Part shown: positions 1 through 64,000 of the stretch, in pieces
Position numbering within the stretch: the stretch's first letter is position 1
Layout of the letters: every line of letters begins with the position of its first letter
DNA from: Cinnamomum chago
Lineage: Eukaryota > Streptophyta > Magnoliopsida > Laurales > Lauraceae
Assembly (NCBI GenBank): GCA_038049695.1
Contig: CP142451.1
Coordinates: 72,308,001-72,372,000 of the forward strand
Direction: 5' to 3'
Length of the DNA stretch: 64,000 nt
Notes under the pieces: generated by a model
Told to the model about the DNA's origin: nothing
Databases searched by the model: none
What the model saw: only the letters and a program-made list of their open reading frames with translations
Position numbers and translations under genes: made by a program

Positions 1-760
1 AATAATTAGTTTCATACAACCTGTGATCCTTTGATTTTCATTTCATTAACAAGTTTGTATTCATACATGTGATTTGCATTTCTCTTCAATCAAATCTTTT
101 TATGTGCCTTAAACTTTTAAAAGCTTTGAGCATATATTTATTGAGCTTACTTTTTAACTTGATTGAAGTTATCACACACACACATCATGAGCATACACCT
201 TTACATTCATATAGTGCTTGTGTGAGTTAGATTTTCAATTTCATACCCGCCTATTTTAGAGGCATTGTAATTGAGCTTTAATTGTATCTCTTAAAGTGTT
301 TGTGTAGACACTACATTGAGAGAAAATATTCTTCTTGTAAAGGTTATTGCTTAACCTAAGAAAAGCATAGTGTAGAGGTTATTGCTTAGGCTAGAAAAAC
401 ACATTGATGATTGTTGTTTAGCCTAGAAAAATATTATTGTAGAGGTTATTGCTTAGCCTTGGAAATCATATTGTAAAGGTTATTGCTTAGCCTTTTGAAA
501 ATCATAGATAGTGAAAATCTGGTGGGGTGTTGGATCACAAGCCGGTAGTGGATGTAGGCATTGAGGCCGAACCACTATAAATCATTGTGTAATGGTGCAT
601 GCTTTGTGGTGATTATTTTTGTTAGCTTCCGCATTTAATTTTATAATCATCACTTGTGACTAGTTAATTTTAAAGAAGTTAAAATTTGTCATAATTGGTT
701 ACTAATTTGTAGCTCACCCTCCCCCCCCCTCCTCTCTAGGGTTAGGATCCCGGACTTTTA
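1..760 (+). mobile_element. Sirevirus-like LTR, right end only
   Basis: This is the 3' part of an LTR; its left end lies outside the window. It is a diverged relative of the minus-strand element at 51676-59683: it shares the block with the sense 'aagccggtagtggatgtagg', the neighbouring 'attgaggccgaaccactata', and the terminal 'ctagggttaggatccc' followed by 'ggacttt'. No tRNA-Met primer site follows, so this is a 3' or solo LTR, and directly after it the sequence is Athila integrase. The exact end (about 759-760) is uncertain and no target duplication can be tested. Confidence 0.75.
340..505 (+). repeat. ~33-bp tandem motif in the LTR
   Basis: About five imperfect units of roughly 33 bp carry the core 'ggttattgcttagcct' separated by A-rich spacers. 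The same motif in reverse complement is present, with different copy number, in both LTRs of the element at 51676-59683, where two extra 34-bp units distinguish one LTR from the other. The motif is therefore a family-wide, length-variable LTR minisatellite. Confidence 0.8.
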
Positions 761-775
761 GTAATATGATTTTAA

Positions 776-1872
776 CACTCTCACGCTTGTAGTGGCCATT
801 TTTCTGCTAAAAAAATTGCTCACAAAATTTTGCAATCTAGATTTTACTGGCCCACTTTATTTAAAGATGCACATGATTTCTGTAAAGCATGAGAGCGGTG
901 CCAAAAATTGGGTTCCATTTCCAAAAGGAATATGATGCCTTTAAACCCAATTTTGGTCATCGAGTTATTCGATGTCTGGGGTATAGACTTTATGGGACCT
1001 TTTCCCTGAGCTTTGGTTTTCATTATATCCTCATTGTAGTCGATTATGTGTCCAAATGGACTGAAGCAATCCCATGTAGGAATAATGATGCTAAAACGGT
1101 CAAAAAGTTTATCTTGGACAATATCTTTTCCCATTTTGGAACTCCACGTGCCATCATTAGTGATGGAGGCACTCACTTTTGTAACCGCATCATTGAGAGT
1201 TTGTTTAAAAATTATCGTGTTACACATAAAGTGGCTACCCCCTATCACCCTCAAACAAGTGGGCAGGTAGAGGTCTCAAATAGGGAAATCAAAAGAATTT
1301 TGGAGACCACGGTAGAACCAAATCGTAAGGATTGGTCAATGCGGTTACATGATGCTTTGTGGGCTTATCAAACTACTTATAAGACCCCAATTGGGATGTC
1401 TCCATATCGGCTTATATATGGGAAAGCTTGTCACCTTCCGGTGGAGCTAGAACATAAAGCTTATTGGGCCATAAAACATCTGAACTTTGACGTAGACAAG
1501 GCTGGGGAGAAAAGAGTCATTGATATAAATGAATTAGAAGAATTGAGAAACGAGGCATATATGAACTCAAGAATTTAGAAAGACAGGACTAAGGCCTTTC
1601 ATGATAAACGGATATTAAGAAAGTCATTCCATCCGTCTCAAAAAGTTATCTTTTACAATTCTCGACTTCATCTTTTCCCTGGAAAGTTAAGATCTCGTTG
1701 GACAGACCCCTACCTTGTTCAAGAAGCATTTCCATATGGGACCGTTACCCTCATTGATCCATCGAATGGTACCTCTTTTAAAGTTAATGGACAACGTTTA
1801 AAACCATTCTTGGAGACTGTTCCTCCAGAGGAAAATGAAATTCCTCTAATCAATCTTGTCTATCAGGATTGA
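776..1872 (+). pseudogene. Athila-type Ty3/gypsy integrase, decayed
   Basis: This is the C-terminal (integrase) part of a gag-pol polyprotein. The zinc-binding start (H-S-H-A-C-S-G-H-F at 776-802, then F-Y-W-P-T-L-F-K-D-A) is followed by the core: [11 protein letters not shown] near 1037, [11 protein letters not shown] near 1150, and [16 protein letters not shown] near 1250 holding the third acidic residue. The later signature [17 protein letters not shown] is characteristic of the Athila branch. The polyprotein tail runs on to the TGA at 1870-1872. Breaks are a TGA at 890-892 replacing a zinc-knuckle cysteine, a one-base loss near 1000 and a TAG at 1576-1578. The upstream reverse transcriptase is missing because the LTR at 1-760 lies there. 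This copy is dead and old. Confidence 0.9.
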
Positions 1873-3373
1873 TGGGCATTGGATCTGACTGTGGCTCACA
1901 CCTTTCTACATTATGCATATATATTTCTCTTGCCTTTTCTTTTTGTGTTCTTTGTCTCACATTGGGCATGTTTCTACGCAAAAGCTTCATTATTCCAGGT
2001 GCTTTCTACCCCTTCCCTCCTTTTACATGTTCACCTCATGTTACATTCCATTTCGCATTTCATGTATGACATTGAGGACGTTGTCTAGTTTAGGTTCGGC
2101 GGTGGGAACAAGCACACTTGCCCAATTTTTTAGACAATTTTTTTTCGTTTTTGCATAGTTTTCTCAAAAAACAAAAAAAAAAAGAAAAAAAAGAGAAAGT
2201 TTTCAAAAGAACTTGACGATTGAAGATGTCTAGAAATATGGAAGTTTAAAATTTTTGGAAGTAAATTGAAGTTTCACAATTTTTTGAAATATATAAAGAA
2301 TACTGAACTTTGTTTTTCACTGTAACACGTGCACATCATTTCAAAAGTCTAGGATAAAAAGATTTAAGTGTCATTTTTAGAAATCTTTCAAGAGAGAAAA
2401 ATAGACGACTTTCTGAAATTTGGCCATATGAGTTCTCCTGGTTCATCGCTAAGGTTAGGCCAACCAAAACTAGTGAATTAATTCAGGAGAATTGAAAAGG
2501 GCTGCCTATTGTTGGGGACTGATTAAAAAATAAAAATAAAAAAAAGGATAAGGGATGCACAAATATGTGTTTAAAAAAATGTTTAGTTATAAGTCTTAAA
2601 AGGAATAAAAAGTTGAGTGACTAGTTTGGGTTTGTAGCCCTTTTAACCAGAGCCAGTAAGCCCGTAGGGGTATTTATATACCTAGTGCCCTAAAGACATC
2701 TGTTTTGGGAGTCATTAGCCTAACTCTCGTTACATAGGTTAATTAGAAAGCTTAAGTGACCTAGGCATTGCACAGTCACATGTGTGTGTTTAAAAAAAAA
2801 GGATGCATCTCGAGGCCTTTGAAAAAAACAGTAGTGCGAAGGCCGTCAATGTAGCGTTGAGAGGAGACTTGTATTTACCCCGAATCTAGGAAATTTGAAA
2901 ATTCCGAGGTAGAACTCTGTTTTCATGGCATTATCTTAGAACATTTAAATTTTTTTAATTTGATGTATACACTTGCACAAGGCACCCAAAGTTTTGGTAT
3001 AATTTTTGAAAAGATTTGAAATAAAAAACGTGAACCAGATTTTGAAAAGTCTGAAATCTTGATTATTCAAGGATTCAAGGCATCCGATCTGACTCAATCA
3101 TCTTTTGAAGTGGTCTGTTGACTTTGTTTTATTTTTAGGTAAATGAATTTTGTAGGAATATTTACTGTAATCCCTCACGAGGCATAACTCGTCCACTAGG
3201 GGTGACCTAGGGGTTTAAAGGCTTGTTGCATATGCTAAATATAGCCAAGAGTACCAGCGAAAGTGGTGTTTTCCTTTTTATCTTTGCATTTAGATTACAT
3301 TAGATTAGGCTAAAAGACATACCTTAGTTCGCATATTTTTCTCGGGACTAACAAAATGCCGGTTGTGTGTGTT
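1873..3373 (+). other. Athila 3' internal non-coding region
   Basis: I find no credible coding sequence between the pol stop and the 3' LTR. A recognisable landmark is the imperfect palindrome around 2068-2085 (gacattgaggacgttgtc) followed by 'ttcggcggtgggaac', a block commonly seen downstream of pol in Athila-type and related gypsy elements. Several A-rich runs lie at 2168-2200 and 2525-2545. An env-like gene, present in some Athila elements, is not visible. Confidence 0.6.
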
Positions 3374-3390
3374 GGGGGGGGGGGGGGGGT
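3374..3390 (+). other. Athila polypurine tract (G-run)
   Basis: A run of 16 G bases immediately precedes the LTR start TGATAAGTCC. Its position fits the polypurine tract that primes plus-strand DNA synthesis. A homopolymer of this length may also be a sequencing or assembly weak point. Confidence 0.7.
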
Positions 3391-4067
3391 TGATAAGTCC
3401 TTAAAAATGCATAATTTCAACATCATTTTACAGTAACTAAGGACTTAATATTCAAATCATGCACCATTTTAGTAAAAAATCATGATTTTATGTTTATGGG
3501 CATCAATGTTTGAATTTGAGTCAAAATTCATTGAAAAATCACATTTTCACATAAAATCATGAATTTCTCTATTTCTTGGCATTGAAAGTCACAAATTTCT
3601 CATTACTTTTTATTCATACATTAAATGATGAATTGTCTTTGCACCATTGATTTAATTAAGGAAAACTTGATAAAATGGTGACATTTTATGCATCTATTTA
3701 GTGTGAATTGGGGCCCGCATCTTGCAATGTTCTTTTCCTACATAAATTGATAATTCTTTGATCATTGATTATATGGGGGCCAATGGGCCATGGGGCTGCT
3801 GCCTGAGACGATGGGTGGGAGATGTTGGAAAAGGGTTTTGGAAAATGGGGAAAAGGGTTCTTCTCTCCTCTTCTGCAAAAGGGTTTTGGAAAAGAGGGAA
3901 AAGGGTTTTGGAAAAGAGAGACCAGGATAGATGGAGGGACAAAGGGGGAAATGGGTTTTGGAAAAGGGGCGTTGTATTTTGGGGGGAGGGGATGTTAGGG
4001 CCTGGGGGGGCCCATTTTAGTCATTTTAAAGGCTTTTCCAAAGCAATACTTGTAACAGAGGAATAGG
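3391..4067 (+). mobile_element. Athila-type 3' LTR, truncated on the right
   Basis: Starts with TG directly after the G-run and has the AT-rich opening 'tgataagtccttaaaaatgc' typical of Athila-like LTRs. Between about 3822 and 3970 it contains six or so copies of a purine-rich word 'aaagggttttggaaaa', which makes a short open frame by chance. It ends where CACTA subterminal repeats begin (around 4068) without a normal LTR terminus, so the right part is deleted. The precise junction is approximate. Confidence 0.65.
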
Positions 4068-5072
4068 CTCAAGTACGAATGAAATTGGCACCACCACAAA
4101 TGAAATTGGTCCCTTATTTTGTTGGCCGAAATATTTTCGTCTTCCATAGCTTATCCTTATTAGTGACGAATTACGTTCGTTGCAAAAATAAATTATATTT
4201 TGTGACAAAAATGTTCGTCTCCACTGAGCTAAAATAATTCCCGCCAACGAAAATGAAATTAGCGCCTTATTTTGGTGGCCAAATATTTTCATCTTCCATA
4301 ACTTATCCTTAATAGTGACGAATTATGTTCGTCACAAAAACAATTTATATTTTGTGACAAAAATGTTCGTCTCCAATGAGCTTAAATAATCCGCGCCAAA
4401 GCAAATGAAATTGGCGCCTTATTTTGGTGACAAAATATGTTCATCTTTCATAACTTATCCTTATTGGTGACGAATTGCATTCGTCGCAAAAACAAATTAT
4501 ATTTTGTGACAAAAATGTTTGTCTCTAATGAGCTAAAATAATTCGCGCCAACGCAAATGAAATTGGCTCCTTATTTTGGTGACCAAATATTTTCGTCTTC
4601 CATAACTTATCCTTATTAGTGACGAATTATGTTCGTCACAAAAACAAATTATATTTTGTGACAAAAATGTTCGTCACAAAAAAAAATTATATTTTGTGAC
4701 AAAAATGTTCGTCTCCAATGAGCTAAAATAATTCGCGCCAAAGCAAATGAAATTGGCGCCTTATTTTGGTGACGAAATATGTTCGTTGTCCATAACTTAT
4801 CCTTATTGGTGACGAATTACGTTCGTCGCAAAAAAAAAAAAAAAAATTTGTGACAACAATGTTCATCTCCAATGAGCTAAAATAATTGGCGCCAACGCAA
4901 ATGAAGTTTGCGCCTTATTTTTGCAGACGAATTTTTTTTTCGTCGCCTGTACTTTTGTAAAAAATGAAAAGAAACGACAAAATTTATATTTCGTCCTCTT
5001 TGGGTGTTCTTCTAAGACAAAAAAAAATTTCGTCATCAAATTTCGTCACAACAGCCTAGATTTCTTGTAGTG
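4068..5072. mobile_element. CACTA (En/Spm) transposon, terminal fragment
   Basis: The right boundary is 'atttcttgtagtg', the reverse complement of a CACTACAAGAAAT terminal inverted repeat. The interior is rich in 'gacgaa' and 'ttcgtc' words, the kind of repeated subterminal sites bound by CACTA accessory proteins. No transposase sequence is present and the opposite terminus is missing. The three bases after the end ('cat') could be one half of a 3-bp target duplication, because the LTR into which it inserted has 'cat' at the equivalent place (compare the reverse complement around 48888). Confidence 0.8.
4080..4935. repeat. Six ~153-bp subterminal tandem repeats
   Basis: The word 'ccttatttt' recurs at 4112, 4265, 4417, 4569, 4759 and 4913, giving spacings of 153, 152, 152, 190 and 154 bp. 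The 190-bp interval contains an extra internal copy of 'attatattttgtgacaaaaa'. Each unit carries a gacgaatt...ttcgtc inverted pair. The layout matches CACTA subterminal repetitive regions, although such long units are at the upper end of what I would expect. Confidence 0.85.
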
Positions 5073-6853
5073 CATCAATTTCCATTTAATTAATAGTTAA
5101 CAGCTACAGTAAGGACGTAAGAGCGACAGTAATAAGAAAGGTGAAGTATGAACTTCAAATATGAGAATCAATAGGGAAAATAACAATAGTCCAACCTAGG
5201 TATTGGATTACGTTCAGGTTCAAGTCCATCTCAGGTAATTTGATCTCTAAATGGAGTCTCAGATGCCAAAGGATACTGTGTTTGGTGCTTTTGAGGTTAC
5301 GGGCATCATTGACAACGTTTAAAGATCGAATCATCGTAGATTAAACAACCAAAACCCTACTTGGTGGTCCCCACGAGTCAAGGTTGAGCCACACCATTGA
5401 CTCGGGCTTGGCACATCAATAGAAGTCCATTTGGATGGTCAATGGGCCCCACAAACAATCACATTTTCAGAATACTGAAAACTGGAAAATCACTGTACAC
5501 AATGTACTCGGTCGACCTGGCACAGGGCTCGGCCGACCGAGCACACTGGATGTTGACCCCCAGGTCGACCCTGGTGCAGTGAGCTCGGTCGACCTCCTGG
5601 AGTGGTCGGTCGACCAGTGCACTGTGAAAATTGGGTCAGCACTTGGAAGACATGATCTGTCCTCAGGAAATTTCCTGTGTGTCCGGTCGATCTCCTGGCC
5701 TGGGCGGTCGACCGCATACACATAAACCCTGGAAAAATGATGTCCCAGCTCTCAGGCATTTATCACCACTATCCTGTGTGCTCGGTCGACCTGGAGCAGA
5801 GCTCGGTCTACCGCGTACACATGTTTTCTTGATCTGAAGAAAAAAATCAATCTCCCAGCTAATTTTTGCAAATCCTGTGTACTCGGTCGACTTGGAGCAG
5901 AGCTCGGTCGACCGCGCACACTGGACTGTCAGTTCTGCAAGAAAAATAACTGAGACCTGGTTTTTCCCAGTTTCAGTGTGCTCGGTCGACCGGGTACACG
6001 CAGACTGCAGAAAACCCTTATTTTAGGGTTTCTTCTCCTTCAACCTATTTTTCCATTAAACCTCCTCTAATCTCGCCCAAACATCACCAAATCAATATAA
6101 AACATAAAAACACTTCAATGTACCACCATCCAACACGAAAGGGGCCATTGATCTTCCAAATGGGAAAAATCCCATCCATCAATGCCAAAAAATCCATCAA
6201 TACTAACCTCATAGGTAGATCTAGCACAAATACATCAACTGAATTGAAAATGCAGAATCAAGGAAATATAAACATATATCCTATGTTAGATATGTATATT
6301 GCACTTGCCTTGTTTGAAATGAAAGGTTGTGGAGAGAGAGAAGAGAGAGAGAGCCAAGCCAAAGTAAGAAGAAATCCCAGCTCCTAGGGTCTTCTCAAGC
6401 ACAAAGTCAACTCATAGTTTAGGTCTAGAAGAGAGAAAGGAGAGGGGAAGTGAAGAAGATGAATAGTAGCTAAGGAGTGGCCTGGGGAAATGTGTAGTAT
6501 TTATAAGTTGGGGGTTTGGCTAGGGACTGAAATACCCTTCTAGTTTGTATAGGATTATGGTTAGGGTAGAGGGCATTTTGGTCTTTTGGTGAGGTTTCTA
6601 GAAGATTCTTTAGTGAATGCCTCCCTATAGTAAACACTAATATCTAGCTAGGGCCTCCAACTCACTAACTAACCCTAGAAATTACAAAAGACCCCTATTA
6701 ACTTATTACTAACACAACTAGGCTAATCTAACTAAAACTTAGGAAAATACATAGCTACCCTTACTAACCCCTTAATTAGTATAATAAGCTAATATATACT
6801 ATTAAATAGTATTCAAATTCAAATTGAGGGCCCACAAGGGGTGGGGCCTCACA
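5073..6853 (-). mobile_element. Tekay-family LTR fragment, reversed
   Basis: Read on the minus strand it starts at 6853 with TGTGAGGCCCCACCCC, follows the Tekay LTR at 47150 for about 1.78 kb, and stops at the CACTA end. Shared landmarks are the TATA-like box (around 6499-6508), the purine-rich leader, the cluster of ggtcgacc words and the 'ccatttaattaatagtta' segment next to the CACTA end. The remaining ~1.27 kb of the LTR is absent. It diverges from the copy at 47150 by many substitutions and indels, so it is an older, independent insertion. Confidence 0.85.
5505..6000 (-). repeat. Palindromic-word cluster (GGTCGACC) in LTR
   Basis: About twelve occurrences of the self-complementary core 'ggtcgacc' or one-base variants, often extended to tcggtcgaccga and followed by 'gcacact', are spaced 20-60 bp apart. 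The orthologous cluster lies at 48010-48480 in the plus-strand LTR. Words are conserved better than the spacers. Confidence 0.85.
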
Positions 6854-7579
6854 CCTGGGACAATTTAATAGTCAGACTTTAGATTGTGAATATGTTGGAA
6901 TATTGATTTATGATCAATACTAGCAGATTTTTCTCTCCCTACTCTTATAGTACATTATTGATATTCCAGCCCTTGGGTCATCAGCTTTCAGAGAAATCTA
7001 CAAGATTTGATACACACTGAGACGGCTATCAGCCACATGAAGGATGGCCATGTGGCACCACCACGGGAAGGGATGTCTCATTGTAGTAGGCTTGTTTCAT
7101 TGTAGAAACCTCTTTCTTGTTATGATTATGATTAGTTTTAAGGTTTAAACATGTTTATAAACTTTGAGTGGCTTAATCTAATAGGGAATATCTCTTTGAT
7201 TTGTGAACACTAACACATGGAGTGCAAAAGGTTGATTTGATTTCAGGTGGGTCATGTAAAATGATTGCAAATTTATTAGATTATATGGTTTGATCCCCTG
7301 ATAATGTGAGTCGCTGCAATGAGTATATTAGGTGGCCAAGTAGGACTTACCATCGTACATGCAAACTATTGAAAATTCTCTCTATTGACGTAAATTGTGT
7401 AACACTGATATGAGGCCTCACATGAATGGTTTTAAAACAGTGTGTCTGAACCATATCAGCCAAGTCCCCAACCTTGATGTATCTGTCCATACATCTGTAA
7501 AAGATTGGTCTGTTTTAGCTCACTTTTTATAAAAACAAAATACTACTGCTACTCATGATAAAATATAATGAAATGAAAT
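6854..7579. other. No recognisable feature
   Basis: AT-rich sequence between the LTR start at 6853 and the Retand LTR at 7580. I see no open frame with family resemblance and no repeat structure. It may be old intergenic DNA or an unrecognised element remnant. Confidence 0.5.
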
Positions 7580-8379
7580 TGCGTGGGGTCACTTCGTAAT
7601 TACGGATCTATGTGGGGTCATTCCCCAATTTCAAAATTATCCGTAGTCTCGGTGTTACCCAGCTCGGCAGAGGCGCCAGCTCGGTGAAGCATGGAGCTCA
7701 TCTCGTGGGGTCATTCCCAGCCTCGTAATTACGGATCTATGTGGGGTCATTCCCCGATTTCAAGATTATCCATAGTCTCGGTGTTACCCAGCTCGGCAGA
7801 GGCGCCAACTCGGTGAATCACGGAGCTCATCTCGGTGGCCACGTCTGCGGGTTCCCACCTCGGTCTCGGTCTTAGCCTGATTTCGGCCTCCTGTCATTCA
7901 GCCATAAATGTGACCATAAATGCGCTGCCATAACGGTAGACGACGAACTGACAAATAGAGTGGGTGCCGGACCTAAATAAGTGGCACGCCTTATCTCGAG
8001 GTCGCATCCATAGGCATAGGAGGATGGTCCGATGGGACGTCCCCTTTTTACCTACCCCCACTCAGAAGAGAAAGTACATGCTGATGGGACTTCCATCTCT
8101 CCTTGAGGGGTCCAGTCTGATGGTGACTCTCATGTCTATATAATACATAGAGGAAAACTACATGAGGTATGCAACAAGCCTGTCCCCCATACTTCTTCTC
8201 CTTCGTTTTCCTTCAGTTATCAAACTAACTCAGGCATCGGAGTGCCTTCGGCTGCCTATAGCCAGGGGCTTTGACTTTTGTTTTCTCTTTCAGATCACTG
8301 GAGGCCCGATCCTTCCCCATAATCATCCCAAGATCACCAAATCGAGAGTTTAATCCTCTTTTAAGCAAGTCCGTAATTT
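7580..8379 (+). mobile_element. Tat/Retand-type LTR (left), last bases missing
   Basis: Homologous to the LTRs at 21259 and 44028: it starts TGCGTGGGGTCAC, has the shared TATA-like box 'ctatataa' at 8136-8143, and contains 'agtttaatcctcttttaa' near its end. The last nine or so bases (gcacttaca in the others) are replaced. It is longer than its relatives because of an internal duplication (separate entry). The five bases to its left (gaaat) resemble the five to the right of the LTR at 21259-21942 (gaaac), suggesting these two LTRs bound one element. Confidence 0.8.
7591..7850 (+). repeat. ~135-bp tandem duplication inside LTR
   Basis: The segment beginning 'cgtaattacggatctatgtg' and running through 'agctcggcagaggcgcca' to 'ggagctcatctcg' occurs twice in succession, at about 7594 and 7728. 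Other copies of this LTR in the window have it once. The two units differ by a few substitutions, so the duplication is not the latest event. Confidence 0.8.
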
Positions 8380-8877
8380 TTAGCCTCTTTTAAGCAGTGT
8401 GTGTTTTTTGGAGGGGGAGAGCCAAGGGGTGATTTCGGGCATTTTTTGCAGGGATCTGCTTTACACTGCACATGTCTCCTTCATACCAAATGAAACTTCC
8501 CATTTCACTTCTGTGGAAACTGCACAGGTCTCCTTCATACCATTTCATTTATGTATTTTTCTTTTTTTCGGGTTTTGTTTTTTTTTTTTTTTTGTAAGAT
8601 CTAAATGAATCGAGGTTTGAGCTACTAACTCAGATACAAGGATTGTAACCAGTAAGTCTTGGAATTTCTCCTCTTATTTTTCCCCTACTTGTATTGTTGC
8701 AAATTAGGCAATAGACAAGTTCATGAAAACTCATTATTCAAACTTTAAACTAAGTTGCAGGTAGCATGAGAAAGGTTTAAAATTCCAATCCTAATTCCCA
8801 CAAGCAGGTTCAAGATAATATAGACTTGAAGATTTGAAACCCAAAAACTCAATCGAAGATTTTTTACCTCTCATCTT
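8380..8877. other. Unassigned, left edge of CACTA#1 region
   Basis: No left CACTA terminus (CACTACGCC...) is visible here, so CACTA#1 appears truncated on this side. The segment has a ~50-bp imperfect duplication ('ctccttcatacca' at about 8477 and 8530) and a T-run at 8579-8593. No gene is supported. Confidence 0.4.
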
Positions 8878-9629
8878 CTAACAAGGTACGATGTACTTGA
8901 TCAGCCATGCAATTGTGCTTCCCAGTACTTCATTTAGAAGAAAAGCTTCCCGAGTTGGTCGACAGAGAATCAAACTCTCATTACCCTCTACTACATGTTG
9001 CACAGAAACTTTCCAACATTCAGCACCAAGAGGAACATGATGAACAAGTGATGTAAAATCCCTTGATAGAATTTCACCGGTTGCAACAACTTTAGTTGCG
9101 TCGAGCCAACTTAGCAATTTGCATCTTGAGCTCCCCTGATTGGAATTGCAAACACCTGTCTGTTCTTTTTGCTTACTTTGTGTTATCCCATGAACATAAT
9201 TCTGCATTGCACTTGGAGGTTCAATTCTGTTGCTTTGTGACATGTAGTCGTTGGCAGAATGTTGAACACTTCCATTATCTTTTTGTTGTAATCAACTTAT
9301 ATTCAGCTCAACGAATAAATAGAAAAGTCTCATAATAATTAAAAGCAATATATTTGAGTGCTTACTGTAGTATTTCCACCTTTCCCGACCATTGCAATGA
9401 AACTGTTCATTTGGTTTTTCAAGGATAAAAGTTCATTTTATAATTTATTAACTTTGTCCCTCATTTGTGTTTGACCCGCCACCTTTGAAGGTGTTGCTCC
9501 ATATCCAAGCCCTCTTACTCGTCCTCGTGGATCAGGACCAAGTACCTTCGCAACAACATCATCTCTAAAAGAAGAACCATTTTCTTCTGCTTTGTATTTC
9601 TTGACTTGTTGCTGTATTTGTAAAACCAT

Positions 9630-11222
9630 AAGTGTACATCAAATTAAGAGAAAGAAACACAAACATGGAATTTATTGAACTAAATTTATGAGGCAACCGA
9701 AAATATACCAGGGAACATGACATTTAAATCATGCCATAGAAAAGGAGGATGCCTGTTATGGGTTAGAACTTCCCTTGCCCAAACGAAGTGATGTGTATGG
9801 TCCAAACTATGATAATAGAAACTAATTGATGAAGACTATTCCACCATAAATCCATGGTGGTTTCTCATTCAATTTATAAAGTATGTAGGCAAAGATTTAC
9901 ACGGTATTTACACATCATGTCAGGCTATATGCCAGTTGTACAGAACCAGTGAGTGAGATATTATCTCAATGGAATTGTTGACCATTAGCTAGAATTGGAT
10001 TTGCCTACTGGGTTTCCTTATTAGTACATATTCACACGGTTTCTATACAAACAAGAAGGAAAAAGAGGACAGATGGGTGCATACCCAACAATTGTGACTT
10101 TTGCTATGAGTGAACCTCATGTCATGTGGTTGTTTATTACACTTTATTTACAAGAAGCCACGGATGTGGAGACAAGGTAGGCATGTCAAGATGGGCCTTC
10201 AGGGACCAGATGACAGCTTGATCCATTGGGAAGCCTTCATCTCTAAAAGATCCATCACATGACAGCACTACTGCCCATATGCATCAAACACCAACAGAAC
10301 TGCTCACAACTCTTTTTGGTGTGCATTTTCTTGATGTATTTAGTCTAGGAAGTGGGACGTGGCACATGGACAAAGCCTGAACTGAGGTCCTCCCTAATAA
10401 TTTCTCCATGTAGTTACTTGTAATGTTTTTACTTTTCCAAATAGGTAGTACAAGAGAAGGCGACACTGGGGCCTTGGTAAAAATAAGAGAAATTTCAAGA
10501 TGCCCTTTTTGTACAATGTTCTCGCTGTTCCCACTTCCTATGATTCATTGATTGAAACCAGACTGATATGGCAGATGACCAAAATGAACAGAAACCCAGA
10601 CCACTTTACATGATTAAGAGAAGGAAAAATAATTAAAACCAACTAGCTTAGTTAGTCTTGAGCTGCAGCAAAACAAAAGATGGGATTCCATAGTAACAGA
10701 TCACATGCCATATGAATTTGTATGAAGAATTCCAAATTCTCAAAATGTTGTCCCCCACATGGGACTCTAAATCCTCGTGGATCAGGCAGTATTTGAAATG
10801 CTAGAATTATGAAAATTATAAAGATTATTTGTGACATTTTAGGTGAATTTGAAGGGATTGACAATGGCTCAAACTGATTTACTCCAAGTTTGCACTGATT
10901 TTTAACCAATCAGCTATATGATTTAATCAAATTGGGACTTTTTTAACTAGTGCTTCTACTTTCAATCTAACTAGACTCACAAAGGTTAATATCTGGATTT
11001 GGTTTGATGTTTTCACTCTCATCCTTTCTCCATTCATACAAGAAACAAGATATGTAGTCCTATTTAAAATAGTCAATGATTTGTATTGCAAATATTGAAT
11101 AAGGTGCCTCTAGGTCACATTCTTTCTCATCTTTCACCATCTTTATGTTAAATCAAAATGATATCTTTAAATCACATTTTAAAATCTTTACTAAAAAATA
11201 TCACATTTTTAACTACTTACCA
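9630..11222 (-). other. Long intron of the accessory transposase gene, nothing recognised
   Basis: This 1.6-kb AT-rich segment separates two conserved exon blocks. I compared both strands for family-like frames and saw none; short open stretches at 10284-10466 and 10652-10909 have no recognisable motif. An inserted element without obvious ends is possible. Confidence 0.45.
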
Positions 11223-11845
11223 CTATCTCGGGATCCTCTACCTCATCATCCTCATTATTCTTCTTCTTTCTTGCTTCATAGCCACGAATCCATACATCAG
11301 ACCTTGATATTGAATCTGGTGTTTCACTTTCTTGTCTCTAGAAAAGAAAAAATATATTTGTCATGTCCACAAATTCACTTATAGTACAAATTCAATGATT
11401 TACTTACCATTTCATCCTCTAGCCGTGCAAATCCTTTGCGACTCGTTCGATGAAGTAGAGTTTGTTGTGCTCGCATCTCTTTGAACTTCTTATTTATCTC
11501 CTAGAGCACACTGACAATTTAGGGACATTGTGAGATGATCACCAATGTGCGACAAAATATAATAATATAGAGTGCTTACCAATTGGGTTGGACTGGTCCG
11601 TGTTTTGATAAAAGATAGCCAATCTTCCATGGGTTCTATACTATCAGGTTTCAAGAGGGTAGCAGCGCGTTTGATGCCCACCAACTTCGCTTGGTCCAAT
11701 ACTTCCTTTATCAGCAAATTTCGATGATCTCTCCAATGCCTTCGTAGCTTTGCAAATGTTTACTTTTTATAACATTCAGCAAAACTGAACTTTTGCTACA
11801 AAAGAAAATTAAAAATTGCATTAGAAATAGATTTAAACCATTATG

Positions 11846-11910
11846 TAGAAATATACCATTATGTGCTCCCATACTTGTAGAAATATACCATTATGTGCTC
11901 CCATATTTGT
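11846..11910 (-). repeat. 32-bp tandem duplication across a splice donor
   Basis: The 32-bp unit starting 'tgtagaaatataccattatg' is repeated twice in a row with one difference. On the minus strand each unit contains the end of the exon (gggagcacataatg) and its donor gtatat, so the gene has two adjacent donor sites. Confidence 0.8.
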
Positions 11911-12295
11911 GCGATAAACTCAGCTGTAAGGTCGCTCCATTTCTCAAGTGTCACTGGTATTAACTCTCTTGCTGTGATTCCAAGGAAAGAAGAAAAAATT
12001 GCTGCATTCTTTCTAATCGGCTGGCCCATTTCATTGAACTCAACTTCAAGACGAGTTCCCTTTCCTTTTCCTTTGGTAAAACACAAAACTTGTGCCTTTC
12101 CTCTGGGTTTTCTATTTGTAGCATTAGGATTGTTCTCACCTTGAACATCTGGGACATTAGGAACTTCAGCAGTTAGAGAATTAGAATCTCCATCCGACAT
12201 CCGAAAAGGTTGATTCTCATCTTGAATGGCTACAGCTGCTGCATGTTTGTTTTGCTTGTTTCCACGCTTTGCTCTCTTCTTCGAACACTTCACAT

Positions 12296-13143
12296 TAAGG
12301 AATTAACTTTAGAAACAAACTAATCAACAAACCAAGTTATATATCTCTGACAATGCAGACCTTATCATCCCATTTACTGTCCATAAATTATGTTACAGTA
12401 CAATCAACTATGTTGCTGTACTAGAGATGCTGAAAATATTTCACAATAAATTATATCTCAATAAACTAATCAACCTTGTTTTTGTCTAAAATAACTTTTT
12501 TCCTTGACATATCACTGTAAATGGATATGCACTAAACCCACCTATTCATGCAGAGAAAGAGAGAGAAATTGTAGAGAGGGACCTTTCTTAATCTGATATC
12601 TGGCCCACAACACTTATTATAATTTGTACTTTTATCCCATTCTCTGTTCCTTTCTATCTAGTTGCATACGTCCTTTCACACTTCTTCACCATTATGGTTT
12701 GCTGTTATTCTGAAATTCCATTTTTAGTTTTGCTAGAATTTTACATGGCTTTTTTCCTTTGTCTCTTCTGGTACCTGCTTCTGGTCATCTGATATCAGAC
12801 TGTGTCCTGTTTTTTCTTTTTCAAAAATCAAGAAAGAGAGTATTGGGTCCTGCTCCCATGAAAGAGAAAAGTGCTGGACCTCCATTTTAATTATTAATCT
12901 CTTTACATCAAAAGGCCATGCAAAGCAAACAAAAGAGATTAGCAAAAACACCACATTATTGATCAATTTCACTCCTCACACATTTCAATTAATTCCTTGA
13001 GAGAGAGAAATAAAGGCTTTTAAGATGTGCAGTTAACTAATTCAGAGTGGGTGGTCTAAGTTTTGAGTTTTAGTACTGTATGAAGTTTCTGAAATTTCCT
13101 TTGTTGTCCAAGTGTTAATCATTCAGTGTTTTCCATGATGCAG
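12296..13143. other. Spacer between CACTA#1 genes, intron-like
   Basis: No open frame with family resemblance. The stretch directly left of 13144 ends in a plausible plus-strand splice acceptor (tgatgcag), so part of it may be intron of the RDR-like gene fragment that follows. Confidence 0.4.
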
Positions 13144-13497
13144 ATGAATCCGGCTCATCTAGATCAAGTCCTAAAAAGCCCCAAACACAGATAGCAAGTC
13201 CACAAATGCTTGCATTGGGAGAATTTGAATTTAGAAAGTTATTTCTAATATTAAGCTACCTTGGGAAGTGAGTTATGTTGGTTCTGTTCAAGTGCTATTT
13301 GTACAAAGAAGCACATGATAGGGATAGAGTTTGCTAAATTTTCTTCTTCCCCTTGCTCTCTCTCCAGGAAGAGGCTTGAAGATGTACTATCGATGGAGAT
13401 GATACGAAAACTGAAATGCTTGCCAATGGCTGAATTTGAGCGGGATGTTTGGAAAGCTGTTGGCTCACATTGCATTTCAGAAGAACATAGAATAAAG
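13144..13497 (+). pseudogene. RDR-like (RDR3/4/5 or gamma clade) gene fragment inside CACTA#1
   Basis: Two exons with intact splice sites and matching phase are visible. Exon a is 13144-13267 (after ..gatgcag, before gtgagt) and includes MLALGEFEFRKLFLILSYLG. Exon b is 13368-13497 (after ctctccag, before gtgaaa) and includes KRLEDVLSMEMIRKLKCLPM and AEFERDVWKAVG. Exon a ends with two codon bases and exon b starts with the third, and both are open throughout. From memory of the family, this matches the region upstream of the catalytic domain in the plant RDR3/4/5 group of RNA-dependent RNA polymerases; I could not search. No catalytic DLDGD motif is present. The fragment lies opposite in strand to the transposon genes, which fits capture of genomic DNA. 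Confidence 0.6.
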
Positions 13498-13909
13498 GTG
13501 AAATTGCTATTGGACTATGCATCGGTATGGGTCCATGTGTCACAGTTCGACACTTTTATTTTGTCACAGTTCGATATCCTCCATAGGTTTCAGAAGAATG
13601 TATAAAATATTATATCAATAAATTAAAAATAACACCAAGGAAAATTACATGCAAATTGCACTCTAAATTGTCAAAGTAAAATAAACATATATGTCAATAT
13701 CTTATATATATTTTGAAAGAAAAAGACTTAAAATTTTGTCTCTCTCACACTCCTCCTAGGCTGTATAATTAAATTCAAATAAATCCAAATCTACAAACAA
13801 TGCTTACCTCACCAACAACACCCATGATTTAAGATGGTTGAACCTGCATAGCCAATTTAGTGTTTAATATCAGTATCTAACTCAAGACATAACAAAAGTA
13901 TCAAATTAA
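13498..13909. other. Spacer, nothing recognised
   Basis: AT-rich sequence between the RDR-like exon and the 3' end of the TNP2 gene. It starts as a plausible plus-strand intron (gtgaaa). A short duplication 'cacagttcga' occurs at 13541 and 13565. Confidence 0.4.
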
Positions 13910-16900
13910 TGTTAATAACAGTACCAACTCATCCATGACCTCATAGTCATGTCTTTCATAATCTTTGTCCTCAAGAGTAAGATTGGAGACATCTAATGGA
14001 GCAAATGGTATACAATCATTCCCATTAGTGTCAGACTCAGAAACTCCTCTTCGTGGTGCTTTTAGCACCACATACCAATTTGAAGTATCATCATGTCTAG
14101 AATAAAAGACTTGGTTTGCTTGTGAGGCAACTATAAACGGATCGTTCTCAAATTGATGCTGGCCTTGATGAAGGTTAACTAATGTGAAACACTCTTCAAT
14201 TTTGACACCACTTCCTATATTTGCCCAATCACAATGAAAGATCGGGAGTTTAAACTTGTGATAGTCTAACAAAATCATATCTCTTATAACACCATAGAAC
14301 ACAATATTCCCGCTAACATGTGAGGTATCTCTTGCGCTTGATCAACACATTGTCTCTGCTTCAAGAGAAACACCAGAATTCTGTGTGCAATTTTTAACAT
14401 ATCTTGTGTGGAATCGATTACCATTGATGATATAACCTGAATAAGATTCCACATATGGTTTGGGTCAACACCCTATCCACCACACAAGTTCTGACATGTT
14501 ACTGGCATCTCCAACCTTGACTTTATTTGCTAACCATGCACTAAATGTGTCCATATGCCTCTTTCTTAAGAGGCTTTCATTCCCATGAAGACGTATATCA
14601 GAATGTCGAAGTTCCTCTAAGTGTAATCTGAAAAAGACAAAGGTATATTTAGAAATTAAAAGTGCATAAATAGAAACAAACTAAAAATACCAAAGATGTA
14701 TATCTTTCATGAGAAACTTACTCTCTATACGGTTCTACTTCAGCAGTATTCTCTAGGACATATAAATGGGCAACTTCGAACATGTTAGGAGACAATTCCT
14801 TCAATTTAGCCTTACCAATTGGTCTCCCTTCTAATATAATACGTTCTTCATATTCTTCATATCGGCTTTGTTGAACACCTACTTGAGCTGCTTCCTTTAT
14901 GTAAGGAGCACAAAAACTTGTGCACTCTTCTGCATTATACTTTTCAACCATACAACCTTCGGGATTGGAACGGTTTTTCACAAAACCTTTCAGTACTTTC
15001 ATAAACCTAACTCAAAATGTAAGACAAATTATTAATAGCTAACTCAAGCAGTAACTAAACCAAAGAATTGACTATATAAGACATTGGAGTTACCTTTCAA
15101 ATGGGTACATCCAACGAAACTGTACTGGTCCACCTATTAGTGCTTCTCGAGCCAAGTGAATAGTAAGGTGCACCATAATGTCAAAAAATGAAGGGGGGAA
15201 AAACCTCTCAAGCATACACAAAGTCTCAGCAATTTGGTCTTCAAGTAATTCCAACTTATTTTTGTCAATCTCTCTTTGACATAAGCAGTTGAAAAAAGCA
15301 CATAATCTAAAAATTGCAACCCTAGGCCCCTTGTCTAATAGTCCCCTTAATGCAACTGCCAAAACTTGTTGCATTAGCACATGACAATCATGGGACTTGA
15401 GCCCATAAATTTTACAGTCTTTTAGTGACACATGACTTGCAATATTGGAGCTATAACCATCTGGCAACCTCAACTCAGAAAGTCTTTTACAAAAACTTTT
15501 TTCTCTTTGTTTGACAACACATAAGGTGCTCTTTTGCAGCTAGAGCTGACACCATTTTCCTTCAAATGCAATGACTTTCTGATTCCCATATCTTTCAGAT
15601 CTTCACGAGACTTTAAACCATCCTTTGTTTTGCCTTTAATATTCAATAGAGTGCCTATTAGACTCTCGCAAATATTTTTTTCAACATGCATGACATCCAA
15701 ATTGTGCCGCAACAATAATGACTACAAAATAACCAAACAAAAAGATGTTAAATTCAATAAATAAATTTAAGAGCGAACAAGCACATTGACTTACCTCCCA
15801 ATATGGTAGTTCGAAAAACATTGATTTCTTTTTCCACACTGATTGAGGCTCCACGACAATTTGCTCTTCGTCTTCATCCCCTCTCTTCCTTTTCTTTGTC
15901 TTTTTTTTATTAGCCTTCCCCCAGTCATTTTCGATAGTACTGATCACTTCAAATACTTCTGAACCAGTCAAAATACGAGGTTTTCGTCCATGTTCTTCTG
16001 TCCCATCAAACCAAGATTTCTTTACCCAAAATGGATGATTGTAAGCTAGAAGTCTCCGGTGACCCATGAATACGTGCTTGTGGCTGTTTGTCAACCATTT
16101 TGAGCATGTCTCAAGTCCACATGTCGGACATCCTTTACTGGATTTAACAGCATACCCAGATAGATTTCCATATGCTGGAAAATCGTTTATTGTCCACATC
16201 AAAATGGCTCTCAAATTGAATGTGGATTGAGTAAACGCATCGTAAACACTTACTCCATTCACCCACAGCTCTTTCAAATCATCTATAAGAGGTGCTAAGT
16301 ACACATCAATGTCATTTCCTGGTTGCTTAGGCCCAGGAATGAGTAATGTCAAGATTAAATTATCTTTTGACATGCATAACAAGGGAGAAAGATTGTATGT
16401 GACCAGAATTACAAGCCAACAACTATGTCTAGAGCTAAGATCACCAAAAGGATTGAATACATCCGAAGAAAGGCCAAGTCTAAGATTATGAGGATCAGAT
16501 GCAAATGAGGGCCACTTATCATCTATTCTATTCCATGCCAATGAGTCCACTGGATGTCGCATAATGCCATCCTGACTTTTGTTTGTGTAGTGCCAAGTCA
16601 ATTGTTCACTCTTTTCTGCTGACTTAAACAATCTCCTAAATCTTGGAATAATTGGAAAATACCTCAAAACCTTTGCTGGAACTCCCTTCCTTATCAATTT
16701 GGTTCGTGCATTGACTTTCCACCGTGAATAACCACACTTTGGACATGTCTCAAGATGCTCTAGATCTTTTCGAAACAAGCAACAATCATTCTCACATGCA
16801 TGTATCTTCTCATACCCTAGATAAAAAAGCATTAAATAGCTTTTTGGATGAGTAAAAACTATCCGGAAGTATGTTATTGAGTGGTAGCAATTCATGAACA

Positions 16901-17477
16901 ATCTTGAGAACATCATCAAATGCTTTGTCAGACAGATTGTGTCGAGCCTTTGCCTTGAATAACATAAGTGTTGCTAACATCTTAGTGTGTGTCGATCCTG
17001 AATATAAAGGAAGCTCTGCCTCCTCGACAAGCTTTTGAAAATATTGGTAGCCTCTTTCATCTATATGATCCACATCATCATCTTCGAAACATGCATCTCT
17101 AAACATTTTATATGATGCTGGAATTTCAGCATTTTCAGTTTCCCCTACTGCGGTTGTTTTTTCTCCATGAAAAATCCATGTGGTGTAAGTAGGATCAATT
17201 CCATAATATACTAGATGGTCGTATACTACATTGTAATGATGGTATTTCAAGTTTAAACACCTGATGCAAGGACATTGAATCTTCTCTGGATACCCTTTCT
17301 TTTCTTGAACCTTATATGCAAACTTTTGTGCTCCCTCTCAATATGCTTCTGATGGTCTAAAATAAAGAAAACCCAAGTTTTTTACTAATTAGATCCTAAA
17401 TAGGCATGGGACATCAAATATTTTATAGTGAAGGGCTTTGGAATTCACCTTGGTAGATGAATCCATTCTTTATCCAT
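13910..17477 (-). pseudogene. CACTA#1 TNP2-type transposase gene
   Basis: The catalytic transposase of En/Spm elements. The start ATG at 17477 opens a 29-nt exon (MDKEWIHLP) with donor gtgaat; it joins in phase with exon 2 at 17354. Domains in order are the transposase-associated domain with CPCIRCLN (about 17270), the TNP2 core (about 16880-15800; ACENDCCLF, CPKCGYSRWK, ILTLLIPGPKQPGNDIDVYL, MWTINDFPAYG), DUF4218 (15715-15093; LKSHDCHVLMQQ, FFPPSFFDIMVHL, GGPVQFRWMYPFER), a linker exon 15006-14722, and DUF4216 (about 14628-13910; VIRDMILLDYHKF, FHCDWAN). Breaks are TGA for W at 17338-17336, frameshifts near 16830 and 15480, and stops in the DUF4216 exon. The rest is well preserved. Confidence 0.88.
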
Positions 17478-17657
17478 AATGGATGATTGTCTTACATTGA
17501 CAATGCTGTGAAACTATGGAGGTGCAATCTATCAATTTCAGAAACATGGAATTAGACTCAAAGGGTATCGTAAAGCATGCATTTGAGAGTGTTGGTGCAA
17601 AGAGAGCTTTCCCACCAACTACAGTTAATTACAATAAAGATATTGTTTACTACTTAC

Positions 17658-17793
17658 TTCTGAAGAGGTGGTTTTCCAAACTCCCTCTGGGCATGAATTC
17701 ATATACAAGTAGTAGTTCTTTGTCTTCCCAACAGTATCCCAAAAGCTTCACGAGGTTCGGATAAGAAAACCTCCCCAAGAAATTCACCTCTGA
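17658..17793 (-). pseudogene. Captured RLCK-VII protein kinase exon in CACTA#1
   Basis: A single 136-bp exon lies between a clear acceptor (cctttttgcag) and donor (gtaagt). It encodes [20 protein letters not shown] and then [20 protein letters not shown] with NHLFR at the end. This is kinase subdomains III-V of receptor-like cytoplasmic kinases of subfamily VII (PBS1/PBL-like), including the glutamate of the alphaC helix region and the hinge. Exon size and borders match those genes as I know them. Flanking intron is retained, so genomic DNA was copied rather than cDNA. It lies just upstream of the TNP2 start on the same strand, in the 5' leader region, and is open but too short to act alone. 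Confidence 0.85.
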
Positions 17794-18272
17794 CTGCAAA
17801 AAGGAAAATAGACAAATAAAATAAAAACACATGCCAAAAGAATTAAATCATGAAATTACAAAAAACACATAAATAAATAAAATAAAACAGACTGTATAAC
17901 TAGAGCAGTATACTTCTCATAAGAAAACAGGTATAACTAGTATCATATATATTGGCTGGGCTTCCAAAATATTGCAATATTTCTTCAAGATTGTAACTAA
18001 AAGAAGATGTGATAAGTATGTTAAAAGATGTTCAAAATGCCTTGTTAAGAAATTCACTACAGACCGCAAAAAGGAGCATAGACAAATACAATAAATACAC
18101 ATAGAGCAGAATTAAAATCAAAAAATTAAAATAAAATAAAATAAAACCAACCTTAAAACTAGGGTCATAAACTTCTCAGAAGAAAATAGTAATAACTAGT
18201 GTCATATATATTGCCACTCCTTCCAAAATATTCAAATATTTCTGTAAGATTGTAACTAAAAAGAAGATGCCA
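17775..18272 (-). repeat. ~265-bp tandem duplication next to the kinase exon
   Basis: The segment from 'aagaaattcacctctgactg' (about 17777) to 'gattgtaactaaaagaagat' (about 18010) recurs diverged from about 18044 to 18271. The duplicate includes the splice acceptor and first bases of the kinase exon but not the rest, showing that the duplication happened after, or during, capture of the kinase fragment. Confidence 0.75.
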
Positions 18273-18279
18273 TGAATAT

Positions 18280-18757
18280 ATTAAGAGATTTTCAAAATCC
18301 CTTCTTCTAAAAGAGAATTGTTTGAAAAATTAGGAAAATGTCATAGATGCTTTGGTAAGATTTTATTAATTATCAACCTTTCACCTCATTTCCAGCTATT
18401 AGGATTATCCAACTGACTATATTTCAAGATCGGTTACATCAACAGTGAGGCACACCTGATAGTGGTCAGGATTGGCACATGTAGGAGATTAGTTCAAGAG
18501 AGGAGGTGGACTTGCAAACCCTCTTTAATCCTTGTGTTTTAAAGAAATGATTTAGTGATGGTGGAACAACAGCAGGCCATGATACAGATAAGCAGAACTA
18601 CAATGTGGGAGGCACTTTTTGGCACTTTGTCGAGTGTTGACTGTTAGAATACAAATTGCAACCAGCCTAACTACCACTCAGATCATAGTGATATATTAGT
18701 GGTTGAACTGAAGTGATGATCACCTTTAACCCAAACTAAAATAAAATGTATGAGATT
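18280..18757. other. Spacer in CACTA#1 5' region, nothing recognised
   Basis: Mixed-composition sequence without family-like frames. It could include remaining intron of the captured kinase fragment. Confidence 0.4.
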
Positions 18758-19760
18758 ATCACCCTATCTTTCTCTTTTCAGATTCAAAGTGAACAAAAGA
18801 AAGAAAAAAGTAAAAAAAAAAGGCAATGAGGGGGTCGGTGGTCCACTGGGCAAAGAGGGGGATGAGAGAAATCAGAAAGAATGAGAGAAAGAAATAGAGA
18901 AAGAGTGAAATGGATGGGTGCCCAGTCACGTTGCTAGTAAGAGTGAATGAGGAGGAAATAAAGAAAGGAAGAAAGAGAGAATAGAAAATCAGATAGGAGA
19001 TGAGATGAATGAGTGGAGAAGGGAGAGGGCTGCTGAGAGCGTGGAATGAGAAAGGGGAAAGGGAGATAAGGGAGAAGGACAAGGAATAAAGAAAGAAGAG
19101 GACGAGGAGGAAAAGGTGGCTGCGCAGGGCAGAGGAGAGGAGAGGAACAGGGGAGGAAGAAGAGAAGAGAGGAAGAGAGAGAGAGAATCGAGGGAGAGAG
19201 GGAGTGGTGCGCAGGTGGGCGCAGGGCGGAATAGAGGAGGAAGCAGGGGAGAGGGAGAGGAACAGGGGAGGAAGAAGAGAAGAGAGGGAGGGAGAGAGAG
19301 AGAGAACCGAGGGAGCGAGGGAGTGGTGTGCAGGTGGGCACTGCAGCAAGCACAGGCGAGAGGAGACAGGGGAGGAAGATGAGAGGAAGGGAGGGAGAAG
19401 AGCAGACAAAGAGGAAATAGAGTGATGGGGAACGAGGGAGAGAGAGAATAGAGAAGAAAGAGAGAGGAGAGGGGGAATGGTGCGTGAGTGCGGGAAGATG
19501 GAGGGGTGTACCTGGTGCAGGGGACAGGTCCGCGGCGCGAGGAGGAAAATGAAGGTGTCCGGGGCTGTTGCGAGCTCTTGGCGATGCTGCTGTGGTCGTC
19601 GTGCAGTGGAGAGGGATGGAGAGATAGAGGAGATGGGCTCTAGAGGCGGGAGAGAGAAATGAGTGAGCAGAGGGAGAGGGCGATGGAGGCGGGAGAGAAA
19701 GAAATGAGAGAGGAGAAAGAAATGAGAGAGGAGAGGGAAATGGGAATTTCTTCAGGAGAG
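18758..19760 (+). repeat. 1-kb polypurine (GGGAGA-rich) tract
   Basis: The plus strand is overwhelmingly G and A, with words such as gagagagg, ggggaggaagaagagaagag and gggagtggtg repeated in imperfect ~120-bp units between 19130 and 19340. Frames up to about 290 codons are open on the minus strand but encode only Ser/Leu/Pro/Phe low-complexity sequence, a by-product of the pyrimidine-rich strand. It sits between the CACTA#1 terminus and its first gene, where it would form the transcribed leader or promoter-proximal region. Confidence 0.85.
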
Positions 19761-19799
19761 AACGAAAATGCGGGAAAATAAATTTTCGCTGGTGGGAGA

Positions 19800-20130
19800 G
19801 GGGAGTAAAATCCATATGACCTTCTGCGGCGAGAAAAAAAAATGTCGGGAAAGTTGTAACGGGTATAAAATGTCATAGGCTACAATGTTACGGCGTGCAA
19901 GTATAGATATTACGGTGTGCGATGAAAGCCGTAAAAAGGTAATCATTTACTTCATATGGTGCTGTAATTGACACTCATTTACGACGCGAGACACGCACGC
20001 CATTAAAAAGAGTAAAAAAAGAATTTTTACAGCCCACATTTCAGGCACGCCGTAATTTTATATCATTTACGACGTGCACCTGATGCAAGCCGTAATTTGC
20101 ACGCCGTAAAAACCCTGTTTTGGCGTAGTG
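19800..20130 (-). repeat. CACTA#1 terminus and subterminal repeats
   Basis: Ends in ttttggcgtagtg at 20130, the reverse complement of CACTACGCCAAAA. Inward there are about eight copies of 'cgccgtaa', 'aagccgtaa', 'acgacg' and close variants in both orientations (for example 20048, 20066, 20088, 20102). This is the arrangement expected for transposase-accessory protein binding sites. Confidence 0.85.
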
Positions 20131-20620
20131 CGAACGCCCCGAACTCCCAGTTCCCCGAAACTAGCAGACAGTCATCCCCGGCGTACTTGCTTGAGTCCTC
20201 CAGGGCGTTAATCAAGGGCCGGCGCCTAGCCTTCACCCGAAGATAGTAGGAGTCTTCGCCCTCCGCGGACTTGCAGATGTCATAGACATCCTTTATGTCA
20301 TGCACGCCGAGGTTGATATCCAGGATTCGGTTCAACTCCGCCACGCCCATTATTATCTTAAACCCATTTGGCATCAGCTGGAAAGGGCAGATCCGCCACG
20401 AGCTGAGGCAGGATCAAAGAAGCGGATGGATAGGGAACCTAACCCCACCCTCGATTACCGACACCAGAGGGAAAGGCATCCAATCCTTGTATCGGGTGAG
20501 GCCGTCAAAGAGGCCCTGGAGGTCGTCGGGCTTCACCAGAACGTCAGCTGGTATTTTAAACGCCATCCGGAGTCCCTCTAGGGCTTGGGGGCCCTCCAAC
20601 CAGTGGCTGTAAATCCCCAT
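20131..20620 (-). pseudogene. Antisense ORF of the Retand element (gypsy-type transposon protein)
   Basis: On the strand opposite to the LTR orientation, an open frame starts with the ATG at 20620 (MGIYSHWLEGPQALEGL) and runs through VIEGGVRFPIHPLL. After one in-frame TGA (probably a former arginine codon) it continues with FQLMPNGFKIIMGVAELNRI and DINLGVHDIKDVYDI until it is cut at the CACTA#1 end. The GVRFPIHPLL...MPNGF pattern matches the Pfam family described as putative gypsy type transposon (Transposase_28). Extra ORFs between pol and the 3' LTR, some antisense, are known for the Tat lineage. Function is unknown. Confidence 0.75.
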
Positions 20621-21258
20621 TTTCTAAAGACTAGAAAGGGGGCAGAGAGCAAAGAAGAAGGAGCAAGACCTAGGAAAACCTAAGGGGCGGAAACCCTCTA
20701 GACGAAAGGAAAAGGAGGTAGAAAGAAAGAAACAGAGAAGAGAACTCACAGAGAGAATGTGACGGATTGCAAAGAGTAAGGAGCGACGAGTGAGAAGACT
20801 CCGGGTTCGTTGAGGTTCTGTTTTTTGCAGGGTGTCTTCTTCAGCAGAGTCTCCTTCAGACGAAAGTAAAGATAAGAGGAGAAAGGGAAGAGGGCGTCCC
20901 CATTTTATAGAGGAACGCCCCTCTTGAATGTCACACGTCTGAGGCAACGCTTCAGACTCTCCATGGTTGCTTCGATCCCAGTAAACAATCAGACGAAGGG
21001 TTACCGTGGCACCACCGGTCCATCTCCCACCATACCTCTGGTACGATATTTATCGCCTCGGGCATATGAAACGATGTCCGCGTGCCCGCCTTGGTGAAAC
21101 AATCATGAGGCCATATTTATTGCCTAGGGCAAACGAAAAAACATCATGACGAGGGTCACACGTCAGCAAGACACGACCGGACGGGGGCCAGCACATCTTT
21201 CCAATCTAAGCTCCCGACCTCAGAGAGAGTTCTAAGAGGTCGAGAGCTAGGGGGCAAT
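20621..21258 (+). other. Retand 3' internal region and polypurine tract
   Basis: Non-coding on the plus strand; on the minus strand it contains the leader and upstream region of the antisense ORF. It ends in 'agctagggggcaat' directly before the LTR start TGTGTGGGG at 21259, which fits a polypurine tract. Confidence 0.65.
20903..20909 (-). promoter_or_regulatory. TATA-like box for the antisense ORF
   Basis: On the minus strand the sequence reads cctctataaaatgggg. A start of transcription about 30 bp downstream would give a ~260-nt pyrimidine-rich leader before the ATG at 20620. The placement is good but only inferred. Confidence 0.5.
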
Positions 21259-21942
21259 TGTGTGGGGTCACTTTGTAATTACGGATCTATATGGGGTCAT
21301 TCCCCAATTTCAAGATTATCCATAGTCTCGGTGTTACCCAGCTCGGCAGAGGCGCCAGCTCGGTGAAGCATGGAGCTCATCTCGGTGGCCACGTCTGCGG
21401 GTGCCCACCTCGGTCTCGGTCTTAGCCTGATCTTGGCCTCCTGCCATTCAGCCATAAATGCGACCATAAATGCGCTGCCATAACGGTAGACGACGAACTG
21501 ACAAATAGAGTGGGCGCCGGACCTAGATAAGTGGCACGCCATATCTCGAGGTCGCATCCATAGGCATAGGAGGATGGTCCGATGGGACGTCCCCTTTTTA
21601 CCTACCCCCACTCAGGAGAGAAAGTACATGCTGATGGGACTTCCATCTCTCCCCGAGGGGTCCAGTCCGATGGTGACTCTCACGTCTATATAATGCATAG
21701 AGGAAAACTACATGAGGTACGCAACAAGCCTGTCCCCCATACTTCTTCTCCTTCGTCTTCCCTCAGTTATCAAACTAAAGCAGGCATCGGAGTGCCTTCG
21801 GCTGCCTACAGCCAAGGGCTCTGACTTTTGTTTTCTCTTTCAGATCACTGGAGGCCCGATCCTTCCCCATAATCATCCCAAGATCACCAAATCGAGAGTT
21901 TAATCCTCTTTTAACCAAGGCCGTAATTTTTAGGCACTTACA
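21259..21942 (+). mobile_element. Tat/Retand-type LTR (right)
   Basis: Complete LTR from TGTGTGGGGTCAC to ...ggcacttaca, 684 bp. Its TATA-like box (tctatataatgc) is near 21685. The 3' internal region is present on its left, so this is a 3' LTR. The next five bases, gaaac, match four of the five bases (gaaat) left of the LTR at 7580. Confidence 0.85.
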
Positions 21943-22925
21943 GAAACAACTACAAACCCTCATTATTTCGTTGCTTGTTTCTTTTGGTAGACACATATGG
22001 TTGCTGTTATTACATTGTTTTTGGGCATCTATACCAAACGATTTGCTTTTGGAAATAGAAGGCACAAGTAAAGTGAAGCATAGATCTTGTCAATATCTTT
22101 TTAATTTAATTTTTTTTTTTCATCTAAACCAACTTCCATATTTATATTTAAGAAAAAAGAGAAGTTAGAAATGGGGCCATCCTAACATGCCCACTACACA
22201 ATTCTCACATGTCTATAATGATTAGTGTAGTCATTTTTGTGAGTGGTTACAACCGAATTCCTTTCTTTTGCGACTCATAAGTTTTTCTTTTAAATTTCTT
22301 GGTATTCATAGTTCCACCCCCAAGCGATTTTATTTTTCTTATTCACATACTATTTTGGATTGTCTTAGTTCACTATGCTATTTTTAATGGCTTCATATAT
22401 TGGTTTGAACAATAGCACATGCAGGACTACACTAGTGTAATAATAATATGAAGAAATAACCAAGTAATTGAAGCATGCCCGCATTCTCCCCTTGACTTAG
22501 TTTAGCACCTTCATTAGCTGCCATTTTAAGTTTTGCTACCATAGGGCTGTGCAGCCTTAAGTTGTAAGTTATATTGAGGGAACTCTAGATGGCTCAATGT
22601 TATAATAATGAGGTATATAGGGAAGCCTCATCTTACATTTTGATAAACGAACTCATTTATATACCATTATCACATTTCATTTAGTCATGTGACACGTAAG
22701 TGGGGGTAAATAAGCGTGTGTTTGCTTATTGTTACACACATGCATACATTGCTATGACATTCATGCATAGATCCTTAACCAATGTTCAACATTGGGTCTC
22801 CAAACATGCATTTTCTACTGCTGGTTCATTTTGATTAGATTAGGTAAGAAATACATGAATAATAGCATGAATAATAAGAATACAAGGACTGACCCATTGT
22901 TTCTAATTTCTAATTACTTGTGACT
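21943..22925. other. Upstream region of CACTA#2, no terminus found
   Basis: AT-rich sequence before the TNP2 start at 22926. No CACTA end or subterminal repeat is visible. It probably contains old flanking DNA plus the CACTA#2 promoter, but I cannot place the boundary. Confidence 0.45.
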
Positions 22926-25900
22926 ATGTCAGATATGGACAGGAGTTGGATATTACATTATCAGAACCGATTTAGTGCTAAGTACATAGCTGGGGTGAAT
23001 TCATTTATTGATTTTGCAAAGGCGAATTCCCCCGGGGCAGTGTTGATTAATTGCCCATGTAACAATTGCTATAACCATCGGAAGCATGACTATCTAGCCG
23101 TGAGAAATCATTTGCACATTCATGGAATGATGGTCTCATACCTACGGTGGATATATCACGGGGAACCTATAGTTCAACCCGATGATTCGGATGAGAGCGA
23201 GGATGAATCAAAAGAGAATCAGGATGAATATGATGAGTTGATAGAGGACCATCGTAGGGGAACTTACTTGGATGAAGATACTCAAGAGAGGGATGATGTG
23301 CAGGATTTTGAAAGTTTGTTGAAGGCTTCTCAGCGTGGCCTGTACCCAGGATGCAAAAGCTCAGATACTCTGTTATTGTTTGTCATCAAGATATTGCATG
23401 TGAAGGTAGAAAGTGGGTGTAGCAACAAGTCGTTCGACAAGGTTCTGCAGATTTTTAAGGACTTCTTACCCGAAGGTCATGTGGTGCCGGCCTCAGTTTA
23501 CGAGGCGAAGAAATTATTACGTAACTTGGGCATGGGATACAAGAACATAGATGCCTGCAAACACAATTGTGTGTTGTATTGGAAGGAGAACGCTCAATTG
23601 GATAAATGTCCAGAATGTGAAGAGCCTAGGTACAAGGTCAATGATGGCAAGCGAAAGAAGATCCCTCATAAGGTGCTCCGTTACTTCCCATTGACACCGA
23701 GGTTACGCAGATTGTATATGTCAAGGAAGACAACCACAGAGATGAGATTGCACAGTGATAAGCACGTTGACGATGGGATAGCGCGGCATCCGGTTGATTC
23801 AGTGGAATGGAAAGAATTTGATAAGAAATATCTAGAGTTTGCTCAAGAGACACGTAATGTGAGGCTGGGGTTAGCCATCGATGGATTCAATCCTTTCGGT
23901 AACATTAGCACCTCTTATAGCATGTGGCCTGTCATACTTATGCCCTATAATTTGCCACCATGGATGTGCATGAAGGAGCCATTCTTGATGATGTCATTAC
24001 TTATTCCAGGACCAAACTCACCGGAAAATGATATCGATGTATATCTGAGGCCCTTGGTTGATGAGTTGAAGGAGTTATGGGATCATGGTGTATCGACTTA
24101 TGATGCCTCCACTAAACAGACCTTTCAAATGCATGCGGTTGTGATGTGGACGATAAATGCCTTTCCTGCGTATGGTAACTTTTCTGGGTGGAGCACTAAA
24201 GGTTATAACGCTTGCCCCTCGTGTAACGATGGCTTGTTAGGGGTGAAGTTGAAAGATAAGATTGGGTACATTGGCCATCGGAAATTCTTGGAACTGAACC
24301 AACAATGGCGTAGAAGCAAGGCCTTCAATGGTCAGCCTGAGCGTAAAAGAATTCTTTGGATTTACCGGGGCAAAAGGTACTAGACCAGCTAGAAGAACTA
24401 GCGCCGGTCAAGTTTGGCAAGAATAACAAAAGATTGCATGACTCGGGAGAACTGAATTGGACAAAGAAAAGCATCCTATTTGAATGACCCTACTGAAAGT
24501 GCAAAAAACTTCGACACACCCTTGATCCTATGCACATTGAGAAGAACATCTGTGTATCTTTGGTTGGAACAATTTTGGGCATAAAGGGCAAAGACAAGGA
24601 CACTGAGAAAGCGCGTAAGGATTTGAAAAATATGGGCATCAGGCCAGAGTTGCATTTAGTGGAGAGGGGCGATGGATCCATCTTGAAGCCGCGTGCCTCT
24701 TACACTCTGGAACCAAAACATAGAGATGGGTTTTATGAATTCTTGAAGTCGATCAAATACCCAGATGGCTATCCGGCAAACCTCTCGAGGTGTGTAACCT
24801 CGAAAAATGATAAATTAGCTGGTTTAAAGAGCCATGATTGCCACATCCTTATCCAACGCATCCTTCTTATTGGCATGCACAACTTTCTGAATACGGATAT
24901 CTTTACAACATTATTTGAGTTAAACAGCTTTTTCCAAGACTTCTGCTCGAAAACACAGAGACACGATGATTTTGAAAAAATTGGAGGATCAGATAGTTTA
25001 AATATTGTGCAAGCTAGAGAGGATTTTTCCTCCTGCTTTCTTTGATGTGATGGTTCATCTATCGGTTCACTTGCCACGCGAGGCCATACTTGGTGGACCG
25101 GTGCAATATCGGTGGATGTACCCGATAGAAAGGTAATAGTTGTTGACCATTGATTAATTATTTATGTATTAGTGCAATTACCTTGCATTAAAAATCGTAA
25201 TTGTTATCATTGGTTGTTTAAAGGTTTCTGAAGACCTTAAAAGGGTACGTTCACAACCGAGCTCGGCTTGAAGGTTCGATTGCTGAGGCTTACATTGTCA
25301 AAGAGTGCCTCACTTTTTGCTCAATGTATTTAAGGCAGATTGATTGAGTACAGCGTTATGATGATGGTGGTGAACATGGCCCGGGGATGTCGGTCTTCAC
25401 ACAAACTGTCCATCCCATCGGACTGATGCCAAGGGCACATGATCCTTCTCAAAGAGAGCGTGACATGGCTCATTGGTTTGTGCTGAATAATTGCCATGAG
25501 GTGGAGCTGTATCTACAGTATGTGCTTCAATCTAGCCATATTTATACATTGCTTGTTAATTCCTTTATTCAGTCTCTACTCTTACTTATTCATTAGAAGC
25601 TATCTTGAGTAGGGAACACAAGAATTCAGTGCAAGATCAAAGAGGTGGAGATGTCGGGCAGATACAACAAAAAGAATTTGCAGGATGGTTCAAACAACGT
25701 GTAAGACATATAAAATATTATCATTTTAATTGCTAGATATTATTGGATTACACTTCAAATAACATTAGTCTAATACATTTGTCTTAATTTACTTATGTAG
25801 ATGAATCAATTGCAAACTCTAGGGTCACCAGAAGCTTCTGATGAGATGTGGTCATTAGCAAATGGCCCTAGATCCCTAGTGAATCTTTACCAGGGGTGTG

Positions 25901-26544
25901 ATTCCAATTGCGTCCGATACCACACTATAGACCGTGAGAAATGCCGTAGGAGCCATAGTAGCGGCTTGGTCGTGGAAGAGGAATACGAAGGGGTGACACA
26001 TGACTACTATGGCTACATCTGCAAAGTCTGGCAATTGTCCTATCGGCACGAGGGTAAGGTGGTCTTATTTGAATGTGAATGGTACAACACTAGTACCAAG
26101 CACAAGATAAACATCGAAGACCATGTTACAAGCATTGATATCACGGGTCGTTGGTGTATGGATGATCCATTTGTCCTACCAAGTCAGGTGACAGAAGTCT
26201 TTTAAGTCAATGACACTAGTAGAGGAAAAAATTGGAGAGTTGTAGAATTGGTCAAGCCTCGGGGAGTAAGGGATGCACCCGCTAAGCGAGATGACGACGA
26301 AAACGACGATGATATGCCTAATGATGCATTTCAGCAAGACGAAACGACGTTTATTGTCCCAGTCCTCGTCGATGGTACTAGTGTCCAATACTCTAGGGAT
26401 GATATAGATCCTGAGATCGTTCTCAATGATGAGTCAGTAGACGAGGATGGCCAAGACGAGGATGAAACATTGACGGAGGACGAAGATGAAGAAGAAAATG
26501 ATGTTCATAGTCAAGATGATGATGATATGGAATATGACATGTAG
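22926..26544 (+). pseudogene. CACTA#2 TNP2-type transposase gene
   Basis: The ATG at 22926 starts MSDMDRSWI, the classic opening of the transposase-associated domain, followed by CPCNNCYNHRKH and HIHGMMVSYLRWIYHGEP. An acidic linker precedes the TNP2 core (about 23500-24350; CKHNCVLYWKE, LRYFPLTPRLRRLY, LLIPGPNSPENDIDVYL, WTINAFPAYGNFSGW). DUF4218 spans about 24500-25135 (MHIEKNICVSLVGTILGIKG, GLKSHDCHILIQ), and DUF4216 about 25990-26240. An acidic tail ends at 26544. Introns are supported at 25136-25224 and around 25521-25615 and 25700-25800. Breaks are a one-base loss near 24353, TGAs at 24484 and 24493, an extra A near 24978, and TAA at 26203-26205 in place of a tyrosine codon. Confidence 0.88.
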
Positions 26545-26715
26545 TGTTTGTTTCAGGCTTTGCACATGTAACAATTAAGTAAATTAATAAAGATCTTGTC
26601 TTACATAATGACATTGTGTTCAATTTCATTTTTTCTTCTGATTTGTTCATATATAGATAAGACATTTCTACATTTCAGATTTTATTCTGATTTCTATATA
26701 TAATAGCTGTAAAAG
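26545..26715 (+). other. Spacer between CACTA#2 genes
   Basis: AT-rich, short intergenic stretch holding the 3' end of the TNP2 transcript and presumably the promoter of the accessory gene. No specific motif identified. Confidence 0.4.
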
Positions 26716-28595
26716 ATGCCAAACGGAGGGAAAAAATGGGTCAAACCAGGAGAGTTGTCCCGTCAAGTGCAAGCATCCAATTATTTATTAAAGAGAAAAA
26801 AGACAATTAAGCAGAATGCTGAGAAACTTGCATCTCTAGGGCTCCCGCCGACCACACGCACTATATTTGGTCCGGCTAAAGAGACAAACGAGAAGGGAAA
26901 GACGAATGTTAGTGGGAATGATAAGGATGAGAATTACATTCCCTCCAAAGATGATGATGTAAATGATGAGACATCTTGGTTTCAATCAGATGAGGTAATC
27001 TTTCAGTGAATGTTTGTGACATGTACTTGAAAATATTAGTTTTGATGGTGACACTCATGCTAAAATGATTTTCATTTCCATTTAATGTAAGTTGCTGACA
27101 TTCACTTTATTAATATTATTGATTTTTGCTAATAGTTATTTATTTTCCTTGTCACTTTGCTTTAAGCCGGATTGCAGAGATGCCTCGGGATAATAGGGTG
27201 AAACGAGCTCGGAGGATTGCAGCTACACTCGGGTTAGCTTGTGTAGAGAGCCCACCTGAGGCCTCGACACAGCTTCCGCCGACTGCTCTTCTAGTTACAC
27301 GGTCTGGAGGATCAGGGAGGACCCTTGATTTGGCAGCCCCCCAGCCTCTGCCGATTCAGCCTCCGACCACATAGCCCTCGCCGACCCAGCCTCCGACGAG
27401 TCCTCATACAGTCGGGAGCACCGTAGATGAGAAAATTATGACCTCTTAAAATTCAGAATGGTTCTTTAACAGCATCAGCCCCAGTCTTGAAGGTTCTGAG
27501 CCTTGTAAAGGGTGTTACGCGAGGGAAGAATGTGACAAAGATGAGGAGACAGCTGGGTCATAACATCCCAGTCCCGATCCCCATCTCTAGTCATAGGCCA
27601 GAAAGGGAACATGCCCCATCACTGGTTAACCATCTTGAGTTAGCCATTATAGAGCTTGACAGAGGGTTGTGATCCAGCTGATTGGCAGTTGATGGTCTCG
27701 CAGTGCTGGGAATCACTAGCCTGGAAGGTAACTTTGGGATGTTATCTACAACAACTATTTATGTATTCCAACGTAATTCTATTAGTAATGATTTTATAAA
27801 TGACTGCTATTATATTATTGTTTTTCTATGTAGGTGAAGTCGAAAAAAGCTCCAGAGAGTCGAGCCAAGCTGCCATATAATCATACTAGTGGCTCCAAGT
27901 CATTTGCATCGAGGATGTCTCTGATGGTACTAATTATATTCATATGAAGATACTAGATTAAGTTTATTAATTTATCAATATGTAGCTAGGTTCATATCTA
28001 ATACAAAGCTATTTCAAATGACAGACGGCACAGAATGCCGGTCAAGCGCCGCCTATTACTCAATTCTTTCGCGACACTCACTGCAGAGAAAAGAGTAATG
28101 AGTGGGTAAATGAGTTGGCTCAGCAGAGACATGTACGTTTTCTATTAAATCAATTATGATAAATAATGCCATAAAAGCATTCTAAATCCCTTTTTTTTAT
28201 TTAAATGGCAGGAGGCCTTGGTGCAGCGGACTGAGGAGCAGTCGCAACCCTCTGTCACAGCCCCGATGACTGAGGAGCAGATTGTTGTTGATGTGCTTGG
28301 ACAGAGGTCGAGATACTTAAAAGGGTATGGCATATATACGAGGACCTCTGCATCTTCCACACAGTTTCGATCACCGGATCCTGAGGTGATCGCCCTGCGG
28401 GAGCAGTTAGATGAGCAGGATAGGAGGCTACTTGAGGCCCTCGTTCAACAATTGGCAACTGCGACAGGGATAGATCTGACCATCTTTCAAGACATCGCGA
28501 GAGGGACCTCTTTTGTTGGTGATGGCACATCTACTGGAGATCATGATGCGACCCTTTGGTTAGTAGATTATTCTCTTGAAATTTTAACACAATAA
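26716..28595 (+). pseudogene. CACTA#2 accessory transposase gene (Transposase_24 type)
   Basis: The first exon (26716-26995) encodes a basic then acidic N-terminus starting MPNGGKKWVKPGELSRQV. After introns, 27180-27670 gives a proline/glutamine-rich segment and the block VTRGKNVTKMRRQLG. 27836-27925 reads KAPESRAKLPYNHTSGSKSF and ASRMS, and 28021-28130 reads ITQFFRDTHCREKSNEWVNE. 28210-28595 carries EEQIVVDVLGQRSRYLKGYG, then a leucine-rich coiled coil near EQLDEQDRRLLEALVQQLAT. This matches the second gene of plant CACTA elements. Stops at about 27374, 27447 and 27672 and exon-scale gaps show decay. Exon borders are approximate. Confidence 0.75.
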
Positions 28596-28789
28596 CTAGT
28601 CAAAATTTATAAACACTAAAAATGTAGCATTTTCAACACCTCGGAAATGTGAATAAAGATTTGATTTTGGGAATTGGGGTGGATTCTTTTTTAGATTTTG
28701 AGATGGAAATGTGAAGATGAGTTCATTGATCTTTGGTTCTTTTTTTTTGGATTAGACTCCCCTTATATTGGTTGCAATGCATGAGATGA
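28596..28789. other. Spacer, nothing recognised
   Basis: Short AT-rich stretch between the CACTA#2 accessory gene and the MetRS exons; the CACTA terminus expected near here is not visible. Confidence 0.35.
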
Positions 28790-29439
28790 TCTCTTCTGAG
28801 TGGGGGGTTCCTGTTCTCCATGAGAAGTATAAAGACAAGGTTCGGTAAGATTGTTGCAATTAAGTTACTTTTGTACATCTGTCTAGCTCTTACCATTATA
28901 GTTATATTCCTTGCATTGCTTGAACTGTCTTTATAATCTTTCTATGTGAATGTTTTATTTCTGCTTTGTGCTTCACAGATTTTGTTTCAATTATACTTCA
29001 CTAATTGACTTTGAATTACTATGTTCTGGTATTCAGGTCTTTTATGTATGGTTTGATGCACCTATTGGGTACATTTCGATTACTGCATGCTACACCCCTG
29101 ATTGGGAGAAGTGGTGGAAAGATCCCGAAAATGTGGAATTATATCAATTTATGGGCAAGGATAATGTCCCATTCCACACTGTGAGAATCCTTCCTCTTTC
29201 TATCCTTTGTTTGATGTTATTTATTTATTTATCTATTTATTTTTTAACAAACAGTTTGTTAGTAAAAAAAGGCTCATGTGATTAAATACGGTAACTATGT
29301 AGTTTGTATTACCACAAGGCTTATAATGTTTTGATATTGTAATTTCAGGTAATATTTCCTTCAACACTTTTAGGAGCTGCTAAAAACTGGACATTGATGA
29401 AAACTATCAGCGTTACAGAATATTTGAATTATGAAGCAG
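28790..29439 (+). pseudogene. Methionyl-tRNA synthetase gene fragment (three exons)
   Basis: Three consecutive exons of a plant cytosolic-type MetRS with introns retained. The first ends near 28840 (EWGVPVLHEKYKDK). The second, 29037-29180, encodes [20 protein letters not shown] and [26 protein letters not shown], bounded by attcag and gtgaga. The third, 29349-29439, encodes VIFPSTLLGA, NWTLMKTISVTEYLNYEAG, bounded by tttcag and gtcagc. The fragment covers the Rossmann-fold region before the KMSKS loop, which is not present. Reading frames and splice sites are intact within the fragment, but no upstream or downstream exons follow. It is either a captured gene piece or the residue of a broken gene. 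Confidence 0.85.
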
Positions 29440-30046
29440 GTCAGCTTAGTTATAGTCACTGTTCTTGTATTGGCATCTCTATCCCTTTGTTGGTTGATGA
29501 TCGTGTAAATTGAATCCCTTGCCTTTAAGCTCTAACCTCTGCTGTAATGGGTTTACATGATTTTTTCAAAGTAACAGACGGAAACACTGAACTTGGGGGT
29601 GTGTTGTTACTTTATATTTCTCACAGAAAAGCAAGATGGAGAGTTAGGATTAATTTGTCCTTGGAATAGGTGTTTAAGTAAAGGGCGTATGGACTTTATA
29701 ATAAGCTTAAATTTTTTTTTTGTCATTCTTTTGATCCCCAAGCACAAATCTGGTAAGACTGGTTACTGGCCATGGGTTGTTTGGGTGTAGTACCTTAAAA
29801 AAAAAATTCAAAACTCTGTTGTTTTATTAGCGGATCAACTGTGGAAGTTGTTGGCTTTCTATCTCGATTGTGTATACTCCCACATTAAAGCATGGTATCA
29901 GGTCCAGAAGATGTCGAGTCTGGGCCAAAGATTCTCCAACCCAGTGGTCCGATGGGTCTGATGGGGCTTAATATTAAGGCCTTGAACAGGCCATCTGCAA
30001 AACATGTATGCCCCCCTTTCTGCAATATGATGGCTGGGTCATTAAC
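29440..30046. other. Intron-like spacer and flank of the solo LTR
   Basis: Begins as the intron after the third MetRS exon. No further MetRS exon follows. The piece at 29890-30046 ('catggtatcaggtccagaag' onward) is contiguous with 32684 once the solo LTR is removed. Confidence 0.4.
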
Positions 30047-32678
30047 TGTAAGACCCCGTCCCAAGTGACATTGATTAGTGTTAATTAAGTTGTGTTTTAG
30101 TTTTAAGCGTGTTGAGTGTATTTTGGTTAAGTTGGGATTAGAATAGCTTTTAATATAACTTTGGAAATTTTGAGTGCCTTTCTGACTAGTGGGGCCCTTT
30201 GGGGATTCCTTTATGACTTTGCGTTTACTTGTGGGATCATCTGAGGTTCTTGTGTTTGATTATTTTAACATCGTTTTATTTATCTCATTAATCCCTACAA
30301 CTTTTATGTTGATCCTGTGCCCATTCGAGATCTCGAAACCCGACTTTCCTAGCATTGAGGGCAAAACAGTCTTTGTGCACTAAATCTGTATCCAAAATTT
30401 GATATTCCCGAAACCCATGAAACATATACTTTTTGGAAACTAGATATTTCGGTGATCATTTTTCCCTTCTTCGTCGAATTCGTTCGAAGTCTCGAAAGTC
30501 GTGATTTCAACCCACAAAGATTTCACTAGTGGAGCTCACTCCCCACTTGCTTTATAAGGAAACCCTTCTTCCTCATTTCCCTTTTTCCAGCCCAAACCAA
30601 ACCCCAAGCTAGGGTTTCCCTTCTTTCTTCTTCTTATTGCTTCTTCATCCTCAATCCACTCCCAAACTTGCACCAATAGAAGATTTGAAGTCATCATCTT
30701 CTTCATCTCTTTGAGAACTCTCTCTTAATCGCATTTGTGGAGGAAACCACCTACTCCAAGACCTCCTTTTGAACTAACCTAGAATTTTGAAAAACCCTCA
30801 TGTAAGTAATCCTTCCCCTCTTTTGATTTTGTGTTCTCCTAGCTTAAGGGAATCTCCATTTCGATTATTGAAACTTCTTTCTCCCCATTCCATGTTTTGA
30901 CTCTTTTAGGGTTTTGTTTTGGGGCTTTTTTCTTGTAGCTTGGACCTTTGACTTGGAAAGCTTGATTAGAGCTTGGATTGCTTATTAGAGACCTAAGGCA
31001 AGTGGATGAAATGATAGTTTGAGTGAACCATTCCAAAGGACAATTCGCTCGAGTGAACCCTCCCATAACTCATTCCAGAAAGTGGTTAACTCGAGCGCAT
31101 GGATTGTTCGCTCGAGCCAACCCAAACTAGACGAGTTTGCTCGAGCGAACCCTCCCAAAAGACCATTCCAGAGAGCACCTCGCTCGAGTGAACTCTCCGA
31201 TTCCCTCGAGCGATGTGCTCTGTCGGTCAAGGGCTATGTTTGGGACAGCGATGAATTGTTTAAACGTTTTGGGGACTATTCATTAAGAACCCCTCTATGT
31301 CAGGGAGATTTACTAGGTAATGTATGAGGCCATTTGAGAAAGAAACCACATCACGAAGATTCATCGAAGTTTTGAAATTACCGAGGTGTGTAAGGAGCCT
31401 GGAATGTCTACAAACTCAAGGAGTACCAAGTTGTTATTAGATCGACATACGAGACCCCTATTCGCCTTAAACAAATCTTGAACCCGATACTTTACCCGAA
31501 ATTTCAATTGTTCATTGTATTTCCTTGTTCCAGAGATTCATACTACATGACTTGTTATTCCCAAAAGCATTGAAATTGTACTTGTAATAATTGCTAGTCC
31601 CAAAGTGCATTGCCTGACATGAGATGACAATTGTGCCTTTGAGCACCCACGTCCCACCCGTTTATTTACTTGCACTTGATGTTTTTTACACATGTCTTGA
31701 TTTCTGTTATTTGACCTATGAGTCGGCACCACTAAGCTTAGATATCCTTGTCAGTCTGATCCACTGACTTGGTGATCCCCCTCTTGTCCCGTCAGCTGCA
31801 GTTTGGATCCCGCTACCCGATTATTATCGTAGTCTTGTGTCGATACCCCAGATTGCTACCGTCATGTCCCATATATTATATGTATATGTATATATTTTCT
31901 TATTTCTCCTCACCTTGTGTGACTGAGATCAACACCTTGATATTGCTCTGCCACTTCTGTGATAGAGGACTTAATTAGCTTTGTGTGGTTGTCATCTTGC
32001 TTGTTTTCCGTTTCCTTGGTTACCTTTATATGTTTTACAACGCATACTTGTATTTGAATAAATGATTTATCTCTTTTATGGAAATTGTTATTTAAATAAG
32101 CTTAAATGCTTTTGAAGGTAAATTCATTTATTGTTATATTGTTATGTCTTTTAACCCGTTTGTCAAACCGTCTTGTTTGACCCACTCTTTGGTGCTCAGG
32201 TCTGGACATTGTCTATCCAAAGGCGGAGCTTGAGGACGCGGTCGGCGAACCGCAACGCCTAGTTGAGTGGCGTGCTGATGATGTCATTTAGACATTTGAT
32301 TGCTTTGAGAGACGTAACATTTTAGGAACGTTTAACCAGTCTTTTGGGGATTGGTATTTTGTTTATATTGGCCTTTGTTGGCCTCTATTTTTGGGAATGT
32401 AACTAAATGATCTTTTGTATAAACTTTAACTTTTCTTTTGGGAAAGCACTTATGATCATTGCTTATTCTGATACTTGATTTATATATATAATTTTATCTT
32501 GTGACTAGAATTGAAATTATCAATTTGATTTGTTACACGCTTTTGCATTGAAAGAAATATTTATGTTGTTGTGATATCCTCACCGCAGACACCTGTAGGA
32601 AATTAAATAAATATTTACACACATCTTCAGTCCCGATCCCGGATTAGGACCTCGGTAACCCGGTCCGGGGTCGCGACA
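30047..32678 (+). mobile_element. Solo LTR of a Tekay-like family
   Basis: Starts TGTAAGACCCCGTCCC and ends ...gggtcgcgaca. It is flanked on both sides by the 5-bp duplication ttaac (30042-30046 and 32679-32683). There is no primer site, polypurine tract or internal sequence, so it is a solo LTR left by LTR-LTR recombination. A TATA-like box (ctttataagg) sits at 30550-30558, followed by a pyrimidine-rich leader. It is a different family from the Tekay LTR at 47150, but with similar length and architecture. Confidence 0.9.
31025..31220 (+). repeat. Palindromic-word cluster (CTCGAG) in solo LTR
   Basis: Six copies of ctcgag, most in the wider context 'tcgctcgagygaac' or its complement, occur within about 190 bp, accompanied by repeated 'cattccaga' and 'aaccctccca' spacers. 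The cluster lies about 1 kb from the LTR start, close to the relative position of the ggtcgacc cluster in the Tekay LTR. Confidence 0.85.
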
Positions 32679-32683
32679 TTAAC

Positions 32684-32944
32684 CGTAAAAGATCCAAGTC
32701 CTGGCCCATCTTAATATTGGACTAGGTAATGAGGCTGGGCCGGGCCTACTCGACGGGCCCAAAACACAGCCGAATGTGCAACAGACTTGAGTTCTGCACA
32801 GGCTGGCCCATCCCATGACCATTGACCACCCCTAGTGAGCCCACTTGGGCGCATTCCAATTCAAACGAAAACCACTCAAACTGAAGGGCTTGGATTTTTG
32901 TTTCCTGTTTCTGTTTCTGTTTCGCAGATTGCTTATAATCACAT
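32684..32944. other. Flank between solo LTR and GDSL fragment
   Basis: Continuation of the pre-insertion sequence interrupted by the solo LTR. The pyrimidine-rich stretch 'ctgtttctgtttcgcag' (to 32927) looks like a splice acceptor for the following fragment. Confidence 0.4.
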
Positions 32945-33100
32945 GTTCCTCCATTGGAGTCATTCAAGGATGGGATGTACATAATATTCATTGGTATCAA
33001 GGACATCCTAAACAACTTCACCATGGATGGTGCAACTCCAGCTGAAGTCATGGAGAAAACGGTCCCACAAGTAATATCAACAATTTTCAAGGCCGTACAA
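32945..33100 (+). pseudogene. GDSL esterase/lipase exon fragment (probable)
   Basis: An open stretch reads VPPLESFKDGMYIIFIGIKD and then MDGATPAEVMEKTVPQVIST up to a donor at 33101 (gtaagt). The spacing LP-x4-F-x3-LY-x3-IG-x-ND followed by an amphipathic VxxxVPxVxSxI segment is that of block III of plant GDSL esterases, but here the conserved asparagine of the G-x-N-D motif is lysine. An in-frame TAA lies shortly upstream. The identification is by pattern only. Confidence 0.55.
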
Positions 33101-33293
33101 GTAAGTAGTGGGACCCCACCCAACCTCAGGTCACACTTCAGCAATTACAGACCCTGATGGCCCAATTCATTACACTAGGGGCCCTACCCAACCTCAGGTC
33201 ACTCCACCCCCCATGTGCAAGAACCCCATCTCATTTCTCATTACATATTTTCAGTTGAACCAAACAAAGCTGAAACTTTGAGACTAGAGGAAG

Positions 33294-33543
33294 ATGGATC
33301 CACCTCATGCTCTTTCAGCCACCAACTTATTGGGTCTATTTTGTTTCTTCATCTTGCTAGCAACTCAAACGGCTGATGTAATAAGGTACAAATGGGAAGT
33401 GAATTACCAGTTCAAGTCCCCTGATTGCTATAAGAAGCTGGCTATAGCCATCAATGGAAGGACTCCTGGTCCCACAATCCTCGCACAACAAGGCGACACT
33501 GTTATCATCGAGCTGAAGAACAGTTTGGTCACTGAGAACACAA
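33294..33543 (+). pseudogene. L-ascorbate oxidase first exon, gene truncated
   Basis: ATG at 33294 starts a 30-residue secretion signal with a hydrophobic core (LLGLFCFFILLATQ). It is followed by YKWEVNYQFKSPDCYKKLAI, INGRTPGPTI and GDTVIIELKNSL. This is the N-terminus of the first cupredoxin domain of apoplastic ascorbate oxidase (multicopper oxidase family). The first copper-binding HWHG motif should follow in the next exon; instead the frame runs past a donor at 33544 (gtattt) to a stop, and no later exon is recognisable before the tandem array. The first exon is intact, but the rest of the gene is missing from this window. Confidence 0.85.
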
Positions 33544-33824
33544 GTATTTGTTGCGTGTCTTAAATTTGTTACTAGTGTGGTGCCCCATTGGCGTAAGCAC
33601 TAAGCAGTATGTTCCAGCTTTTAACTGGGTGCGTTTGGAACTTTGGATGCCTCATTTTTCTTTTCCCTGTGAATGTCATCATCTCAGGATGAAGAAACGA
33701 CCATTTACTCGTCGTGGCAGATGTTACTTCTATAATGTTAGTTTTAGCTTATTTTTTATTAGAAAATGTAGAATCTCTGGAGATTTAATATATTAGAGTT
33801 GCTTGGTCTTGGAATCTCAGATTA
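33544..33824. other. Intron-like remnant, nothing recognised
   Basis: Follows the ascorbate oxidase exon and precedes the tandem array. No multicopper oxidase exon could be seen. Confidence 0.4.
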
Positions 33825-35390
33825 GGGAGCACCCCAGGTTCGGAAAGGGAACCGGCCCCCGAAAAAATTGAAAACCGGTACGAGCACATCGCTGGAGCAT
33901 AGAGTGACTTGTAGGAACTGACGGTTCGCAAATAGGACTCCCGGTTAGAGATTTAAAAGCGAAAACATGGGATTTTCCAACACTTAGGCTCGAAAACGGT
34001 CCGCCGGTGGTTCGGAACGGGAACCGGCCCCCGTAAAAATCGAAAACCGGCACGAGCACCTCGCTGAAGGGTAGAGTGACTTGTAGAAACTAACGGTTCA
34101 CAAATATGACTCCTAATTAGAGAATTAGAAGCGAAAACATCGAATTTTCCAACACTTCGACTCGAAAACGGTCCACCGAGGGTCCAGAACAGGAACCGGC
34201 TCCTGGAAAAATTGAAAACCGGCACGAGCACCTCGCTCAAGGGTAGAGTAACTTGTAGGAACTAACGGTTTGCAGATAAGACTTTCGTTTAGAGATTTAG
34301 AAGCAAAAACATGAGATTTTCCAACACTTGGGCTCGAAAACGGCCTGTCGGGGGTCCGAAACGGGAACCGGCTCCCAGAAAAATAAAAAACTAGCACGAG
34401 TACCTCACTTGAGGGTAGAGTGACTTTTAGGAAAGACGGTTTGCAGAGAGGACTTCCGGTTAGAGATTTAGAAGCGAAAACATGAGATTTTCCAACACTT
34501 GAGCTCGAAAACGGCCCGCCGGGGGTTTGAAACGGAAACCAACCCCTGGAAAAATTGAAAACTAGCACGAGCACCTCGCTGGAGGGTAGAGTGACTTGTA
34601 GGAACTGACGGTTCGTAGATAGGACTCCCGATTAGAGAATTAGAAACAAAAACATCGGATTTTCCAAAACTTGGGCTCGAAAATGGCCCGCCGGGAGTTC
34701 GGAAAGGGAATTGGCCCCCATAAAAATCAGAAACTAGCACGAGCACCTTGCTGGAGGGTAGAGTGACTTGTAGGAATTGACGATTCATAAATAGGACTTC
34801 CGGTTAGAGAATTAGAAGCGAAAACATAAGATTTTCCAACACTTGGGCTCGAAAACGGCCCGCCGGGGGGTCGGAACGGGAGCCGCCCCCCGTAAATATC
34901 AGAAACCGGCATGAGCACCTCGCTCGATGGTAGAGTGACTTGTAGGAACTGACGATTCGCAGATAGAATTCCCGCTTAGAGATTTAGAGGCGAAAACATC
35001 AGATTTTTCGACACTTAAGCTCGGAAACAACCCGTCGGGGGTCTGGAACGGGAACTGGGCTCTAGAAAAATCGAAAACCGGCACGAGCATCTCGCTTGAG
35101 TCGAAATTAACTTGTAGGAACTGACGGCTCGTAAATCGGACTCCCGGTAAACAAATTAGACCTAAAAACATTGGATTCTTAAGACTTTGTCTTGAAAATA
35201 GGCTATTAGAGGTGTAAAATGGGAAACGGCCATCGGACTGCCCAAAAACCAGCATGGGTACCTTGTTCAACAAGGCCAAAGTAACTTTTAGGAATTGACG
35301 GTTAGTGAATTAGACTTTTGGTTAACGAATTATATACAAAAACCGCATGATTCTCAACACTTGGGCTGTAAAACAGGCCGCATTAGGAAA
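33825..35390. repeat. ~172-bp tandem repeat array, about nine units
   Basis: The word 'accggcacgagcac' or close variants recurs at about 33871, 34043, 34217, 34388, 34559, 34730, 34903, 35075 and 35245, a period of 170-174 bp. Other anchors are 'gtagagtgacttgtagga', 'gattttccaacactt' and 'ctcgaaaacggcccgcc'. Units are roughly 80-90 percent alike by eye and decay toward 35390. The minus strand is open for long stretches because 171 is a multiple of three, giving a repeated VGKSHVFASKSLTGSPI-like peptide; frames shift between units with 1-2 base indels. Whether this is a young satellite or part of an unrecognised transposon is open. Confidence 0.85.
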
Positions 35391-36227
35391 AGATTTAAAT
35401 ATATACATGTTTATCTTTCATTTATAATCTAATTTATTGAAAAGATTCTTATGTTGTTTTTGTCATTGCAGATTGATGGACGCTTTGGAGTCGATTGTAG
35501 ACTAGCTAAATGTGAATTTTTCTTTTTAGTTTATTTGTATATGTATATTGGACATTTATATGAGACTGTATCATTATTGATTGTAATATTTGTTTAATGA
35601 GATGAATGATTTGATGAAAAATGGAGATGGTTGTTTGTTTATTTAGCAACTTTTGTTTGCATGCATTTTTTATATTGAACAGGTTTATTTTTTGAGACAT
35701 TTGTATAAACAGGTTTAAAAGAAAATTATATTGAAAAAAATCATTTAAAAAAAGACACTTTTACCGAAGTTTTTTTTTTCGTCGGTAAAAGAGTTTTATT
35801 TTATTTTTTATTTTTTTTACCGAAGAAAAAAAATGTCGGTAGAAGTGTTTTATTTTTTCTTTATTAATTAGAGAGAGAGAGACTCACTCGAGAGGATCGA
35901 ACCCAAAATACTCTCCCATGCCCACATGTTTTAACAATCTTCATTTCAAGTAGTGGAGCCCATGTATGGCACCTTTTGGACCTATTCGGGCTTCGACGAG
36001 TATCATGGATTGATCCAAATTGGTCATGGGTATTTTGGGGCCTGAAGTTTTTTGGATCCTCTAAGATTTTCCATTTATGCCCCTGCTTCAGAAGCTCAGT
36101 CAAAATTATTCTAGTTGGTAGAAATTGAAATCAATTGCGAAATTGATTACCAAACGAAATTTAAATAAATTTCAAAACTAAGGGATTGAAAACTAAGGGT
36201 TGACTTTGCAATTGAGATCAACAGCTT

Positions 36228-36228
<1 letters not shown>
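35391..36228. other. AT-rich region with a DNA-transposon-like inverted motif
   Basis: Around 35760-35850 the words 'cttttaccgaag' and 'cttcgtcggtaaaag'-like sequences face each other twice, with long T/A runs between them. This resembles CACTA or MITE subterminal sequence, but no clear terminus is found. Nothing else is recognised. Confidence 0.35.

Positions 36229-36286
<58 letters not shown>
36229..36286. repeat. Compound (TA)n(GA)n microsatellite
   Basis: About 20 TA units are followed directly by nine GA units. Confidence 0.95.
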
Positions 36287-39200
36287 CTTTATTCATTGAG
36301 ATGTTGCATATACATTTACAACCCATTAAAAATATATATAAAGTGGTTATAAATAAGATAGGACCAGAGCAGGTGCCCAAAACTGTGAATATAACTTAGG
36401 TCAAATCTATACTACAAAAAAGTAATTTTCAGTGTAGGAGAAAAAAAACCTTTAGCGGTGGGCTTTTTCTACCACTAAAAATCAACTTTTAGCGACAATA
36501 AATTTTTATATGCCTTAAGTCTTAAACAATAATTATTAAACCCGTCCCTGAAACAAGCTGGTCTGCACTGTTCACTCGTTTAGCCTACACCGTTATCATC
36601 CCTACATCAAAGACCACCAAATAGGGGATGCAGGTTTGGTCTAGGTTAGGAGTCATAGGCCTTTTTAAACTTCAAATGGGAAGAGTGGTTTAGGTAGTTC
36701 AATTATCCAACCCCTCTACCCAGGGAACGGCCTAGAAATTTGATGCTGTACTTGAGCACGAAAAAAAAAAAAAAAAAAACACTTACAGATGTAGATTATT
36801 TTTTAATTTATAAATTGTTTACAGCTTTTCTATTTCTTTTTTAGAATTCAAGTAATTCATGTTCAAGGAATTCCTGAATTCCCAAAACATAGTGGAATTC
36901 CTAAATGCTTCCTTGGACTTGAGCATCCAAGAATTCCTCTAAAATGCGAGGGTAGAATTCCTGAATTTCCAAAGGCTATTTAGGAGTTTTCTTGTAGATG
37001 AAATCTTGAAATGCTATGAGAAACATGAGATTTACAGATGCTAGTGACATCATGTTACAAAAAAATCCAACATCTAAAATTTACAAATGCTAGTGACATC
37101 ATGCCAGAAAAAAAGTCCAAGATCTAGAATTTATGTCAAGAATTTTAGTAAAGAAACGGGCCCTAAAATACCAGTGATGAACTCACTATCAAATTTTTCA
37201 CATATGAACAAAACTAAAACTCCTAATGTATATGGGAAACTTCAAAATAAAAAACACTCGTCTAACGAGAAAAATATGCATTATCACATAAATACATCGC
37301 CTGTTTTAAAGTATATGGCATCATATTGAAAAGGTTGAGGATGAAAGTCATGATGGTGGTGAGCATCTTGGCCAGTATTAAAATTAAACTTCATAGTTCA
37401 TAGCCTGTTGCAAAATAATCTTTAATTTGTCCCTAAAAAGTCTAAAAAATTACCCAAAGAATTAAAAAGATTAAAAAATGCTAGTATAATAATTTCTTTT
37501 ATTTGATCATACTATAAAGTAATTTATCAACCTCCAGATTCATATTAGGTCATATGCATGCCTCTATCGCTATATTATTTGAAAGTAGAAAAGCAGGCCC
37601 GTGCCCAACTCAGGCACAAAAACTAAAATGTATGTAAATTTATAATTCTTAGATAATATTAGAAAGAAAGTGAATTCAAATAAGAAACTATAACTTTTAT
37701 CATTGCTAAGATTCTGTATATCAAAATCCATTAAAAAGGAGAAAAGTGCCCTTAACTTACATAAACTTTTTTTTAATATTGAATTAACGATAATGTTTTT
37801 CCATCTGTCTTTCATCTTTTATCTATACAATTTGCATTTAAGTTCTTGAGTTCGACTCCCACCCCTTGCGTTATCAGGCAGTGTGCGACCACATTTGTGC
37901 CCCTAGAAAATAATCATTGCTCACTAAAATCGAGTAACTCCCAGGTTAGAGGCTAAAGGTCTAAAGGCTGGGTTGGCGAGCAATACCCTGGGTGAAAATA
38001 AAATGAATTTAAATAAAAAAGAAGATAAGGATAAAAGATATCAAGAAAAGATAAAAATAAAAAATAATAGCCATAATCATAAAATTAACCGTCACCTCTA
38101 TACTATCTACTTCACTGGTTACTTCCCTGCATTCTTCACTGGTTACTTCCCTGCATTCTACAATACATGGAGGACCTAGCCCTAGCCATTTAAACGGGAA
38201 GTGTTCATACCAATACAGTCAATTGAAGTAGGCCCTAATTTCCAAATACGGGTCACTTCTATGATTGATTATAGCACTAAACTTATATAAAAAATCTATC
38301 CAAATTCCAAAACCCACTGCTGAGAGAGACCTTTGACAACCCTGAAGAATCACTTGACTTTCCTGAAGGAAACTGAAAGATGTGGCCCTACTCAACATGA
38401 CATGAGTTGAATTTTTCCGAAGGCCCTTGAGTCATTTCAAACGAGTAACAATGCTCTGCTAATCCACTTGTAGCCCTAGTGGTGAGGCTATTGATCCATG
38501 GGCCTATTGGATAGGAATTTAAAGAGAATGTGTGGGTGTGTGATTATGTACCAAATAAAAATAAATAAATAAAATAACAATGCTTCTTGGCATAATACAT
38601 AGTCGACTCAGCAGCCCATGGACATTGGATGCATGCAAGTTGACTCTTTGTTTACTTCCAACTTACAAATCTTCCACTCATTAATGCAAAATAACAATTG
38701 ATGGGGCTGGTTTCCAACAACTCTGATCTACCTAAGAAGACCTTGGAGGAAAAGTTACCCAATTTTCTATAATTGTTAACTTCGTTTCATGTTTCTATTA
38801 GGTATGTCACTTGCCTTTCTAACAAACTTTTAATTCTTTTAAGGTTCAGTTTGACATCTCTATTTCTTCCCTCTTATTGGCTTAAAACTGATTGAATCTG
38901 ATTTTACCATGTTGATTTGGTTGTACCCTTTACTGTGTCCACATTTTCTGTTTGTTTAATGAAGTCAACAAAAGGGACAAATTTCAATCAGACAAATGTG
39001 AGGAAAGTAAGAACAAAAATACAACCAAACAACACAAAGAAGATACACAGATTTACGTGATTCCCTCGAGATTGAGGTACGTCCACGGATCACACCGTTT
39101 CCACTATGCTCAAAGGTAGAAGATGAGAATACAAGGTACTGGGGCATGGTAGGGTTACATAAAGGCGCATGGTAATATTATTACGGAAATACCCTTATAC

Positions 39201-40776
39201 GGAGTTGGGTCCGTGATAGTGGGCCTGAGTTAACAGTCCGACCCGGGTGCAATATGGCTCCACACATAACAACAAATTGGTCTGAAGCGGAAAGATGGAA
39301 GTCACTATAGTGAAATGGACGTCCTCATAGGACAGTCTGATTTTTCATTTTATTTTTGGGATCCATAATCATGATCCAGACTGTTAGAATTATTCAGAAG
39401 TTCAAAAACGGCCACATGTCCACATTTCAGCCGTTGGATCTTTATATATATTGAGATATTTGGAAAATACTCAAGGGCCCTTTGATCTACTTTTTTTTTT
39501 TTACTTTTGTGGGCCCCAAATGCATGATCCAAACCGGTAATTCTCTTTATAAGACTAAACACAGCTATGGTGCCAAAACTAAATGCTTAATTCCTTGTGC
39601 ATCTCGAGATATTTATGAAAAACTTTCAGCCATTGCTTTAAGAAGATTTATTTCAATCAATTTTTTGTGTTACCAAACACACTATTTTTGAAACATCTAT
39701 TTCAAATAGGGTCATTTGAAACAAATTCATTCCATGCAAATCTGTTTTACATAGATAAGATTTGCCAAACTGGACCTTAGTAGGATTCAAATCCCAATCT
39801 CCTCCATCACCACGATGTTATCGCTTTACACAGTGGCTGAGCCAGATAATCTCGATCCACAATTCCCTGGTTTCCTTTAATATAGGAAAATAAATCTTAC
39901 AAGTTCTCATGCCTTTCTTGATCTTATCCTCTTTGCCCCTCATCAACTTTGTGTTTTTTCTTCTTGTTTGCCCCTCGATAATTCTTTTTTCTCTCTAAAG
40001 GAATAGAAGTTTTAAAATACATAAGGGCAATTGAGTCATTTATTTTTATCCAAAAGACAACTCATTAAAGTTATCCAACTACCATTTCTATTTGAATTAT
40101 ATGGTTTGTTTTAATTGTTTATCTTTCTTCTTTCTCCACCAATTTACTTATCAGAGTGGAACCTACAAAATTACAATGCGGCCCACTTAATAAAAACATG
40201 AAGCGCTCGAATGGATATTCCCCCTATTGAAGGATTTTCTCAAGTTTTAATTAACACAATCTTATGCATTATAAAATGTTATATTTGATTATATTAATGT
40301 CATCAATACATGCATTTATAAAGGGTTGAGAGTTAAAAAGTAAATTACATCTGAATGATGTGAATATCAAACCCATGTTATGACGTCTAAGAAAATTATT
40401 TAGTTTTATTTTTTTCATAATTATGATATCGTGCTCACAAGTACATTTGTTAAAATTATGCAATTTGGAATTTTCTTTAGTCTTCTAGACCTATTATTGA
40501 ATGTTGTTGGATGTGGAGGGCAATACAAATTCATCATTTTTATTTGTACTGGGGTTCGTTTAATAACCAGTTTATGAGTTACATTGGATTAAATACATGA
40601 TATTAAAATTTTAATATTATGTTAACTAATTAATTTATATTAAAATATTTTACCATTTTTATCAACAAAAGATTGTTTTTAATTATTTCTCAAATTCCTC
40701 CCAGAGAGATATATCTTACCCCTCCTAAGAGAAAATCTTGGTTCCCCCACAATTTCCACTGCTCCACCAATGCGTT
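36287..40776. other. 4.5 kb without recognisable genes
   Basis: AT-rich sequence. Small items only are visible: a 36411 'ctacaaaaaagt' plus 'taccactaaaaatcaact' block that resembles the left end of a DNA transposon; a perfect 24-bp tandem duplication at 38111-38158 (starting ttcactggttacttccctgc); and 39040-39250, which resembles antisense Copia LTR sequence ('agatttacgtga', 'gtacgtccacgga') but is too decayed to assign. No coding sequence is supported. Confidence 0.45.
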
Positions 40777-40793
40777 GGCTCCCATACTAAATA
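40777..40793. repeat. LINE target-site duplication, left copy
   Basis: The 17-bp ggctcccatactaaata is identical to 43572-43588 on the other side of the LINE. Confidence 0.95.
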
Positions 40794-43571
40794 TTTTTTT
40801 GCTGAATGGGTAAATATATTTAAAAGAAGAGGGAGGGAGAAGCAAGAATACAAAAAGAAGAGGTCAAAAAGGACCCCCAAAAGAACGAAAAGGAACTACA
40901 GGAACTAACAGAAATCCGAAAAGAACAGAGAGACAGAGATAGCCAGACTTCAGGAGCTGGGAGCTCAGCTGGTAAGGCTTCTGTTGCAATTCTCATGGAG
41001 ACGAACATGGCGCTGAGCTGGGAGCTAACAAAAGGAGTAGTCATCTTCCTCATGGAGAAGGAGAAGGCTTCTTGAATTTGGCCTTGAATTGATAAGAAGG
41101 AGGGCCTGCGACTTGCATAGATGGCTTCATTCCTAGCCTTCCAGAGGTGGTAGAGAACTGTGATGAGGATGACAACCATATTTTTGATTCCCTTGGCATC
41201 ATTATCTTTTGAAAGAGATATCCAGATTGACGAGGCAGAGAAGCTTGTAGAGGGAGAAGCCCCTGCTGCTTGAAGAAGCCAGGACCATATGGCTTTTGCT
41301 GTGCTGCAAGAGAAGAAGAGGTGCTCAACTGAGTCTTCTGCTTCACAGCAGGAGATACACCTGGATGCTAAGGAGAAACCCAGACGTTTCATCCAGGAGT
41401 CTGTAGGGACTTTGTTGTGCATCAGTCTCCAGCCAAAGCAGCTAATTCTGGGCGGAGTGATGTTATTCCATATCAGGTTTGGCTAGGGGAGGACCTGACC
41501 TCTACGCCTAGTTTCCTGCCAAGCTTTCCTCAGGGAGAGATTGCCATCTGGAGAGTCTCGCCAGCAGAGGGAGTCTCTTGTGGCAAGGTTGGGAGAGAGG
41601 TTCTGGAGAAGATGGAGAAGATGCTGTTGGACAGGACTTGGCTGGTGGCCAGGGATGACCCATGCTCCTGCTTGGAAGAGGGACGAGAGCCTTTGATCCT
41701 TTGGATATGGAAGGCCAGGGAAGCTAATGGAGATTGGGTCTTGATCAGTCCAGGTGTCGTGCCATGCATTAATATACAGACCATTACCGAAAATCCAAGA
41801 GCTCCCTTGGTGAATGATTTCTGCTGATCTACGAATGCTTTTCCAGATGCAAGAGCCGGTGATGGAGTTCTCTGAGCTCCATATGGGACGATATTTAAAA
41901 TATCGATTCTTGAACCACTTAGACCAGAGGGAGATGGAAGTAGAGGCTTGCCACCCAAGCTTGATGAAGGAAGCTCTGTTTACTTCAGCTATTCTCCTAA
42001 TTCCCAATCCACCTTCTGCCTTTGGAAGTGTGACTTGAACCCAGCTGACATAGTTTAGCTTGCGAGTGAGGGAGTTACCTGACCAGAGGAAGTGCCTCAT
42101 GAACCTCTCGATCTCTTTGCAAACGGAAGCAGGGAGGGGAATTATGGCAGCCAGGTGAATTGGGATACTTGATAGAACATGCTTTATGAGCGTTAACCGA
42201 CCTGCAAAAGACAGTGATCTTGCTTTCCACCCAGAGAGCTTGGACTGGACTGCATCTAGCAGAGGGAGGAAGTGCCTTCTCTTAGGAGTCCCACTGCAAA
42301 TTGGGGTGCCGAGGTATCTAAGGTGAGAAGAGGCTTCTGGGAGACCAAGAACTGAACAGATTCTGCTCTTCCTTCTCAAGCTGCATTTACCAAGGAAAAG
42401 GGAGCTTTTCTGAAGGTTAAAGAACTGACCTGCTGCTTCCTGGTAGGCCTCCAGAAGATCCTGAAGGATTAGAACACTTGAAGATGCCCCTTTCATAAGG
42501 ATTAGAATATCATCTGCGTATAACAGGTGGCAGGGGGTAGTAGGAATCTTTGAGAGGGGAGTGAAGAGGCCTTGGTCTAGAAGACCTTGCAAGTGAAGAC
42601 TCAGAATTTCCTCAGCTAATATAAAGAGGTAAGGGGATAAAGGGTCTCCCTGCCTGAGACCACAGGAGGAACTAAAGAAACCTTGGGGCAATCTGTTTAT
42701 GAGCACTGAACACTTGGAAGTGCAGATGCACTCCTTGACCAAAGAGATCCAGCCTTCTGAAAAATTAAAGAACTGAAGGGCAGCAAATAGGAAGGACCAC
42801 TTCAACTTATCAAAAGCTTTGGTGATATCAAGCTTGAGGCAGAAAGAACCTTTGCTAAACTTGGATTTCAGTTTCTGAAACAACTCAAAAGCCAGGCCAA
42901 TGTGATGCTGAATGCTTCTTCCTTTTATAAAAGCAGCTTGGTGATGAGATATCAGATTAGGAATGATGGAGGAGAGCCTTGAAGAAAGGATTTTTGAGAG
43001 GATTTTATAGGAGAAATTCAGCAAACTTATTGGCCTAAAATCAGCTAAGGAAGAAGGAGACTTGGTCTTGGGAATTAAGGCTAGAAAGTAGGTATTAGAG
43101 GCCCTTAGGATTCTTTTGGAAATAAAGAAGTGTTGGGCAGCTGAAATTACTGTTTGGCCTATGATACTCCAGGTGGCTGAGAAAAAAGCTCCATTGAAGC
43201 CGTCTGGCCCTGGGGAACTGTTTTTGTTGAGAGAGAAGACTGCAACTTTGATCTCCTCAGGAGTGGGAATGGAAGTAAGGAGGGAATTATCTGCAGCTGA
43301 GACCTTGGGGCTGTTTATTTGGAAAAGGGAAGGGTTGGGGTGACTGTCCTGGGACTGGAATAAGTTAGTGAAGTAGTCCACTGCATGGGCTTGAATGGAT
43401 GCTTGGTCATCAGTGATAGAACCATTAATAGAGAGATGGTGGATAGAGTTGAAGGAACTCCTGGCCTTGGCTGAGAGGTGGAAAAACTTAGTGTTTTTGT
43501 CTCCCTCATCCAGCCATTTTGTTCTGGACCTTTGCCTCCAGTGAATTTCTTGGGCTGCAAGGGCCTCATGA
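40794..43571 (-). mobile_element. L1-type LINE, 5'-truncated insertion
   Basis: The 17-bp target duplication at both edges defines the insertion precisely (2778 bp). On the minus strand it ends in a short A-run (seven T on the plus strand at 40794-40800) and starts abruptly inside ORF2, so it is a typical 5'-truncated copy made by target-primed reverse transcription. Endonuclease domain and ORF1 are absent. Confidence 0.93.
40820..43571 (-). pseudogene. LINE ORF2 reverse transcriptase with C-terminal zinc domain
   Basis: The frame is open from the 5' truncation point. The linker before RT includes WLDEGDKNTKFFHLSAKARS. RT motifs are SSPGPDGFNGAFF, LALIPKTKSP with FRPISLLNFSYKI, AAFIKGRSIQHHI, LKLDITKAFDKLKWSF, GLRQGDPLSPYLFILA, and the catalytic LLYADDILIL (YADD codons at 42520-42509). 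A maturase-like thumb is followed by the zf-RVT domain (from about 41460; CISCCEAEDSVEHLFFSC). One in-frame TAG at 41485-41483 separates RT and zinc domain; otherwise the frame is uninterrupted to 40820. This is an L1-clade plant LINE. It lacks the N-terminal AP endonuclease and so was dead on arrival. Confidence 0.92.
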
Positions 43572-43588
43572 GGCTCCCATACTAAATA
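43572..43588. repeat. LINE target-site duplication, right copy
   Basis: Identical to 40777-40793. Confidence 0.95.
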
Positions 43589-44027
43589 GCTATGTAGAAC
43601 TTTCTATAATTGTCTTAGTTAATGCTTCGTTTGCTAAATTTCCTTTGATTTCACCCTAAAAAGGTTATATAAAACCTAATGTTCCTCAGATAGCTAAGTA
43701 TTAGACTTGGAGTTTTGGCTAATTGGGGAAGTAGTCTTCTTGTACGGTACGCTTACTCCTGGCATCTTCAAATCCCCATCTTGAGCGAGTCCACGTGATT
43801 CTGCCACTTTCTGTGCCTGCTTTGATACCATTGGCCTTTCAAATGGCACCATCAACAGCCTACCTTAACCATGAAAGTTTTATTTTGGTGTAGAAAAGAA
43901 AAGGACTATACCTTGCGGCCAAACTGAAAAAATGGAGCAAGGGATTTCTCCCACACAGACAATAAGGAGAAACAAAAAGAGGTGGATATTGGTTGTGGGG
44001 TAGAAGTAGCACTCAAAAGATCAGTAT
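43589..44027. other. Spacer, nothing recognised
   Basis: Unassigned sequence between the LINE target duplication and the Retand LTR. Contiguous in origin with 40776 leftwards. Confidence 0.5.
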
Positions 44028-44698
44028 TGTGTGGGGTCACTTCCTAATGACAGACTTGCGTGGGGTCACTCCCCAATTTTAGGATAGTCCCTGGCCTCGG
44101 TGGTTCCAAGCTCGGTAGAAGCGCCAGCTCGGGGAAGCGCGGAGCCCATCTCGGTGGCCACGTCTGCAGGTGCCCATCTCGGTCTCGACCTTAGCTTGAT
44201 CTCGGTCCTCTTGTCATTCAGCAATAAATGCGACCATAAATGCGCTGCCATGACGGTAAACGACGAACTGACAAGTAGAGTGGGCGCCGGACCAAGATAA
44301 GTGGCACGCCTTATCTCAAGGTCACATCCACAGGCATAGAGGGATGGCCCGATGGGATGTTCTCTTTTTACCTACCCCCACTCAGGAAAGAAAGTACATG
44401 CTGATGGGACTTCCATCTCTCCCTAAGGGGCCAGTCCGATGATGACTCTCACGTCTATATAATGTATGAAGAAAAACTACAGGAGGTATGCAACAAATCT
44501 GCCCTCCATACTCTTTCTTCCTTATTCTCCTTAGTTATCAAACTAACTCAGGCATCGAAGTGCCTTCAGCTGCCTACAGCCAAGGGCTCTGACCTTTGTT
44601 TTTCCTTTCAGATTACCGGAGGCCGATCCTTTCCCAAAATCATCAAATCAAGAGTTTAATCATCATCTAACCAAGTCCGTAAATTTTAGGCACTTACA
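44028..44698 (+). mobile_element. Retand-type 5' LTR
   Basis: TGTGTGGGGTCAC to ...ggcacttaca, about 671 bp. A TATA-like box (tctatataatg) is at 44454-44464. It is somewhat diverged from the LTR at 21259 by substitutions and small gaps, such as 'ggccgatcc' for 'ggcccgatcc'. Confidence 0.88.
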
Positions 44699-44716
44699 GT
44701 CGGCGCCGTCCGTGGG
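44699..44716 (+). other. Primer binding site of the Retand element
   Basis: The sequence gtcggcgccgtccgtggg follows the LTR directly. A 'ggcgccgt' core at this position is usual for Tat-lineage primer sites; I cannot assign the tRNA with certainty. Confidence 0.7.
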
Positions 44717-44752
44717 AACAGGATCTTTGCCAAAACCAAACGTATAAGAGCC

Positions 44753-46729
44753 ATGCCTCCAAAAACCAGAAACGGCGGTGAGGGATCGTCAAAATCCCGA
44801 AAAGCGTCGTCCTTTCCTCCAAAGGAACAACCACCACCGTTACCATCGTTTTCGCGGCCAGAGCCGCAGCCTCAGCCTCAGCCGCTCCAGTCGTTACCTC
44901 CAATGGTGCCCACCAGTGCTCATTCTGCTCTTCTTCCCCCTACGGGTCCAGCGGAGGTTCCCCCCGTCCTACAGGAGCTGTCGGCGATTCCTCGCCAGAG
45001 AAGGTTCAGAGGAAAATCTGGTCCCGTGTACGCAGAGGGTGTTTTCCAGTCGGACTCCTCGTCCTGACCTGTGACAGCGCTCCCCCGGCGTGATGACCGC
45101 CATATGGCTCCTCCACCCCTAGACACTCAGCCCCCCGAGGGTCCACAGTAGAATGTTTCCCCATCGGATCCTCGACGACAGGACAAAACCCCTGTTAGGG
45201 CAAAATCTCATCACTCCCATCGTCACGTTCACAATGATGCTCAGTCCTTTCATCGAGCATATGAAGAAGATGACCCCCTTCTTGAAGAGCTCAAGGCCCA
45301 AAACCGGGTCCTCCAAGAAAAAGAGTTGATTCGTCATCTCCAAGAGCAGCTTAAGGCAAATGAGAGAAGGACTCTTATTCCTCCTCTCGGACGACAGTAG
45401 AACCATCTGGACAGTCGAGACTTGAGGCAGGTCCTCAACGACAGAAAAAGGAATCGCTACGAAGAAGAAGGCTCGAGAAGCAGCCATCTACGTAGCAACC
45501 TCGGGGGGTCGCGTCGCGAGCCAGAGTCCCCGAGGCCGGAGAACACGACGGGCCTGAGGGAACTGCTCGACCACTACGTCAAACAAGAGGTCCAGGCCCG
45601 GATGGTAGAGATTTGTTTCACCCGGGACCGATCGGAGGCCTGCGATGCAGAGGACCAGGGCATGTCCTCCTTCTCCCAGGAAATAAAGGACTTCTCTCTT
45701 CCCGAGAAATTCAACGTTCCGAGGTTCGTCCTCTATGATGGGACCTCGGACCCAGAAGCGCACCTGCGTCATTTCACTCAACGGATGTCGGTTTGGAGGG
45801 ACGTCGGCCACCTGAATTGCAGGGTTTTCTCCTCCAGTTTAGGCAACCTCCCGCTCCGATGGTTCTGCGCGCTCCCTGGAGGGTCGGTCTTAAGCTGGCG
45901 GTAGCTCCGAAGCTCCTTCGTTGAGAAGTTTCAAGCGCATCGAGTCATCCCGAAGACGGGTGGCAACCTCATGGCGATCCGAATGAAGGACGATGAGAGC
46001 ATCACTGCATTCGCCAGAAGATTCTGGACGATCTATAGCCAGATCACGGACGCCAAAGATGAAGTCGCGATTATGAGTTTTCGGCAGGCCTTGCTCCCAG
46101 GCAATGAGCTCTACAGAGACCTGGTCCGAACCCCCGTGACCACGATGAAAGCGCTGATGGCCAAGGTGAATCAATACATTGAGCAGGAAGAGGACGAAGC
46201 TCGAGGCAATGAGCGGTTTGGCCTCCCGCAAAAGGGCCAAACTCCCAGAGGAGAAGGGATGTTCCCCAAACAAAAGCCAGATAAGGAGAGGGCCACCACC
46301 AGTACAACGACCTTCTCAACCTCCATCTCGGGCAGCAGCAAGATACCGAAGTTCAAGCCTGCCAAGCCGGTAGGAGATCCTTACAGGGCCGTCAATGTTG
46401 TCTTCAAGGAGCCCATCTACAGACTCCTCGGCAAAATCAAAGTAGAACCTTATTTCCAGTGGCCGCAGCCGATGAGGGGCGACCTATCCACCCGAGACTG
46501 GAGCAAGAACTGCTCTTACCATAAGCAGCACGGACACATGACTGAAGACTGCATGTCCCTGAAATCCCACATCGAGAAGCTCATCAGGGACGGACACCTT
46601 CGGGAATACATCAAGGAAGGGGAGAGGATCAACCAAGCTCAGCAGTGCGCTCCACCCAGTGCGGATCAGGACAGCGACGAGTCGGCGGGTATCATCAAAC
46701 GTCATTCACCTGGCCCATTCTCCCAGTAG
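44753..46729 (+). pseudogene. Retand gag, four in-frame stops
   Basis: The frame starts MPPKTRNGGEGSSKSRK near 44754 with a proline/glutamine-rich N-terminus, then a coiled coil (DDPLLEELKAQNRVLQEKEL) and the gag capsid domain (about 45690-46160; FSLPEKFNVPRFVLYDGTSD, HLRHFTQRMSVW, SFVEKFQAHRVIPKTGG, NLMAIRMKDDESITAFARRF). A Tat-type zinc motif CSYHKQHGHMTEDC lies near 46510. The capsid domain packages element RNA into particles. Stops at 45065-45067 (TGA), 45149-45151, 45398-45400 and 45902-45904 (all TAG) are in one continuous frame. An extra A near 46698 shifts the frame before the protease. Confidence 0.85.
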
Positions 46730-47149
46730 AGGAAGTTCCCAAGCTCGCTCAGAGGCCAGGAGGGCCTCCCATGGCAAACAAGTGATGTCGGCCGAGCTAG
46801 AGCCTGCACCAAAGAAAGCCAGGAAGGAAAAACCCAAGATCTGGTTCTCGGACGAGGACCTAGGGGGGCTCCAGCTCCCCCACAGCGACGCACTCATTCT
46901 CACCCTGCGGTTGAACAATTACACTGTGAAGCGCGTCCTCGTAGATCCAGGGAGTTCATCCGAGATCCTCTACTTCAGTTGTTTCAAGCAACTCGGCCTG
47001 ACCGAGTCCGATCTGCAGGAAGCCCCCGTCCCCTTAGTAGGCTTCAACGCCAACGCCAAGCCGGTGTATCCCAAGGGAAGGGTCTCGCTCGAGATCCGAA
47101 TAGGAGGAGCCATGAAGATGGCCGACTTTATGGTGGTGGACGCACCGTC
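46700..47149 (+). pseudogene. Retand aspartic protease, split by Tekay insertion
   Basis: The plus frame runs through KPKIWFSDEDLGGLQLPHSD, the active-site motif VLVDPGSSSEIL (a D-[ST]-G-like triad given here as D-P-G-S-S, as in Tat elements), and GRVSLEIRIGGAMKMADFMV until 47149. The Tekay LTR begins at 47150. The frame continues at about 63850 beyond the insertion. In the complete element the protease would cleave gag-pol. Confidence 0.85.
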
Positions 47150-47501
47150 TGTGAGGCCCCACCCCTTGTGGGCCCTCTAATTGAATATTTGAATACTATT
47201 TAATATTAACTATTAGCTAATTATCCTAATTACGGGTTAGTGAGGGTAGTTTGATATTTTCTTAAGTTTTAGTTAGATTAGCTTAGTTGAGTTAGTAATT
47301 GAGTTAGTAAGGAGTTTTGTGTAATTTCTAGGGTTAATTAGTGAGGGGAGGCCCTAGCTAGGGATTAGAGTTAACTATAGGAGGGTATCTGTAAAACCTC
47401 TTCTAGAACCTTCCCACCTAAAGACCTATTTGCCCCCAACCCTAACCCTAATTCTATACAACCTCAAAGGGCATTTCAGTCCTTAGCCACCCCCAAACCC
47501 T

Positions 47502-47508
47502 ATAAATC
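47502..47508 (+). promoter_or_regulatory. TATA-like box of the Tekay LTR
   Basis: tataaat preceded by 'ccaaaccc' and followed within about 60 bp by the CT-rich 'catttccctctctctc' stretch, as expected for an LTR promoter. Conserved in the LTR copies at 63021 and (reversed) 6853. Confidence 0.6.
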
Positions 47509-48009
47509 TAGCACATTTCCCAAGGAAACCTAGCAACTATTCATCTCTTCCATTTCCCTCTCTCTCATTTCTCTTCTAGACTTAGGCTGGGACTGTTCTT
47601 GTGCTAGGAGAATACTTAGGAGCTGCAACTTCATCTTCTTCTTAGCTTGGATTGGTTTTCTTCTCTTCTCTCTCTACAACCTCTCATATCACAAAGGCAA
47701 GTGCAATATACCTTTAACATAGAATGTATGCTTATGTTTCATTGATTCTGTAATTTTTAGTTCAGTTATTATTCATGTGTTAGAACTACCTGGAGCTTAG
47801 TTTTGTTGGATGATGTGGCATTGATGGATGGGTTTCACCCCATTTGGAAGATCAATGGGCCATTTGGGGGTTTGATGGAGGTGCAGTGGAGTATTTCTAT
47901 GTTTTATGTTGGTTTAGTGATGTTTGGAAAAGATTAGAAGTGATTTGATGGAAAAACGGATTAAAAAGGGAAAAACCCTGAAAAACTGGGTTTCCCCAGT
48001 TCTGCGTGT

Positions 48010-48480
48010 GCCCGGTCGACCGGCCTGCAGCTCACTGAAACTGGGAGAAAACCAAGTCTCAGTTAATTTTCCTGCGGAAATGAGATTTCAGTGTACCAGG
48101 TCGACCGGGCCATGCCCAGGTCGACCGAGCACTCTGTTTTTGTAGGAAATAGCTGGGAGATGCATTTTTCCTCAGATCCAGACCTCCTGTGTGCCAGGTC
48201 GACCGAGCACACTGGAATTGCAGTAGAAATGGTTGGAAGCTGGGACATCACTCTTTCCAGGGTTTTTGGTGTATGCGGTCGACCACCCAGGCCGGGAGGT
48301 CTACCGAACACACTGGGAACCATTGAAACAAATTAAATCTTCCAGGAAGCCTGACCCAGTTTTTCCAGTGCACTCTGTCGACTGACCAGGCCAGGAGGTC
48401 GATCGAGCACACTGCACACCAGGTCGACCTGGGGGTCAACCCCCAGTGTGCCAGGTCGACCGAGCACACTGGGATCAGTG
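48010..48480 (+). repeat. Palindromic-word cluster (GGTCGACC) in Tekay LTR
   Basis: About ten words such as ccggtcgaccgg (48012-48023), ccaggtcgaccgagc and accaggtcgacctggg recur, often followed by 'acactgg'. A longer perfect hairpin 'gggggtcaaccccc' occurs near 48428. The homologous cluster in the reversed LTR fragment at 5505-6000 shows that words persist while spacers diverge. Confidence 0.85.
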
Positions 48481-50209
48481 ATTTTCCATTTTCAGTAGTT
48501 TGGAGTTGTGATCATTTGTGGGCCCCATTGACCATCCAAATGGACATTAATCGATGTGCCAAGCCCGAGTCAACGATGTGGCTCAACCTTGACTCGTGGG
48601 GACCACCAAGTAGGGTTTCGGTCGTTTAATCTAAGATGATTCGATCCATAAACGTTGTCAATGATGCCCGTAACCTCAGGAGCACCAAACACAGTATCCT
48701 TTGGCATCTGAGACTCCATTTAGGGATCGAATTACCTGAGATGGGCCTGGACCTGAATGTGGTCCATTACTTAGGTTGGACTGTTGTATTTCCCTATTGA
48801 TTCTCATATTGAAGTTCACACTTCACCTTGTTTATTATTGTCACTCTTAAATCCTTAGTATAGCTATAACTATTAATTAAATGGAAATGGATGACTTAAA
48901 CCTAGGATATCTTAGAGGTGACCCGAGGGTGTGAATGAGAGAACACTTACCCGTGTCTGGTGATAGGCGGGCCCTTGTTGGTCCTATGTATGGATATGTG
49001 TACCCTTAGATTGGAGATGTAGTTTATGTTGGGATTATAAATCCTTATGGATTAGAAGGAGCTGTTTATCAGTAGAAATGGGTATGATGCCTCGTTTGGA
49101 CTGTTTTAGACTAGGTCAGGTGTTGATGGGCCTTGGTATGGATCCAACGAGTGGGCTTGGACTTGGATTATAATCCATGGACTGATTTGTTGTATGAACC
49201 TCTTAGAGACTTGGTTAGGACCTTGTTCACACAAGGCAAAGCCTAGACAGACACAGACCCCTAGAGTTTCTTAAGTCGGCATAGACATTCACTCGGTTGA
49301 TTTAAGCTCAGCCTGTGGACTGATCATCCCCGGTAGGAGCTATTATGAGTGCTGAGGAGCTATCATGATGAGCTATGTGGTTAAGACGGACGGTGTGATG
49401 CCGAGTCCGGTCTTTGAGTGATGAGTGTATGAGATGGTTGAGTGATTTGCGGGTTTAGTAATCCCCAGCACTGGTGAGATTCCCAGCCGAAACTGTGTTC
49501 AGTATGGGAGGGGCGCGCCATAATATCCCGCGGTATCCAGCTCGTGTGAATGTGCCATTTTGTAATAGATTAGATGTTGTATATTTTATCCTGATTCTAT
49601 ATGTTATCTTGCTCAACTGCCTAGTACTTTTACCTTGTTATTCCTTAATTTATATACCTGTCTCTATTCCTTTGATATATATGTCCTATGTTACTTGTAT
49701 ACTGTGACTTGCCAGATCTTTAGATCTAACCCATCTTTGGTGCTTAGGCTTTGACCCAGAGTATGCGGAGGACGCGCTCGCGCTCGTAGAGGCGCCTGTC
49801 TTCAGAGATTACATGTGGGGCCCGGCCGACCCCGATGTCTAGCCGGAGGGTGGAGAGCCGTTACCAGGGCTTTGAGTGATATTTTTATCTTGGGCTTTTG
49901 AGCGAAATTTTGTAGTGAGCCGAGTAGTTATCAAGGATGTAATTAACTTTTATTGTCTTAACAACTGATACCTTTAAACTAGACTATAGTTCTGCTCACA
50001 TTTGATATATATTGATACTTGTTGCTTCCGCTTTACTTCTTATGCTTCCACAATTTAACCATTGATAGTATATTATTCAAAAGTTTTAAATTGGACCTCA
50101 CTGCGGACCTACGATCTTGGAAGTTCTCGGATTTTCCGGGAAGTAGCACGCCAACTTCGGGTATTCCGAAGACTTTGTCGGTATCCGGAATTGGGGCATT
50201 ACATTTTTA

Positions 50210-50221
50210 TGGTATCAGAGC
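50210..50221 (+). other. Tekay primer binding site (tRNA-Met)
   Basis: tggtatcagagc, complementary to the 3' end of initiator tRNA-Met, six bases after the LTR end. Confidence 0.95.
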
Positions 50222-50372
50222 TAAGCTGGTCTCTAGGAAATAAAACACACTAGAAACCTTAGGATGTAGTGAGGATTTCTGTGTTGGGATACGTGTGAGG
50301 ACGATGGATTGGGTAGAATCAGTGTAGACCTAAGCGTTAGACTTAAACTGACACAATTCCTTTTCATGATAG

Positions 50373-51675
50373 ATGTCTGGAGGCGAGGCACCCCTTGAGG
50401 CGATAGCGATCGGCGACCAGTCCGTCCACGAGCGTCACTTTGAGAGGTTTCTTCAGGCTTTCCTTGCTGCTCAGGAGGCCCAGGTGACTGCCCATCAGCA
50501 ACAGACAGAGGACTTTACGCAGTTTCAGGCACATGTCCTAGACGTGATCAATAGGGTGGCTCAGCCCGGTTTCGCAGCAGCACTTGTTCGGGATGCAGAC
50601 TCGAACGTTATCTTCGAGAAGTTCCTCAAGAAGGAACCACCAGAGTTCACGGGCGCATTAGTGGCTGACGACTGGATTGTGCGGATGGAGAAGATTTTTA
50701 GAGTCTTCGAGTGCACCGGCCAGCAGAGGGTGCAACTAGCTGCCTATATGTTTAGAGGAGTCGCTGAGGATTGGTGGAGGACTATTCAGCGTCATTACGA
50801 GGCGATCGGGGACGAGATTGCTTGGACGGCTTTCAAGGCAGATTTCCTCCGGAAGTTCATCCCATCGCATGTTAGAGACCGCAAGCTACGGGAGTTCCAG
50901 GCACTGGTGCGGGGCAGTATGACTGTCTACCAGTACGAGGTCCGCTTCACCCAGCTTTCTCTCTTCGCAGAGGCTCTAGTCACGCCTGAGTCGGAGAGGA
51001 TCCGGCGGTTCGTTGAGGGACTGAGGGATGATATCCAGCTGAACATGTCCTGTATCGAGATTCACACCTATGAGGAGGCTTTGAGGAGAGCCTACTGGGC
51101 AGAAGTCAGCGGATAGAGACTGGACAGCAGCAGAGACGGATCCGAGCCGCTCTGGCCAGACCACAGCCCGTGCCCCTACGACAGCAACAGCCATTCCAGA
51201 GGCAGAGGCCGGCAGGTCAGGCAGGGCAGTATCAGCATCAGCAGCAGCGTGGGCCCAGAGTGTACTACTATTGTTGAGAGTCAAGGCACATCTCCAGATT
51301 TTTTCCACTCCGAGGAGGGCAGCCTCAGATGCTTCAGCTTCCAGTACCTCCTAGAGCTCCAGTTCCCGCTCCACCTGTTAAACGGATTGCTCCGGCACCC
51401 CAGCCACCACAGCAGCAGTACCGTGCTCAGCAGCAGCAGGTACGTGGACCCCAGCAGCCTAGAGGGCAGCCTTACCAGCGAAGACGACACCGGAGACCCC
51501 ATGGCCAGCAGCACCAGCAGCAGAGACCCCAGGCTGTGGGTCGAGCTTTCGCGCTCACTCACGAGGACGCAGAGGCCACATGCAACGTGGTGGAAGGTAC
51601 TCTTTCTATCAGTGATCATCTTGTTAGAGTATTGCTTGATCCGAGAGCGACACATTTGTATGTGTCGTCAGCTTT
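50373..51675 (+). pseudogene. Tekay gag and start of protease, interrupted
   Basis: ATG at 50373 follows the primer site by about 150 bp. The capsid domain spans about residues 80-250 (PPEFTGALVADDWIVRMEKI, AAYMFRGVAEDWW, FLRKFIPSHVRDRKLREFQA, MTVYQYEVRFTQLSLFA). A one-base frameshift near 51107 is followed by a glutamine/arginine-rich region and a degraded CCHC knuckle near 51270 (a TGA and a lost final cysteine). The protease begins near 51600; its active site reads LLDPRATHLYVSSAF, where D-S-G or D-T-G is usual, so the P-R at this place is likely damage. At 51676 the Sirevirus-like element is inserted. Confidence 0.85.
51671..51675. repeat. Target-site duplication gcttt, left
   Basis: Matches 59684-59688 on the other side of the inner element. 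Confidence 0.9.
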
Positions 51676-53366
51676 TGAAAGTCCACGGGATCCTAACCCT
51701 AGAGGGGGGGGTGAATAGGGTGTCCTATAAAAATGACCAATTAAAACCAATTTTGATTAATTAAAGAAAACTAGTCATATAACATGATTTACCAGACAAG
51801 ATGCGGAAGCTAAGAAAACAAGCACCACAAGCAAACACCACAACTCCAAGGTTTATAGTGGTTCGGCCTCAATGCCTACATCCACTACCGGCTTGTGATC
51901 CCGGATTTCCACTATTTATGCTTTTTCAAAGGCTAAGCAATAACCTATACAATGTTGTTTTTCTAAGGCTCAACAACAACCTTTACAAGTTGCTTTTCGA
52001 GGCTAAGCAAAAACCTTTACAAGTTGCTTTTCAAGGCTAAGCAAAAACCTTTACAAGTTGCTTTTCAAGGCTAAGCAAAAACCTTTACAAGTTGGATTTT
52101 CTCTAAGAAGGTGTCTCTTCAAGAACACTCTAAGAGATACAATTTTAGCTCAAATGAAATGCCTCTAAATAGGCTAATGTGAAAGTGCAATTCAAATAAC
52201 AAACATACACTAAAACAAACTAAGGTGTGTGTGAACAAGTGTATGCAAGTTGTACTTCAATCAATTTCAAAGGTGAAGCTCTTAATTGTATGCTTGATGC
52301 AATTTAAAATCAAAGCTTGGAAATAGATGATTGAAGATAAAACTAATCACATAAAAGATTCAAACAACTTTGAGGAATTAAGATGACAAGTTGTATGAAA
52401 GTTAAAATCTAAGAATGCATGTGATTTAGTTAAGATAGTTTGCAAACCCATCTAATTTACCAAGGGTGCTTTTGAGTTTGCTAAACATCTCTTTTTAAGC
52501 TAGAAATCATGCATAGAAGGTAATACAAAGATTTGTGCATGCATTGATTTCAATCTTAATGAAAATCAAAATGAAAAGAATGAAATACCTTTTTAAAACT
52601 CTAACATTTGATTTCCAAATAAGCTTCTAGCCTTCTCAAGTTAATCTCCTTTCTTTTTCTTCAATCTCCTCTCAAAAGTTCATTTTTCAAGCCCCTAAAA
52701 GAATGGGAAAAGAAAGGTTTTTAAACAAGAAAAGTGTCTAACGGCTAGTTTACCCGGTTAACCCCATAGCAGGCCGGTTAACCGGGCAAACTCAACGGTC
52801 ATAAAAAGAGCCGTTGAGATTTTGGGTCATTCTGCACTGTGGCCGGTTAACCGGCCTACCATGGCCGGTTGACCGGCTACACTGCCAGAGAACCCTTTTT
52901 GGCCAAAAATCCTGCACAATGCATATTTGAAGATTTCCCTTGGAAGAGATCTTTGGACCTGAAAGACAAGCTTAAAAACATGTTTTATGATATTCTAAGA
53001 TATTAAAAACATGAGACACCCAAGGTCTAAAAAGATTCAAAATGTTTAAGACCAAAGGTTAGCTTGAATTCTAAAAACTCCTTTTTCAAAAACAATGCAT
53101 ACAAATGTGATAATGAAGAGATGAATGCATGCAAAGATCAAACCTAATTTGTCAAGATGATTTTCCAAGTAAGACACAAGGAAATAGGTTCTCAAAGGAG
53201 TTTGGGTTCTAAATCATGCATGAAGTAAATTCATTTCAAAAGCATGTGTATATGCATGAGAGAAATCAAGATCCAAGAAGTCTACATTTAAGAGCTCAAG
53301 TGTGTGATCATGTCAAGGTGAAAGTGTGTGCATCCATCAACCATTGCAACACTCAAGGGCCTAACA
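51676..53366 (-). mobile_element. 3' LTR of the inner element
   Basis: 1691 bp. Compared with the 5' LTR it has two additional 34-bp units of the 'aaggctaagcaaaaaccttt' repeat (51970-52090), an 11-bp deletion at 51902 (the other LTR has 'caatcaccccac' there) and one visible substitution (cttttcg versus cttgtcg). The 1226 bp from 52141 to the end have the same length as 58458-59683 and look identical. Confidence 0.92.
52750..52890 (-). repeat. Palindromic words (CCGGTTAACCGG) in inner LTR
   Basis: Four words: acccggttaacccc, ggccggttaaccgggc, ggccggttaaccggcc and ggccggttgaccggct. An inverted pair caacgg...ccgttg lies between them. The same set is at 59065-59205, and two more words (ccggttaaccgg, ccggttgaccgg) occur in the interior at 56048-56085. 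Confidence 0.85.
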
Positions 53367-53720
53367 ATCTCCCCCTTTGCAATTTGATGGCAACTCCTAT
53401 GATCTCACACTCAATGGACTCTGGATCTTCTAGAAGTCTCTGACTTTGAAATCTCTTGAATAAATCTGATTTTGACGAAAGCTTGTGACAATATTCAAGC
53501 AGATTTCTCCCCCTTGGTTAGAGCTCTCCTTTGCTCTTGAAACCAAGGTCTTGTCATCCCGTTCTTCAGATCTTCTATGCTTTTCTCTCCCCCTGAGACA
53601 ATGCAAGGATCTGAGAGAACTCTGTTCTTTATCTTCATTTCGTAGAGGATCTTGATCTCTTGATCTCTTTCTCCCCCTGAGTCTTGAGAGATCTATACTA
53701 TTTCTCCCCATTTGCCAAAT
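53367..53720 (-). other. Multiple polypurine tracts upstream of 3' LTR
   Basis: On the minus strand gcaaagggggagat abuts the 3' LTR (53380-53367). Further close copies of 'aggggga(g)' occur near 53505, 53588, 53672 and 53705. Repeated polypurine tracts next to the 3' LTR are a described Sirevirus trait. Confidence 0.75.
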
Positions 53721-54150
53721 AATTGCAAAGGAACCTGTATACATGAGCAAACATATACCTTTTAGTAGCACCTGTTAAAAAGAATACAATGGAAGTGCGA
53801 AACAGGCAATCATGTATATAGACTTGTGTAATCATGTTTGAATGAAGCAATGAAAACAGATATAAATTGATTTGATCATATTGTACTCCAAAACAACACA
53901 ACACAACCATCAGGGAGATACATCATGGAGAAAACCAAGATTAAATAAACTTTGTACTTTCATTGATTTAACTTTAAAGTTTAATACAAGTTCATTAAGT
54001 ACATGACCATTTACAAAAAAATACCAAAAGATGGTCAGTACGCAAAACAATGAGTTAGATGATAGAAAAGAAATACAACATGAAATGTCACTCTATCACT
54101 ACCCACAATATCAAAACCCCAAATCAAAAAGAAAAACACTCCTAAAAGAT
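53721..54150 (-). other. 3' untranslated part of inner element
   Basis: Non-coding AT-rich sequence between the env-position gene and the polypurine tracts. No motif recognised. Confidence 0.5.
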
Positions 54151-55356
54151 CTAAGAAGAATCTGGAGGAGAGGGGGTCATGACATCATCATGTCGCCTGC
54201 AGCTCTTGGCGACGCTGGTCATAAACTTCAAGGCCTTTTTCATAAACCCTGAAGACTCTTGTCGATACTCAAGAAACTCTGTCCTCAAGGTAGTAACCTC
54301 GGTCCTCACGGTGGAAACCTCCTGCTCTACGGAAGACAAACGCCCCTCTAGAGATGTCAAGCGAGCACGAACAGATGGTCGAGGAGGTGGCTGAGGCTTA
54401 TCTGGCTGAGGCTGTTGCTGATCTCCAACCGGTGAATCTGCAGCCTCAAGCTCTGCGTCTCCTTCTGCAACTGGATTGGCCCGAGAAGGGGCCTGTGAAG
54501 GAGGAGGGGGAAGCTTCATCAAGTTGATATTGGTCTTGTTGAAGACTGTTGTGCGCTCGGGTCTCTCTGTTTCAGGAGGAGTCACACCAAGAAAGCGGGC
54601 AATCTGAGTGATAAGAAAGCCGAAAGGAGCAGCACAGGGCTGACTACCAGAGATCACACGAATGATATGTCGCATGATAATGGAGGGAAGGCACATGGGC
54701 ACCCTTGTGATCACATTGTGCAAAAGATTGACCATGTAGGGTGTGACTTCAGTCCTATTCCCTTTCCTAGGATAAATTGAGTAAGTGAAAATGTTATGAA
54801 TAATCCTAAGAGAGGGGACCATGAAAGAAGCTGGAAGATAGTTCTTGACCGACCACTCAGCAGGATAGCCACAGATGGAAGTGGTGACAGACTCTCTCAC
54901 ATCTAGAGGAAGAACATCTGAAACTATCTTGGGTCCATTAGACATAGGAATCCCCAAGATGGAAGAGATCGTGGAAACGGTCACTGTCTCCTCACCATGT
55001 ACGAATCGAATGGTGAAAGAATCTTCAGATACGGCTCTAATGGATTCGTATAAGCCATAAACAGAGGAAGCATAGGTCTTGCCACTCCAAGTGAGAATCC
55101 TTTCCCAGCCTATAGCTTCTAAAATGGGAGAAATTTGGTAGTCAACTAGGTCCTCTAAGACACAGAATTTTTCAACAATGATCCCTTTACTCCTAAATGA
55201 TTTCACAGGTGTAAAAGGAGAACGAAGGGGGTTGAAAAGAATTTCACGAGGAGGGATTGGTTCTGGAGAAGAGGAGGAAGATCTACGGGAAGTGGAAGCT
55301 TGGTAGGTTTTGGATTTCTTGAGGGGCCTCCTAGCAGTTTGCTTGGTCCTAGCCAT
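54151..55356 (-). CDS. Env-position protein with histone H3-like N-terminus (putative plant transposon protein family)
   Basis: The ATG at 55356 gives a 401-residue protein, intact to the stop at 54151. Residues 1-9 are MARTKQTAR, identical to the start of histone H3, followed by RPLKKSK and a serine-rich, proline-rich linker. From about residue 45 to 270 comes a domain with IGWERILTWSGKTYASSVYG, SFTIRFVHGEETVTVSTISS, ILGIPMSNGP, YMVNLLHNVITRVPMCLPSI, which I read as the Pfam family putative plant transposon protein (Transposase_32 type). A Pro/Gln/Asp-rich hinge is followed by a C-terminal coiled coil (LTSLEGRLSSVEQEVSTVRT). The frame stays open upstream of this ATG, encoding a hydrophobic stretch, but the H3-like start has the better context and family shape. 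Role unknown; the position matches the env-like gene of Sireviruses. No membrane segment is seen in the 401 residues. Confidence 0.75.
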   Translation of the reverse strand: MARTKQTARRPLKKSKTYQASTSRRSSSSSPEPIPPREILFNPLRSPFTPVKSFRSKGIIVEKFCVLEDLVDYQISPILEAIGWERILTWSGKTYASSVYGLYESIRAVSEDSFTIRFVHGEETVTVSTISSILGIPMSNGPKIVSDVLPLDVRESVTTSICGYPAEWSVKNYLPASFMVPSLRIIHNIFTYSIYPRKGNRTEVTPYMVNLLHNVITRVPMCLPSIIMRHIIRVISGSQPCAAPFGFLITQIARFLGVTPPETERPERTTVFNKTNINLMKLPPPPSQAPSRANPVAEGDAELEAADSPVGDQQQPQPDKPQPPPRPSVRARLTSLEGRLSSVEQEVSTVRTEVTTLRTEFLEYRQESSGFMKKALKFMTSVAKSCRRHDDVMTPSPPDSS

Positions 55357-56579
55357 TTGCAAATAGAAGGTAAAAGATAGCAGGAAAAGGGACCAAGGAA
55401 GAAAAGGCAAAACAGCCCACTTGACAGCCTGTAAACAGTGTGAAAACACACTAAAAACAGTCACAAGAGGAAGAGAGTAGAAGGCTGAAATGGATAGGGA
55501 ATACTGCCAGAGGATGCGGTCTTTCTGAGCACAAGAGGTTACTGCTGCAGAGTCCAACCAGAGACTGAGTTTGAGTGAAAAAACTGGTTCAGACAAATTT
55601 ACAAACAGTTGGTGTGCAATGGAGAGAGCTGGCTGCAACACAACATAAGGCAGCAGGAGGAAATGCCCAAACGGCTACACAAGATACACAGAGAAGAAGG
55701 AAACCATAAAACAAAGAGAAAAGAAAACAAAAACCACACAAAACAGCAACAAAGAAACCACGGAATGGAGAAGCAGCAGGCGGCAGGGAGCACAGAGGCA
55801 GAGATGGAATGGGCGTCAGCGCAGACGAGGTGGAGAAGATGAACACGAGAGAGAGAGAAAAACGAAACCGAGAGAAGAAGGGAATGGAAGAACGAGGAAG
55901 AAGGAACGAGGAAGAAAAGAAGAGCAGGAGAAGAGCAGCAAGCAGGAGAGTCTCAGTCGGTTGGCAGAGAAAAGAAAAAAAAAAAAAAAACTGTTCTGAT
56001 GAAACAGAACAAAATGGCACACAGTCGTTTAAGTGACTGTCGAGCAGGGCCGGTTAACCGGTCCACTAAGGCCGGTTGACCGGGCAGACTGAGTCAGTTG
56101 AGAAAACTGACCAGTCCAGGAGGGAAAAACAGGGGATAAGAAATGTTCAATCTGAAACACTAAACCCTGATTCCCAACAATCATACAAGGTTAAAAACTT
56201 TTAGAAAAGACATTTTCAAAAATCAATTCTAAAATATTTCCTTTGAAATTAAGAAAATTTGTATGATTAAGCTAGTTTTTCAAAACCATTTAAATTTGAC
56301 ACAATCAATAGTTTGACTAAGAAATCACTCAAGAAAAAACATTTTGAAAAACAAATCAATTGAATTAGAAGATACAACAAATTAAGGCTTTTTCAACTCA
56401 ATTGATCATAAATCATGCATATAATCAAATAGCTCCATTATAAAATCACAATGCACAATCATCAAACAAAACTCAATAACATGAGTCTAAAAACCTAAAG
56501 AAATACTAAGAGAGTAGAACCAAGACCAACTAAGCATATGACTATGAGAAAAAGGTTGGTCTCATCTATCTAAGTAACC
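55357..56579 (-). other. Inner element spacer between its two genes
   Basis: This is where protease, RT and integrase would be expected, but none is present. The part from 55600 to 56000 is strongly purine-rich on the plus strand, producing low-complexity minus-strand frames without meaning. Two palindromic words lie at 56048-56085. It probably serves as leader for the downstream gene. Confidence 0.6.
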
Positions 56580-57932
56580 TTAGTAATTTTCTAAAGGTCT
56601 AACCTTAGGTATCCATCTAAGGTCTTGGGCTTTTGAGATTAATTTGGAAATTCCACCAACTAAGAGAGATGAAGATTTAATTTTCTTAGACTTGTCATCA
56701 ATTCTTTGAGATGTAACTAATTTAGGTTGATGATTAGTCTTAGTAGGTTGGTGTTTCTTTTTCTTTTTATTCTTTTCATTTCTTTGAGCTTTTCCTCCTT
56801 CTTTTTGTCTTTTGAATTTCAATTTCAACATTTCAACCTTTTTCAATAATTCTTTCATTTCTAAGGTTAAAGGAGGGAATGAATGAGGATTCTTTTTGAT
56901 AGATTTCTTTTTGACATCCATCTTGGATGACTCTTTTTGAATAGATTTTCCTTGTTTGAAATTCTTAGAGTCTATCTTGGAATTCAATGTCTTACCCTTC
57001 TTAGAATTTGGTTTAACTTTCTTTGGTTCGAAGATGGGTTTATACATATGATTTTTCCTCAATTTGCACTCAAATTTGAAATGTCCTTCTTTTCCACAAT
57101 AATGACATTTTGTCTTGGACATTTGAGAGATAGTGCTAGAGAAAGAGGACTCACCTTTCACAAAGGTGTTGGTGAATTTAGGGTCATGTGTAGTATGCTT
57201 ATTAAAACCAAGACCCGTCCTATCTCCATGAGGTTTACCCAATTTGAATAATTTTTCAAGTCTCTCTTCACTTTGGATAAACTTGCACTCATACTTTTGT
57301 TTATATCCTTCAAGTTGAGTGACTTTGGTTATAAGGATTGAATTTTCATTTTTGACTTTAGAAAGTTCATTTTCAATTTCCTTATATTTGATTAGCTCTT
57401 CATGGGCAAGTTTTAATTCAAGTTGTAGTTCATTAACAACATTAGGTCCAAGCTCTTGGGTTTTTAACTTACTTTTAATCAACTTGGATTCTAAATTGTT
57501 AAAATCTTTGTCTTGCCTTTTTATATGATCTTTTAAATTTAAATTTTCTTTTTCAAGATCATTATAACTTATCTTAATTTCCTTTAGTTCATCTTTGATA
57601 TTGGATAAGTTATTTAATGAGATCATGAACTTAGAGTCTAGACATTTTATCACTTCTTCTTTCTCTCTAAGCTCATCTTTTGAAGAGACTAGTTCTTTGT
57701 TTAGTCTTTTTGATTCTTCTCTTAGTTTCTTATTTTTCTTGTTAAGCTCTAGAGATAGAGTGTATAATTCTTCATAGGCTTGTTGGACATCCTCTTCATC
57801 ATAATTTTCTTCTTCATTTAAATCACATTGAGATTCTTTTAATTGAATATTAGAATCTCCAATAGATGGAAGAGTGAGGGATCTAGAAGAATCTACACAA
57901 TAGCCTAAACAATCTAGCTTAGTGGACTCCAT
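56580..57932 (-). CDS. Gag-like protein of inner element (coiled coil plus CCHC)
   Basis: First ATG after the primer site is at 57932, giving 450 residues (MESTKLDCLGYC...). An acidic segment with DEEDVQQAYEELYTLSLELN starts a long coiled coil (about residues 45-215; NKKNKKLREESKRLNKELVS, LESKLIKSKLKTQEL). The motif KPHGDRTGLGFNKH and a zinc knuckle CHYCGKEGHFKFEC (C-x2-C-x4-H-x4-C) follow at about residues 235-290. The C-terminal third is lysine-rich and ends WIPKVRPLENY. This is the C-terminal half of a Copia/Sirevirus gag; the N-terminal capsid (UBN2-type) domain is missing. The frame is intact. It could bind element RNA or join gag particles of an autonomous partner through the coiled coil; that is inference. 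Confidence 0.85.
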   Translation of the reverse strand: MESTKLDCLGYCVDSSRSLTLPSIGDSNIQLKESQCDLNEEENYDEEDVQQAYEELYTLSLELNKKNKKLREESKRLNKELVSSKDELREKEEVIKCLDSKFMISLNNLSNIKDELKEIKISYNDLEKENLNLKDHIKRQDKDFNNLESKLIKSKLKTQELGPNVVNELQLELKLAHEELIKYKEIENELSKVKNENSILITKVTQLEGYKQKYECKFIQSEERLEKLFKLGKPHGDRTGLGFNKHTTHDPKFTNTFVKGESSFSSTISQMSKTKCHYCGKEGHFKFECKLRKNHMYKPIFEPKKVKPNSKKGKTLNSKIDSKNFKQGKSIQKESSKMDVKKKSIKKNPHSFPPLTLEMKELLKKVEMLKLKFKRQKEGGKAQRNEKNKKKKKHQPTKTNHQPKLVTSQRIDDKSKKIKSSSLLVGGISKLISKAQDLRWIPKVRPLENY

Positions 57933-58035
57933 GTCAAGGGAATTCAAACAAAACACAAATCTAGGGTTATAAACTCTAGGTTTTTACACCTAATCAAGAG
58001 TTCCAACTACTTGATCCTATAAGATAGAGCACGAG
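57933..58035 (-). other. 5' leader of inner element
   Basis: About 100 bp between primer site and gag ATG, without features. Confidence 0.5.
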
Positions 58036-58047
58036 GCTCTGATACCA
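58036..58047 (-). other. Inner element primer binding site (tRNA-Met)
   Basis: Minus strand tggtatcagagc, two bases after the 5' LTR end at 58050. It fixes the orientation of the element. Confidence 0.95.
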
Positions 58048-58049
58048 AT

Positions 58050-59683
58050 TGAAAGTCCACGGGATCCTAACCCTAGAGGGGGGGGTGAATAGGGTGTCCT
58101 ATAAAAATGACCAATTAAAACCAATTTTGATTAATTAAAGAAAACTAGTCATATAACATGATTTACCAGACAAGATGCGGAAGCTAAGAAAACAAGCACC
58201 ACAAGCAAACACCACAACTCCAAGGTTTATAGTGGTTCGGCCTCAATGCCTACATCCACTACCGGCTTGTGATCCAATCACCCCACCGGATTTCCACTAT
58301 TTATGCTTTTTCAAAGGCTAAGCAATAACCTATACAATGTTGTTTTTCTAAGGCTCAACAACAACCTTTACAAGTTGCTTGTCGAGGCTAAGCAAAAACC
58401 TTTACAAGTTGGATTTTCTCTAAGAAGGTGTCTCTTCAAGAACACTCTAAGAGATACAATTTTAGCTCAAATGAAATGCCTCTAAATAGGCTAATGTGAA
58501 AGTGCAATTCAAATAACAAACATACACTAAAACAAACTAAGGTGTGTGTGAACAAGTGTATGCAAGTTGTACTTCAATCAATTTCAAAGGTGAAGCTCTT
58601 AATTGTATGCTTGATGCAATTTAAAATCAAAGCTTGGAAATAGATGATTGAAGATAAAACTAATCACATAAAAGATTCAAACAACTTTGAGGAATTAAGA
58701 TGACAAGTTGTATGAAAGTTAAAATCTAAGAATGCATGTGATTTAGTTAAGATAGTTTGCAAACCCATCTAATTTACCAAGGGTGCTTTTGAGTTTGCTA
58801 AACATCTCTTTTTAAGCTAGAAATCATGCATAGAAGGTAATACAAAGATTTGTGCATGCATTGATTTCAATCTTAATGAAAATCAAAATGAAAAGAATGA
58901 AATACCTTTTTAAAACTCTAACATTTGATTTCCAAATAAGCTTCTAGCCTTCTCAAGTTAATCTCCTTTCTTTTTCTTCAATCTCCTCTCAAAAGTTCAT
59001 TTTTCAAGCCCCTAAAAGAATGGGAAAAGAAAGGTTTTTAAACAAGAAAAGTGTCTAACGGCTAGTTTACCCGGTTAACCCCATAGCAGGCCGGTTAACC
59101 GGGCAAACTCAACGGTCATAAAAAGAGCCGTTGAGATTTTGGGTCATTCTGCACTGTGGCCGGTTAACCGGCCTACCATGGCCGGTTGACCGGCTACACT
59201 GCCAGAGAACCCTTTTTGGCCAAAAATCCTGCACAATGCATATTTGAAGATTTCCCTTGGAAGAGATCTTTGGACCTGAAAGACAAGCTTAAAAACATGT
59301 TTTATGATATTCTAAGATATTAAAAACATGAGACACCCAAGGTCTAAAAAGATTCAAAATGTTTAAGACCAAAGGTTAGCTTGAATTCTAAAAACTCCTT
59401 TTTCAAAAACAATGCATACAAATGTGATAATGAAGAGATGAATGCATGCAAAGATCAAACCTAATTTGTCAAGATGATTTTCCAAGTAAGACACAAGGAA
59501 ATAGGTTCTCAAAGGAGTTTGGGTTCTAAATCATGCATGAAGTAAATTCATTTCAAAAGCATGTGTATATGCATGAGAGAAATCAAGATCCAAGAAGTCT
59601 ACATTTAAGAGCTCAAGTGTGTGATCATGTCAAGGTGAAAGTGTGTGCATCCATCAACCATTGCAACACTCAAGGGCCTAACA
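58050..59683 (-). mobile_element. 5' LTR of the inner element
   Basis: 1634 bp, near-identical to the 3' LTR apart from the repeat-number change and the 11-bp gap described there. Contains the ccggttaaccgg words at 59065-59205. Confidence 0.92.
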
Positions 59684-59688
59684 GCTTT
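59684..59688. repeat. Target-site duplication gcttt, right
   Basis: Matches 51671-51675. Confidence 0.9.
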
Positions 59689-62600
59689 TGCTTTAGTCCT
59701 TAGAGGGGTAGGAGAGGCTATGCCTTGTACATTAGTTGTGTCCACTCCGATGGGTAGGAGTGTGGTGTGTCAGACTTACCACCCCAGATGCCGAGTGCAG
59801 ATTGGGGAGTGCATTTTACTTGCAGATCTGATCATGCTACCCATGCATGACTTCGACGTCATTTTGGGGATGAATTGGTTGGCGAGATATCGGGCGGTGA
59901 TGGATTGCTTCGAGAAGACAGTCAGACTCTCCATCAACGGATCAGATGACACGATCGAGTTCGTAGGCGAGAGGAAGCGGCCCAGCACAAGAGTGATTTC
60001 GGCACTAAAGGCTGAGAGATTGATGAAGTCAGGTTGTGAAGGCTATATCGCGTTCATCTCGGAGGATAAGCAGACCAAGGGAGTAGAGGAGATCCCAGTT
60101 GTTCGTGAGTTCCCCGATGTGTTTCCCGACGAGATCCCGGGATTACCACCTGTCAGAGAGATCGACTTCACCATCGAGCTTGCACCAGGCATAACACCGA
60201 TTTCCAGAGCTCCTTACCGCATGGCTCCGACAGAGCTACGAGAGTTGAAGACCCAGTTGGAGGAGTTGCTAGACAAAGGCTTCATCAGGCCGAGTGTGTC
60301 ACCGTGGGGCGCACCAGTACTCTTTGTGAAGAAGAAGGATGGATCGATGAGGATGTGCATCGACTATCGGCAACTGAACCAGGCAACAGTGAAGAACAAG
60401 TATCCTCTTCCTCGGATCGACGAGCTCTTCGACCAGCTTCAGGGTGCGCAGTACTTTTCAAAGATAGACTTGAGATCGGGATACCATCAGCTGCGAGTCA
60501 GAGAGCAGGATGTGCAGAAGACAGCATTTCGATCACGCTATGGCCACTCCGAGTTCCTTGTGATGCCGTTCGGATTGACGAATGCACCAGCAGTGTCCAT
60601 GTCCCTGATGAACAAGATCTTCGCTCCGTACCTCAACAGCTTCACAGTTGTGTTCATCGACGATGTGTTGGTCTATTCCAAGTCTAGAGAGGAGCACGAG
60701 CAGCATTTGAGGACGTCTCTACAGTTGTTGCGCGATAACCAGTTGTACTCGAAGCTTAGCAAGTTCGAGTTTTGGTTGGAACAAGTAGTCTTCCTCAGGC
60801 ATATCATCTCCAAGGACGGGTTAGTAGTGGACCCAGCGAAGATAGAAGCAGTGATGAATCGGGCGAGATCGAAGAACGCCACGGAGATTCAGAGTTTTCT
60901 CGGCTTAGCGCGCTACTATCGCAGATTCGTCAAGAGCTTCTCCACGATTTCAGCCCCGTTGACCAAGTTGACGCGGAAGGATATACCATTCGTTTGGACC
61001 GATGCTTGCGAGAACAGCTTTCAAGAGCTGAAGGAGAGACTGACAACAACACCGATCTTGTCTTTGCCTACCGGTAACGGTGGATTCGTAGTCTTCACCG
61101 ACGCTTCGGGGACCGGTCTAGGTTGTGTTTTGAAGCAGGAAGGGAAGGTCATTGCCTACGGATCACGCCAGCTGAAAGAGCACGAGAAGAAGTACGCTAC
61201 TCACGACCTGGAGCTAGCAGCGGTCGTTTTTGCGTTGAAGTTGTGGCGACACTACCTTTATGTGGAGAAATTCGAAGTGCATTCAGATCATCGTAGTTTG
61301 CAGTACCTGTTCACTCAAAACGACCTCAACAATCAGCAGAGAAGATGGATGGAATACATCAAGGATTACGACTTCCCTATCAAATACCATTCGGGTAAGG
61401 CGAATGTCGTAGCGGATGCTCTGAGCAGGAAGACCGCCCTCGTCAGTTTTCTAGCAGCGGAGGGTGTGTGGACCGGCGACTTCAGCAGTTTAGACGTTCA
61501 GTTTCAGCCGCTCAGCGAGAGAGTCTTGCTTGCGACCATGTCCGCATGGGAACCAGAGTTAGTAGGAAAGGTCAAGGACAGTCAACACAACGATCCAAAG
61601 CTTGTCAGAGTGATCGAGCAGATTGACCAGAGGCTAGAATCCAGATTGATTGGTGGAGTGCTCTACTATCAGGACCGATTGTGCGTGCCTGATATTCAGG
61701 AGCTGAAGGATGAGATCCTCGCAGATGCACATCATAGCAGATACTCGATTCACCCAGGCAGCACCAAGATGTACCAGAACCTGAGGAGTTACTACTGGTG
61801 GAACAACATGAAGAAGGAGATAGCTTGCTATGTCTCCAGGTGTTTGACGTGTCAGCAGATCAAGGTCGAACACCAGAAGCCGCCAGGACTATTTCACTAG
61901 CTCGACATACCCCACTGGAAGTGGGAGCATATCACCATGGACTTCATCGCAGGACTTCCAGCTACCAGGAGACGCCACGACGGCATTTGGGTGATTGTGG
62001 ATCAGCTGACTAAGTCAGCTCACTTCTTGCCAGTCTCGGTGAAGGCAGGACTCAACGTCCTTGCTAAGCTGTATGTGGACAGGATCGTTTCTTTGCACGG
62101 GGTTCCAGCTTCGATTGTTTCGGATAGAGACCCGTGTTTTACTTCTCATTTCCGGGAGAGTCTACAGCAGGCTTTGGGCACCAAGTTGAGTTTCAGCATC
62201 GCTTATCATCATCAGACAGACGGGCAGACCGAGCGTACTAACCAGACACTGGAGGACACGTTGAGAGCTTGTGTCTTGGACTACAAGGAGAATTGGGAGG
62301 ATTCCTTGCCGCTTTGCGAGTTTGCCTACAACAACAACTACCATTCGAGCATCAAGATGGAACCGTTCGAGGCCCTATATGGAAGGAGACGCAAGACCCC
62401 AGTCTGTTGGGAAGAAGTTGGTGTCAGGAGTTTCCATGGACCATCCATAGTCAGCGATACCAGCGAGAAGGTTCGGCAAATAGTCGAGAACCTGAAGGTC
62501 AGTCGCAGCCAACAGAAGAGCTATGCAGATAACCGGCGCAGACCTCTCGAGTTTCAGAAGGGAGACAAGGTTTTCTTGAAGGTTTCCCCAGCCAGAGGTA

Positions 62601-63016
62601 CCCTTAGGTTTGGCGAGAAGGGTAAGTTAGCTCGGAGATACGTCGGATCGTTCGAGATCAGGTCGAGGATCGGAGACGTTGCTTACAAGCTTCAGCTACC
62701 GCCAAAGCTATCAAGAGTGCACGAAGTGTTTCACGTCTCTATGCTGAAGAAGTACATGGAGGATCCCACGCATGTTCTATTTTACCAGCGAGACACTTCA
62801 TACGTCGCCAGGCCAGTTGCGATCATGAACACCAAGGAGCAGGTGCTCCGGACCCGAACCATCCATTGGGTGAAGGTCCAATGGGAGCATCACACTCCAT
62901 TAGAGGCTACGTGGGAGCTACGGGACCAAGTGGAGAATGACTATCCACATCTTCTACCTCAGGTATGTTCTAACTTTGATTTTTACATTTGGGGACCAAA
63001 TGTTTTAAAGGAGTGA
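59689..63016 (+). pseudogene. Tekay pol: protease end, RT, RNase H, integrase, chromodomain
   Basis: The frame continues in phase from the protease start left of the insertion. Protease C-terminal part: [20 protein letters not shown] near 59850. RT at about 60100-60720: [33 protein letters not shown], and catalytic FIDD (60653-60664). RNase H at about 61080-61440: [41 protein letters not shown]. Integrase: H2C2 finger [15 protein letters not shown]...CLTCQQIK (61720-61860), then core ITMDFIAGLP, IVSDRDPCFTSHF, HHQTDGQTERTNQTLEDTLR. The C-terminus has VHEVFHVSMLKKY and a chromodomain (VLRTRTIHWVKVQWEHHTPL, EATWELRD). The only break seen is TAG at 61898-61900, probably a former CAG. Chromodomains direct chromovirus integration to marked chromatin. 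Confidence 0.92.
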
Positions 63017-63020
63017 ATGA

Positions 63021-63817
63021 TGTGAGGCCCCACCCCTTGTGGGCCCTCTAATTGAATATTTGAATACTATTTAATATTAACTATTAGCTAATTATCCTAA
63101 TTAGGAGTTAGTGAGGGTAGTTGTATATTTTCCTAAGTTTTAGTTAGATTAGCTTAGTTGAGTTAGTAATTGAGTTAGTAAGGAGTTTTGTGTAATTTCT
63201 AGGGTTATTTAGTGAGGGGAGGCCCTAGCTAGGGATTAGAGTTAACTATAGGGGGGTATCTGTAAAACCTCTTCTTGAACCTTCCCACCTAAAGACCTAT
63301 TTGCCCCCAACCCTAACCCTAATTCTATACAACCTCAAAGGGCATTTCAGTCCTTAGCCACCCCAAACCCTATAAATCTAGCACATTTCCCAAGGAAACC
63401 TAACAACTATTCATCTCTTCCATTTCCCTCTCTCTCATTTCTCTTCTAGACTTAGGATGGGACTGTTCTTGTGCTGGGAGAATACTTAGGAGCTGCAACT
63501 TCATCTTCTTCTTAGCTTGGATTGGTTTTCTTTTCTTCTCTCTCTACAACCTCTCATATCACAAAGGCAAGTGCAATATACCTTTAACATAGAATGTATG
63601 CTTCTGTTTCATTGATTCTGTAATTTTTAGTTCAGTTATTATTCATGTGTTAGAACTACCTGGAGCTTAGTTTTGTTGGATGATGTGGCATTGATGGATG
63701 GGTTTCACCCCATTTGGAAGATCAATGGGCCATTTGGGGGTTTGATGGAGGTGCATTGGAGTATTTCTATGTTTTATGTTGGTTTAGTGATATTTGGAAA
63801 AGATTAGAAGTGATTTG
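63021..63817 (+). mobile_element. Tekay 3' LTR, only the first ~800 bp
   Basis: Starts TGTGAGGCCCCACCCC and tracks the 5' LTR with a handful of substitutions up to 'agattagaagtgatttg' at 63817; the remaining ~2.25 kb are missing. Confidence 0.9.
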
Positions 63818-63852
63818 TAATAATGGGACAGTCAACGCAACGATCCAATGTA
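63818..63852 (+). other. Deletion junction with filler DNA
   Basis: Between the broken LTR and the Retand frame lies 'taataatggg' plus 'acagtcaacgcaacgatcca', then 'tgtaataatggg' again. The first piece repeats the Retand sequence that follows; the second matches Tekay pol at about 61576-61599 with one mismatch in 24. Confidence 0.8.
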
Positions 63853-64000
63853 ATAATGGGGCGTAGTTGGCTGCATGCCATGGAGGCAGTACCTTCCATC
63901 TTTCACTAGAAGCTCAAGTTTCCACTAGAGAAGGTCGGAGGGGTGATCGAGATAGTAACTATACGGGGAGATCAGCAGATGGCTAGACAGTGCCTCACGG
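63850..64000 (+). pseudogene. Retand polyprotein continuation
   Basis: The frame reads IMGRSWLHAMEAVPSTFH, then a TAG at about 63908-63910, KLKFPLEKVGG and RGDQQMARQC to the window end. This is the segment between protease and RT of Tat-lineage elements (usually ILGRPWLH...K.KFPT..G...RGDQ..AR.CY), so it continues the protease cut at 47149. Confidence 0.85.

Follow-up and report, generated by a model that had tools for sequence, protein, structure and literature searches.

A histone H3-like N-terminus under purifying selection in an env-position gene of a plant retrotransposon family

The 401-amino acid protein encoded at the env position of a young LTR retrotransposon in Cinnamomum chago begins, after its methionine, with the first six residues of histone H3. 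Across the copies of this gene in the genome, purifying selection on these residues, ARTKQT, is strong, and the tightly constrained unit comprises residues 1-6 and ends at residue 7. We consider it probable, at roughly 0.58, that this start was selected to mimic residues 1-6 of the H3 tail, whether its role is to tether the element to a host factor or to act as a decoy. The element was found in a 64,000-nucleotide stretch of contig CP142451.1 (assembly GCA_038049695.1, forward-strand positions 72,308,001 to 72,372,000), which we call the window and whose coordinates are used below. Residues are counted as in H3 (A = 1), domain coordinates count the methionine as 1, and the label env refers only to the position of the gene.

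Results

The env-position gene lies at 54151..55356 on the minus strand. A preliminary description, made from the letters of the window, had placed MARTKQTAR at the first ATG of this gene, and that is where it is found: the minus-strand ORF 55356..54151 opens with MARTKQTARRPLKKSK. The N-terminus reproduces H3 residues 1-6, where at least residues 1-4 are expected of an H3K4-tail mimic. The codons for M-ARTKQT (55336..55356) are a copy of H3 1-6 by sequence and are constrained by codon-level selection. They are followed by the unconstrained residue-7 codon (55333..55335; pN/pS 0.84), which encodes A in the window copy and W, F, A or S in most relatives, and by a basic stretch, RRPLKKSK, at residues 8-15 (55309..55332), which may be a nuclear localisation signal. 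The N-terminal peptide is ARTKQTARRPLKKSK, with W7, F7 and S7 as natural variants at residue 7. Further along, residues 82-258 (54583..55113) form a Transposase_32-like domain, matched by Pfam PF20167 at E=3.2e-10 with 40.6 bits against a gathering cut-off of 45. A long C-terminal helix, probably a coiled coil, is predicted for residues 329-393 (54178..54372) by a single-sequence AlphaFold2 model that is poor as a whole (mean pLDDT 43.9) and of which this helix is the best part (10-residue pLDDT means of about 55-83). Residues 1-56 have no secondary structure in the same low-confidence model, which only suggests that the H3-like N-terminus is accessible. When a 39-residue query (55237-55353) was compared with solved structures, histone chains were absent from the hits with E values of 10 or less, the query being too short for this to carry meaning.

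The gene belongs to an LTR retrotransposon on the minus strand (51676..59683), recognised by its LTR pair, TSD, primer binding site and PPTs. The element is inserted in a Gypsy element whose ORFs flank it on the plus strand, with a Gypsy-type gag on the left and, on the right, protease, reverse transcriptase, RNase H and the zinc-binding domain of integrase. Its 5' LTR (58050..59683, 1634 bp) and 3' LTR (51676..53366, 1691 bp) show a single substitution over 1623 aligned bases and also differ in length, and the TSD GCTTT stands on both sides (left 51671..51675, right 59684-59688). The element is young, and calling it the youngest, as had been done before, is reasonable given the near identity of its LTRs, its TSD and its nesting in Gypsy, with the proviso that it is the only element of the window that was dated. 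A 34-bp unit within the LTR is present in unequal copy number (51901-52099 and 58286-58416), which probably explains part of the 57-bp difference in LTR length. The primer binding site TGGTATCAGAGC (58036..58047), which follows the 5' LTR, is presumably complementary to the initiator Met tRNA, and a gag-like ORF of 458 amino acids (56580..57956) begins shortly after it. This ORF has a coiled-coil-like region, seen by eye, and a CCHC zinc knuckle (zf-CCHC, Pfam E=3.3e-4); no capsid-type domain was found in it in Pfam at E up to 1. Its relatives likewise have only short frames, of 433-479 amino acids, among the best 92 of 9216 first-look candidates.

At the other end of the element a terminal PPT, AGGGGGAG (53369..53376), lies exactly 10 bp before the 3' LTR, and three further copies (53507-53514, 53587-53594 and 53671-53678) stand in the interval from the gene to that LTR. 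All four octamers are 3' of the gene and within 312 bp of the LTR. This octamer near the 3' LTR is a Sirevirus signature (PMC2829016). No pol was found in the window element, whose minus-strand frames of at least 80 amino acids are, by eye, gag, env and four short ones. It has the terminal PPT at 10 bp and the clustered PPTs after env that characterise Sireviruses and shows no pol in copia order with a reverse transcriptase of that lineage, so we class it no further than as an element that has Sirevirus signals and is pol-less. Among relatives of the env-position gene, the tail of gag was seen by eye within 1.5 kb upstream in 19 of 30, and the 4 kb upstream, read in three, contained a primer binding site and gag without pol in two and neither in one. 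Elsewhere in the window there are two Transposase_21 (tnp2) ORFs (15681-16919, minus strand, and 22920-24383, plus strand), which we take to be CACTA-type, and a minus-strand ORF with an RVT_1 reverse transcriptase (41483-43381) that is probably a LINE.

Is the motif the true N-terminus of the protein? The leader before the start codon (55357..55656) is pyrimidine-rich and ATG-poor, with 71% C+T in its last 100 nt; in the 27 copies read, the pyrimidine share of the 100 nt preceding the start is 61-75%. The window copy has an open frame 5' of the start, to about 55674, without an in-frame ATG, so the ATG of the motif is the first in frame, and the nearest upstream ATG is at -290. Of 90 copies read, the window copy among them, 66 have an in-frame stop within 10 codons upstream of the start, and in all 90 the 30 nt ahead of the start are free of ATG. 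For most of these copies, at the least, the protein therefore truly begins with the motif. Translation from further upstream, which would make the motif internal and had been named in advance as evidence against mimicry, is disfavoured by the upstream stops. The +4 position is G in 98 of 99 copies, and ATGGCT is a common start context in plants.

The same N-terminus is repeated across the genome and so is not peculiar to the window copy. A DNA pattern for MARTKQT has 364 sites in the 1.06-Gb genome and the reversed pattern has one. Some of the 364 are H3 genes, of which five H3-like loci were seen, and all 16 codon-diverse sites picked among the matches listed begin like the 401-amino acid gene and not like H3, two of them losing similarity after 15-22 residues. 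Chance in a single copy is ruled out by these sites together with the codon-level constraint described below; the count itself points to a repeated family, and any meaning rests on that constraint. Whole-protein search gave relatives of 63-100% identity (the best 103 of 1715 first-look candidates), and exact MARTKQT is kept in 79 of these 103: 75 of the 99 that align from the start, one tandem copy, and three that read MARTKQTW before a frameshift. Nineteen of the 24 inexact start-aligned copies deviate by one residue. Intact relatives lacking the motif had also been listed as counting against mimicry, and they exist to a limited extent: seven of 34 stop-free copies deviate, six by a single residue. 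As a point against mimicry, the exact motif is not enriched in stop-free copies (27/34 versus 48/65, p = 0.63, with the 27/34 leaving out one frame-shifted copy, L146, of 35 that are stop-free).

A second sample was chosen by gag, regardless of the env-position gene, and gave exact MARTKQT in 36 of 40 elements. It was drawn from the best 92 of 9216 first-look candidates: 22 were all the scored matches on C1, C2 and C3 below 80.35 Mb, paired by eye with the list of pattern sites, and 18 were hand-picked from the other 70. The first 22 include 20 exact motifs, 19 of them at 2.4-2.6 kb from the gag start and one at 4.5 kb, together with one MAQTKQT and one element without such a gene at the expected place; the other 18 include 16 exact motifs, one MARTK followed by a stop, and one element without the gene at the expected place. 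Some copies stand in regular tandem arrays, two to five in a row at intervals of 6.1-6.4 kb, near C10:21359093-21385701, C4:78061460-78075518, C9:34239118-34251290, C12:11335478-11343199 and C3:119693204-119700936. This spacing comes near to 6374 bp, the length of the element without one of its LTRs, and adjacent copies therefore probably have LTRs in common.

Conservation within the motif is uneven. Among the 99 copies aligned from the start, 96 keep A1, 87 keep R2, all 99 keep T3 and K4, 93 keep Q5 and 92 keep T6, and residue 7 is W in 32, F in 25, A in 22, S in 18, T in one and a stop in one. R8 and R9 are each kept in 94 and K12 in 99; outside residues 1-6 the N-terminal sites K12, K15, S25 and S29 are about as invariant, which counts against mimicry. 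The replacement of H3 K9 by arginine, pointed out before for the window copy, extends to the family: 94 of 99 copies have arginine at residue 9 and a single one has lysine, which excludes K9 methylation in nearly all copies. Pairwise pN/pS is 0.099 for codons 1-6 (bootstrap 0.066-0.133), with pS = 0.56 across these codons, compared with 0.84 for codon 7, 0.29 for codons 8-16, 0.33 for codons 17-38 and 0.21 for codons 39-78. With 60, 27 or 14 cluster representatives codons 1-6 still have the lowest pN/pS (0.114, 0.113 and 0.132, respectively), the interval with 14 representatives (0.044-0.237) overlapping that of codons 39-78 (0.182-0.265).

Changes were also counted by parsimony, and treated as independent, on a tree of codons 8 and beyond for 116 copies, of which 99 are the start-aligned ones and 17 come from the gag sample. 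No amino-acid change was counted at T3 in 22 codon changes, nor at K4 in 14. For residues 1-6, 28 of 113 codon changes alter the amino acid, compared with 66 of 126 for residues 8-16 (Fisher p = 1.9e-5) and 17 of 25 for residue 7 (p = 8e-5). Constraint on Q5 is weaker, since it shows six amino-acid changes and no synonymous change, and 10 of the 12 codons in which R2 is lost are as expected from CpG decay. This evidence of selection covers the best-scoring copies of one genome. It rejects an absence of constraint on the first codons, as far as codons 1-6 are concerned, and it trims the nine-residue copy of H3 that had been proposed: residues 1-6 are constrained, residue 7 is free, and R8 and R9 belong to a longer basic stretch. 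Of the preliminary description, this much is supported: the identity with H3 is real, occupies the extreme N-terminus, extends through the family and is strongly protected by purifying selection.

The copies have exchanged parts. In two relatives that were read (L009/L294 and L011/L295), compared with window 54151-57956, gag is more than 98% identical and the env-position protein about 60% identical, and the first 32 nt of the gene are common to the window copy and to the clade with the about 60% identical protein. The 3' gene was probably swapped between backbones, with a junction near its first 32 nt. The shared 32 nt, the divergent protein and the near-identical gag indicate that modules recombine; N-termini can be exchanged between copies in this way, which counts against treating them as fully independent.

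Viral sequences provide a point of reference. A protein search of IMG/VR confirmed no viral relative of the 401-amino acid protein. The MARTKQT DNA pattern was found there in 115 stretches, of which 80 were listed and translated, and the proteins of at least 60 amino acids among the 80 are neither H3 nor the env-position gene, many of them reading MASTKQT through an ambiguous codon. About six unrelated groups, judged by eye, do read MARTKQT (for example L191, L192, L193, L202, L214 and L248). They are only taken to be phage proteins, and if they are, histone mimicry would be senseless there. Because unrelated viral-contig proteins also start with MARTKQT, identity alone proves nothing, and these starts are a useful chance control for claims of identity with the H3 tail.

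Discussion

How might an H3-like N-terminus serve a retrotransposon? Removal of the methionine would expose ARTKQT with a free alpha-amine. Behind this tail come the basic import-like stretch, the Transposase_32-like domain and the C-terminal helix, which probably oligomerises the protein and would make it a multivalent mimic of the H3 tail. The tail would dock on a nuclear host protein that recognises or alters K4 in the N-terminus of H3, the candidates being PHD-type readers, WDR5-like adaptors and LSD1-type demethylases. PHD fingers bind H3 A1-K4 in a conserved extended form, and the path of the peptide is variable after K4 (PMC5415848). An LSD1-family enzyme of Arabidopsis, LDL2, removes H3K4me1 and thereby promotes the silencing of many TEs (PMC11204290), so the H3K4 pathway is relevant to transposable elements in plants. 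The role that we favour for the protein is to tether the RNA, particle or locus of the element to such a factor, with a decoy that blunts silencing close behind. Tethering is preferred because pol-less copies keep the gene, and it is simpler to see why such parasites would retain a gene that works in cis. The translation, nuclear location, binding partner and role of the protein are predictions. A more ambitious version, to which we hold only tentatively and with the odds somewhat against it, is that the tail would be a true N-terminal H3 mimic throughout the lineage, with K4 read and perhaps methylated by the host, and would recruit or neutralise H3K4-reading factors, K9 methylation being impossible.

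Could the same six residues have been selected without mimicry? A short basic N-terminus, chosen for its charge and hydrogen bonding in nuclear import or nucleic-acid binding, might spell H3 1-6 by convergence; this is the main rival reading, and we regard it as rather unlikely. Other Transposase_32 proteins of the same genome do have basic starts, such as MAPKKR.., MASKKRSH.., MAPKPSHSRKKT.. and MPPKTFKGK.. (readable in 11 of 20 loci sampled from 150 listed); these are not H3-like, so the likeness to H3 is so far seen only in this lineage. The basic stretch adjoining the motif, RRPxKKSK, is also conserved, and several unrelated viral-contig proteins open with MARTKQT. However, if charge alone were selected, K and R would be interchangeable at R2 and K4, as would S and T at T3 and T6, yet T3 and K4 are invariant in all 116 copies, residue 7 next to them is free, and residues 1-6 are more tightly constrained than the basic stretch at 8-16. 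Much less credible, indeed the least probable of the explanations considered, is constraint on the DNA or RNA of the gene start (through translation context, splicing or packaging) or a recent spread from a single master copy. The ATGGCT start context with its nearly fixed +4 G and the 32 nt common to clades whose proteins are about 60% identical would fit it, but all of codons 1-6 except Q5 vary synonymously, pS is 0.56 and about three quarters of the 113 codon changes leave the amino acid intact. Such synonymous variation within the motif argues against both DNA-level constraint and mere recent copying, and already contradicts them.

The preliminary description left open whether the motif arose by convergence or from an H3 5' end captured from the host. 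Capture is compatible with mimicry and very improbable. Codons 0-8 match four H3 genes of the same genome at 20-23 of 27 nt, but identity drops to 3-4 of 18 nt immediately afterwards, and the amino-acid identity by itself forces most of the nucleotide match; capture is thus not supported, and so few codons cannot decide. A different matter is the trans-acting anti-silencing decoy, which falls within the probability given above for mimicry and, taken by itself, is unlikely. Here the free H3-like tail would occupy silencing factors that need the H3 N-terminus, and LSD1-type LDL enzymes, UHRF1-type VIM, ATXR5/6 and SHH1 are candidate targets. The arginine at residue 9 would suit such a decoy, as would the part played by LDL2 in silencing many TEs through H3K4me1 removal (PMC11204290) and the existence of anti-silencing proteins, the VANCs, in plant TEs (PMC5735166). 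On the other hand, a benefit in trans would reach non-coding copies too, yet pol-less copies retain gag and the env-position gene, and abundant cellular H3 would have to be outcompeted. The H3 tail follows a folded-back path in LSD1, which a W or F at residue 7 may not fit. Mimicry in general meets a similar difficulty, since the W or F present there in 57 of 99 copies may be incompatible with any reader in which the tail folds back.

The SNAG domains of animal transcription factors such as SNAI1 and GFI1 are N-terminal H3-tail mimics for LSD1, with a sequence that is not ARTKQT; they place an N-terminal H3-like peptide on a host protein, as is found here on an element protein. Influenza A NS1 carries ARSK, an H3K4-like sequence that is likewise a viral, unstructured copy of H3 A1-K4 engaging H3K4-binding host proteins; its partners are CHD1 and MORC3-CW, and WDR5 is also named (PMC10612106). 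Whereas the NS1 mimic has four residues in a C-terminal tail without a free N-terminal amine (PMC10612106), the putative mimic of the plant family has six residues at the very N-terminus. With Sireviruses that have an env-like gene, the window element shares the AGGGGGAG PPT 10 bp before the 3' LTR, several PPTs after the env-like gene and an ORF at the env position (PMC2829016). Unlike them it is without pol and has a gag-like ORF without a detected capsid domain, and the available text of that account does not mention an H3-like N-terminus for Sireviruses (PMC2829016).

Two further systems bear on what the protein might do. The targeting domain of Ty5 integrase resembles the host protein Esc1 and docks on Sir4, a case in which a retrotransposon protein has been likened to a host chromatin protein (PMC4700185), and by analogy Ty5-Sir4 may serve as a precedent for the favoured tethering role. 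The Ty5 example concerns an integrase in yeast and was tested experimentally (PMC4700185), and ours concerns a predicted env-position protein. VANC of VANDAL is a plant TE accessory protein that acts on host silencing, a role only proposed here; it binds DNA motifs, and no H3-like tail was found described for VANC in the available part of that source (PMC5735166). Judged by titles and the openings of abstracts, none of the open-access papers listed for the motif or for histone mimicry by plant transposable elements appears to report a plant retrotransposon protein with an H3-type N-terminus, and the 401-amino acid family is filed as a variant of histone mimicry, as an unproven member. The function of the env-like genes of plant retroelements lacked experimental proof as of 2010 (PMC2829016), and a selected H3 1-6 tail assigns one such gene a specific class of candidate partners, the proteins that bind the H3 N-terminus. 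The variation of residue 7 among A, S, W and F beside the constrained residues 1-6 would, if mimicry holds, offer a natural specificity series for H3K4 readers. If mimicry is the correct reading, plant elements would join viruses in histone mimicry, and this family would be the TE counterpart of the viral histone mimics.
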